From: Clostridiaceae bacterium
Lineage (GTDB): Bacteria; Bacillota; Clostridia; Lachnospirales; Lachnospiraceae
Reading direction: 5' to 3'
DNA length: 41,607 nt
NCBI GenBank assembly: GCA_021200535.1
Contig: JAJQGL010000073.1
Span: 1-41,607, forward strand
The position numbers were made by a program, and so were the translations under genes. Below, piece after piece: positions 1 through 41,607 of the stretch. The notes under the pieces are model-generated. The model worked only from the letters and a program-made list of their open reading frames with translations. It was not told where the DNA came from and did no database searches. Each line of letters opens with the position of its first letter. The stretch's first letter is position 1.

Positions 1-2
1 CT

Positions 3-272
3 CGTGGGCGCGGAGATGGGTATAAGAGAAAGGACATTGTAGCGCAGGATGGGGAAAGTCTGGTCTTTGTAGAAGTAAAATACAGGAAAAACGGCGGGAT
101 GGGTGATGTTTTGGAAACAGTTACCCCTGCAAAACAGCGTCGGATTATCCGGACTGCCAGGCAATATCTGTACAAAAATAGGCTGGTCGATATCCCATGC
201 CGTTTTGATGTGATAGGGTTTTCGGGAGAAGCGCTGCATTATATTGAAAATGCATTTGAAGTGACAGACTGA
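3..272 (+). CDS. yraN: YraN/UPF0102 family endonuclease-like protein, 5' truncated by the window edge
   Basis: The C-terminal 89 residues of a YraN-type protein are visible in frame 3. The nuclease-like core signature VFVEVKYR is followed by a VTPAK turn, a helix with paired arginines, the RFDVIGF strand and the closing IENAF segment, all typical of the family. YraN proteins have a restriction-endonuclease-like fold and an unsettled role, possibly in DNA processing or recombination. The start lies outside the window. One oddity: where the family usually has GExD just before the first strand, this copy reads KRKD, so the Asp is present but the Glu is not. Because this lies within 35 bases of the window edge, a sequence error cannot be excluded. 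pgeF follows 27 bases downstream. Confidence 0.8.
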   Translation, partial: RGRGDGYKRKDIVAQDGESLVFVEVKYRKNGGMGDVLETVTPAKQRRIIRTARQYLYKNRLVDIPCRFDVIGFSGEALHYIENAFEVTD

Positions 273-299
273 TACAAAAGGAGGCAGGAAAAACAGAAT

Positions 300-1241
300 A
301 TGGAACGGAGGACGCATATAGAAAAGAAAAAAGAACATATTCGTATGCTCTGGGAACAGGCACAGAAAAAGCGGGAGCTGCATCAGGAAAAACCGTATCT
401 GCACAGGCAGCCGGAATGTGAATTGGAGTTTGCGGGAGAATTTCCGCTGATCCGTTTTCGCGCATTTCAGGCGTATCCTGAGCTTTTGGCTGCATTTTCA
501 ACTCGTTTTGGAGGGGTGAGTAAGGGAGATCTTTCCGAACTGAATCTGGGATTTGGAAGAGGGGATACCGGCGAAGCAGTCTCACAAAATTACAACCGTT
601 TCTGCGATGCGCTTGGAATTACCCCGGAAACACTGGTGCTGTCAGATCAGGTTCACAGCACCACGGTGCAGTGTGTTTCAAAGGCAGATGCCTGCGGTGC
701 AGAGATTCGGAAAACATTAAAAGCAGCAGATGGTTTGGCAACGGCAGAAAAGAATCTTTGCCTTGTCACTTCGTATGCAGATTGTGTTCCATTGTTTTTT
801 TATGATCCGGTGAAACAGGTCATTGCTGCATCGCACTCCGGATGGAAAGGGACTGCAGGAAGAATCGGCGAACAGACGGTAAAGCTTTTACAGCGGGAAT
901 TTGGCTCGGACAGCCGTGATATTATTGCAGTAATCGGGCCGTCAATCTGTCAGGACTGCTATGAGGTCAGCCGTGATGTTGTGGAGGAAATGCAGAAACA
1001 ATACCGTACAGAGCAGGTGGAAAAGTTTGCGGTACCCTCCGCAAAAAAAGATGGCAAATTCCAGCTTGACCTGTGGTATGCCAATGCCCTGCAGCTGCTT
1101 GATTCCGGTATCACGAAGGAGCATCTTCACGTTGCGGGGATCTGTACCTGCTGCAATAGCGGGCTTTTATTTTCCCACCGTGCTTCGGGAGGAAAACGTG
1201 GAAATTTATGTGGTTTTTTATCTCTTGCGGGTACCGCCTGA
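300..1241 (+). CDS. pgeF: PgeF/YfiH family protein (multicopper polyphenol oxidase-laccase domain)
   Basis: 313 residues. Family hallmarks are in order: FSTRFGGVS near residue 66, the Q117xH119 segment, YADCVPL with Cys162, the metal-site signature SHSGWKGTAG around His179, GPSICQDCYEV around 213-223, and the C-terminal GICTCCN motif at 280-286. The family was first called a laccase but is now linked to purine nucleoside phosphorolysis or deamination, and to correcting misincorporated L-Ser in peptidoglycan in E. coli (family knowledge). The N-terminus carries an unusually charged, Lys/Arg/Glu-rich stretch of about 40 residues before the fold begins. An AAGGAGG lies about 15 bases before the ATG, a long spacing, so the start is only moderately certain. 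A hairpin follows the stop. Confidence 0.9.
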   Translation: MERRTHIEKKKEHIRMLWEQAQKKRELHQEKPYLHRQPECELEFAGEFPLIRFRAFQAYPELLAAFSTRFGGVSKGDLSELNLGFGRGDTGEAVSQNYNRFCDALGITPETLVLSDQVHSTTVQCVSKADACGAEIRKTLKAADGLATAEKNLCLVTSYADCVPLFFYDPVKQVIAASHSGWKGTAGRIGEQTVKLLQREFGSDSRDIIAVIGPSICQDCYEVSRDVVEEMQKQYRTEQVEKFAVPSAKKDGKFQLDLWYANALQLLDSGITKEHLHVAGICTCCNSGLLFSHRASGGKRGNLCGFLSLAGTA

Positions 1242-1250
1242 AGGGAAAAG

Positions 1251-1297
1251 AACAGGAAGATTTTGGGAAAGCACTTTCTTTTTATCCTGTTTTATGG
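1251..1297 (+). terminator. Hairpin after pgeF, probable weak terminator
   Basis: AACAGGA at 1251-1257 pairs with TCCTGTT at 1285-1291. Between them GAAA/TTTC can form a small inner stem. The outer arm is followed by TTATGG, so the U-tract is poor. It separates pgeF from the lipoprotein gene and could be a terminator or attenuator. Confidence 0.4.
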
Positions 1298-1347
1298 TAT
1301 AAAAGAAAATGTTGTATTTTATATAACCAACGATGGAGGAAATTAAA

Positions 1348-2478
1348 TTGAAGAAATCATATCGAATCATATCAGCGGCATTATGTGCAGTATTATCTGT
1401 GTCTTTGTTAAATGGATGTTCTCTTCCGGGAATTCAAAAAAATACGCAGCAGACGGATTCCTCAGACAGCAGTGAGAGCAGCGAAGAGGAGACAGAAAAA
1501 CTGGACCCGGTCATTGAAAATGCCGGAGACTATGTAACACTTGCCGACTACAGCACGGTGACATTAAAAACAAGCGACATTGAGGACGAGATTGAATCCA
1601 ATAAAAACGAAACACTGGAGTCCTATGCAACTTATAAAAAAATAAAAACCGGGAAAGTAGAGGATGGAGATACCGTCAATATCTATTATGTCGGAAAGCT
1701 GGACGGCGAGGCATTTGACGGCGGCACATGCAGCAAAAAGACTAACCCGGAGGGTTATGACTTAGAAATCGGCTCTGGTACGTTTGTCGACGGCTTTGAA
1801 GATGCCCTGATTGGTAAAAAAATCGGAAAAACCTATAAGATTAAGGTTACTTTTCCGGAAACCTATACGCAGAATGAGGATCTGGCGGGGCAGGATACAG
1901 TCTTTACTGTGACAATTAACTATAAACAGGGAAAAAAGATATTGCCGGAGTTTAACAATAAATTCGTAAAAAAATACCTGACAAGCTATAAGTCGGTTAA
2001 AGACTATGAAAAAAAGACAAGAAAGACGATTATCCAGAATCTGGCGATCAAGCAGGTGGTCAATGATTCGACAGTAGACAGCTATCCGGAGGAACGTGTG
2101 ACAGCCAAAATAGAATCAATGCGGTCTGTAATAGAAGAATCCCTGACTTCTGCTGGTTCTTCCATTGAGACGTATCTGGAAGCACAGGGAATGACCGAAG
2201 AGGATTATGAAACCCAGCTTGAAAGCAGTGCAAAGGATGATATCGGAACGCAGCTGATCTATTATGCGATTGCCCAGAAAGAAGGGTTGGAGGTAGAAGA
2301 GAGCGAGTACGAAGAGGCTCTGGAAACGTATTTAAGTAACTATAACTGTGACAGTGAAGAAGATCTGGATGATTTATTTTTGTCCTATTACGGTTCGGAT
2401 GCAAAAACAGTTCTGTATATGAACATTATGTATAGCAATATTGCAGAGTTTTTGGCAGAGAGAGTAGAAGAAGAGTAA
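1348..2478 (+). CDS. Lipoprotein with FKBP-type peptidyl-prolyl isomerase domain and trigger-factor-like C-terminal region
   Basis: Probably an extracytoplasmic folding factor anchored to the membrane. I chose the TTG at 1348 because GGAGGA at 1335-1340 is then spaced 7 bases away; the ATG at 1333 would put the ribosome site inside the gene. From this start the protein has 376 residues. It opens with a Lys-rich signal peptide and a lipobox ending LNGC at Cys24, then a Ser/Glu-rich linker. The FKBP core follows (roughly residues 105-200): GDTVNIYYVGKLDGEAFDGG, the GSGTFVDGFEDALIG loop and a KVTFPE strand. The remaining 170 residues are acidic and helical and resemble the chaperone part of trigger factor. 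It is a foldase-lipoprotein analogue of PrsA by inference. Isomerase activity itself is not provable from sequence. Confidence 0.85.
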   Translation: MKKSYRIISAALCAVLSVSLLNGCSLPGIQKNTQQTDSSDSSESSEEETEKLDPVIENAGDYVTLADYSTVTLKTSDIEDEIESNKNETLESYATYKKIKTGKVEDGDTVNIYYVGKLDGEAFDGGTCSKKTNPEGYDLEIGSGTFVDGFEDALIGKKIGKTYKIKVTFPETYTQNEDLAGQDTVFTVTINYKQGKKILPEFNNKFVKKYLTSYKSVKDYEKKTRKTIIQNLAIKQVVNDSTVDSYPEERVTAKIESMRSVIEESLTSAGSSIETYLEAQGMTEEDYETQLESSAKDDIGTQLIYYAIAQKEGLEVEESEYEEALETYLSNYNCDSEEDLDDLFLSYYGSDAKTVLYMNIMYSNIAEFLAERVEEE

Positions 2479-2555
2479 ATAACAGTATACACTGCCGGGC
2501 TTGTAAAAAACACAGGCCGGAGAGGAGCATAAGGCATTGCAGAAAAGGGGTGCTA

Positions 2556-3875
2556 ATGAGTAAGCCAGTTGTAGCCATTGTTGGACGTCCGAATGTGGGG
2601 AAATCCACATTGTTTAACATGATGGCAGGAAAGCGGATTGCGATTGTAAAGGATACGCCGGGAGTGACAAGGGACCGCATATATGCGGATGTTTCCTGGC
2701 TGAATTATCAGTTTACAATTATGGATACCGGCGGCATTGAGCCGGAGAGTAACAACCAGATGCTGCGCAGCATGCAGGAGCAGGCAGAGATGGCGATTGA
2801 AATGGCGGACGTTGTTTTGTTTCTTGTAGATGTAAAGCAGGGTCTGGTAGATGCTGATTTCAGGGTGGCAGATATGCTGCGCAGGGCACACAAGAGGGTA
2901 GTGCTGGTTGTAAATAAAGTCGACAATTTTGAAAAAATGATGCCGGATGTTTATGAGTTTTACAATCTTGGCATCGGGGAACCTCATCCGGTTTCTTCTA
3001 TTGGCAAGCTGGGAATCGGCGATATGCTTGATGAGCTTACGGCTTTGTTCCCTGAAAATCTGGAAGAGGAGGAGGACGAACGGCCGAGAGTTGCGATTAT
3101 CGGAAAGCCAAATGTCGGAAAATCTTCGATTATCAATAAGCTGCTTGGAGAAAACCGTGTGATCGTATCAGATGTTGCCGGCACGACCAGGGATGCGGTT
3201 GATACAGAGATTGTCTGGAACGAAAAGGAATATGTCTTTATTGACACGGCAGGGCTTCGCCGGAAAAACAAAATAAAAGAAGAAATCGAGCGCTATAGCA
3301 TTTTGAGAACAGTTTCAGCGGTAGAACGCGCGGATGTTGTTGTACTGGTAATTGATGCCACAGACGGTGTTACGGAGCAGGATGCGAAAATAGCAGGGAT
3401 TGCCCATGACCGGGGCCGTGGAATTATCATTGCGGTCAACAAATGGGATGCGGTTGAGAAGGATAACCATTCGATAAAAGAATACACACGCAATATCCGA
3501 AATGTGCTGTCGTTTATGCCGTATGCGGAAATCATCTTTATTTCAGCACAGACTGGGCAGAGGCTTCCGAAGCTGTTTGATCTGCTGGACGTTGTGATTC
3601 AGAATCAGCAGCTGCGCGTTGCAACCGGTGTTTTGAATGACATTTTGGCAGAAGCCGTGGCAATGCAGCAGCCGCCTTCCGATAAAGGACGCAGATTAAA
3701 GATTTTCTATATGACACAGGTCAGCATAAAGCCGCCAACTTTTGTTGTTTTTGTAAATGACAAGCGGCTGATGCATTTTTCATATACCCGTTATCTGGAG
3801 AATAAAATACGGGAGGCGTTTGGATTTGGAGGAACTTCATTAAAGTTCCTGATTAGGGAGCGAAAGGAAAAATAA
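2556..3875 (+). CDS. der: Ribosome biogenesis GTPase Der (EngA), double Era-like GTPase
   Basis: 439 residues, the normal length. Two G domains in tandem are clear. The first has GRPNVGKS at residues 10-17, DTPGVTRD, DTGG and NKVD. The second has GKPNVGKS at 183-190, AGTTRD, DTAG and NKWD. A C-terminal KH-like domain follows with the typical FVNDKRLMHFSYTRYLENKIRE segment. Der acts in late assembly of the 50S ribosomal subunit. The upstream in-frame GTG at 2550 is possible, but the ATG at 2556 has an AGGGG 5 bases before it and gives the standard MSKPVVAIVGRP start. plsY begins two bases after the stop, which suggests one transcript der-plsY-gpsA, an order common in Firmicutes. Confidence 0.97.
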   Translation: MSKPVVAIVGRPNVGKSTLFNMMAGKRIAIVKDTPGVTRDRIYADVSWLNYQFTIMDTGGIEPESNNQMLRSMQEQAEMAIEMADVVLFLVDVKQGLVDADFRVADMLRRAHKRVVLVVNKVDNFEKMMPDVYEFYNLGIGEPHPVSSIGKLGIGDMLDELTALFPENLEEEEDERPRVAIIGKPNVGKSSIINKLLGENRVIVSDVAGTTRDAVDTEIVWNEKEYVFIDTAGLRRKNKIKEEIERYSILRTVSAVERADVVVLVIDATDGVTEQDAKIAGIAHDRGRGIIIAVNKWDAVEKDNHSIKEYTRNIRNVLSFMPYAEIIFISAQTGQRLPKLFDLLDVVIQNQQLRVATGVLNDILAEAVAMQQPPSDKGRRLKIFYMTQVSIKPPTFVVFVNDKRLMHFSYTRYLENKIREAFGFGGTSLKFLIRERKEK

Positions 3876-3877
3876 CT

Positions 3878-4528
3878 ATGTTAGAAATCATAATATGCAT
3901 TGCGGCAGGATATTTGTTTGGCTGTGTTTCATGCGGCTATATTGTTGGAAAATTACACCATACGGATATTCGTACCTTAGGCAGCGGAAATGCCGGTACA
4001 ACCAATGTACTGCGTAACTTCGGCGCTGCTTCTGCGGCAGTAACGTTTGCCGGCGATCTGTTAAAGGCAGTTGTGCCGATTTTACTGATCCGTTTTGCCT
4101 TTGACACGCAGACGGACTGTTATCTTCTTTGTTTATACTGCGGCCTTGGCGTCGTTCTCGGCCACAATTATCCATTTTACCTTGGCTTTAAGGGAGGCAA
4201 AGGGATTGCTGTCACGTCAGCGGTTGTCATGTCTGCGGCGCATCCGGTTATGATTCCGATCGGACTTGCCATTTTTCTGGCAGCGGTTATTCTGACGCGC
4301 TATGTTTCTGTCGGTTCCCTTCTTGTTGCATGGTACATACCTGCAAATACACTGGTATTTCACAATCAGGATGCGGATTTTATTCATATGATGATTATCA
4401 GTCTTTTGTTTACTGCATTTGCTTATTTTCAGCATCGTGAAAATATTTCCCGTCTGATTCATGGCAATGAAAATAAATTATGGAAAACGAAACGTGAGAA
4501 GGAGGTTATGGGAAATGAGCAAGGTTAG
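3878..4528 (+). CDS. plsY: Glycerol-3-phosphate acyltransferase PlsY
   Basis: 216 residues, an integral membrane enzyme that moves the acyl group from acyl-phosphate to the sn-1 position of glycerol-3-phosphate, the first acylation in phospholipid synthesis. The first loop motif GSGNAGTTN is at residues 35-43, and the second conserved loop GHNYPFYLGFKGGKG is at 95-109. Several hydrophobic segments separate them, including one at the extreme N-terminus. The C-terminus adds a short charged tail and overlaps the start of gpsA by 14 bases. The pairing is functional as well as physical: GpsA makes the glycerol-3-phosphate that PlsY uses. Confidence 0.96.
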   Translation: MLEIIICIAAGYLFGCVSCGYIVGKLHHTDIRTLGSGNAGTTNVLRNFGAASAAVTFAGDLLKAVVPILLIRFAFDTQTDCYLLCLYCGLGVVLGHNYPFYLGFKGGKGIAVTSAVVMSAAHPVMIPIGLAIFLAAVILTRYVSVGSLLVAWYIPANTLVFHNQDADFIHMMIISLLFTAFAYFQHRENISRLIHGNENKLWKTKREKEVMGNEQG

Positions 4529-5813
4529 TTTTCTCGGCGCGGGGAGCTGGGGGACTGCGCTGGCCATTATGCTGGCAGAGCACGGCCATCAGGTAACTCT
4601 CTGGTCAAAGGTAGAAGATGAGGTTTTGATGCTTCAGAACAACAGGGAGCATATGCAGCGTCTGCCGGGCATAAAACTGCCGGAAAGTATTGTTGTGACA
4701 AGGGAACTTTCGCTTGCCTGCAGTAACCAGGATCTGATTGTTTTTTCGGTGGCATCGCCATTTGTGCGCAGCGTAGCAAAAGAAGCTGCCGGCTTCATTT
4801 CCGAAGGGCAGAAAATTGTGAATGTGGCAAAAGGGATTGAAGAAGCATCACTGGAGACACTTCGCGATATTCTGACAGACGAAATTCCGAAAGCGGATAT
4901 CTCTGTGCTTTCCGGCCCGAGCCATGCGGAAGAGGTTGCCATGAGGATGCCGACTACAGTAGTGGTGGGTTCTATGGAAAAAGAGACAGCGCTTTTTATT
5001 CAGGAAATTTTTATGAACGAATATTTTCGTGTCTATATTAGTCCGGATATCATTGGCATTGAACTGGGCGGTTCTGTCAAAAATGTCATTGCACTGGCGG
5101 CAGGTGCCTGTGATGGTCTGGGTTACGGCGATAATACAAAGGAGACACTTCGCGATATTCTGACAGACGAAATTCCGAAAGCGGATATCTCTGTGCTTTC
5201 CGGCCCGAGCCATGCGGAAGAGGTTGCCATGAGGATGCCGACTACAGTAGTGGTGGGTTCTATGGAAAAAGAGACAGCGCTTTTTATTCAGGAAATTTTT
5301 ATGAACGAATATTTTCGTGTCTATATTAGTCCGGATATCATTGGCATTGAACTGGGCGGTTCTGTCAAAAATGTCATTGCACTGGCGGCAGGTGCCTGTG
5401 ATGGTCTGGGTTACGGCGATAATACAAAGGCAGCGCTTATGACGCGCGGGATTGCTGAAATCACGCGCCTTGGGCTTGCCATGGGGGCGCAGATTGAAAC
5501 GCTTGGAGGACTTTCCGGAATCGGCGATCTGATTGTTACCTGTACCAGCAAGCACAGCCGCAATTATAACGCCGGTTACCTGATGGGAAAAGGCTATTCG
5601 ACAAAAGAGGCTATGGCAGAGGTCAAGCAGGTTGTGGAGGGGGTTTATTCTGCAAAAGCAGTATATAAACTGGCGCAAAAGCACAATATATCCATGCCGA
5701 TTGTGGAACAGCTCTGCAAGGTCCTTTTTGAAGATGGCAAGGCAGAAGAGGTCGTCAGGAATCTGATGACAAGAGACAGACGGATGGAATACCCTGATAT
5801 GGAATGGAAATAA
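4515..5813 (+). CDS. gpsA: Glycerol-3-phosphate dehydrogenase [NAD(P)+] with an internal 96-residue tandem duplication
   Basis: GpsA reduces dihydroxyacetone phosphate to glycerol-3-phosphate. The ATG at 4515, with GGAGG about 10 bases upstream, gives MSKVSFLGAGSWGTALA, the NAD-binding Rossmann start. The frame runs 432 residues, whereas the family is about 335. The excess is exactly one repeat: residues 114-209 are followed by an identical 210-305. Each copy holds the substrate loop SGPSHAEEV (first copy 133-141) and the catalytic-lysine segment GGSVKNVIALAAGA (Lys189, and Lys285 in the second copy). Removing one copy leaves a normal 336-residue enzyme. The remaining C-terminal domain, including the GIGDLIVTC segment, is intact. 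The product as written probably misfolds or is partly active, but the frame is open throughout. An assembly artefact is also possible. Confidence 0.93.
   Translation: MSKVSFLGAGSWGTALAIMLAEHGHQVTLWSKVEDEVLMLQNNREHMQRLPGIKLPESIVVTRELSLACSNQDLIVFSVASPFVRSVAKEAAGFISEGQKIVNVAKGIEEASLETLRDILTDEIPKADISVLSGPSHAEEVAMRMPTTVVVGSMEKETALFIQEIFMNEYFRVYISPDIIGIELGGSVKNVIALAAGACDGLGYGDNTKETLRDILTDEIPKADISVLSGPSHAEEVAMRMPTTVVVGSMEKETALFIQEIFMNEYFRVYISPDIIGIELGGSVKNVIALAAGACDGLGYGDNTKAALMTRGIAEITRLGLAMGAQIETLGGLSGIGDLIVTCTSKHSRNYNAGYLMGKGYSTKEAMAEVKQVVEGVYSAKAVYKLAQKHNISMPIVEQLCKVLFEDGKAEEVVRNLMTRDRRMEYPDMEWK
4853..5430 (+). repeat. Exact 288-bp tandem duplication inside gpsA
   Basis: Bases 4853-5142 and 5141-5430 are identical by direct reading, with a period of 288 bases (96 codons, in frame). 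Copies share only a GG at the joint, so the duplication was made with two bases of microhomology. The bases just outside differ (T4852 against A5140, A5143 against C5431). No base changes have built up, which points to a very recent event or an assembly error. Confidence 0.97.
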
Positions 5814-5881
5814 CACTTTGGACATATTTTATCCCAGACAGGCATATAGTTTTATCAAACAGACTGGGGAGATCGAAGGTT

Positions 5882-6226
5882 ATGAACGGAAACAGCAGTC
5901 AGGGATATCATGTGGCAGTTAGCCGGAGTGATAAAGTACGGGAGGCAAAGGCGGCATTTGGGACAGCCTCTGGCGGAGGCAGAAGCTTTCCGGAGGGAAG
6001 CACCGCGCAAAACCAAAAAAAGTATCGGAAGGAGAAAGAAATTCCTTTTGGAATGATTCGGATGCTGGCTGCCGGGGTGCTTTTTTTAATGCTGCTGTTG
6101 TTTTGCCACTATGATGTATCATATCACGGCATGGAACGCAGCTCCATCGAAAACGCGCTGTCGGACGACAGCCATTGGCAGGAGCTGGTTCATCAGGCCA
6201 GGCAGGTGATGAAACAGATTAAGTAG
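5882..6226 (+). CDS. Small single-span membrane protein of unknown function
   Basis: 114 residues from the ATG at 5882; GGGGAG and GAAGG lie upstream, neither ideally spaced. I do not recognise a family. The N-terminal half is polar, basic and Gly/Ser-rich with no obvious fold. A Lys/Glu-rich patch leads into one membrane helix, IRMLAAGVLFLMLLLFC, at about residues 59-76. The outer tail of about 38 residues has a Ser/Asp/His-rich stretch and a final amphipathic helix ending in Lys. The topology suggests a cytoplasmic N-terminus. It sits between gpsA and the radical SAM gene, close to both, and is probably co-transcribed. An open frame continues upstream to 5804 but overlaps the gpsA end and lacks a ribosome site. 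Confidence 0.7.
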   Translation: MNGNSSQGYHVAVSRSDKVREAKAAFGTASGGGRSFPEGSTAQNQKKYRKEKEIPFGMIRMLAAGVLFLMLLLFCHYDVSYHGMERSSIENALSDDSHWQELVHQARQVMKQIK

Positions 6227-6259
6227 CCGGAAAAACCGGCAGATGGAGACAAAAAAGCA

Positions 6260-8134
6260 ATGAGAAAGCTGGCATTGAGTGATGATATACTGCTGTCGGT
6301 TGAAAAACCGGCACGCTATATCGGCGGCGAGATTAATATGGTTAAAAAAGATCCAAAGGAGGTTGCTATCCGGTTTTGTATGTGTTTTCCGGATGTCTAT
6401 GAGATCGGCATGTCACATCTTGGAATACAGATTCTGTATGATATGTTAAATCTTAGAGAGGATGTGTATTGTGAGAGGGTGTATTCGCCGTGGCTGGATC
6501 TTGACCGGATTATGCGAAACCAGAAAATCCCGCTTTTTGCGCTGGAGAGTCAGGAACCGGTAAAAGATTTTGATTTTTTGGGAATCACGATACAGTATGA
6601 AATGTGTTATACCAATATTCTGCAGGTGCTGGATCTTTCGCAGATTCCACTGTTAGCAGGGGAGCGCACAAGAGAGCATCCGTTTGTGATCGGGGGAGGC
6701 CCATGCACCTATAATCCGGAGCCGATTGCGGATTTTTTTGATCTGTTTTACATCGGGGAAGGGGAGACTGTTTATTATACACTTTTGGACAAGTATAAGG
6801 AATGGAAACAGTCTGGTGCTTCCAGAGAAGAATTTTTAAAAATGGCGGCCGGGATTCCGGGAATCTATGTTCCGTCTTTTTATAAGCCGGAATATCATGC
6901 GGATGGCACACTTGCTTCCTTTCAAAGGCTTGTGCCGGAGGCGCCGGAAAAGATTCTCAAACAGGTAGAACAGGACATGTCAGATACCTTTTATCCGGAA
7001 AAGCCGCTGGTGCCATATATAAAAGTGACACAGGACCGCGTCGTTTTAGAGATACAGCGTGGCTGTATCCGCGGCTGCCGTTTTTGCCAGGCGGGCATGC
7101 TGTACCGTCCAATCCGGCCGCGCAGTCTGGAATTTTTAAAGCAGCGTGCCAAAAAAATGTTAGAGACAACCGGACAGGACGAGATTTCTCTGAGTTCTTT
7201 AAGCTCCAGTGATTTTAAAGAACTTCCGGAGCTGGTGTACTGGCTGATTGATGAATTCCGGGATAAGGGCGTCAATATTTCACTGCCGTCTCTCCGGATT
7301 GATGCGTTTGCGCTGGATGTTATGTCAAAGGTTCAGGATATCCGCAAAAGCAGTCTGACATTTGCGCCGGAGGCCGGTTCGCAGCGTATGCGCAATGTCA
7401 TCAACAAAGGCCTGACCGAAGAGGTAATTCTGAAAGGGGCGCTTGATGCATTCCGTGGCGGATGGAACCGCGTTAAGCTTTATTTTATGCTGGGACTTCC
7501 CGGTGAAACAGACGAGGATATTGAGCAGATTGCCGTGTTGTCAGACAAGATTGCCAAAGAGTATTACACCATCCCAAAGGAGCAGAGAAACGGCAGGGTC
7601 AGCATAGTGACCAGCACTTCTATTTTCGTGCCTAAGCCTTTTACGCCGTTTCAATGGGCGCCGATGGTTTCCAAGGAGTACGCGACAGAAAAGCGGTTTT
7701 TCCTTTTGGATAAGGTGAAATCCCAGCTCAATGCAAAAAGCATTAAATATAATTGTCATGATGCAGATGTTTCAGAGCTGGAAGGCATATTTGCCAGAGG
7801 GGACAGAAGATTATGCAGTGTCATTTTGCAGGCGTATCAGAGCGGCTGCTTTTATGATGCATGGTCAGAGACTTTTCACTATGAAAAGTGGGTGCAGGCA
7901 TTTCAGGACCATCAGCTGGATATGGATTTTTATATTAAACGGGAACGGGAGGAGGACGAGCTGTTTCCGTGGGACTTTATAGATATCGGTGTTACAAAGC
8001 GCTTTTTGCGTAACGAATACCGGCAGGCAAAGAAAGAGATGGTAACGCCGAACTGCCGGGCAAAATGTGCAGGCTGCGGCGCTGCAAAGTTTGGCTGTGG
8101 CGTTTGTGTGGAAGAGCGGGAGAACACACCATAA
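6260..8134 (+). CDS. TIGR03960-family B12-binding/radical SAM protein
   Basis: 624 residues. The N-terminal part resembles a cobalamin-binding-like domain (FCMCFPDVYEIGMSHLGIQILY). The radical SAM cluster motif is CIRGCRFC with Cys269, Cys273 and Cys276, followed by downstream barrel features such as SLPSLRIDAF and the FMLGLPGETDED segment. A Cys-rich tail (CRAKCAGCGAAKFGCGVC) near the C-terminus suggests a second metal site. The substrate is not known. Members are almost always next to a DUF2344 (TIGR03936) protein, as here, and often near RNase G and ribosomal L21/L27 genes, which hints at an RNA or ribosome modification role. That role is inference. Confidence 0.9.
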   Translation: MRKLALSDDILLSVEKPARYIGGEINMVKKDPKEVAIRFCMCFPDVYEIGMSHLGIQILYDMLNLREDVYCERVYSPWLDLDRIMRNQKIPLFALESQEPVKDFDFLGITIQYEMCYTNILQVLDLSQIPLLAGERTREHPFVIGGGPCTYNPEPIADFFDLFYIGEGETVYYTLLDKYKEWKQSGASREEFLKMAAGIPGIYVPSFYKPEYHADGTLASFQRLVPEAPEKILKQVEQDMSDTFYPEKPLVPYIKVTQDRVVLEIQRGCIRGCRFCQAGMLYRPIRPRSLEFLKQRAKKMLETTGQDEISLSSLSSSDFKELPELVYWLIDEFRDKGVNISLPSLRIDAFALDVMSKVQDIRKSSLTFAPEAGSQRMRNVINKGLTEEVILKGALDAFRGGWNRVKLYFMLGLPGETDEDIEQIAVLSDKIAKEYYTIPKEQRNGRVSIVTSTSIFVPKPFTPFQWAPMVSKEYATEKRFFLLDKVKSQLNAKSIKYNCHDADVSELEGIFARGDRRLCSVILQAYQSGCFYDAWSETFHYEKWVQAFQDHQLDMDFYIKREREEDELFPWDFIDIGVTKRFLRNEYRQAKKEMVTPNCRAKCAGCGAAKFGCGVCVEERENTP

Positions 8135-8156
8135 AACAGAAATGAGGTTATATCCG

Positions 8157-9005
8157 ATGAAAGCGAGATTAAAGTTTTCAAAAACTGGTTCCATGCGGTT
8201 TATTGGCCATTTGGATGTGATGCGGTATTTTCAGAAAGCATTTCGCAGGGCAGGCATACAGGTTAGCTATAGCCAGGGGTATTCTCCGCATCAGCTGCTG
8301 TCTTTTGCCTCGCCGCTTGGGATTGGCCTGAGCAGCACGGGTGAGTATTTGGATATTGTTTTAGAAGATACTGAGGACTGCACTGAGATTATAGAGCGGA
8401 TTAACGCTGTGATGAATGATGAAATCAGGGCGGAAGCATTTTCACTTTTGGAGGAGGATGCTAAGACGTCCATGGCGGTTCTGGCAGCGTGTGATTATCT
8501 GGTTGCGGTAAAGCCTGGAAAACAAAGCTTTTTACTGGATGGGGAAAAACGCGCAGCGGCGCTGAAGCGTTTTGCAGAAAGAGAAAAGGTGGAACTGCTC
8601 AAAAAAACAAAGCGTTCTGAAAAATTGGTAGATATCAGGGAAAATATATATTGCATGACCGATCAGAAACGGGTATTTGAGCAATTTAGCGGTCTTTCGG
8701 TTCCGGAAAAAAATATTGTGCAGGAGGGCAGCCTTCCGGTTTTATATCTTGAGCTGACGGCAGGCAGTGTCGTTAATATTAAGCCGGAACTGGTGCTGGA
8801 GGCGCTTTACATCCAGGAGGGAGAAAATTTTGATGCGTTTGCCTGTCAGATTCACCGCCTTGAAATGTATGGGGATTTGCAGGGGAAAAAGGGCGAGGTA
8901 CACACGATGACGTCAGAGATACCCTGCCAGCTTGTGCCGTTATCTGACTATCAGGCAAAAACGAGGATAAATAGCAGCGATACTTATAAGGACAAATGGC
9001 AGTAA
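8157..9005 (+). CDS. TIGR03936/DUF2344 family protein, partner of the radical SAM protein
   Basis: 282 residues. The diagnostic opening is KARLKFSKTGSMRFIGHLDVMRYFQKAFRRA, followed by a SYSQGYSPHQLLSFASPLGIGLSS segment. Function is unknown. In other genomes the domain is sometimes fused to the upstream radical SAM protein, so the two are expected to act together. I chose the ATG at 8157, which has GAGG about 9 bases before it; the ATG at 8142 lacks a ribosome site and adds only five residues. The gene starts 22 bases after the radical SAM stop and is followed closely by the RNase G gene, which suggests one operon. Confidence 0.9.
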   Translation: MKARLKFSKTGSMRFIGHLDVMRYFQKAFRRAGIQVSYSQGYSPHQLLSFASPLGIGLSSTGEYLDIVLEDTEDCTEIIERINAVMNDEIRAEAFSLLEEDAKTSMAVLAACDYLVAVKPGKQSFLLDGEKRAAALKRFAEREKVELLKKTKRSEKLVDIRENIYCMTDQKRVFEQFSGLSVPEKNIVQEGSLPVLYLELTAGSVVNIKPELVLEALYIQEGENFDAFACQIHRLEMYGDLQGKKGEVHTMTSEIPCQLVPLSDYQAKTRINSSDTYKDKWQ

Positions 9006-9032
9006 TGCTTATCAGGGAGGAAGGAACCAGAC

Positions 9033-10277
9033 TTGAACAGTCAGCTATTGATCACCAAAAAAGAGGATGCAATCCTTACCGCATGGGCAGAGAATGGGCG
9101 GATTTGTCAGATTCAGCTGGAATCTGCTAAGACAGAAAGTATTTTAGATAACATTTATGTGGGAAAGGTAAAAAATATTGTCAAAAATATAAACGCTGCT
9201 TTTGTGGAGTTTCAGAAAGGGCAGATGGGTTATCTGTCTCTGGATGAAGCTGTGCCGATTCATACCGGTGGAATCAGGCAGGATAGCAGCCGTGTGCTCA
9301 TTGGGGATGAGATTATCGTGCAGGTCAGAAAAGAGGCGGTTAAGACAAAACCGCCTACGCTGTCCGGGGCTTTGGAATTGTCGGGAAAATATGTAGTTTT
9401 TTGTGTTGGCAATGGAAATATCTGTATTTCGCACAAAATCAAAAACCGGGAAACCAAAATGAAATTACATGATTTGCTGGCCGCACAGAAAAAGAAAGAA
9501 ACATATGGCTTTCTGGCGCGGACCAATAGCGCCGATGCATCAGAAGAGGAAATTTTAAGAGAGATACACCGTCTGACGGCGCGTATGGAGGCGCTGATTG
9601 GCAATGGCATGCACCGGGAGCCGTTTTCCTGTATTTATCAGGCGCCTCCTGCATATCTTGGCGGGATACGTGATATTTACCAGAGCCAGATTCAGGAAAT
9701 CGTTACCGATGACGACCGGATATACCAGACAGTTTGCGGTTATCTGCAGGAGAACTGCTGGCAGGAAACGGCCCGGACGGTCAAATGGGATCAGGAGAAT
9801 GGGAAACTGGATGCCGTTTACAATCTGTCAAAAACAATGGAAAAGGCGTTAAGGGAGCGGGTATGGCTTAAAAGTGGGGCATATTTAATTATCCAGCCAA
9901 CCGAGGCGCTTGTCTCGATTGACGTCAACACCGGAAAGGCCGTTTCACGCAAAAAAAATACCCAGCAGCATTTTAAAAAGGTTAATCTGGAAGCAGCGGC
10001 AGAGATTGCCGTCCAGCTCCGGCTTCGGAATCTTTCCGGAATCATTCTGGTTGATTTTATTGATATGGCACAGGAGGAGGACAGAGAAGAACTGTTAGCA
10101 TTTTTGCGCAGGGAACTTGGCAGGGATCCTGTGCCGGCAAGGCTGGTGGACATGACAAAGCTCGGTCTGGTGGAAATTACCAGAAAGAAAGTGCGCAAAT
10201 CACTGCGGGAGCAATATCAGGACTGTATGGGAAGAACAGGAAATGCCGGCGGCGCCGGTTTACAGAAATGGAGATAA
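9033..10277 (+). CDS. rng: Ribonuclease G/E family endoribonuclease, short form
   Basis: 414 residues from a TTG start with GGAGGAAGG about 8 bases upstream. The S1-like RNA-binding segment is visible at about residues 35-120 (IYVGKVKNIVKNINAAFVEF). The catalytic part has SIDVNTGKAVS with Asp297 and ILVDFIDM with Asp341/Asp344, the metal-binding aspartates of the RNase E/G family. These enzymes cut single-stranded AU-rich RNA in rRNA maturation and mRNA decay. The C-terminus is unusual: after EITRKKVRKSLREQ the usual CPxC zinc-link that joins monomers is missing, with only one Cys in a short Gly-rich tail. Oligomerisation may therefore differ. The Fe-alcohol dehydrogenase starts 2 bases after the stop. 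Confidence 0.92.
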   Translation: MNSQLLITKKEDAILTAWAENGRICQIQLESAKTESILDNIYVGKVKNIVKNINAAFVEFQKGQMGYLSLDEAVPIHTGGIRQDSSRVLIGDEIIVQVRKEAVKTKPPTLSGALELSGKYVVFCVGNGNICISHKIKNRETKMKLHDLLAAQKKKETYGFLARTNSADASEEEILREIHRLTARMEALIGNGMHREPFSCIYQAPPAYLGGIRDIYQSQIQEIVTDDDRIYQTVCGYLQENCWQETARTVKWDQENGKLDAVYNLSKTMEKALRERVWLKSGAYLIIQPTEALVSIDVNTGKAVSRKKNTQQHFKKVNLEAAAEIAVQLRLRNLSGIILVDFIDMAQEEDREELLAFLRRELGRDPVPARLVDMTKLGLVEITRKKVRKSLREQYQDCMGRTGNAGGAGLQKWR

Positions 10278-10279
10278 AA

Positions 10280-11374
10280 ATGAAATTTTATTTGCCGACA
10301 AAGATCTATCAGGAACCGGATGCGGTCAGAAAGCATAGCCGGGAGATGGCGGTGCTTGGAAAGAAAGCACTGATTGTAACAGGAAGAAACTCTTCGTCCA
10401 AAAACGATTCTTTAAAAGACGTTATCCAGGGACTTGAGCATTTTCAGACAGCGTACCTGGTGTTTGACCGTATAGAAGAAAATCCGTCGGTGGAGACGGT
10501 GATGGAGGCGGCAGAGATAGGAAGGCGGGAAGGCGCTGATTTTGTGATTGGAATTGGCGGGGGTTCTCCTATGGATGCAGCAAAGGCAATCGCATTAATG
10601 ATTCAAAACAGAGACAGCTCCAGCGAGGTGCTGTATCAGGATATTCCGCTGAAAGCAGTACCGGTTGCGGAGGTTCCAACCACCTGCGGCACTGGTTCAG
10701 AGGTGACGCCGTATGCGATTCTGACAAGGCATGATCTCCAGACGAAACAGAGCATTTCACACCGGATTTTTCCGTCGCTGGCGCTTGTCGATGGAAAGTA
10801 TCTGGCCTCCGCGCCGTTATCGGTCATTACAAACACGGCGATTGATGCGCTGGGACATTTGCTGGAGAGCTATTTTCATGCAAATGCGACTGATTACAGC
10901 CGGATTTTTTGCCAGTTTGGGATGGAGGCATGGGCAGCGGGAGCAGGCATCCTGTTTGGGATGGAGGCATCGCCAGAGGATTACCAGAGGATGATGTATG
11001 CCTCCAGTCTTGCCGGAATTGCCATCTCCCACACCGGAACAAGCCTGCCCCACGGGCTGAGCTATTATCTGACCTATCAAAAAGGAATTCCGCACGGAAA
11101 AGCCGTCGGATTATTTTTGCCGGCATATTTGCAGCTTTTACCGGAAGAATACGAAGTGCAGCGGCTTATGGCGCTCCGGTCGCTTGGATTTGGCAGTCTG
11201 GAACAGTTTGACGGATTTATCCGTGAGATGCTTGGAAGCATTTCCTTGTCAGAAGAAGAGCTTTTGGCATTGGGAGAAAGTGTTCTTCGCAATCCGTCAA
11301 AGCTTTTTACTGCGCCGTTTGAAGTGACAGAGGAAGAGATTGCCATGATGTGCCGTTATGCGGCAAAAGCGTAG
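10280..11374 (+). CDS. Iron-containing (group III) alcohol dehydrogenase
   Basis: 364 residues from the ATG at 10280, which has GGAG 6 bases upstream. It has the group III fold: GKKALIVTGRNSS, the NAD-binding GIGGGSPMDAAKAIA and PTTCGTGSEVTPYAI. The metal ligands are in DALGHLLESYF (Asp and His) and HGLSYYL...IPHGKA (two His). The substrate cannot be read from sequence; relatives include 1,3-propanediol, butanol and lactaldehyde-type dehydrogenases. It shares a ribosome-site region with the end of rng, so the two genes are probably translationally coupled. A link between RNA processing and an alcohol dehydrogenase has no obvious meaning, and this may simply be a convenient downstream position. 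Confidence 0.9.
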   Translation: MKFYLPTKIYQEPDAVRKHSREMAVLGKKALIVTGRNSSSKNDSLKDVIQGLEHFQTAYLVFDRIEENPSVETVMEAAEIGRREGADFVIGIGGGSPMDAAKAIALMIQNRDSSSEVLYQDIPLKAVPVAEVPTTCGTGSEVTPYAILTRHDLQTKQSISHRIFPSLALVDGKYLASAPLSVITNTAIDALGHLLESYFHANATDYSRIFCQFGMEAWAAGAGILFGMEASPEDYQRMMYASSLAGIAISHTGTSLPHGLSYYLTYQKGIPHGKAVGLFLPAYLQLLPEEYEVQRLMALRSLGFGSLEQFDGFIREMLGSISLSEEELLALGESVLRNPSKLFTAPFEVTEEEIAMMCRYAAKA

Positions 11375-11396
11375 CTATTTTGAAATGGAGGAAAAG

Positions 11397-12413
11397 ATGC
11401 AGCAGGATGAAATCATAATCCGGAAAGGGATTGTACATATTTTGGATGGGGAGCTGGGATACCCGGTATTTTCGGAAGAGGAACTGGAACTGACACCGCA
11501 GATCAATGACTTTTTCAGGGAACATATCTATAAGCTGCTCTCCGGAGATGAGTTGAAAAAATGCCGCTTTTCGGAGGAAGAGCCTTCGGAGGTATATGAG
11601 CAGGTAAAGCAGTTTTCGGAGGAGAGGTTAGTCGAGGCAAGCAAGGATTTTGCACAGGCACTGTATGATTTGATGAATGCCAATATAGCCATTCCGTCCG
11701 GCGATCTGGCGGTTGTAACCTTTCAGGTAAAGTCAGAACCCTATCTGGCACTTTTAAAATTAAATTATAAGCAGAGTTATGTTCATATGACAACACAGGA
11801 GGCAAGCGGCAATGTCAACCAGATTATCTGTTACCAGTCCACTCTGCCGGCCGCAGGCACTAAGCTTTCTGAGGCTGTCCTGATACAAATGAGGGATTTT
11901 TCCGTGCAGGTCATGGAAAAGAAATACGAAGTCAACGGGACGAAAACGAATTATCTGTCAGAGCTATATTTGAAATGTAAGGCAGCAATGTCGTCAAAGT
12001 CAAGGCTTGCTGTTGTGACAAAGGCGGTAGAGCAGGTCAACAGGAAACATTTTGCAGAAGAGCCGGTCCGGCAGCTGGAGGCGAAAAATATTTTCCGGCA
12101 GGAGATTGAGCAAAATGGAGGCGCGCTGCAGGTAGAAAAACTCAGTGAGAAAATATATGGCGACGTGCCGGAGATCCGGGAAGAGTTTGACAACAAAATG
12201 AAAAAATACCATATGGAAAAGGCAGAAGTGACGCTGCAGAGTGAAAAAACAGCGAAAAAATTTGAAAAACAGTATCTGAAAACGGATACCGGGATCGAAA
12301 TTAACATTCCGATGGAGCAGTATCAGGACGTCAATCAAGTCGAGTTTATTACAAATCCGGATGGCACGATTTCGGTAATCATAAAAAATATAAATAAAAT
12401 TTCTGCGAGATAA
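11397..12413 (+). CDS. Nucleoid-associated protein, NdpA/YejK family
   Basis: 338 residues from the ATG at 11397 with GGAGG 5 bases before it. The N-terminal EIIIRKGIVHILDGELGYPVFSEEELEL and the internal segments FFREHIYKLL and NQIICYQSTLP fit the 37-kDa nucleoid-associated family (PF04245), which binds bulk DNA in proteobacteria. The second half is rich in Lys/Glu and likely helical. The gene overlaps nothing and starts 22 bases after the dehydrogenase stop. Its DNA-binding role in this lineage is inferred from family membership only. A possible terminator hairpin lies downstream at 12470-12492. Confidence 0.85.
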   Translation: MQQDEIIIRKGIVHILDGELGYPVFSEEELELTPQINDFFREHIYKLLSGDELKKCRFSEEEPSEVYEQVKQFSEERLVEASKDFAQALYDLMNANIAIPSGDLAVVTFQVKSEPYLALLKLNYKQSYVHMTTQEASGNVNQIICYQSTLPAAGTKLSEAVLIQMRDFSVQVMEKKYEVNGTKTNYLSELYLKCKAAMSSKSRLAVVTKAVEQVNRKHFAEEPVRQLEAKNIFRQEIEQNGGALQVEKLSEKIYGDVPEIREEFDNKMKKYHMEKAEVTLQSEKTAKKFEKQYLKTDTGIEINIPMEQYQDVNQVEFITNPDGTISVIIKNINKISAR

Positions 12414-12737
12414 TTTCTGCGGGATAAATGGCGGCAGGCATTTTTATACCAATCCCTATTCCGGAGCGTTTTGCGCGACGAGGCGGCGCAAATGTCAGAG
12501 CTGCGTTTGTCCCTTGCTGCCAACAAAATAAAAATATCGCAAATTACAGGAAATTTTTTCAAAAAATGGTAAAGAAAATTTCCCTGTATGCCGATATCCT
12601 TTACAGTAGTGTAGGAATGTGCACTGGGTGTGTCAGAGTGCGGATGTCTGGTGCATTAGGATGGCAGCGTTTCTTCACAACAAAATGGGTTCATTTAAGT
12701 AAGGGAATACTTATTAAAAGACAAGGAGGCTACTATT
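12414..12737. other. 324-base leader/intergenic region before the surface protein
   Basis: No convincing gene. Three folds are visible. TTTGCGC at 12470-12476 pairs with GCGCAAA at 12486-12492, a possible terminator of the upstream gene but without a U-tract. ACAGGAAATTTT near 12546 pairs with AAAATTTCCCTGT ending at 12587, a strong AT-rich hairpin with one bulge. TAAGTA (12696-12701) pairs with TACTTA (12708-12713), just before the AAGGAGG of the next gene. I could not place a good sigma-A promoter. The length suggests a long 5' leader that could stabilise or control the surface-protein mRNA. Confidence 0.45.
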
Positions 12738-14090
12738 ATGAATTTATGGAAGAAAGTAATGCTTGGCGCAGCTGCAGTTGCTTTTACAACGGTTGTGTCA
12801 GCAGGTGTGAACGCATCTTCTGCAGAAGCGAGTTCTATGAACGCAAAAGATATTACTGTAGACTATGCGAACCAGCAACTGACGATCAAAGAAAGCTCAA
12901 CGACAAAAGATACGAAAATTTATGTATCCGTACCGACGATCAGCGTAAAAACTGACAAGACAACCGGGGACAGTGTCGTGACCGTAAAGGAAAAGACGGG
13001 GACAGAATATGACCTCAGCTCCACCTACACGGCTACGGTTGATATTTCATCTTATGCTGTAACGAAGGATATTTACTTAAGTTTTAAGGGAAACAAAAAT
13101 ACAGATTCCATTCTTGTGAAGATTCCGGCAGCAAATACAAAGCTGAAAGCGGTAGTAGACGCTGCTGAAGCTACTGTTACCATCAACGATGTTACGGATT
13201 CCAAAAATCCGACAGAAGTAACCGGAACAGAATACTGTACAACAAACGGTACATGGACAACATATACATCCGGTACCAGCCTGTCTGATTACATGAAGCT
13301 TGGTGCAACGCTTCGTTTCCGTGTATCCGCATCCACTTCTGCAACGATTCCGACAACAGCGACATCACTTGGAAATGATGCAAATGGGGATTCTGTTGAC
13401 GCTTATGTGGCAACGGGACATTTTGCCAGCAACGAAGTAAAGGCTAAAATTTCAAAGGCTGCCAATGGACCGAAAGCAACGATTGATTATTCTGCACGTA
13501 CAATTAAACTGGCAACAGGAACAGAGTACAGAGTTACATTAGGCACAGCGAAAACAGTGACAACGACTTATACAGCTGTTTCTACTTCTGAAAAGACAGT
13601 TACATTGAGTGCAGACAGTATCGTTACAGCTGCCTGTGAGTTTGATGTCCGCACAGCTGCAACCAGTGCAAAGCCGGCATCACTGATTACAGAGTATTCG
13701 TTTGAAGCCATTCCGGTTGTTTATGCACAGTATGCCAGCGCGAAGGCTGCGACAACCTCTACGGACGTGACTACGGCAACCGTTTTGACAAGTGCATCAA
13801 CAGCAGCGGGTTATAAAGCTCCGTATATCACAGTTGCTTCTCAGGATGCAAAGTCAGTTTCATTTACAAATTCAACAGATGATGTGTATGAGATTTATGT
13901 ATCTTCTGATTCAACAACTCCTGCAAGCACACAGAAGGCTACCGCTACGTTGAAAGCAGGTACAACAACGGCTGTTAAGGCAACAGAAGGACAGTATGTA
14001 TTTGCCCGCAAAGCAGGTGATAAGACAGCAATGACATGGTCATCAGCATATGTAGTGATGGGTGTGGTTCCAGCTTATTCTGCTGAATAA
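12738..14090 (+). CDS. Secreted Thr/Ser/Ala-rich surface protein of unknown family
   Basis: 450 residues, ATG with a perfect AAGGAGG 8 bases before it. A signal peptide is clear: LWKK, then the hydrophobic MLGAAAVAFTTVVSAGV and likely cleavage near residue 29. The mature protein is extremely rich in Thr, Ser, Ala and Lys and looks all-beta. Three divergent modules share a TGTEY motif (residues 87-91, 162-166 and 250-254) and DYxxxxI-type strands. A last module (about 350-440) ends in a WSSAY segment. There is no LPXTG motif, SLH domain or membrane anchor, so attachment is unknown. It stands alone between a long leader and a strong terminator, which suggests an abundant exported product such as an S-layer-like or matrix protein. 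Confidence 0.8.
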   Translation: MNLWKKVMLGAAAVAFTTVVSAGVNASSAEASSMNAKDITVDYANQQLTIKESSTTKDTKIYVSVPTISVKTDKTTGDSVVTVKEKTGTEYDLSSTYTATVDISSYAVTKDIYLSFKGNKNTDSILVKIPAANTKLKAVVDAAEATVTINDVTDSKNPTEVTGTEYCTTNGTWTTYTSGTSLSDYMKLGATLRFRVSASTSATIPTTATSLGNDANGDSVDAYVATGHFASNEVKAKISKAANGPKATIDYSARTIKLATGTEYRVTLGTAKTVTTTYTAVSTSEKTVTLSADSIVTAACEFDVRTAATSAKPASLITEYSFEAIPVVYAQYASAKAATTSTDVTTATVLTSASTAAGYKAPYITVASQDAKSVSFTNSTDDVYEIYVSSDSTTPASTQKATATLKAGTTTAVKATEGQYVFARKAGDKTAMTWSSAYVVMGVVPAYSAE

Positions 14091-14122
14091 TGGGTTTGTT
14101 TGAAGAAAGATAATTTTACTGA

Positions 14123-14159
14123 TTTCCAGTATCGGTGCTGCCGATACTGGAAATTTTTG
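14123..14159 (+). terminator. Strong rho-independent terminator of the surface-protein gene
   Basis: TTTCCAGTATCGG (14123-14135) pairs perfectly with CCGATACTGGAAA (14141-14153) around a TGCTG loop, followed by TTTTTGT. A 13-bp stem with a U-tract is a textbook terminator. It lies 33 bases after the stop. Confidence 0.93.
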
Positions 14160-14191
14160 TGCGAATGGAACGATCCGGAATGGAGATTAAT

Positions 14192-14467
14192 ATGTTTCGA
14201 TTATGGGCAAAGGAGTGGAAGCAAAACCGTATGATCCGTGATATTACAATCTGCGATGCTGCGCCTCCGGCTGAAAAAAACAGAACCAAAAAAGTATTTG
14301 ATGCAATAGAAGAGATCTGTTATGCATTTGACCTGGCCAAACCAATCTGGCTAAACAGTAATATCAGTGAATTTCAGCGCATTGATAAGACACGCTTTAC
14401 CAGTGACAATTTTATTGAAGAAATTTCATTTGATTATCTCGAGATACAGGTGATAGAAGAGGATTAA
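14192..14467 (+). CDS. Small acidic protein of unknown function
   Basis: 91 residues from the ATG at 14192 with GGAG 6 bases upstream; earlier in-frame ATGs at 14165 and 14180 lack a ribosome site. The start MFRLWAKEWKQNRMIRD is basic and amphipathic, and the rest is acidic (FDAIEEICYAFDLAKPIW, then IEEISFDYLEIQVIEED). It contains one Cys, no signal peptide and no membrane segment. I do not recognise the family with certainty. It begins just after the surface-protein terminator and ends shortly before the RNase P RNA promoter, so it is either a short transcript of its own or read through from the terminator. Confidence 0.65.
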   Translation: MFRLWAKEWKQNRMIRDITICDAAPPAEKNRTKKVFDAIEEICYAFDLAKPIWLNSNISEFQRIDKTRFTSDNFIEEISFDYLEIQVIEED

Positions 14468-14472
14468 GGAAA

Positions 14473-14520
14473 GAAGATTTCAAAGAAGATTCAAAAGAAG
14501 ATTTCAGGGAAGATTCTGAT
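14473..14520 (+). repeat. Four phased 12-bp repeats upstream of the RNase P RNA promoter
   Basis: GAAGATT begins at 14473, 14485, 14497 and 14509, exactly 12 bases apart, with variable TCAAA-like bases between. They lie between the preceding stop and the -35 box. The AT-rich spacing could act as an UP-like or bent element, or be simple slippage. Confidence 0.75.
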
Positions 14521-14530
14521 TGGAAAAGAA

Positions 14531-14558
14531 TTGTTTTTTTTTCTTCTCATGGTAAAAT
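14531..14558 (+). promoter_or_regulatory. Sigma-A-type promoter for RNase P RNA
   Basis: TTGTTT at 14531-14536 and TAAAAT at 14553-14558 are 16 bases apart. The expected start falls at about 14565-14569, which is where the P1 stem of the RNA begins. Position and fit to the RNA 5' end support it. Confidence 0.7.
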
Positions 14559-14568
14559 AATTCGGAAT

Positions 14569-14908
14569 GAGTAGCACAGACAATCGCGGCTGCAGATGCC
14601 GAAAGGCTGCAGGTGAGGAAAGTCCGGGCTTCACAGGGCAGGATGCCGGATAACGTCCGGTAGAGGTGACTCTCAGGCTAGTGCAACAGAAAAGAACCGC
14701 CAGCATGCTGGTAAGGGTGAAACGGCGAGGTAAGAGCTCACCGCGTCTCTGGTAACAGAGACGGCAGATGTAAACCCCATCCGAAGCAAGACCGAACAGA
14801 AATGATACGGCGGCCCGTCGTGTTTCGGGTAGGTCGCTTGAACCTGTTGGTAACAGCAGGTCTAGATAGATGATTGTTTGATACAGAACCCGGCTTATCG
14901 TGTTACTC
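14569..14908 (+). ncRNA. rnpB: RNase P RNA component, bacterial type A
   Basis: The catalytic RNA of RNase P, which removes tRNA 5' leaders. The conserved GAGGAAAGTCCGGGC is at 14615-14629 and its partner ACAGAACCCGGCTTA at 14883-14897, together forming the P4 core. The middle contains the GGTAAGGGTGAAACGGCGAG and GGTAAGAGCTCACCG segments typical of type A. The ends pair as P1: GAGTAGCAC at 14569-14577 with GTGTTACTC at 14900-14908. No clear terminator follows before mutS, 54 bases away, so part of the transcript may continue into mutS. Confidence 0.96.
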
Positions 14909-14961
14909 ATTTTATTGATAAGAAAATATGTGAAAAGGATACAAAAGCAAGGAGGCAAAAT

Positions 14962-17673
14962 ATGCCACTGACACCAATGATGCAGCAATATGTTAAGACA
15001 AAGGAGGAATACAAGGACTGTATTCTTTTTTATCGTTTAGGGGATTTTTATGAAATGTTTTTTGAAGATGCGAAGATCTGTGCAAAGGAACTGGAGCTGA
15101 CCCTAACCGGAAAAAGCTGCGGACTTGAGGAAAAAGCACCGATGTGTGGTGTCCCGTTTCATGCAGTGGACAGCTACCTGAATAAATTGGTCAGCCGGGG
15201 CTATAAGGTTGCTATTTGTGAGCAGGTGGAGGATCCAAAGCTTGCAAAAGGGCTGGTAGAGCGTTCGGTGACAAGGGTTGTAACGCCTGGAACAAATCTG
15301 AATACACAGTCAATGGACGAATCCAAAAACAATTACCTGATGTGTATTGTGTATACGACCAATGCCTATGGGATTTCCTATGTTGATGTGACTACAGGGG
15401 ATTATTTTCTCGCCGAGATGGAAACAGAAAATCAGCTGTTGGATGAGATTGGCAAAATCCTTCCAACCGAGATTATCTGCAATGATTCTTTTTTGATTTC
15501 GGAAGTTGATCTTGGGGAGCTTCAGGAACGCATGGGAATGGTCATCTCTGCCATTGACGCATGGCATTTTGACGGGGAGCGGTGCACGGATACGCTGAAA
15601 CGTCATTTTAAGGTGGCAGACCTTGGAAGCCTTGGGCTGGATGATTACAGTATCGGCATTACTGCTGCCGGCGCTGTTATGCAGTATCTGGAAGAGACAC
15701 AGATGATACCGCTGGAACATATTACAAAGCTGCAGCCATACATATCAGAGCGTTATATGCTTTTGGACCGGGCAACCAGAAGAAACCTGGAGCTTTGTGA
15801 AACCATGCGTGAAAAAACAAAAAGAGGTTCTCTTTTCTGGGTGCTGGATAAGACAAAGACAGCGATGGGGGCAAGGCTGTTACGTCATTCGATTGAGCAG
15901 CCATTCGTACAGTCCGATGAGATTAATCAGCGTCTGGACACCATTCAGGCATTGAATGACAATGTGATAAACCGTGAAGAGCTTCGGGAATATTTGAACC
16001 CAATTTATGATTTGGAGCGTCTGATCAGCAAAATCAGTTACCGCAGTGCAAATCCAAGAGATCTGATTGCATTTCAGCAATCTCTCTCCATGCTGCCGGC
16101 GATTAAAACAATCCTGTGTTCTTATGATGGAACTTTGCTGCGAAGCTATGGTGAGAAAATGGATGACCTGCAGGAGCTTCACAGCCTGATTGCTGCAGCG
16201 ATTCGCGAGGAACCGCCGCTTAGTGTCAGGGAGGGGGACATTATACAGGATGGTTTCCATGAGGAGATTGACCGGCTGCGCCGTGCGAAAACGGATGGGA
16301 AGCAGTGGCTGGCAGAGCTGTTGGAGCAGGAAAAAGAACGGACGCAGATCAAAAATTTAAAAATAAAATACAATAAAGTATTTGGCTATTATCTGGAGGT
16401 TACCAAATCCTACCAGCATCTTGTGCCGGATGACTGGACCAGAAAACAGACATTAGCAAATGCGGAACGCTATACAACGCCGCGTCTGAAAGAATTGGAG
16501 GATACGATACTTGGGGCGGAGGACCGGCTCTGCAATCTGGAATATGAGATTTTTTGCCAGGTGCGGGAGACGATCTATCAGAAGATCGGAACGGTGCAGG
16601 AAACAGCGAAAATCGTTGCCGCTGTGGACATGTTCTGTTCCCTTGCGCTTGTTGCACAGCAGAATAATTATGTACGCCCGCAGATCGCTTCGGACGGTGT
16701 GATTCAGATTAAGGATGGACGGCATCCTGTTGTAGAAAAAATGATACAGCATGATCTTTTTGTTTCAAATGATACTTATCTGGATGATGATAACCATAAA
16801 ATTGCGATTATAACCGGACCGAATATGGCGGGAAAATCTACTTATATGCGCCAGACTGCGCTGCTTGTGCTAATGGCGCAGATCGGTAGTTTTGTCCCGG
16901 CAAAAAGCGCACATATTGGTCTTGTTGACCGGATTTTTACCAGAGTAGGCGCCTCGGATGATCTTGCAAGCGGCCAGAGCACCTTTATGGTAGAAATGAC
17001 AGAGGTTGCGAATATTCTTCGCAATGCGACAAAAAACAGTCTGATTATTTTAGATGAGATTGGCAGGGGAACGAGTACCTTTGACGGATTGAGCATTGCC
17101 TGGGCAGTGGTTGAGCATATTGCAAATGTAAAGCTTTTGGGTGCAAAAACGCTGTTTGCAACCCATTATCATGAGCTGACTGAATTGGAGGGGAAGTTAG
17201 AAAGCGTAGACAATTATTGCATTGCCGTAAAAGAAAAGGGAGATGATATCGTCTTTTTGCGAAAAATCATAAAAGGCGGAGCAGATAAAAGCTATGGCAT
17301 TCAGGTGGCAAAGTTAGCCGGTGTACCGGAAACGGTGCTAAAACGTGCCAGAGAGCTTGTCGCCCAGCTTAGCGACAACGATATTGCGGCAAAGGCAAAA
17401 GAAATCACTGCGAAATCCGAGGCGCCGGAGCATGAATATGAATACAGTATTGATGATCAGACAAAGCGCAGCCGCAAAACAGAGAAAAGGACAAATCTGC
17501 AAACGGAATCAGAGGAAATGGGGCAGATTTCTTTGTTTGATCCAGGCAGCCATACGATTAAGACAGATGATATTATTGTGGAGCTGCACGACCTTGACTT
17601 GTCTGTTATAACGCCGATAGAGGCGATGAATATACTCTATAAACTGCAGACAAAGCTTAGAGATAGAATGTAA
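14962..17673 (+). CDS. mutS: DNA mismatch repair protein MutS
   Basis: 903 residues from the ATG at 14962 with AAGGAGG 9 bases upstream; an earlier start at 14878 would lie inside the RNase P RNA. MutS recognises mismatches and small loops. The mismatch-reading motif GDFYEMF is near the N-terminus. The ATPase holds GPNMAGKSTYMRQ (about 619-631), the ST-rich DDLASGQSTFMVEM segment, the Walker B LIILDEIGRGTSTFDG and the HYHELTELE signature. The linker before the C-terminal dimerisation segment (about 820-860) is charged. The C-terminal DLDLSVITPIEAMNILYKLQ is normal. mutL follows after a near-perfect hairpin. Confidence 0.98.
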   Translation: MPLTPMMQQYVKTKEEYKDCILFYRLGDFYEMFFEDAKICAKELELTLTGKSCGLEEKAPMCGVPFHAVDSYLNKLVSRGYKVAICEQVEDPKLAKGLVERSVTRVVTPGTNLNTQSMDESKNNYLMCIVYTTNAYGISYVDVTTGDYFLAEMETENQLLDEIGKILPTEIICNDSFLISEVDLGELQERMGMVISAIDAWHFDGERCTDTLKRHFKVADLGSLGLDDYSIGITAAGAVMQYLEETQMIPLEHITKLQPYISERYMLLDRATRRNLELCETMREKTKRGSLFWVLDKTKTAMGARLLRHSIEQPFVQSDEINQRLDTIQALNDNVINREELREYLNPIYDLERLISKISYRSANPRDLIAFQQSLSMLPAIKTILCSYDGTLLRSYGEKMDDLQELHSLIAAAIREEPPLSVREGDIIQDGFHEEIDRLRRAKTDGKQWLAELLEQEKERTQIKNLKIKYNKVFGYYLEVTKSYQHLVPDDWTRKQTLANAERYTTPRLKELEDTILGAEDRLCNLEYEIFCQVRETIYQKIGTVQETAKIVAAVDMFCSLALVAQQNNYVRPQIASDGVIQIKDGRHPVVEKMIQHDLFVSNDTYLDDDNHKIAIITGPNMAGKSTYMRQTALLVLMAQIGSFVPAKSAHIGLVDRIFTRVGASDDLASGQSTFMVEMTEVANILRNATKNSLIILDEIGRGTSTFDGLSIAWAVVEHIANVKLLGAKTLFATHYHELTELEGKLESVDNYCIAVKEKGDDIVFLRKIIKGGADKSYGIQVAKLAGVPETVLKRARELVAQLSDNDIAAKAKEITAKSEAPEHEYEYSIDDQTKRSRKTEKRTNLQTESEEMGQISLFDPGSHTIKTDDIIVELHDLDLSVITPIEAMNILYKLQTKLRDRM

Positions 17674-17719
17674 GGAACTAGTCTTATTTGTTCTTAGAAC
17701 GAATAAGACTAGTTCCTTT
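17674..17719. other. Long near-perfect hairpin between mutS and mutL
   Basis: Bases 17674-17693 pair with 17697-17716 around a three-base TTA loop, with one G-T wobble in 20 pairs. It begins right after the mutS stop. Only TTT follows, so it is not a typical rho-independent terminator. It may protect the mutS 3' end or tune mutL level. Confidence 0.85.
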
Positions 17720-17761
17720 GGAACTGTGCATCGGTGAAAGATGGCGGAACGGGGGATTTAT

Positions 17762-19723
17762 ATGGCTAAAATACATGTGCTGAGTCAGGACACAGTCAAT
17801 AAAATTGCTGCGGGCGAAGTAATTGAACGTCCGATGGCGGTTGTTAAGGAGCTGGTTGAAAATGCAGTTGATGCAATGGCAACGGCGGTTACGGTTGAAA
17901 TCAATGACGGGGGAAAAGCGTTAATCCGGGTTACTGACAATGGCAGCGGCATGGCTGCGGGGGATATTGACCTTGCTTTTTTGCCGCATGCAACCAGTAA
18001 GATTGAAGATGCCGCAGACCTGCTGTCTGTTTCCAGCCTGGGGTTCCGCGGAGAAGCGCTTTCGAGCATTGCGTCCGTTTCACAGCTGGAAATGATTACG
18101 AAAACAAAGGAAGAATTGATGGGTGTCCGCTGCATGATTGACGGCGGAGAGAAAAAGCTGGAGGAGTCGGTCGGCTGTCCGGACGGCACAACATTTTTGA
18201 TCAGAAATTTATTTTATAACACACCGGCACGGCTGAAATTTTTGAAAACTTCTCAGACAGAGGCAGGATATATCAGCGGGCTTGTTGAGCGCATGGCGCT
18301 TTCGCATCCGGATATTTCATTTCGCTTTATTAACCAGAAGCAGACAAAGCTGTCCACATCCGGAAATGGAAATTTAAAGGATGTCATTTATCATATCTTT
18401 GGCAGAGAGATTACATCCAATCTGATTGAAATAAATCAAAAAGCAGTTTTTTTCTCTTTGTCTGGCTTTATTGGAAAGCCGGTTGTTTCCAGAGGAAACC
18501 GCGGCATGATGAATTATTTTATCAATGGCAGATACGTCAAGAGCCAGATTGTCCAGCGCGCCATTGAAGAGGCATATGCGCCTTATACCATGCAGCACCG
18601 CTATCCGTTTACCGCATTGCACATACAGATTGATCCCAAATTGATTGATGTCAATGTGCATCCGCAGAAAATGGAGCTGCGTTTTGTCAATGAAAAAGAG
18701 ATGTTTCAGGGGCTTTTTCAAAGCCTTTCCGAAGCATTAAAAAACAGGGAACTCATTCCGGAGGTGACGTTTCAGAAGGAGAAAAAACAACCGTTGGAAC
18801 GGAAAAATGAATACTCTGCAATAGAGCCGTTTGAGAAACAACGGCGCTCCAAACTGGAGCAGCAAAAAAGGTCATTTGAACCGGAGCGGCAAAACTTGTC
18901 TGCGCCGGAGCAAAAAAGGTCATTTGAACCGGAGCGGCAAAACTTGTCTGCGCCAGAGCAAAAAAGGTCATTTGAACCAGAGCGGCAAAACCGCTCTGGC
19001 GCAGAGCAAAATACGGTTTCGGGGACAGAAGAAAAGACATCTTGCCTTCGAGAGGCTGTTTTTTATGGAAATCCTCCGGAAGTGCCTGAAAAAGCGGTGC
19101 AGGAAAATCTGTTTGATACAGGGATTTTGTCTCCGAAGATAGAGAAAGAAATTCAGATTATCGGTCAGGTTTTTTCGACGTATTGGATTTTACAGTATGA
19201 GGATTCCATGTATCTGGTTGATCAGCATGCTGCCCATGAAAAGGTTTTATATGAACGTTTTTTAAAGGAAACACTGTCGAAAGAGCCTATGTCCCAGCTG
19301 CTGCAGCCGCCGGTTATTCTTACATTGTCTATGGCACAGCAGCAGGCGGTGGAAGAGCATGGCGACATGCTTAAAAAACTGGGGTATCAGATTGACCCCT
19401 TTGGCGGGAAGGAATATGCGGTAAGCGGTGTCCCGGCACATCTGCCATCTGTCGGAACCAGAGAGCTTTTGCTGGATGTGATTGACTCCCTGACACAGGA
19501 GCTGGGAAGAAACAATACGCCGGAGCTTTTGCTCGAAAAGCTTGCCTCCATGTCCTGCAAGGCGGCGGTAAAGGGAAACAGCCAACTGCCGGCCATACAA
19601 ATGGAAGAGCTGTTAAAAGAGCTGATGCAGTTAGAAAATCCGTATCATTGTCCGCATGGACGCCCAACGATGATACGGATTTCCAAACGGGAACTGGAAA
19701 AGAAATTTAAGCGCATTGTATAA
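17762..19723 (+). CDS. mutL: DNA mismatch repair endonuclease MutL
   Basis: 653 residues from the ATG at 17762, with a G-rich ribosome site about 8 bases upstream. The N-terminal GHKL ATPase shows ELVENAVDA, TDNGSGM and LGFRGEAL. The C-terminal domain keeps the nicking endonuclease motifs DQHAAHEKVLYERF, SCKAAVKG and CPHGRP. This is the methyl-independent type of MutL, which makes its own nicks after MutS binds. Between the domains (about residues 340-450) is a Gln/Arg/Glu-rich flexible linker containing three 16-residue repeats. Length is within the range for the family. Linker length is known to tolerate variation, so the repeats probably do not harm activity. Confidence 0.97.
   Translation: MAKIHVLSQDTVNKIAAGEVIERPMAVVKELVENAVDAMATAVTVEINDGGKALIRVTDNGSGMAAGDIDLAFLPHATSKIEDAADLLSVSSLGFRGEALSSIASVSQLEMITKTKEELMGVRCMIDGGEKKLEESVGCPDGTTFLIRNLFYNTPARLKFLKTSQTEAGYISGLVERMALSHPDISFRFINQKQTKLSTSGNGNLKDVIYHIFGREITSNLIEINQKAVFFSLSGFIGKPVVSRGNRGMMNYFINGRYVKSQIVQRAIEEAYAPYTMQHRYPFTALHIQIDPKLIDVNVHPQKMELRFVNEKEMFQGLFQSLSEALKNRELIPEVTFQKEKKQPLERKNEYSAIEPFEKQRRSKLEQQKRSFEPERQNLSAPEQKRSFEPERQNLSAPEQKRSFEPERQNRSGAEQNTVSGTEEKTSCLREAVFYGNPPEVPEKAVQENLFDTGILSPKIEKEIQIIGQVFSTYWILQYEDSMYLVDQHAAHEKVLYERFLKETLSKEPMSQLLQPPVILTLSMAQQQAVEEHGDMLKKLGYQIDPFGGKEYAVSGVPAHLPSVGTRELLLDVIDSLTQELGRNNTPELLLEKLASMSCKAAVKGNSQLPAIQMEELLKELMQLENPYHCPHGRPTMIRISKRELEKKFKRIV
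18863..19006 (+). repeat. Three in-frame 48-bp tandem repeats in the MutL linker
   Basis: Units 18863-18910, 18911-18958 and 18959-19006 each encode 16 residues of the type QKRSFEPERQNLSAPE. Units 1 and 2 differ by one base; unit 3 has a few changes near its end and contains a small inverted repeat (AGAGCGG/CCGCTCT). The near identity indicates recent slippage or unequal exchange. Confidence 0.95.
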
Positions 19724-19727
19724 ATAA

Positions 19728-19752
19728 GGAACTGTTAAGAATTAACAGTTCC
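19728..19752. other. Perfect 11-bp hairpin after mutL
   Basis: GGAACTGTTAA (19728-19738) pairs with TTAACAGTTCC (19742-19752) around a GAA loop, just after the mutL stop. No U-tract follows. The outer bases GGAACT/AGTTCC are the same as in the hairpin after mutS. It abuts the palindromic repeat at 19751-19820. Confidence 0.85.
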
Positions 19753-19820
19753 CAGTACAGCGAACAAAAAGTAATTGCGCCGCAAGATACGCCAATTACT
19801 TAATATTCGATGTACTAGGG
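19751..19820. repeat. Palindromic repeat element, copy pair upstream of miaA
   Basis: Two copies of a roughly 28-base motif face outward: one on the - strand (19751-19780) and one on the + strand (19791-19818). AAGTAATTG at 19769-19777 pairs with CAATTACTT at 19793-19801, and the outer AGTACA pairs with TGTACT. Bases 19791-19815 recur exactly, in reverse orientation, at 33593-33617. The element ends 12 bases before the miaA start and supplies sequence next to its ribosome site. Confidence 0.8.
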
Positions 19821-19829
19821 AGGAGCAAG

Positions 19830-20801
19830 ATGGACAAACAGCCATTGGTGATATTGACCGGACCTACGGCAGTGGGAAAGACATCTCTTTCTATCGCGCT
19901 GGCGAAGGCATTAAACGGTGAAATTATTTCGGCAGATTCCATGCAGGTGTACCGTCATATGGACATTGGAACAGCAAAGATTATGCCAGAGCAGATGCAG
20001 GGCGTTGAGCATTACCTGATTGATGAATTAGAGCCGGAGGAAGAATTTAACGTTGCCTTTTTTCAAAAGCGCTGCAAAGAATGCATCCGGCAGATCGCTC
20101 AAAAGGGAAAGCTTCCGATTCTGGTTGGGGGAACCGGGTTTTATATTCAGTCTGTGTTGTACGATATTGATTTTGAAGAGACGAATGCCGATGCCTCTTA
20201 TCGGGAAGAGCTGGAAGCTTTTGCAGGAAGAGAGGGGAATCAGGCGCTGCATGAACGGCTGCGGGAGGTAGATGCCGCTTCTGCTGATACTATTCATCCT
20301 AACAATGTCAGACGGGTAGTTCGCGCGCTGGAGTATTATAAACAGACAGGACACCGAATTTCCGATCACAATAAAACCCAGAGGGAAAAAGAAGCAGTCT
20401 ATGATTTCCGCTACTATGTGCTCAGCCTGCCAAGAACTATTTTATATGACCGGATCAATCGGCGCGTTGACCAGATGCAAAAGGAGGGCTTGGCTGCAGA
20501 GGTAGAGGGGCTTTTGCGGAGAGGCTGCAGCCGCAGCCTTACTTCCATGCAGGGGCTTGGCTACAAAGAAATGGTTGATGCGATAGAGGGCAGGGATACG
20601 TTTGAGCATGCTTTCGACCGGATCAAGCAGGAGACAAAGCATTTTGCAAAACGGCAGTTTACATGGTTTCGCAGGGAACGGGATGTCATTTGGCTGGAAA
20701 AAGAAAAATTTGACAGCGAGGATGCACTTCTGGCGTACTGTATTCGAGACTGTGCAGACCATTTTGGGCTTTCGCCGAATCAGGCAAAAAATCGGATGTA
20801 A
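19830..20801 (+). CDS. miaA: tRNA dimethylallyltransferase MiaA
   Basis: 323 residues. MiaA adds a dimethylallyl group to A37 of tRNAs reading codons that start with U. The P-loop GPTAVGKT is at residues 11-18, then ISADSMQVYRHMDIGTAK, the DELEPEEEFNVAFF segment, LVGGTGFYIQSVLY and the RRVVRALEYY helix. The C-terminal part has QGLGYKEM and KQFTWFRR-like RQFTWFRRERD. GGGAGGAG lies about 7 bases before the ATG. The order mutS-mutL-miaA is conserved in many Firmicutes. Confidence 0.97.
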   Translation: MDKQPLVILTGPTAVGKTSLSIALAKALNGEIISADSMQVYRHMDIGTAKIMPEQMQGVEHYLIDELEPEEEFNVAFFQKRCKECIRQIAQKGKLPILVGGTGFYIQSVLYDIDFEETNADASYREELEAFAGREGNQALHERLREVDAASADTIHPNNVRRVVRALEYYKQTGHRISDHNKTQREKEAVYDFRYYVLSLPRTILYDRINRRVDQMQKEGLAAEVEGLLRRGCSRSLTSMQGLGYKEMVDAIEGRDTFEHAFDRIKQETKHFAKRQFTWFRRERDVIWLEKEKFDSEDALLAYCIRDCADHFGLSPNQAKNRM

Positions 20802-20823
20802 ACAGAAAAGGGGAAAAAAGAAC

Positions 20824-22122
20824 ATGGAGACAGTAAAGGATTTATATTTATCTGCCGGAATTGACGAGGCAGTTTTTGATTATTGTGACGAGGTGCAAAA
20901 AACTTTAAAAGAGCGCTTTGAACAGGTTGACCAGATTGCGGAATACAATCAGATGAAAGTAATCCGCGCAATGGAACACCAGAAGGTTAGTGCGGCCTGT
21001 TTTGAGGCGACAACCGGGTATGGCTATGATGATCTGGGAAGAGAAACGCTGGAGGCAGTTTATGCGGAGGTATTCGGCGCAGAGGCTGCGCTGGTCAGGC
21101 CGCAGCTGACCTGCGGAACCCATGCGCTGACGGTGGCATTGTCGGCGCTTCTTCGGCCGGGTGACGAGCTGTTGTCTCCGGTCGGGAAGCCATATGATAC
21201 ATTGGAGGGTGTTATTGGCATCAAAGAGGACAATCCGCCCGGTTCGCTAAAGGAGTTTGGCATCCGCTACCGTCAGGTTGACCTTTTGGAGGATGGGGCT
21301 TTTGATTATGATGGAATCCGGGAAGCCCTTACAGAAAAAACAAAGCTGGTTACCATTCAGCGGTCAAAAGGCTATGCTCCGCGAAAGACACTGTCTGTCA
21401 GCCGGATTGGGGAGTTGATTTCTTTTATTAAGGAGATTCGCCCAGATGTAATCTGTATGGTGGATAATTGTTACGGGGAATTTGTTGAGACAATGGAACC
21501 AACGCAGGCAGGCGCTGATTTATGTGTTGGTTCTTTGATTAAGAATCCGGGCGGCGGCCTTGCCCCGGTTGGTGGCTACATTACCGGCAGGGAAAAACTG
21601 GTCGATCTTTGCGCATTCCGGCTGACAGCACCTGGGCTCGGAAAAGAGGTAGGCGCTACGCTCGGTGTAAACCAAACGTTTTTCCAGGGCTTTTTTCTGG
21701 CGCCGGCTGTTACCGCAGGTGCGTTAAAGGGGGCAATTTTTGCGGCAAATGCATATGAAAGGCTTGGATTTGCTGTTATACCGGACGGAAAAGAATCCAG
21801 ACACGATATCATTCAGGCAGTTACACTGGGATCTGCGGAAGCTGTGATTGCCTTCTGTCAGGGAATTCAGGCAGCGGCTCCGGTAGACAGTCATGTTGCG
21901 CCAGAGCCATATGCAATGCCTGGCTACCACAGTGATGTGATCATGGCGGCGGGAGCGTTTGTTCAGGGTTCGTCTATCGAATTAAGCGCAGACGGGCCGG
22001 TTGAGCCTCCGTATGCAGTTTACTTTCAGGGAGGACTTACCTGGTATCATGCCAGATATGGCATAACGATGTCTTTGCAATATTTAAAGAATGCCGGTTT
22101 TGTTCAGATTCCGGAAAAGTAG
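20824..22122 (+). CDS. PLP-dependent methionine gamma-lyase family protein (aluminium-resistance/YnbB type)
   Basis: 432 residues from the ATG at 20824, just downstream of miaA. It belongs to the PF06838 group (YnbB in Bacillus). Visible features are the PLP fold motifs RPQLTCGTHALTVAL, the phosphate-ring Asp in CMVDNCYGEF (Asp214) and the Schiff-base Lys240 in GSLIKNPGGGLAP. Members are annotated as methionine gamma-lyase-like or aluminium-resistance proteins, but the substrate is not established. AGGGG lies about 11 bases before the start. Longer forms beginning inside miaA are possible but lack a ribosome site. Confidence 0.9.
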   Translation: METVKDLYLSAGIDEAVFDYCDEVQKTLKERFEQVDQIAEYNQMKVIRAMEHQKVSAACFEATTGYGYDDLGRETLEAVYAEVFGAEAALVRPQLTCGTHALTVALSALLRPGDELLSPVGKPYDTLEGVIGIKEDNPPGSLKEFGIRYRQVDLLEDGAFDYDGIREALTEKTKLVTIQRSKGYAPRKTLSVSRIGELISFIKEIRPDVICMVDNCYGEFVETMEPTQAGADLCVGSLIKNPGGGLAPVGGYITGREKLVDLCAFRLTAPGLGKEVGATLGVNQTFFQGFFLAPAVTAGALKGAIFAANAYERLGFAVIPDGKESRHDIIQAVTLGSAEAVIAFCQGIQAAAPVDSHVAPEPYAMPGYHSDVIMAAGAFVQGSSIELSADGPVEPPYAVYFQGGLTWYHARYGITMSLQYLKNAGFVQIPEK

Positions 22123-22225
22123 CCGACATATCCTGTCACGATTTCACGAAAAATACATGATATTTTCAAAGTTAGCTTCTATACAAATCGAACTTTTTAT
22201 GATACCATAATTACTGTGTGCAAAT

Positions 22226-22297
22226 CGGCAGGTAAAACCTATCTGCCCGTCAGATAGAATGTACCTGCCGCGGGGAGCCTTCCGGAAAAAGGAGGGC
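22226..22297 (+). promoter_or_regulatory. Structured leader of radC, including a hairpin that covers the ribosome binding site
   Basis: A long hairpin pairs CGGCAGGTA (22226-22234) with TACCTGCCG (22262-22270), with an inner CTATCTG/CAGATAG stem. A second stem pairs GCCTTCC (22277-22283) with GGAGGGC (22291-22297), with one G-T pair. The 3' arm is the ribosome site of radC, so this fold would hide it. Confidence 0.6.
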
Positions 22298-22301
22298 AGT
22301 T

Positions 22302-23003
22302 ATGTCAAGAAAAAATAATACAATGAAAGAAATGCCATGCTCGGAACAGCCGTATGAGAAGTGTGAAAAATATGGCGCGCAAATCCTGTCGGATGCAGAG
22401 CTTATGGCTGTCGTGATTCGTACCGGCAGCTGTGGTGAAACCTCGATTGACCTGTCAAAACGGATACTGGAGATACTTCCGGGACGTTCCCTGAACGGTC
22501 TGTTTCAGGTTTCTAAAGAGCAGCTTTGTGATTTAAAGGGAATCGGCAGGGTAAAAGCAATCCAGCTGCTTTGCCTTGCAGAGATTACAAAGAGAATGCT
22601 GCGCAGTGATGAGCAGAAAAAGCGCCTGACCTGCGGCGGGCCGGCAGACATTGCAACATATTATATGGCGGAAATGCGTTTTTTAGAGACGGAACAGGCG
22701 CGCCTGTTGTGTCTGGATGGGAAAAATGCAATCGCGAAGGAGCATGTAATCTCGGTGGGCTCTTTTAATTCGGTTATGGCGTCGCCGAGAGAGGTTTTTT
22801 ACTATGCGCTAAAGTATAAAGCGGTATCAATTATCCTGATGCATAATCATCCATCCGGGGATCCTTCCCCCAGCAAGGATGATATTTCTGTGACCAGAAG
22901 AATCCGGGAGACAGGAAATATGGTCGGTATTCCGCTGATTGACCATATAATCATCGGGAACAACCGATATATCAGTCTGAAGGAATGCGGATATCTGCCG
23001 TAA
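22302..23003 (+). CDS. radC: RadC/JAB-domain protein
   Basis: 233 residues. An N-terminal helix-hairpin-helix part (LCDLKGIGRVKAIQLL) is followed by the JAB/MPN metalloprotease-like domain with HNHPSGDPSPSKDD at residues 181-194, where His181, His183 and Asp194 form the JAMM metal site. The family was named for a DNA-repair phenotype later traced elsewhere, so its true role is open. ATG at 22302 with GGAGGG 5 bases upstream inside a hairpin. It lies between the PLP enzyme and the mre cluster; radC beside mreB is a common Firmicutes arrangement. Confidence 0.95.
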   Translation: MSRKNNTMKEMPCSEQPYEKCEKYGAQILSDAELMAVVIRTGSCGETSIDLSKRILEILPGRSLNGLFQVSKEQLCDLKGIGRVKAIQLLCLAEITKRMLRSDEQKKRLTCGGPADIATYYMAEMRFLETEQARLLCLDGKNAIAKEHVISVGSFNSVMASPREVFYYALKYKAVSIILMHNHPSGDPSPSKDDISVTRRIRETGNMVGIPLIDHIIIGNNRYISLKECGYLP

Positions 23004-23016
23004 AGGGGAGCATTAC

Positions 23017-23132
23017 ATGCAACTATGTATGCAAAGATTGCCATGCAACTATGCAAGCAAAAATTGCATGCAAAAATTGCAAGCAAAAATTGCATGTAAA
23101 AATTGCAAGCAAAAATTGCATGCAAATAAACG
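23017..23132. repeat. Short tandem repeat block between radC and mreB
   Basis: Five 13-bp units of the form A(A/T)G(C/T)AAAAATTGC run head to tail at 23055-23119, followed by a partial unit; alternate units give a 26-bp period. Degenerate copies with ATGCAACTATG extend upstream to about 23017. Most units contain the small inverted repeat GCAA/TTGC, and adjacent units make TTGCATGCAA palindromes. There are no spacers, so it is not a CRISPR. Confidence 0.9.
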
Positions 23133-23205
23133 GTATCCGCGCAGATAAATAAAGAAAAAGAATATGAATTCGTGAATAACAGATTCAAAGAAATGGGGAG
23201 TTTTC

Positions 23206-24243
23206 ATGGCAAAGAGAACTTTTGGTATTGATTTTGGCACCGATACCATTAAAGTATATAAAAAGGGAGATGGAATTGTCCTGTTGGAAAGATGTGCCGT
23301 AGCGCTTACCGGCAAGGAGAAAAAAACGATTGCGATTGGCGAGCAGGCATATGAAATGTATGAGAAGGCGCCGCCGAGCATCCGGGTTTCCATGCCGCTG
23401 AAGCGGGGCGTGGTTTCGCAGCTTCAGGACATGCTGGCACTGTGGAATTATATGGGGAAACGGATTTCCGGGAAACGAAAATTAAACCGCTGCCAGTTTT
23501 ATATTGCAGTCCCTGCAGACATTACGGAAGTAGAAAAAAAAGCATATTCGCATATTGTCACAGACTCGGAAAGCAAATCGCACAACGTCAGCCTGATTGA
23601 CAAGCCGGTAGCGGATGCTTACGGTTTGGGACTGGACGTTGAAAAATCACGCGGTATTCTGGTGGTTAATCTGGGTGCGGATACGACAGAGATTTCTGTG
23701 CTTTCTCTGGGAGGACTGGTCACGACCAGGCTGATTCCATATGGCGGCAATGATTTTGACAGGGCCATTCAGGGCTATATCCGCAAAAAATATAATTTTA
23801 TCATTGGACTGAAAACGGCAGAACAGATTAAGATCCGCCTTGTTGCAATCGGTGCGGATGATGCACAGGCTACTGTGGTAGGAAGAGATGTTCTCAAGGG
23901 GCTTCCGGGGGAAGTTACTGTTTCCGGTAAAGAGATTTTTCCTCTGGTAAAAGATATTTTTTACTCGATTGCCTCGGAGGTCAGATCTATTCTGGAGCAT
24001 ACGCCTCCGGAAATCTCAACGGAAATTTATCACAATGGCATTTATCTGACCGGGGGCACCTCTTTCGTGCGCGGACTGGATCAGTTTATGGCAAATCAGA
24101 TCAATATCCGGGTGAATACGACAGACAGCGCACAGAAAACAGTTGTGTCAGGAATCGGATATCTGGCAGAACATCCAAAGTTAGCTGCAAGATATGCAGT
24201 TCCTCTGGACCAGGAGCATGCTTCAACGAAGAAAAAGGCATAG
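23206..24243 (+). CDS. mreB: MreB-like rod-shape actin homologue, divergent
   Basis: 345 residues, first gene of the mre cluster. The actin/MreB fold is recognisable: the start GIDFGTDTIKVY, the YIAVPADITEVEKKA segment, the phosphate-2 region and the C-terminal LTGGTSFVRGLDQFM. It normally forms membrane-bound filaments that guide cell-wall synthesis. Several usual residues differ. The phosphate-2 motif, DIGGGTTE in typical MreB, reads NLGADTTE at residues 155-162, and the EEPMAAA segment reads DKPVADA, putting Lys133 where a Glu assists hydrolysis. ATP binding or turnover may be weakened. Position before mreC-mreD-PBP2 supports the cell-shape role. Confidence 0.9.
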   Translation: MAKRTFGIDFGTDTIKVYKKGDGIVLLERCAVALTGKEKKTIAIGEQAYEMYEKAPPSIRVSMPLKRGVVSQLQDMLALWNYMGKRISGKRKLNRCQFYIAVPADITEVEKKAYSHIVTDSESKSHNVSLIDKPVADAYGLGLDVEKSRGILVVNLGADTTEISVLSLGGLVTTRLIPYGGNDFDRAIQGYIRKKYNFIIGLKTAEQIKIRLVAIGADDAQATVVGRDVLKGLPGEVTVSGKEIFPLVKDIFYSIASEVRSILEHTPPEISTEIYHNGIYLTGGTSFVRGLDQFMANQINIRVNTTDSAQKTVVSGIGYLAEHPKLAARYAVPLDQEHASTKKKA

Positions 24244-24256
24244 ATTGGGGGCTGGA

Positions 24257-25126
24257 ATGCGTAAAAAATCATCAAAAATTACGATTGATCCAAAATATAT
24301 ACTGGCAGTAATCTTGTTTTTTTGTATTGTTTTGGGGATTGTTTCGTATCGTTTTTCCGATAAATTAACGCCAATCCGTTCTGCGATCGGCACGGTGATC
24401 ACACCAATGCAGAAAGGCGTCAACACGATTGGCAGCAAATTGTCAGAAAAGCTGGATTATGTCACAACAATGAAAAATACGGTAGATGAAAATAAAAAGC
24501 TCAAACAGGAGCTGGAGGAGTTGTCGGCTGAGAATAAGCTGCTGCAGCAGGACAAATATGAACTGGAAAATTTCAGGGAACTATATGATCTGGATGAGCA
24601 GTACGCCGGTTATCCGAAGGTTGCGGCAAGAGTTGTCAGCAGCGATGGGGATAACTGGTATAATTCCTTTATCATTGATAAAGGAACTGAGGATGGCATT
24701 CAGAAAAATATGAATGTGATGGCAGATGGCGGCCTGGTTGGTCTGGTTACAAAGGTCAATAAATCATATGCCAAGGTACGCTCTATCATTGATGATGACA
24801 GCAATGTGTCAGGGACTTTACTAAAGGAAAATGAAAACTGTATTGTAAGCGGAAATCTGCAGCTGATGAACGAGGGAGTCATAGAAGTGACCGGTATAGA
24901 CGGAAATGCAGAGATTGATGACGGTGCCGAGGTTGTCACTTCGCAGATCAGTGATAAGTATCTGCCGGGAATTTTGATTGGATATCTGAAAGATTTGCAG
25001 AAGGATTCATCCAATGTGACACAGGAGGGTTACCTTTCTCCTGTTGTAGATTTTTCGGGGTTAGATATGGTATTTGTCATAACGGAGGTAAAAGATTCTG
25101 ATGAATTAGAGGAGATGTTAGAATGA
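24257..25126 (+). CDS. mreC: Rod shape-determining protein MreC
   Basis: 289 residues from the ATG at 24257, 13 bases after mreB. One N-terminal membrane helix (YILAVILFFCIVLGIVS) is followed by a Lys/Glu-rich coiled coil at about residues 60-100 and then the extracytoplasmic beta domain (RVVSSDGDNWYNSFIIDKGTEDGI, LVGLVTKVN, SGTLLKENENCIVSG). MreC links the MreB filaments to wall synthases. The frame is open upstream into mreB, but that part lacks a ribosome site. Its stop overlaps the mreD start by four bases. Confidence 0.95.
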   Translation: MRKKSSKITIDPKYILAVILFFCIVLGIVSYRFSDKLTPIRSAIGTVITPMQKGVNTIGSKLSEKLDYVTTMKNTVDENKKLKQELEELSAENKLLQQDKYELENFRELYDLDEQYAGYPKVAARVVSSDGDNWYNSFIIDKGTEDGIQKNMNVMADGGLVGLVTKVNKSYAKVRSIIDDDSNVSGTLLKENENCIVSGNLQLMNEGVIEVTGIDGNAEIDDGAEVVTSQISDKYLPGILIGYLKDLQKDSSNVTQEGYLSPVVDFSGLDMVFVITEVKDSDELEEMLE

Positions 25127-25656
25127 AACGATACCTGAGCATGTTTCTGTTGATTGTCCTGTGCTTTGTCGCTCAGACTTCAATTTTTCCTCATCTGGCG
25201 CTGACCAACATCATTCCAAACCTGATGGTCGTCCTGACTGCGGTATCTGGTTTTATGCACGGCAGGAAATTTGGAATGTATTCCGGTTTTGTTTGCGGTG
25301 TTTTAGTTGACTTTATGTATTCCGATGTCATTGGAGTCAGTCTGTTTATTTTTGTGCTGATCGGATATCTGAATGGAGTTTTCAATAAGCTGTATTTTAA
25401 AGATGATCTGTCCATACCATTGTTTGCCATTGCGTTCAGTGACATTATCTATGGACTGCTATATTATATCTGTAATTTTCTTTTGCGGGGCAGATTTCAG
25501 ATATTATACTATATAAAAAGCATTATGATTCCGGAAATGATTTATACAATTTTGACGGGAATTGTCCTGTACCATCTGATTCACTGGATAGAAGACAGGC
25601 TGTATCCGCCGCAGGATGTTCCTCTTGGGAAGGGAGATAAGATCAATAACCTGTAA
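25123..25656 (+). CDS. mreD: Rod shape-determining protein MreD
   Basis: 177 residues, almost entirely hydrophobic with about five to six membrane spans. The start overlaps the mreC stop in ATGA, which means translational coupling. The opening MKRYLSMFLLIVLCFVAQTSIFPHLALTNIIPNLMVVL is typical. MreD supports MreC and the PBP2/RodA pair in the elongasome. Confidence 0.93.
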   Translation: MKRYLSMFLLIVLCFVAQTSIFPHLALTNIIPNLMVVLTAVSGFMHGRKFGMYSGFVCGVLVDFMYSDVIGVSLFIFVLIGYLNGVFNKLYFKDDLSIPLFAIAFSDIIYGLLYYICNFLLRGRFQILYYIKSIMIPEMIYTILTGIVLYHLIHWIEDRLYPPQDVPLGKGDKINNL

Positions 25657-25677
25657 CACGGAAAGAGAGGTACTTAT

Positions 25678-28536
25678 ATGTTTGATGTAGTCAAAGAATA
25701 TATAAAACATTTTTTTGCTTCCCGGCTTCTGCCGGTGGCAGTGTTTTTTGTATTGCTGTTTGTGATCCTTGTAAACCGGATGTTTCAGCTGCAGATTTCG
25801 GAGGCAGACGAGTATTCAAACCAGTCTGGCACCAAATCGGAAAATACCCGCGATATCAAAGCTTCCCGCGGGAAAATATATGATTGCAACGGCAAACTGC
25901 TTGCCTACAACAAATTAACCTATAATGTGACTTATGAGAGGACAGAATCGACAGCAGACCTTGATTCGCAGGATCGCAATGAGATGATTTACCAGCTTTT
26001 GCAGATTTTAGAGGAAGAGGACGAAGAGCTGTCCGTTGAATTTTATATTGAATTTGACAAAAACGGTGATCCGCAGTTTACGGTTTCCGGAAATACGCTT
26101 TTGCGCTTTAAGGCGGAGGTGTATTCGACAAAATTAGCAAAGCTGACACAGGAGCAGAGAGATGCTACCGCACAGGAGATCTACGATTTTTTGCGGTATG
26201 ATATGACGACAAAAAGTCCGCGTTTTGATATTGGAGACCAGTATGATGATGAAACGGCATTAAAAATTATGGCGGTCCGCTATACAATGTATATCAACCG
26301 CAACAACACAAGTCAGAAGCTGACACTGGCATCCGATGTCTCCGACAAGACGGTTGCCGCAATTAAGGAAAACTCGACAGAACTGCCGGGAATTGACATT
26401 GATGAGGATACAATCCGTGTCTATAAAAAAAGTAAATATTTTGCACATATTTTGGGATATACCGGTTCTGTAACATCGGATAAACTGGAGGAATTAAAGG
26501 AAGAGGATCCCAATACCGACTATACCATGTTTGACCAGATTGGTATTTCCGGGTTGGAAAGTACCTATGAAGAGTATTTGAGGGGGCAAAAGGGAACCGA
26601 AAAAATTACGACAGATGATTCTACCGGGCGTGTGGAAGAGGTGACGGTGGAAGAGGAACCGGTTGCCGGAAATGATTTGTATCTGTCTATCGATGCTACG
26701 CTGCAGGAGGAATGCTATAAACTGTTGGAGGAACATATAGCAGGAATTTTAATCGCAAACATTAATAACAGTGACAGCGCAGGGACGAAGGGAACATCGG
26801 CATCGGATATCAAAGTGCCGATTTACGATGTATACAGCGCACTGATTGAAAATAATGTCATTAATTCCGAACGTTTTACAGATGATGATGCGTCAAAGCT
26901 GGAAAAAAGCACCTATAAAAAATACCGGAAAAAATCAAAGAAAATCAAAAACAGCCTGAAAAGCATTCTCGCTGTGGACAGCAAAAAAACAGAAAGCCAG
27001 TTAAGTGATTCAATGGCAGAATTTGTCGATTATTTTTATGAAGTGTTAAAGGATAATGACGTGGTTCTTGTCAGTGATGTTGATGAATCAGACGCTACAT
27101 TTAAGAAGTTTTCTTCTGACAAAATCAGCCTCAGTGAATTTTTGCAGTATGCAATTACGCAGAACTGGATTGATTTAAGCGTTCTTGATATTGGGGAAAG
27201 CTATTTCAGCACGGAAGAAATTTATCAGAAGCTTCTTGATTACGGAATGGAGCTTCTTGACAGCGATACCACATATCCGAAAATGATTTACAGCTATCTG
27301 ATTCACCAGCATGAATTATCCGGCAAGGATGTCTGCCTTTTGCTGTTTGACCAGGGAGATATTGAATATAATGCCGAGGAATATCAAAAACTGGAACTGG
27401 GGCTGATGTCTCCGTATAATTTTATCATCAAAAAGATCAAAAATCTTGAGATTACACCGGGAGAACTTGGTTTAGAGCCGTGTTCCGGCTCGCTGGTTGT
27501 CACAGATGTCAATACCGGACAGGTGAAAGCGATGGTCAGCTATCCAAGCTATGACAACAATAAAATGGCAAATCAGGTCGATTCTGATTATTTTTATACG
27601 TATCTGACACAGGCATCCTCATCACCGTTGCTCAACAGGCCAACACAACAGGAGCTTGCTCCGGGTTCTACATTTAAGGTTGTCTCTTCTGTCGCTGCGT
27701 TGGAGGAGGGCATTTTAACTCCGTCCACCACGATTTACGACCATGTGAAATTTGATAAGATTAATCCGTCGCCGAGCTGCTGGAAAAAAACAGGTCATGG
27801 CAGCCTGCATGTCTCCACTGCCCTGGAGGCTTCATGCAACTATTTTTATTATAATGTCGGCTATGAGCTTGGGGGAGGCTCAAGCGGGTCGCTTAGCGAC
27901 TCAAAGGGACTATCCCGCCTGAAAAAATATGCGGATATGTTTGGCCTTACCGATAAATCAGGCGTGGAAATTACAGAATCAGAGCCGCAGTTTTCGACCA
28001 CGGATGTTGTCCGCTCGGCGATTGGCCAGGCAACACATGCATACACGCCATCACAGCTTTCAAGGTATGTGACAACGATTGCAAACAACGGAACCTGTTA
28101 TGATCTGACCCTGATCAGTAAGATTAAGGATGTCAGCGGAAAAACCATTTTAAACAATAAGGCAAATGTCAGGAATCAGGTTGACATTGCAGATTCTACC
28201 TGGAATGCAATCCAGCATGGCATGTATCTTGTCGTGAATGGGTCCGGTGCATCAAGCTCTGTCCGGCAGATGTTTTCCGGCCTGAATGTAACAGTGGCAG
28301 GAAAAACCGGTACGGCCCAGTTAAATGAATATCATGCAAACCATGCATTGTTTATTTCGTATGCACCGTATGATAATCCGGAAATTTCCGTGACCTGCGT
28401 CATTCCGAACGGATATGCTTCTTCCAATGCTGCGCAGACGGCAAGAGATGTTTATAAATATTATTTCAGCAAAAAGAAAAAGAAAGTTTCCGGTAATGTA
28501 AAGATGCCGGAATCAACGGTAAACAGTATGGATTAA
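25678..28536 (+). CDS. mrdA: Penicillin-binding protein 2 (class B transpeptidase), large form
   Basis: 952 residues, longer than the roughly 630 of E. coli PBP2. A short cytoplasmic start and one membrane helix (about 17-37) lead to the PBP dimer domain with ASRGKIYDCNGKLLAYN. The transpeptidase motifs are complete: STFK with Ser664 and Lys667, SCN at 719-721 and KTG at 876-878. The enzyme cross-links lateral peptidoglycan with RodA. Between the dimer part and the transpeptidase lies an extra Lys/Asp/Ser-rich region at about residues 360-600, which accounts for most of the excess length. A similar enlargement is common in Clostridia PBP2, from memory. It sits between mreD and minC. Confidence 0.94.
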   Translation: MFDVVKEYIKHFFASRLLPVAVFFVLLFVILVNRMFQLQISEADEYSNQSGTKSENTRDIKASRGKIYDCNGKLLAYNKLTYNVTYERTESTADLDSQDRNEMIYQLLQILEEEDEELSVEFYIEFDKNGDPQFTVSGNTLLRFKAEVYSTKLAKLTQEQRDATAQEIYDFLRYDMTTKSPRFDIGDQYDDETALKIMAVRYTMYINRNNTSQKLTLASDVSDKTVAAIKENSTELPGIDIDEDTIRVYKKSKYFAHILGYTGSVTSDKLEELKEEDPNTDYTMFDQIGISGLESTYEEYLRGQKGTEKITTDDSTGRVEEVTVEEEPVAGNDLYLSIDATLQEECYKLLEEHIAGILIANINNSDSAGTKGTSASDIKVPIYDVYSALIENNVINSERFTDDDASKLEKSTYKKYRKKSKKIKNSLKSILAVDSKKTESQLSDSMAEFVDYFYEVLKDNDVVLVSDVDESDATFKKFSSDKISLSEFLQYAITQNWIDLSVLDIGESYFSTEEIYQKLLDYGMELLDSDTTYPKMIYSYLIHQHELSGKDVCLLLFDQGDIEYNAEEYQKLELGLMSPYNFIIKKIKNLEITPGELGLEPCSGSLVVTDVNTGQVKAMVSYPSYDNNKMANQVDSDYFYTYLTQASSSPLLNRPTQQELAPGSTFKVVSSVAALEEGILTPSTTIYDHVKFDKINPSPSCWKKTGHGSLHVSTALEASCNYFYYNVGYELGGGSSGSLSDSKGLSRLKKYADMFGLTDKSGVEITESEPQFSTTDVVRSAIGQATHAYTPSQLSRYVTTIANNGTCYDLTLISKIKDVSGKTILNNKANVRNQVDIADSTWNAIQHGMYLVVNGSGASSSVRQMFSGLNVTVAGKTGTAQLNEYHANHALFISYAPYDNPEISVTCVIPNGYASSNAAQTARDVYKYYFSKKKKKVSGNVKMPESTVNSMD

Positions 28537-28554
28537 ACGGGAGGAGGCAGGAAA

Positions 28555-29220
28555 ATGAAAGAGAAAGTAGTGATTAAGGGGACAAAATCCGGTATTATAT
28601 TGGTACTTAGCCCGGAAGAAAGTTTTGAAACGCTTAAGATGGCAGTTGCAGAAAAATTTGAAAAATCTGCTGACTTTTTGGGGGAGGCGCAAAAGGCAAT
28701 CCAGTTTCAGGGAAAACAGCTGACAGACGAACAGAAAATGGAGCTGGTTACAGTAATACAGAGCCATTGCCGGCTGTCTATTGTCTGCATTATGGAAAAT
28801 GATGACAAGTTAGAAAAGTCGTTTCAGGAGACGATTGCAAAGCAGCAGAGTATGGCAAACCAGAACAGCGGACAGTTTTTTAAGGGAAATCTGCGTTCCG
28901 GTCAGGTGCTGGATGTTGAGACAAGCATTATTATTATAGGTGATGTCAAGGCGGGAGCAAAGGTTATCTCCAGGGGGAATGTCATTATTCTTGGCTCGCT
29001 GAAAGGAAATGTTTATGCCGGGGCAGACGGAAATTACAACGCGTTTGTCGTGGCGCTTGACATGGATCCGATGCAAATCCGGATTGCCGATACCATTGCC
29101 CGTTCGCCGGATAAACCCAAAAGAAGCAAAACAAAAGAGACAAAGATTGCTTTTTTTGAAAATGGAAATATCTACATCGAACCGCTTGACCGGGATGTGA
29201 TCAATGACATTCGGTTATAG
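28555..29220 (+). CDS. minC: Septum site-determining protein MinC
   Basis: 221 residues, 18 bases after the PBP2 stop. The N-terminal domain begins EKVVIKGTKSGIILVLSPEESFETL. The C-terminal beta-helix includes RSGQVLDVETSIIIIGDVKAGAKVISRGNVIILGSLKGNVYAG, the signature that binds MinD and blocks FtsZ. MinC inhibits ring assembly away from midcell. A promoter may lie after it, separating it from minD by 132 bases. Confidence 0.94.
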   Translation: MKEKVVIKGTKSGIILVLSPEESFETLKMAVAEKFEKSADFLGEAQKAIQFQGKQLTDEQKMELVTVIQSHCRLSIVCIMENDDKLEKSFQETIAKQQSMANQNSGQFFKGNLRSGQVLDVETSIIIIGDVKAGAKVISRGNVIILGSLKGNVYAGADGNYNAFVVALDMDPMQIRIADTIARSPDKPKRSKTKETKIAFFENGNIYIEPLDRDVINDIRL

Positions 29221-29237
29221 ATTTTTTTAGCAATCTT

Positions 29238-29246
29238 TGGTACAAT
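29238..29246 (+). promoter_or_regulatory. Possible extended -10 promoter upstream of minD
   Basis: TGGTACAAT at 29238-29246 is an extended -10, but the -35 region near 29218-29223 is poor. A small hairpin (TGGAAA 29270-29275 with TTTCCA 29283-29288) follows in the leader. The 132-base gap and the strong AGGAGG before minD suggest an extra start of transcription here. Confidence 0.35.
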
Positions 29247-29352
29247 AAGAAGCAGTTTATTTTTTCAACTGGAAAACAATGGTTTCCATTCTGAGAAAAA
29301 GGCATTCAAGCAGAATCAAGTATAAAAATTATTCATTTAGGAGGAATAAAAA

Positions 29353-30141
29353 ATGGGAGAAGTAATAGTGATTACATCTGGAAAAGGCGGTGTTGGAAAG
29401 ACGACCACGACAGCAAATGTCGGAACAGGACTTGCCATGCTGGGAAAGAAAGTTGTACTGATTGATACCGATATCGGACTTCGTAATCTGGATGTCGTAA
29501 TGGGGCTGGAAAACCGTATCGTATATAACCTGGTTGATGTAGTAGAAAATAATTGCCGCATTAAACAGGCGCTGATTAAGGACAAGCGTTATCCAAATCT
29601 CTATCTTCTGCCTTCTGCACAGACAAAGGACAAGACTGCGGTTAGCCCGGAACAGATGAAGAAACTTGCCGATGAACTGAGAGAGGAATTTGATTACATA
29701 CTGATGGATTGTCCGGCGGGAATCGAGCAGGGATTTAAGAATGCCATTGCCGGCGCTGACCGTGCATTGGTTGTTACGACACCGGAGGTTTCTGCGGTTC
29801 GTGATGCGGACAGGATCATTGGGCTTCTGGAGGCAAATGAGATCACACAGACCCATTTGGTTGTAAACCGTCTCCGCATGGAAATGGTAAAGGAAGGCAA
29901 CATGATGTCAAGTGATGATGTTGTAGAAATTCTGGCGATTGACCTGATTGGTGTTGTACCGGATGATGAACAGATTGTTATTTCGACAAATAATGGTGAG
30001 CCGTTAGTCGGCTCCGAATCCAAGGCCGGAAAGGCTTATATGAATATTTGCCACAGAATTTTAGGAGAGGACGTTCCATACCTTGATTTGGAAGAGACAA
30101 ATGGTTTTTTCAAAAAATTTGCGTCTATTTTCAAAAAATAA
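29353..30141 (+). CDS. minD: Septum site-determining ATPase MinD
   Basis: 262 residues. The deviant Walker A GKGGVGKTT (residues 10-18), the switch DTDIGLRNLDVVMGLENRIVYN and VLMDCPAG-type ILMDCPAGIEQGF are intact. The C-terminus ends in an amphipathic helix (NGFFKKFASIFKK) that binds the membrane. MinD carries MinC to the membrane and is cycled by MinE. TTTAGGAGG lies 8 bases before the ATG. Confidence 0.98.
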   Translation: MGEVIVITSGKGGVGKTTTTANVGTGLAMLGKKVVLIDTDIGLRNLDVVMGLENRIVYNLVDVVENNCRIKQALIKDKRYPNLYLLPSAQTKDKTAVSPEQMKKLADELREEFDYILMDCPAGIEQGFKNAIAGADRALVVTTPEVSAVRDADRIIGLLEANEITQTHLVVNRLRMEMVKEGNMMSSDDVVEILAIDLIGVVPDDEQIVISTNNGEPLVGSESKAGKAYMNICHRILGEDVPYLDLEETNGFFKKFASIFKK

Positions 30142-30183
30142 GCAGATATAGGCAGATGGTTCGATACAGAAATGGAGACGATT

Positions 30184-30471
30184 ATGAGTTTTTTATCTAA
30201 TTTTTTTAAAGGTTCCGAGAACAGCAGTGATATCGCGAAAAACAGGCTTAAGGTTGCCATTACTTCTGACCGTGCGGTATGTTCTCCGGAAATTATGGAA
30301 CAAATGAAAAATGACATTATTGAGGTAATCTCAAAATATCTGGATATTGATACGGATGGATTGGATATTAAGGTGACAAAGACGGAATTAGATGAATCTT
30401 CCGGCACAATCAACGCACTTCTTGCCAATATTCCGATTAAGGAAGGTTCCAGAAATTTCAGGAAGAGATAA
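30184..30471 (+). CDS. minE: Cell division topological specificity factor MinE
   Basis: 95 residues from the ATG at 30184, with GGAG 6 bases upstream; the ATG at 30172 overlaps that site. The start MSFLSNFFKG is the membrane-targeting helix. SDIAKNRLKVAITSDR is the MinD-contact segment, and the dimer domain EQMKNDIIEVISKYLDIDTDGLDIKV follows. MinE stimulates MinD ATPase and drives oscillation or gradients. Its presence shows a true MinCDE system in a genome that also has DivIVA. Confidence 0.95.
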   Translation: MSFLSNFFKGSENSSDIAKNRLKVAITSDRAVCSPEIMEQMKNDIIEVISKYLDIDTDGLDIKVTKTELDESSGTINALLANIPIKEGSRNFRKR

Positions 30472-30486
30472 TTAGGAAGGCAGTAT

Positions 30487-31692
30487 ATGATTAACAAAAT
30501 TAAGCAATATGATTGGAGAAAATATGATTTTTCTTTGTTGGCAGCTGTTATTATTCTTTGCATAATCGGCGCATTTACGGTAAAGCTGGCAGGTGGTGAG
30601 GACGACGGTATGCGTTATATGCGCAGCCAGCTTATCGGGCTTGCATTGGGACTGGTGATCGTGGCAGGCTTGTCGCTGTTAGATTATCATTTTATCTGTA
30701 AATTTGCCATTATATATTATATTGCGGGAATTGTGCTGACAGCGGCGACGCATTCTCCGATTGGGACTGACAACGGAACAGATGCTGACCGATGGATTAA
30801 GCTTGGGGGAATCACCTTTCAGCCCTCTGAGCTCATGAAGGTAATTCTGATTATTACGCTTGCGGCACTGTTTGTAAAGCTGCGGATGCGGATGGAGCGT
30901 TTTAGTACGCTGGTGATTGCCGGTGCGGTAACGGCGGTTCCGGTGCTTTTGATTATGTCACAGCCGGATCTTTCCTCCAGCCTGGTAGCTGTTTTTGTTT
31001 TGTTAATTATGGTGTTTGTGGCAGGAGTCAGTTACCGGATACTTGCACCGGTCGCAGCGGTAGCGGTTCCGGTTGTCATTGTATTATTCTGGTATATCCA
31101 GCAGCCGGACAATGTGATTTTAAAAGATTATCAGTATAACCGTATTATGGCATGGCTGCATCCGGAGTTAGATGTGACCGGAGATTTAACATACCAGCAG
31201 ACGCGTTCCCTGCGGGCGATTGCCGCCGGACAGCTGTCTGGAAAGTTCCTGCAGGATGGGGGGACAGGTTCTAGATCGTACAACTCTGTCGCAGTCAATG
31301 AGAGTGATTTTGTCTGGTCCGTAATCAGTGAGGAATTTGGTTTTTTGGGCTGTTGTTTTATTTTGCTGCTTTTCGCATTTGTAATTTTTAAGTGCTTTAT
31401 GGTTGCCAAAAATGCACAGGATTATCTTGGCAAAATGCTTGCGGCCGGGGTTGCTGCAATGTATATGTTTCAGATTTTTGCTAATATCTGTGTCGTTACC
31501 TTTATTTTTCCAAATACAGGGCTTCCGCTGCCGTTTATCAGCAATGGATTGAGTTCCATGATTTCTTCCATGCTGGCAATCGGTCTGATTATGAATATAA
31601 AAATACAGCCGGCGAAATCCAGTAAGGGAGGATTTTCCATGCGCCATATTTACGGAAATAATCCTACATCTGATATTGATATTGATTTGTAA
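30487..31692 (+). CDS. rodA: Rod shape-determining SEDS glycosyltransferase RodA
   Basis: 401 residues with about ten membrane spans. Family signs are DRWIKLGGITFQPSELMKVILI, the QPDLSSSLV segment, NRIMAWLHPE, the extracellular QQTRSLRAIAAGQ and the NESDFVWSVISEEFGFLG and GLPLPFISNGLSSM segments. The Asp of the ESDF motif is needed for glycan polymerisation. RodA works with the PBP2 upstream. The C-terminus adds a soluble tail (STIAK-free, Lys/Ser-rich, ending DIDIDL). Confidence 0.95.
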   Translation: MINKIKQYDWRKYDFSLLAAVIILCIIGAFTVKLAGGEDDGMRYMRSQLIGLALGLVIVAGLSLLDYHFICKFAIIYYIAGIVLTAATHSPIGTDNGTDADRWIKLGGITFQPSELMKVILIITLAALFVKLRMRMERFSTLVIAGAVTAVPVLLIMSQPDLSSSLVAVFVLLIMVFVAGVSYRILAPVAAVAVPVVIVLFWYIQQPDNVILKDYQYNRIMAWLHPELDVTGDLTYQQTRSLRAIAAGQLSGKFLQDGGTGSRSYNSVAVNESDFVWSVISEEFGFLGCCFILLLFAFVIFKCFMVAKNAQDYLGKMLAAGVAAMYMFQIFANICVVTFIFPNTGLPLPFISNGLSSMISSMLAIGLIMNIKIQPAKSSKGGFSMRHIYGNNPTSDIDIDL

Positions 31693-31752
31693 ATTGAAAA
31701 ATGGTATACCGGCTTATCAGGGTGGATAATACAAGAGAAGGGAGAGGAGAAC

Positions 31753-32175
31753 ATGAACATTGGTTTGATTGCACATGATGCCAAAAAAATTTTGATGCAG
31801 AATTTTGCAATCGCATATCGCGGAATTTTAAGTAAACATGATATTTATGCAACCGGCACAACGGGCCGCCTAATTGAAGAAGTGACGAATCTGACCGTTC
31901 ACAAATACCTGGCGGGGCATCTGGGAGGCGAACAGCAGCTGGCATCCCAGATTGAGCACAATCAGATTGATATGGTGTTCTTTTTGCGGGATCCTTTGTC
32001 TCCAAAGATACACGAGCCGGATGTCAACAATGTAATACATCTTTGCGACACATATAATATTCCTTTTGCAACAAACCTTGCCACAGCAGAGTTATTGATT
32101 AAGGCATTGGACCGCGGCGATTTGGAATGGCGTGAGATTTTAAAAAAAGAGGGAATGGGTGAACATGAAGAGTAA
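31753..32175 (+). CDS. mgsA: Methylglyoxal synthase-like protein
   Basis: 140 residues with the MGS fold: IGLIAHDAKK, YATGTTGRLI, the FFLRDPLSPKIHEPDVNN loop and IPFATNLATAE. True MgsA turns dihydroxyacetone phosphate into methylglyoxal and phosphate. In the phosphate/base loop, where E. coli and Bacillus have GGDQQ with catalytic Asp71, this protein has GGEQQ (Glu60), and the neighbouring residues also differ. The charge is kept but activity may be changed. GAGAGGAG lies just before the ATG. The next gene overlaps its 3' end by 17 bases, so it is part of the cell-shape operon rather than a central-metabolism locus. Confidence 0.85.
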   Translation: MNIGLIAHDAKKILMQNFAIAYRGILSKHDIYATGTTGRLIEEVTNLTVHKYLAGHLGGEQQLASQIEHNQIDMVFFLRDPLSPKIHEPDVNNVIHLCDTYNIPFATNLATAELLIKALDRGDLEWREILKKEGMGEHEE

Positions 32176-33148
32176 GGGAAAATTACTGTTTGTCTTTTGT
32201 CTGCTTTCCTGCGGCAGCTTTCTTTTTTCCGGCTGCGGCACAGAGAAAAATGAACTGTTGGATTATCATATTGCATCTGTGTCCGGATACAGCGCACAGT
32301 ATGAAGAAACGGCTTCACAGGAATATCTGTCTGCGGATTTGTGTGTGATTCCCAAAAATGGAGAGACAGAGACACAGGATGCGGTTATGACGTCACTGGC
32401 ATCGCTGATGATCAACGACACTGAACAGACAATGCTGTATTCTCATAATATTTATGAAAAAATTTATCCTGCCAGTATTACTAAGATTGTAACGGCTCTT
32501 GTTGCGTTAAAATATGGCAATCTGGATGATACTGTCACCATCAGCTACAATGCATCCCATATTACAGAGTATGGAGCAAAGCTGTGCGGCTTTGCAGAGG
32601 GTGATCAGATTGTGTTAAATGATCTGTTATATTCGTTTCTGATTTGTTCCGGAAATGATGCAGGCGTTGCGATAGCAGAGCACATTGCAGGAGATGTAGA
32701 TTCCTTTAGTGATTTGATGAATCAGGAAATGGAGCGGATTGGGGCGGTTCATTCCCACTTTGTCAACCCACACGGGCTGCATGACGATGACCATTATACC
32801 ACAGCGTACGATCTTTATCTGGTCTTTCATCAACTGGTAAAGGACCAGCGGTTTCTTGATATTGTCAGCCAGTCCGGGTATACTGCAAAATTTAAAGGGA
32901 AAGATGGAAAGAAAAAGAAGCTATACTTCACATCAACAGACCGGTATCTGCTTGGAACGGCGCAGGCGCCTTCCGGGGTAACGGTAATCGGCGGGAAAAC
33001 AGGCACTACTTACAATGCGGGTTCCTGTCTGATTCTGTATTCTAAAAATGAAAGTGATCAGTATTTTATTTCTGTTGTGCTAAAAGCACAGGGAGCATAT
33101 GATTTATACAGCCAGATGAACAATCTGCTGGCATATGAAAATCAGTAA
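32159..33148 (+). CDS. D-alanyl-D-alanine carboxypeptidase, S11 family lipoprotein
   Basis: 329 residues from a GTG at 32159; an ATG at 32165 is also possible, and both overlap mgsA. The N-terminus is a lipoprotein signal with FLFSGC (Cys26). The catalytic motifs of low-molecular-weight PBPs are in order: SITK with Ser106 and Lys109, SGN at 164-166 and KTG near residue 281. The enzyme trims pentapeptides in peptidoglycan. The C-terminal beta domain of PBP5-type enzymes is missing, with membrane anchoring supplied by the lipid instead. A bidirectional terminator follows. Confidence 0.92.
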   Translation: MNMKSKGKLLFVFCLLSCGSFLFSGCGTEKNELLDYHIASVSGYSAQYEETASQEYLSADLCVIPKNGETETQDAVMTSLASLMINDTEQTMLYSHNIYEKIYPASITKIVTALVALKYGNLDDTVTISYNASHITEYGAKLCGFAEGDQIVLNDLLYSFLICSGNDAGVAIAEHIAGDVDSFSDLMNQEMERIGAVHSHFVNPHGLHDDDHYTTAYDLYLVFHQLVKDQRFLDIVSQSGYTAKFKGKDGKKKKLYFTSTDRYLLGTAQAPSGVTVIGGKTGTTYNAGSCLILYSKNESDQYFISVVLKAQGAYDLYSQMNNLLAYENQ

Positions 33149-33174
33149 CACACTGGTACCGCGTTTTTCAAAAA

Positions 33175-33212
33175 AAAACAGGCAATACCTTTTTCGGTAC
33201 AGCCTGTTTTTA
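33175..33212. terminator. Bidirectional terminator between the carboxypeptidase gene and the DUF378 gene
   Basis: ACAGGC pairs with GCCTGT, with an inner TACC/GGTA stem. The right arm is followed by TTTTT, and the left arm is preceded by a long A run (a T run on the - strand). It can therefore end transcription from both sides. Confidence 0.85.
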
Positions 33213-33248
33213 ATTATATAGGAAATTTTGTTTCCTATATAATTAAAA
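33208..33248. other. Perfect 18-bp AT-rich hairpin
   Basis: Bases 33208-33225 pair exactly with 33231-33248 around a TTTTG loop. It overlaps the T-tract of the preceding terminator and leads into the GC-rich folded element. No gene uses it directly. Confidence 0.9.
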
Positions 33249-33350
33249 CGCTACGCGGGGATGCGCACGCGCGCGAAACGAAATATGCCGCAAAAGCGGC
33301 CGCGCTTGGTGCGAGAGTTCCGCAGGCGGAACTCTTTCTTAAGCGTAGAG
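33249..33350. other. GC-rich multi-stem element, possible structured RNA or intergenic repeat
   Basis: CTACGC (33251-33256) pairs with GCGTAG (33343-33348), enclosing CGCAC (33264-33268) with GTGCG (33309-33313), an inner GCGCG/CGCGC, and GCCGC/GCGGC around AAAA (33287-33300). A second arm is GAGTTCCGC/GCGGAACTC (33315-33334). The base composition differs sharply from the AT-rich flanks. No frame is open. It ends just before the stop of the DUF378 gene. Confidence 0.7.
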
Positions 33351-33363
33351 CAATCTGCCGAAA

Positions 33364-33567
33364 TTAATGGGCAGTGTTGCGGATTCTTCCATAGTAGCTG
33401 ATTGCATACAGACCGCTAATGCCAACCAGTGCATAAACAATACGCGATAAAATCGACATATCACCAAATAGAACGCGCACCAGGTCAAACTGGATAAATC
33501 CGATTAGTCCCCAGTTGACTGCACCAATAATGACTAGAGTTAATAAAACATAATCTACGATTTTCAC
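33364..33567 (-). CDS. DUF378 family small membrane protein (YuzA-like)
   Basis: 67 residues on the - strand from a GTG with AAGGAGG about 7 bases upstream. Two membrane segments are clear: DYVLLTLVIIGAVNWGLIGF, with the NWGL signature of DUF378, and ILSRIVYALVGISGLYAI. The function is unknown. It stands alone, facing away from the envelope adaptor gene and toward the carboxypeptidase, with which it shares a terminator. The 25-base repeat upstream is in the same orientation as the one upstream of miaA. Confidence 0.85.
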   Translation of the reverse strand: MKIVDYVLLTLVIIGAVNWGLIGFIQFDLVRVLFGDMSILSRIVYALVGISGLYAISYYGRIRNTAH

Positions 33568-33589
33568 ATTTATGCCTCCTTTTTACAAG

Positions 33590-33747
33590 CTGGTACATCG
33601 AATATTAAGTAATTGGCAGTTTGCTTTGTCTGTTTTTAGCCAAAACTTAATTTTTGCTGTACTGGTCATTGAAAAACCATATTTACATTGTCTCTTGTTT
33701 TGCAAAAAAATATTCAGTGCCGGAGATACTTTTTTCGCTGTACTAGA
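33590..33747. repeat. Palindromic repeat element, three motif copies between divergent genes
   Basis: The same roughly 28-base motif as upstream of miaA appears three times: 33590-33617 (- strand), 33639-33666 (+) and 33719-33746 (+). Each runs GCC, a spacer, ACTT, T-rich bases and (C/G)TGTAC or close to it. The first pair faces outward, as at 19751-19820. The third copy ends at the -35 box of the downstream promoter. The rest of the 262-base gap is AT-rich without a convincing gene. Confidence 0.75.
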
Positions 33748-33772
33748 CAAAATATATAAATTTCAGTATAAT
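33744..33772 (+). promoter_or_regulatory. Strong sigma-A promoter for the envelope adaptor-yggS-sepF operon
   Basis: TAGACA (33744-33749) and TATAAT (33767-33772) are 17 bases apart. One mismatch in the -35 and none in the -10 make it the best promoter seen in the window. Transcription should start near 33779. Confidence 0.85.
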
Positions 33773-33830
33773 AAAGTGTATTGCAAAAAAAGAAACAGTA
33801 TTTGCAGATGACTGGAAAGGAGCAGGTTTC

Positions 33831-35231
33831 ATGAGGCGGAAGAATCGGAAAGTTGTAAAATTAAAGCGACGCGGTTCCTGGTTTCCGGGTGCATTTCTTT
33901 TACTGTTTGCCGGTTATTTGCTTGTCCTGTTTATACAGTCATTTACAGGCGATCATGTATCCATTTATGAAGTGAATCAAAAACAGATTGCAGATAATGA
34001 AAATTTACGGGGAATTATTTTGCGTGAAGAAACGATTGTTAATACGCAAACAGCAGGCTATATAAATTACTATGTCGGGGAAGGCTCCAGGTTATCGGTT
34101 TCTACCACAGTCTATTCCACAGATAAAGAGGGGACAGTAGCGGAAACGGCGTCTGCGGTAGACACGGATGAAATTACTCTTTCCGACGAGGACACCAAAA
34201 ATATCCGAAATGATATTGCCAGCTTCCGCGATGATTTTTCTTTATCAGAATATGCAGGGATGGTCAATTTCCGTTACAATGTGGAAAATACATTGCTGGA
34301 ATCCTCTGATATCAGTCTTGTTGATAATCTGAAAAAAATTCGGCAGGAATCCGGGAGCGATGCCTCTTTTCAGCTGGTCAAGGCGGAACAGACAGGGATT
34401 ATCTCTTTTTGTACGGACGGACTTGAGGATTTAACCCTGGGAGAGATTGACAGCTCTTATTTTACTGAGATGAAAGATCAGTGGACACAGCTGCGCTCTT
34501 CTAAACTTATAAAAAAAGGCAAACCGGTCTACCGCCTTGTTACAAGTGAAAACTGGTCCATTGTTGTCTCTCTTACGAAAGAGCAGTATACGAAGCTTTT
34601 GCAGAAAGATTCTGTTCTGGTGCGAATCAAAAAGGATGATATCAGCATGACGCCGACTGTGAGAACCTTTACTTCAGATGGCTGTTATTATGCAAGGTTA
34701 TCTTTTGACAAATATATGATTCATTATCTGAATAACCGTTACCTGGATATTGAAATCCAGTTTAATAATGCAGATGGGCTTAAGATTCCGGTGTCTTCGA
34801 TTTTGAAGAAAAAATGTTATGTTATTCCATCAGAATATCTGACATATGGCTCCGGTACATCAAACACGCTTGGCGTGGCTAAGATTTCATATGATGATTC
34901 CGGGCAGGAGCAAATTGATTTTGTTGAAGTCGATGTATATTATAAAGATGAGGATGGAAACGTTTATATCAGTGCTGACTTATTTCCGGCCGGTACGACA
35001 ATCCAGAAGAGTAACGGCACATCGGATACAAAGCTCCAGGTGACGGATACAGCCGAGCTTGAGGGCGTTTATAATTGCAATCAGGGGTATTGTAAATTCC
35101 GGTATATCAATAAGCTGTATGAAAACCAGGAATACGCGATTGTAGAAAAGGATAACAGCTACAGTATTTCTAATTATGATCATATTATTTTAAATCCGGA
35201 ATTAATGAGTGAAGATGAGATAATCTATTAA
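33831..35231 (+). CDS. HlyD-like membrane-anchored envelope protein
   Basis: 466 residues with AAGGAG 8 bases before the ATG. A basic start is followed by one membrane helix (FPGAFLLLFAGYLLVLFIQSF, about 19-39). The outside part begins with ENLRGIILREETIVNTQTAGYINYYVGEGSRLSVSTTVYST, the biotinyl-lipoyl-like hairpin of HlyD/MacA adaptors. Downstream are a helical stretch and beta segments, including KIPVSSILKKKCYVIPSEYL. No transporter genes are nearby, so it may act in cell-wall or division work rather than export. It is first in an operon with yggS and sepF. Assignment to the HlyD group is moderately sure. Confidence 0.8.
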   Translation: MRRKNRKVVKLKRRGSWFPGAFLLLFAGYLLVLFIQSFTGDHVSIYEVNQKQIADNENLRGIILREETIVNTQTAGYINYYVGEGSRLSVSTTVYSTDKEGTVAETASAVDTDEITLSDEDTKNIRNDIASFRDDFSLSEYAGMVNFRYNVENTLLESSDISLVDNLKKIRQESGSDASFQLVKAEQTGIISFCTDGLEDLTLGEIDSSYFTEMKDQWTQLRSSKLIKKGKPVYRLVTSENWSIVVSLTKEQYTKLLQKDSVLVRIKKDDISMTPTVRTFTSDGCYYARLSFDKYMIHYLNNRYLDIEIQFNNADGLKIPVSSILKKKCYVIPSEYLTYGSGTSNTLGVAKISYDDSGQEQIDFVEVDVYYKDEDGNVYISADLFPAGTTIQKSNGTSDTKLQVTDTAELEGVYNCNQGYCKFRYINKLYENQEYAIVEKDNSYSISNYDHIILNPELMSEDEIIY

Positions 35232-35246
35232 GAGGAGAATGCATAT

Positions 35247-35966
35247 ATGGTAAGGGAAAATCTGGAAAACGTAGAGAAACGCATTTTGAATGCCTGTCAG
35301 AGGGTAGGCCGCCATCCGGAAGATGTCACACTGGTCTGTGTCAGCAAGACAAAGCCTGCAGAAATGATTCAGGATGCTTACGGATACGGAAAGCGGGAAT
35401 TTGGCGAAAATAAGGCGCAGGAGCTGCGGGAGAAGTATGATGTGCTGCCAAAAGATATTATCTGGCATTTTATTGGACATTTGCAGACAAACAAGGTAAA
35501 ATATGTAGTTGGAAGGGCTGGTCTGATCCATTCCGTGGATTCCTGCCGCCTTGCGCAGGCGATTGAAGCAGAAAGCGTGAAGAAAGGGGTAGTGTCGCAT
35601 ATTCTGGTTGAGGTCAATGTGGCGCAGGAGGCTTCCAAGTTTGGTCTAAGAACTGAGGAAACGTTGGAACTTGTTAAACAGGCTGCAGCATTACCCCATC
35701 TGCGGATAGACGGTTTGATGACAATAGCGCCGTTTGTCGAAAATCCAGAGCAAAACCGTCCGGTTTTTCAACAGCTGCGTGAATTGTCGGTTGACATTGA
35801 CAGCAAAAACATTGATAATGTGTCTATGGGCATTCTGTCTATGGGCATGACCAATGATTATGAAATTGCGATTGAGGAAGGGGCAACCCATGTACGCGTT
35901 GGCACCGGGATTTTTGGTGAACGCAATTATCATATAGAACAATCGGAAGGATGCAGGAGGATTTAA
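35247..35966 (+). CDS. yggS: YggS-type pyridoxal phosphate homeostasis protein
   Basis: 239 residues. The PLP lysine is in VSKTKP (Lys34), followed by FGENKAQEL, WHFIGHLQTNKVKYV, SVDSCRLAQAI and the C-terminal LSMGMTNDYEIAIEEGATHVRVGTGIFG, all standard. The protein binds PLP without clear enzyme activity and keeps vitamin B6 pools in balance. GAGGAG lies 11 bases before the ATG. The next gene starts two bases after its stop. yggS upstream of sepF is a conserved Gram-positive order. Confidence 0.96.
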   Translation: MVRENLENVEKRILNACQRVGRHPEDVTLVCVSKTKPAEMIQDAYGYGKREFGENKAQELREKYDVLPKDIIWHFIGHLQTNKVKYVVGRAGLIHSVDSCRLAQAIEAESVKKGVVSHILVEVNVAQEASKFGLRTEETLELVKQAAALPHLRIDGLMTIAPFVENPEQNRPVFQQLRELSVDIDSKNIDNVSMGILSMGMTNDYEIAIEEGATHVRVGTGIFGERNYHIEQSEGCRRI

Positions 35967-35968
35967 CT

Positions 35969-36559
35969 ATGGCAAATGGAATTAATAAACTAATGAACTT
36001 TTTAAAGCTGACAGACGAAGACGATGAATTTGATGATGATCTTTATGATGATGAATATGATTACGAAGATCAGAAAGAGTTAGAGAGAGAAGAGAAACGT
36101 CTGCAAAAGGAGCGCAGAAAAGAAGAGAAGCGCACTATGTCATCTGCCTCATACCGGAACGAAATGGATTATGAGGAGGATACTCCTGTCATTCCGAAAA
36201 GAAGCAGCTACCGGTCCTCTTCATCCGGCAGTAAGGTAGTACAGATGCCTTCCTCAAGCCATGATATGGAGGTATGTATTGTAAAGCCGTCTAATATTGG
36301 TGAGTCTCAGCAGGTTTGCGATCTGTTGATGGGTTCCCATCCGGTTATTGTTAATCTGGAGGGAATTGATATTATGGAAGCACAGCGTATTATGGATTTT
36401 ATTTCCGGTTGTATTTTTGCGATTTCCGGCAATATGTGCCAGGTTTCCCGCTATATTTTTATTTTTTCTCCAAAGGATGTCGATATTTCAGGCGATTACA
36501 TAAAAAGCCTGGAAAATGAAGAAAGCTATAATATGGCAAATTTCCATAAGGAATTTTAA
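35969..36559 (+). CDS. sepF: Cell division protein SepF
   Basis: 196 residues from the ATG at 35969 with AGGAGG 8 bases upstream. An N-terminal membrane-binding helix (ANGINKLMNFLKL) is followed by a long acidic and Lys/Arg/Glu-rich linker (about 20-100), then the SepF core (VCIVKPSNIGESQQVCDLLMGSHPVIVNLEGIDIMEAQRIMDFISGCIFAISGNMCQVSRYIFIFSPKDVDISG). SepF bundles FtsZ filaments and ties them to the membrane. Confidence 0.95.
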   Translation: MANGINKLMNFLKLTDEDDEFDDDLYDDEYDYEDQKELEREEKRLQKERRKEEKRTMSSASYRNEMDYEEDTPVIPKRSSYRSSSSGSKVVQMPSSSHDMEVCIVKPSNIGESQQVCDLLMGSHPVIVNLEGIDIMEAQRIMDFISGCIFAISGNMCQVSRYIFIFSPKDVDISGDYIKSLENEESYNMANFHKEF

Positions 36560-36605
36560 GGCAGAAATTTGTCTCTGCGCGCGCTTGACACAAACGAGGA
36601 TTACT

Positions 36606-36881
36606 ATGTATCAATATCTTTTGTATTGTTTTAATATTTTCTTTCTGGTGCTGGAGGTTATTGTACTGGTTTATTTAGTGCAGGATTTGTTAAGGCTTGG
36701 TCCGAAAGTGCGGTATTTTCTTTTGATGCTTATATCACCAATGCTGTTTCCGATGCGAAATCTGGTAAAGCATTCGATTTTAAATACGTTTTCTATGGAT
36801 CTAAGCCCTTATATTTTACTGATTATTCTTGCATATTTAGAAAGGGTCTGCACATACCTTCAAATGTATGCGGCTGTGTAA
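36606..36881 (+). CDS. yggT: YggT family membrane protein
   Basis: 91 residues with two hydrophobic blocks (YCFNIFFLVLEVIVLVYLVQDLL and a second ending PYILLIILAYLERV). The RYFLLMLISPMLFPMRNLV segment between them matches the YggT pattern. The role is unknown but the gene usually sits between sepF and ylmH, as here. The ATG at 36606 has a weak GAGGA upstream. Confidence 0.85.
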   Translation: MYQYLLYCFNIFFLVLEVIVLVYLVQDLLRLGPKVRYFLLMLISPMLFPMRNLVKHSILNTFSMDLSPYILLIILAYLERVCTYLQMYAAV

Positions 36882-36930
36882 GTATCACCAGCTGAAGGGA
36901 TGGGAATGCGGACTGGGAAATGGAGCTTCT

Positions 36931-37731
36931 ATGCATTTAACAAAGGAAGAACAGATTTTGTTCCGGCACTGCACCGATATGATACAGCAGGCATATCAGC
37001 GTTCTATACCGGTGTTTAGCCAGTTTATGAGTCTGCATGAAATGGATTTGGCATATCAGGCCATGGAACAGTATTATGGCTGTTCCTGTCAGGAAGGTGT
37101 GCAGTATCAGCGCTTTGGCGGTTATGATGATGCCGAACGCTGTGTGTTGTGCTTTTTGCCGCAGGGGTCTGCAAGAGAGGTGACAAGTGAAGATTTTCCG
37201 CTTCGGTGTATTTGCATTGAACCGCGAAATAAGCGCTTTTGTAATCCATTGTCGCATCGGGATTATCTGGGTACCATTATGGGGCTTGGCATTACCAGGG
37301 ACCAGATCGGCGATATTTTAGTGGAACGGGAGGAATCAGGCTGTTGCAGGGCTTATGTATTCTGCAAAGAGGACAAGTCATCGCTTTTGCTGACGCTGGA
37401 CCGGGTTCGGCATACAGCGGTGTCCTGCAGGGAGACAGTTTTTTCAGATACAGGCTGGAAACCGGAATGGAAAGATATTTCCGGGAATGTCTCATCGTTT
37501 CGTTTGGATGCTGTTTTGGCTGTGGCGCTAAAATTGTCGCGTTCCAGGGTGCTGGAGCTGATTCAGAATGGAAGTGTGTTTTTAAATGGAAGATGCTGCA
37601 CAGAAAACGCGAAGAAACTGGAGGAAGGCGCTGTTATTTCTATCCGCAAATATGGTAAATTTATTTTCTACCAGGTGCACACACAGTCGAAAAAAGGGCG
37701 CTATCACATTACTATAAAACAATATTTATAG
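36931..37731 (+). CDS. YlmH-type S4-domain RNA-binding protein
   Basis: 266 residues from the ATG at 36931, with GGAG 5 bases upstream; a longer start at 36868 lacks one. The YlmH signature FGGYDDAERCVLCFLP is near residue 68. The C-terminal S4 domain holds RLDAVLAVALKLSRSRVLELIQNGSVFLNGRCCTENAKKLEEGAVISIRKYGKF. In Bacillus, YlmH is linked to cell division genes and to rescue of stalled ribosomes; the first is context, the second is from memory. It sits between yggT and divIVA in the classical order. Confidence 0.93.
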   Translation: MHLTKEEQILFRHCTDMIQQAYQRSIPVFSQFMSLHEMDLAYQAMEQYYGCSCQEGVQYQRFGGYDDAERCVLCFLPQGSAREVTSEDFPLRCICIEPRNKRFCNPLSHRDYLGTIMGLGITRDQIGDILVEREESGCCRAYVFCKEDKSSLLLTLDRVRHTAVSCRETVFSDTGWKPEWKDISGNVSSFRLDAVLAVALKLSRSRVLELIQNGSVFLNGRCCTENAKKLEEGAVISIRKYGKFIFYQVHTQSKKGRYHITIKQYL

Positions 37732-37742
37732 GAGGAAAATCT

Positions 37743-38729
37743 ATGTTTACACCAATTGATATTCAGAATCATTCTTTAAAAACGGCAGTGAGGGGTTACA
37801 GCAAAAAGGAAACGGATGATTTTTTGGAGCAGATTCTTGCCAGCTATGAAGAGTTATATAAAGAAAATCGCGAATTAAAGGATAAAGTATCTTCCCTGAG
37901 CGAAGGAATCCAATATTATAAAAAAATGGAAACAACACTGCAAAAGGCGCTTGTCCTTGCAGAAAAAACTTCCACAGAAACGCAGGAAGCTGCAAAGAAT
38001 ACAGCGGATGCGCTGGTAAAGGAAGCGCAGGCAAAGGCGGATTCGATTGAAAAAGAGGCGCAGGCAAAGGCAGAGGCTTTAAAGAAAGAAACACAGGCAT
38101 ATTCTGAGATTACAAAGTCAGATGCAAACCGCGAACTGGAGGCGACCAGAAATCATGTCCGCAAACTCGTGCAGAGCTATGAAAACTACCGTCTGCAGTT
38201 TAAAAAGCTTGCTGAATCACAGATTGAAATGCTGGATAGTGAACATTTTTCTATTTTTGTACCAGAGCTGTCCGAGCTGTTAGATGATGCTCCGTCTGCA
38301 GATGAAGTCATGGAGGCAGAGGGCGCAGTACCGATCAATATCAGCAGAAAGGAAGAGTTTGCTGCTCCGGCTGCTGATACAGAAAATGTTAAGCAGGAAG
38401 AAGATTCGGTTGATTCGGCTGCTGCGCAGGAGAGTATTGGGCAGGAAGAAGATTCTGCTGATTCGGTTGCTGTTCAGGATGGCGTTGGGCAGGAAGAAGA
38501 TTCTGCTGATTCAGTTGCTGTTCAGGATGGCATTGGGCAGGAGGAAGATTCTGCTGCAGAGGCGGAAGAGGAATATTCAAAAGAAGCTGCAGCTGCAGCC
38601 GAATCAGGCGAATGGACTGACAACACCCCGAAAACAGAGGATTATAACAGCATCAATATTTCCCGGACAGTAACTCCGGATGCAGAAGCGGATGCCGATT
38701 CGCCTTTTACCTTTATTGATACGGAATAA
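37743..38729 (+). CDS. divIVA: DivIVA-domain cell division protein with repeated acidic tail
   Basis: 328 residues with GGAGG just upstream. The lipid-binding start FTPIDIQNHSLKTAVRGYSKKETDDFLEQILASYEELYKENRELKDKV is typical. A long coiled coil (about 30-150), including a Lys/Glu/Ala repeat stretch, follows. The tail from about residue 175 is strongly acidic and contains three 16-residue repeats. DivIVA marks curved membrane at poles and septa. Length is above the roughly 160-residue B. subtilis protein, mostly from the tail. Confidence 0.94.
   Translation: MFTPIDIQNHSLKTAVRGYSKKETDDFLEQILASYEELYKENRELKDKVSSLSEGIQYYKKMETTLQKALVLAEKTSTETQEAAKNTADALVKEAQAKADSIEKEAQAKAEALKKETQAYSEITKSDANRELEATRNHVRKLVQSYENYRLQFKKLAESQIEMLDSEHFSIFVPELSELLDDAPSADEVMEAEGAVPINISRKEEFAAPAADTENVKQEEDSVDSAAAQESIGQEEDSADSVAVQDGVGQEEDSADSVAVQDGIGQEEDSAAEAEEEYSKEAAAAAESGEWTDNTPKTEDYNSINISRTVTPDAEADADSPFTFIDTE
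38397..38552 (+). repeat. In-frame 48-bp tandem repeats in the DivIVA tail
   Basis: Units 38397-38444, 38445-38492 and 38493-38540 encode variants of EEDSADSVAVQDGIGQ, and a partial fourth starts at 38541. Units 2 and 3 differ by two bases, while unit 1 is older. The 48-base period equals that in mutL, with unrelated sequence. Confidence 0.93.
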
Positions 38730-38774
38730 AAAGCGAAAGCGTACTATTACATTTCAGAATGAGGATTTTGATGG

Positions 38775-39299
38775 ATGAAATTGAATAAATATGTGGCTGG
38801 TTTTCTGGAATTGCTGATTTTGCTTTCCCTTGACCAGATCAGCAAATACTGGGCAATTATATATTTAAAGGGAACCGCCGGAATCGTACTAATACAGGAT
38901 ATTTTTGAACTGCAATATCTGGAAAATCATGGAGCTGCATTTGGTATTCTGCAAAATCAAAGAGTCTTTCTGCTGTGCATTACCGTTGCAATTCTGGCGG
39001 CACTTGGAATCCTTTTTTGGCGTATTCCGCACCAGAAGCACTTTTGGCCATTGCAGTTTACGCTGGTTTTGCTTGTTTCGGGTGCGGTCGGCAATATGAT
39101 TGACCGGTTCTGGCGCGGATATGTGGTAGATTTTTTTTACTTTAAATTAATTGATTTTCCAATTTTTAATATTGCGGATTGTTATGTCGTCGTAGCGGCG
39201 TTTTTGGGGATTTTTTTCGTGTGTTTTTATTATCAGGATGAAGATTTGCAGCTTTTGAAGGGGAAAAATTCAAAAGATTTTCAAAAGAAAGATGAATGA
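38775..39299 (+). CDS. lspA: Lipoprotein signal peptidase (signal peptidase II)
   Basis: 174 residues with four membrane spans. Conserved residues are Asp20 (SLDQISKYWA), Asn51 (LENHGAAFGIL), and the catalytic Asp110 (GNMIDRFWRGYVVDF) and Asp135 (FNIADCYVV). It removes signal peptides from prolipoproteins such as the two encoded in this window. The C-terminus has a charged extra tail. rluD follows 21 bases later. Confidence 0.96.
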   Translation: MKLNKYVAGFLELLILLSLDQISKYWAIIYLKGTAGIVLIQDIFELQYLENHGAAFGILQNQRVFLLCITVAILAALGILFWRIPHQKHFWPLQFTLVLLVSGAVGNMIDRFWRGYVVDFFYFKLIDFPIFNIADCYVVVAAFLGIFFVCFYYQDEDLQLLKGKNSKDFQKKDE

Positions 39300-39320
39300 A
39301 AGGCGAGGTTTTGACCAAAT

Positions 39321-40250
39321 ATGAACTATACAGCGGGGACTACGTCAAAATTTACGGTGACAGAGGAAGAAGCCGGGATGCGTCTGGATCAGTTTCTGGT
39401 AAAGAAGCTTCCGGATGCGTCCCGGTCTTTTTTGCAAAAACAGATTAAGGACGGACACGTTCTGGTCAATCATAAAACCATGAAGGCCGGAGGTAAGCTT
39501 GGAACAGGTGACGATATTGCCATTTCGATTGAAATGCCGGAAGAGCTTGCTGTAGAGGCGGAAGACATTCCGCTTGACATTCTGTTTGAAGATGATGATA
39601 TCATTGTAATTAATAAGCCCAAACAAATGGTAGTACATCCTGCCGCTGGCCACTATACCGGTACGGTTGTCAATGCCTTGCTGTATCATTGCAGGGATTC
39701 TCTGTCCGGAATAAACGGTGTTCTCCGCCCCGGTATTGTGCACCGGATTGACCAGGACACGACGGGGGCTATTGTGATCTGTAAAAATGATTTTTCACAC
39801 CGAAAGATTGCAGAACAGCTGCGGGTACATTCAATTACCAGAACCTATCACGCGATTGTCTATAACCATTTTCGGGAAGAGCAGGGGACGGTAGAGGGAA
39901 CGATCGGGCGCCATCCGGCAGACCGCAAAAAAATGGCGGCAAATGTTGCAAATGGGAAACATGCGGTTACACATTATACGGTATTAGAAACGCTGCAGAA
40001 GAATTTTTCATATATCAGCTGCCAGCTTGAAACTGGCAGAACACATCAGATCCGTGTTCATATGGCAGAGATTGGGCATCCTGTTCTAGGTGATGCGGTT
40101 TATGGTCCTGCAAAATGCCCGTTTCATCTTACCGGACAAACACTGCATGCCAAGACGCTGGGATTTATTCATCCACGCACCGGAAAGTATATCGAATTTG
40201 ATGCGCCGTTGCCGGAATACTTTGTAAAACTGCTAAAACAGCTATCTTAA
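39321..40250 (+). CDS. rluD: RluD-type ribosomal large-subunit pseudouridine synthase
   Basis: 309 residues. An S4-like start (RLDQFLVKKLPDASRSFLQKQIKDGHVLVN) is followed by the catalytic domain with HRIDQDTTG (Asp144 as nucleophile), RTYHAIVYNH and the C-terminal ETGRTHQIRVHMAEIGHPVLGD. RluD-type enzymes modify uridines in helix 69 of 23S rRNA. The exact target in this organism is inferred. lspA-rluD is a conserved Firmicutes pair. Confidence 0.95.
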   Translation: MNYTAGTTSKFTVTEEEAGMRLDQFLVKKLPDASRSFLQKQIKDGHVLVNHKTMKAGGKLGTGDDIAISIEMPEELAVEAEDIPLDILFEDDDIIVINKPKQMVVHPAAGHYTGTVVNALLYHCRDSLSGINGVLRPGIVHRIDQDTTGAIVICKNDFSHRKIAEQLRVHSITRTYHAIVYNHFREEQGTVEGTIGRHPADRKKMAANVANGKHAVTHYTVLETLQKNFSYISCQLETGRTHQIRVHMAEIGHPVLGDAVYGPAKCPFHLTGQTLHAKTLGFIHPRTGKYIEFDAPLPEYFVKLLKQLS

Positions 40251-40257
40251 TCGTAAT

Positions 40258-40334
40258 CTAAGCTTAACACTATGATTTATATTAAATTATATTAAAATTT
40301 ATGCTAAGCTTAACGCTGTGATTTATACTAAATT
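40258..40334. repeat. Pair of 31-bp direct repeats between rluD and the recombinase
   Basis: Bases 40258-40288 and 40304-40334 match except for three positions, with a 46-base period. Each begins with CTAAGCTTAA, which contains the palindrome TAAGCTTA. The region is AT-rich, between convergent genes, and has no clear terminator. It may be a terminator-like or recombinase-linked site. Confidence 0.85.
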
Positions 40335-40339
40335 TTTTG

Positions 40340-41404
40340 CTAGGATTTATGTAATGTTACAGCTGATGCTGCACTGCGTTTTTTGTCATCGTCCAATGCC
40401 GCATAGTGTTTCCGGGTGGTATTTACATCGTTGTGGCCAAGCACCTCGGCAACCAGATAGATGTCGCCTGTTTCCCGGTATAGAGCCGTACCGTAAGTGC
40501 TTCGCAGTTTATGGGGCGTAATATGCTTAAAGTTTGTGATCTGGCTGGCATATTCGGCAACTAAATTTTCAATGGCCTGTACACTGATTCTGCGGCGTTG
40601 AATGGAATAGAAGAGGGCGTGCTCATGGCCCTCCAGCGGCTGGATTTGCACTCTTGAAATCTCTATATAATCTTTTAACGCCTTTTTTACTTCTGTACCA
40701 AAATAAACATATTCTTCCTTACCGCCTTTTCGCATAATCCGGATCCGGTTTTCGCGGAAATCAACATCTTCAATATCCAGACCAACACACTCGGACACAC
40801 GGATACCTGTTCCAAGAAAAAGTGTAAATATAGCAATATTACGGTATTTGTTCTTTTCAAAAAAGGATTTTTTACGGCCTGTCAGGTGATCACCAGCGTG
40901 TTCTACCAATTCCAGAAGCTCAGAAACCTCGCCGGAATCCAGACGGATGATTTCACGGTCATGGAGCTTTGGCATATCAACCACAGTTGTCGGATTGTTT
41001 GAAATTCGTTCCCGTTTCTGGAAATACAGATAAAATTTTCGCAGAGAAGCAAGTTTTCGGTGTATGCCGCGTTCATCATTTGAAAAGGTTTTTCCGTTGT
41101 ATTCATAGTATTTTAAATATTCCAGATATTCTTCGATATCAACCGGTTCAAGGCAATCGAGATCATGTAAAGTTATCTTTGCAATTTCTTTATTGGAAAA
41201 TGCCGGGTTCGCTGCCAACAGATAACGGAAAAAAGTCCGGATATCATAAGCATAGCCAATTCTTGTATTAATCGATGAGGTTGGCTCTAGCGCACGAAAA
41301 AAATCTTTTGAAAAAGGTGGAAATTCCTGAAGAAGCTTCCGAAGCTTTGAAACGTTATATGCATTTTTGTTTTGGTGATATGTTTGATGATTTGATGTTC
41401 CCAT
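40340..41404 (-). CDS. Tyrosine recombinase, XerS-like
   Basis: 354 residues on the - strand from the ATG at 41404 with AAAGGA about 8 bases upstream. The N-terminal SAM-like DNA-binding domain covers about residues 15-145. The catalytic domain has all six expected residues: Arg202 (GTGIRVSE), Lys226 (MRKGGKE), His298 and Arg301 (HKLRSTYG), His324 (GHNDV) and the nucleophile Tyr334 (RKHYAAL). Length and the SFFEKNKYRNIAI stretch before the Arg motif resemble the single-recombinase XerS of streptococci, from memory. It probably resolves chromosome dimers, but a phage or element integrase cannot be ruled out. No other mobile genes are nearby. Confidence 0.88.
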   Translation of the reverse strand: MGTSNHQTYHQNKNAYNVSKLRKLLQEFPPFSKDFFRALEPTSSINTRIGYAYDIRTFFRYLLAANPAFSNKEIAKITLHDLDCLEPVDIEEYLEYLKYYEYNGKTFSNDERGIHRKLASLRKFYLYFQKRERISNNPTTVVDMPKLHDREIIRLDSGEVSELLELVEHAGDHLTGRKKSFFEKNKYRNIAIFTLFLGTGIRVSECVGLDIEDVDFRENRIRIMRKGGKEEYVYFGTEVKKALKDYIEISRVQIQPLEGHEHALFYSIQRRRISVQAIENLVAEYASQITNFKHITPHKLRSTYGTALYRETGDIYLVAEVLGHNDVNTTRKHYAALDDDKKRSAASAVTLHKS

Positions 41405-41445
41405 ATAGACATCCTTTCTGAATATCAGGTGCATTTTTGTATTTT

Positions 41446-41473
41446 TGTTATTATGTTATACATTATGATAACA
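41446..41473. other. dif-like inverted repeat over the recombinase promoter
   Basis: A 28-bp site with 11-base arms (41446-41456 and 41463-41473) around a 6-base TATACA centre. The arms agree at 8 of 11 positions. The centre and right arm TATACATTATGATAACA match 13 of 17 positions of the Bacillus dif site as I remember it. It lies 42 bases before the recombinase start. It could instead be an operator. Confidence 0.45.
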
Positions 41474-41493
41474 GATTTCTCTCTCAAATGCAA
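41465..41493 (-). promoter_or_regulatory. Sigma-A promoter of the recombinase gene
   Basis: On the - strand TTGCAT (41488-41493) and TATCAT (41465-41470) are 17 bases apart. The -10 lies in one arm of the dif-like site, so binding there could repress the gene. Confidence 0.75.
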
Positions 41494-41532
41494 TAACTAT
41501 TTGAAAAACTGGAGTTTATCCCAAAGTTAAAA

Positions 41533-41562
41533 TTAAAGCAGAAAAATACTCTTCTGCTTTAA
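41533..41562 (-). terminator. Terminator of the gene at the right edge
   Basis: TTAAAGCAGAA (41533-41543) pairs with TTCTGCTTTAA (41552-41562). On the - strand the stem is followed by a T-rich run (AATTTTAACTTT). The stop codon of the upstream - strand gene lies in its 5' arm. Confidence 0.75.
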
Positions 41563-41606
41563 GCCCGGTTAATGATTTTTTTTAATGCCGCAATATCATC
41601 TGGTGA
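41559..41606 (-). CDS. C-terminal end of an unidentified - strand gene
   Basis: Fifteen residues, SPDDIAALKKIINRA, and a stop are visible, cut off by the window edge. A terminator directly follows. The family cannot be identified from so short a piece. Confidence 0.4.
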   Translation of the reverse strand, partial: SPDDIAALKKIINRA

Positions 41607-41607
41607 C

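Follow-up and report, generated by a model that had tools for sequence, protein, structure and literature searches.

An exact in-frame tandem duplication of 96 codons within gpsA in the genome assembly of a Clostridiaceae bacterium

We describe here a gpsA gene that carries an exact internal tandem repeat, located in a stretch of 41,607 nucleotides (the window; contig JAJQGL010000073.1 of assembly GCA_021200535.1, Clostridiaceae bacterium, from the gut). The gene order at the locus is der, plsY and then gpsA, and its features are as follows.

2550..3875, + strand, der/engA, neighbour (TIGR03594, 576.7 bits, cut-off 306.7)
3878..4528, + strand, plsY (TIGR00023, 149.7 bits, cut-off 137.2), overlapping the gpsA start by 14 bases
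4515..5813, + strand, gpsA, NAD(P)H-dependent glycerol-3-phosphate dehydrogenase (432 codons)
4853..5142, + strand, repeat copy 1, 290 bases (unit 4853–5140; residues 114–209)
5141..5430, + strand, repeat copy 2, 290 bases (unit 5141–5428; residues 210–305)
5141..5142, + strand, the GG common to both copies, a 2-bp microhomology at the novel junction

The gpsA start at 4515 (MSKVSFLGAGSWG) was picked by comparison with relatives, and the list of open reading frames also offers an upstream ATG at 4461. The product as a whole scores above the curated cut-offs of the GpsA family, with 560.8 bits in two matched stretches for NCBIfam NF000941 (cut-off 423), 239.5 bits for PF07479 (cut-off 25) and 204.9 bits for PF01210 (cut-off 23.1), and its best solved sequences are 1z82 and 3k96. 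Ordinary GpsA (PF01210/PF07479, NF000941) passes the same cut-offs but has about 336 residues in which each segment occurs once, whereas this product has 432 residues, with residues 114–209 repeated. Descent from gpsA thus stands, with an altered architecture.

Exact-repeat scans recover two identical 290-base copies, 288 bases apart, and Tandem Repeats Finder describes the same interval (4853–5430) as 2.0 copies with a period of 288, matching at 100% and free of indels. The 290-base repeat is no chance match; among the other exact tandem repeats listed for the window, the longest has 46 bases. With a slash marking each border, the novel join reads ...AATACAAA/GGAGACACTT... (in short, ACAAA/GGAGAC), the entry border ...GCATCACT/GGAGACACTT... 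(ATCACT/GGAGAC), and the exit border ...AATACAAA/GGCAGCGCTT... (ACAAA/GGCAGC), and the overlap is therefore GG. The 288-base unit amounts to 96 codons, so the frame is kept (the chance that a duplication does this by itself is 1 in 3), residues 114–209 are letter-for-letter the same as residues 210–305, and the reading frame continues through both copies without internal stops. An earlier, sequence-only reading had described just such an exact in-frame duplication of 96 codons, joined at a GG and encoding a 432-residue product, and is confirmed on these points. It had also placed the substrate loop and the catalytic lysine within the doubled segment, and SGPS, which we take to be the substrate loop, and GSVKN, whose lysine is presumably catalytic, do each occur twice. 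Its proposal of two partial active sites is borne out for the part with the loop and the lysine, which is doubled, but not for the nucleotide motif GAGSWG or for GDL and SRN in the C-terminal part, each of which occurs once in the 432-residue product. As read from its motifs, the protein carries one complete set and an extra part.

A search of the whole assembly with PF07479, for the second gpsA that the same reading had suggested looking for, returns only this locus (two pieces in one frame), a copy count taken from an assembly that is about 91% complete and whose missing part could hold another copy. Bypass through glycerol kinase was considered and set aside, as no match in the assembly reaches the TIGR01311 cut-off of 590.35 bits, the best having 242.6.

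Among the matches listed, no relative has the doubled segment. The closest relative, L002, is a MAG of an uncultured Lachnospiraceae (isolate name Lapin-002) whose gpsA appears to be the same gene as that of L004; it encodes 336 residues, and 336 + 96 = 432. A match to gpsA is present in 24 of the 27 other genus genomes, the remaining three (G009, G011 and G026) having listed completeness values of 63, 88 and 76%, and a second copy is absent from all genus matches listed. In each complete gene the query matches twice, with overlap, within a single ordinary frame of 338–383 amino acids, as a query that carries the segment doubled should do on a single-copy gene; the incomplete genes are those of G017, which lies on two contigs, and of G027, with one match in a frame of 206. 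Gene length was examined at 20 relative loci, 18 of them readable (L005 and L020 gave none); 15 of the 18 encode 336–341 residues, and the longer frames of L007 (351), L009 (347) and L022 (383) began upstream of the settled start. As to conspecific strains, the scan of genome contigs yielded one relative only, L002, which is single-copy and 83% identical in its best segment. In the wider family PF07479 is present in 380 of 396 genomes, with no doubled gpsA among the matches listed, where the longest frames are 451 (the present gene), 411 and 404. A 30-base junction pattern has 0 matches in viral contigs, and megablast against plasmids gives no match. We also note that, among the 16 genomes of the 396 that lack a PF07479 match, G087 and G341 (genus g61) and G202 and G414 (genus g176) are each at least 93% complete and represent both genomes seen of each genus, which hints at real gpsA loss in some relatives.

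Nucleotide identity of the gpsA pieces to L002, the closest relative found, is 74–79% (21–26% difference). The dN/dS values against L002 are 0.043 for the N-terminal part, 0.026 for each copy and 0.090 for the C-terminal part, with dS at 1.4–2.9 and thus near saturation in the four pieces, and three further relatives give 0.045–0.127 where dS is computable (for L008 it is not computable for the unit); these runs cover four of the 17 distinct relative genes. Strong constraint in all four pieces suggests that purifying selection acted on gpsA up to the time of the duplication and that the gene was therefore functional until recently. The absence of differences over 288 sites places the divergence of the copies at no more than about 1% (95% upper bound). 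The sequence-only reading had called the event very young, which holds relative to species divergence (about 1% against 21–26%). In generations the bound is weak: the copies can be many generations old, and recombination between them could keep them identical by erasing differences.

The borders of the repeat are plain. Among 39,508 joins between sites 288 bases apart in the rest of the window, 18% have microhomology of at least 2 bp, and the GG overlap is at chance level and ordinary. Inverted repeats no more than 60 bases from the breakpoints do not exceed 6 bp, the two breakpoint regions (50 bases each side) share no word longer than 7 bp (the longest is GGGATTG, 7 bp and out of register), and no mobile element was seen at the repeat ends. 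A repeat-mediated or site-specific origin was rejected because homology at the ends is lacking. What is present is an exact head-to-tail copy, 100% identical over 290 bases, with only GG shared at the ends, as in illegitimate tandem duplication. Spontaneous RecA-independent tandem duplications in bacteria resemble the gpsA case in their exact head-to-tail copy, clean ends and short microhomology, although the gpsA duplication differs from them in that it spans only 288 bp, lies within one gene and is in frame.

The type of assembly bears on what the contig can show. The assembly, G000, comprises 2,894,690 bases in 118 contigs, with a completeness of 91.12 and a contamination of 1.98. Pairwise comparison of 145 contig ends gives 16 pairs with a common end of at least 15 bases, and in 13 of these the first 54 or 55 bases are identical and in none more than 55; a single group of four ends accounts for six of these 13, which leaves eight independent groups. 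Of the four N gaps seen, one is 10 N long and the others 100 N; the same 55 bases flank one 100-N gap (L058) on both sides, which is not so for the other three gaps. The common contig ends and the flanks of the L058 gap suggest that short reads were assembled through a de Bruijn graph at k=55, which is the metaSPAdes default. The exact repeat in gpsA is longer than this k and would therefore form a loop in a k=55 graph. A path through the loop would need 56-mers across the junction, and because of this need the writing of two copies makes read support likely, so that the junction is probably present in some reads. Such a path shows two copies at the least, and the graph would look the same if one-copy and two-copy cells were mixed; the contig is therefore no proof of exactly two copies per cell. 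The sequence-only reading had offered three options, a tolerated insert, reversion in part of the population and a wrong assembly; given this assembly type, a mixed population or an artefact is at least as likely as fixation in the strain.

Duplications of this kind are bound neither to gpsA nor to coding sequence. A scan for exact repeats of at least 40 bases within 5 kb, applied to 1,414,205 bp of G000 in 96 stretches (about half of the assembly), found two exact tandem duplications of at least 100 bp in 1.41 Mb, that in gpsA (288) and a 213-bp duplication in G000:C29 (L055, 2026–2451). The latter has 0-bp microhomology and is essentially intergenic, with the start of a 649-aa ORF on one side and a 160-aa ORF on the other. 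It overlaps a mechanically called ORF by that ORF's first 25 bases, but a later ATG of that ORF would make the duplication wholly intergenic. Its presence elsewhere in the assembly weakens the notion of gpsA as a special target. Non-tandem exact repeats of at least 100 bases in G000 are one of 219 bases with copies 2,190 apart (L142) and one of 130 bases with copies 162 apart (L151). Three relatives (396,138, 320,000 and 80,000 bases; 796,138 bp) contain no exact repeat of at least 100 bases within 5 kb, and two duplications in 1.41 Mb versus none in 0.80 Mb is no significant excess.

Several other repeats were seen in passing. The 649-aa ORF beside the 213-bp duplication looks helicase-like by eye, and the L151 repeat is a direct repeat at the very start of its contig (G000:C85, 1–292), probably a repeat array or a loop cut by the assembly. 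The relative G021 (L084–L102) has many short exact repeats spaced about 40–160 bases apart, far more than G000, G001 and G018. Contig G000:C15 (L041) carries a CRISPR-like repeat, GTATTCCCCGCATGGGCGGGGGTGATCC, at 88 and 1439, and a 90-base repeat-spacer-repeat piece is present there twice, 1351 bases apart. Within the window, the linker of MutL (17741–19723) holds three in-frame repeats of 48 nt (KRSFEPERQNLSAPEQ and variants of it) at 18861–19011, and the length of the MutL frame varies within the genus, e.g. from 592 to 730 aa; in Salmonella, repeats in mutL are known to influence mutation rate. The ORF at 37743–38729 contains both a 33-nt tandem array (38004–38089) and a 48-nt tandem array of 4.4 copies (38344–38556), and a 13/26-nt array with the consensus ATGCAAAAATTGC occupies 23012–23125, between the ORFs at 22302–23003 and 23206–24243.

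We favor, with a probability of roughly 0.55, a recent illegitimate duplication that arose in a single step, has its junction in a sizeable fraction of molecules, and was written as two copies by the assembler. Joining at the 2-bp microhomology, illegitimate and not repeat-mediated, would have generated a single-step tandem duplication inside gpsA. No less than a sizeable share of the sequenced molecules would carry it, and de Bruijn assembly of short reads would turn the resulting loop into two copies. From the type of assembler, the junction would be carried by reads. The duplication is perhaps confined to part of the sampled population, and it would be a neutral or harmful transient and no adaptation, with one-copy cells coexisting or arising through recombination between the 290-bp repeats. 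Our best guess for the 432-residue protein, if it is made, is a GpsA core with a looped-out 96-residue stretch that would be poorly active or unstable.

The main rival, less probable but serious, is an artefact of assembly or library, in which chimeric reads or a wrong traversal of the loop would have doubled the segment and every cell would have an ordinary gpsA. What the gpsA case shares with short-read loop artefacts is a fragmented assembly in which an exact repeat exceeds k=55, and the 118 contigs, 91.12% completeness, k=55-type contig ends and stretches of N (10 or 100 long) fit this origin, as do the 2-bp and 0-bp microhomologies of the two long tandem duplications, which are like random joins, and the lack of long exact repeats in the 796,138 bp of the three relatives. 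However, the difference between assembly and relatives is not significant, the frame is kept, and the artefact, unlike a real duplication, would require either chimeric reads over the junction or a mistake by the assembler; isolated chimeric reads are normally removed by coverage filters. In a study of Salmonella populations, junctions were kept if their microhomology exceeded the chimeric-read expectation, and five of the eight duplications tested were verified, all with at least 11 bp of microhomology, with those of 7, 9 and 17 bp unverified (PMC3411829). By comparison with these data, the gpsA junction with its 2 bp is weaker as a true rearrangement, and the artefact therefore gains weight; the comparison also speaks against repeat-mediated formation of the gpsA duplication. 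The artefact gains too from the description of GpsA as an essential protein in another study (PMC5661948), which, together with the single locus, suggests that a fixed disruptive insert would be costly.

Fixation with tolerance, in which every cell would have two copies and make an active 432-residue GpsA with the 96-residue segment looped out, is unlikely. The open frame without stops is in its favor, as are the single gpsA locus and the lack of a glycerol kinase above cut-off in the assembly, although a 290-bp tandem repeat should recombine back. Modeling of the protein, also proposed in the sequence-only reading, gave one GpsA fold with the other copy at low confidence from an alignment that covered copy 1 only. 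The AlphaFold2 model, made with 32 pieces from 16 relatives, has a mean pLDDT of 76.0 with block means of 32–60 for residues 201–300, versus a mean of 90.2 and blocks of 77–97 for residues 1–320 in the single-copy control (L002 with 15 other relatives). It matches Coxiella GpsA 3k96_B over 323 of 325 residues at 1.4 Å with long low-confidence stretches left out, and the whole model has a Foldseek target TM-score of 0.96; however, the alignment rows cover copy 1 in 32 of 32 cases and copy 2 in 0 of 32, so that the model is biased, and AlphaFold2 does not judge stability. One complete GpsA fold with one copy outside as a low-confidence insert is possible. In the modeled arrangement the insert breaks into helix 206–226 of the control, and the alternative, with copy 1 as an insert that would enter just before helix 116–123, looks gentler. 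Internal tagging of GpsA has been carried out, reportedly in E. coli. Short internal tags gave wild-type-like growth at all tested sites, but at about 7–18 residues, as against 96 here, these tags show tolerance to small inserts only (PMC5661948).

A programmed or selected switch that turns phospholipid synthesis on and off through reversible duplication is very improbable, as its one favorable point is that recombination can collapse perfect tandem repeats, and against it are the 2-bp junction, breakpoints with no inverted repeat longer than 6 bp or shared word longer than 7 bp, and the lack of recurrence among the genus matches listed. It is equally improbable that a real, population-common duplication would act as a high-frequency reversible switch or constitute a GpsA shaped by natural evolution, in which an additional, swapped Rossmann segment alters phospholipid flux. 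We found no evidence of a new system or of a programmed switch.

Whichever explanation applies, understanding of GpsA is unchanged. If the repeat is an artefact, it illustrates that fragmented short-read assemblies can yield wrong gene models despite an open frame. If the duplication is real, as in the single-step illegitimate event that we favor, it would show a young duplication caught within a supposedly essential gene, a useful case for studying the persistence of such mutations.
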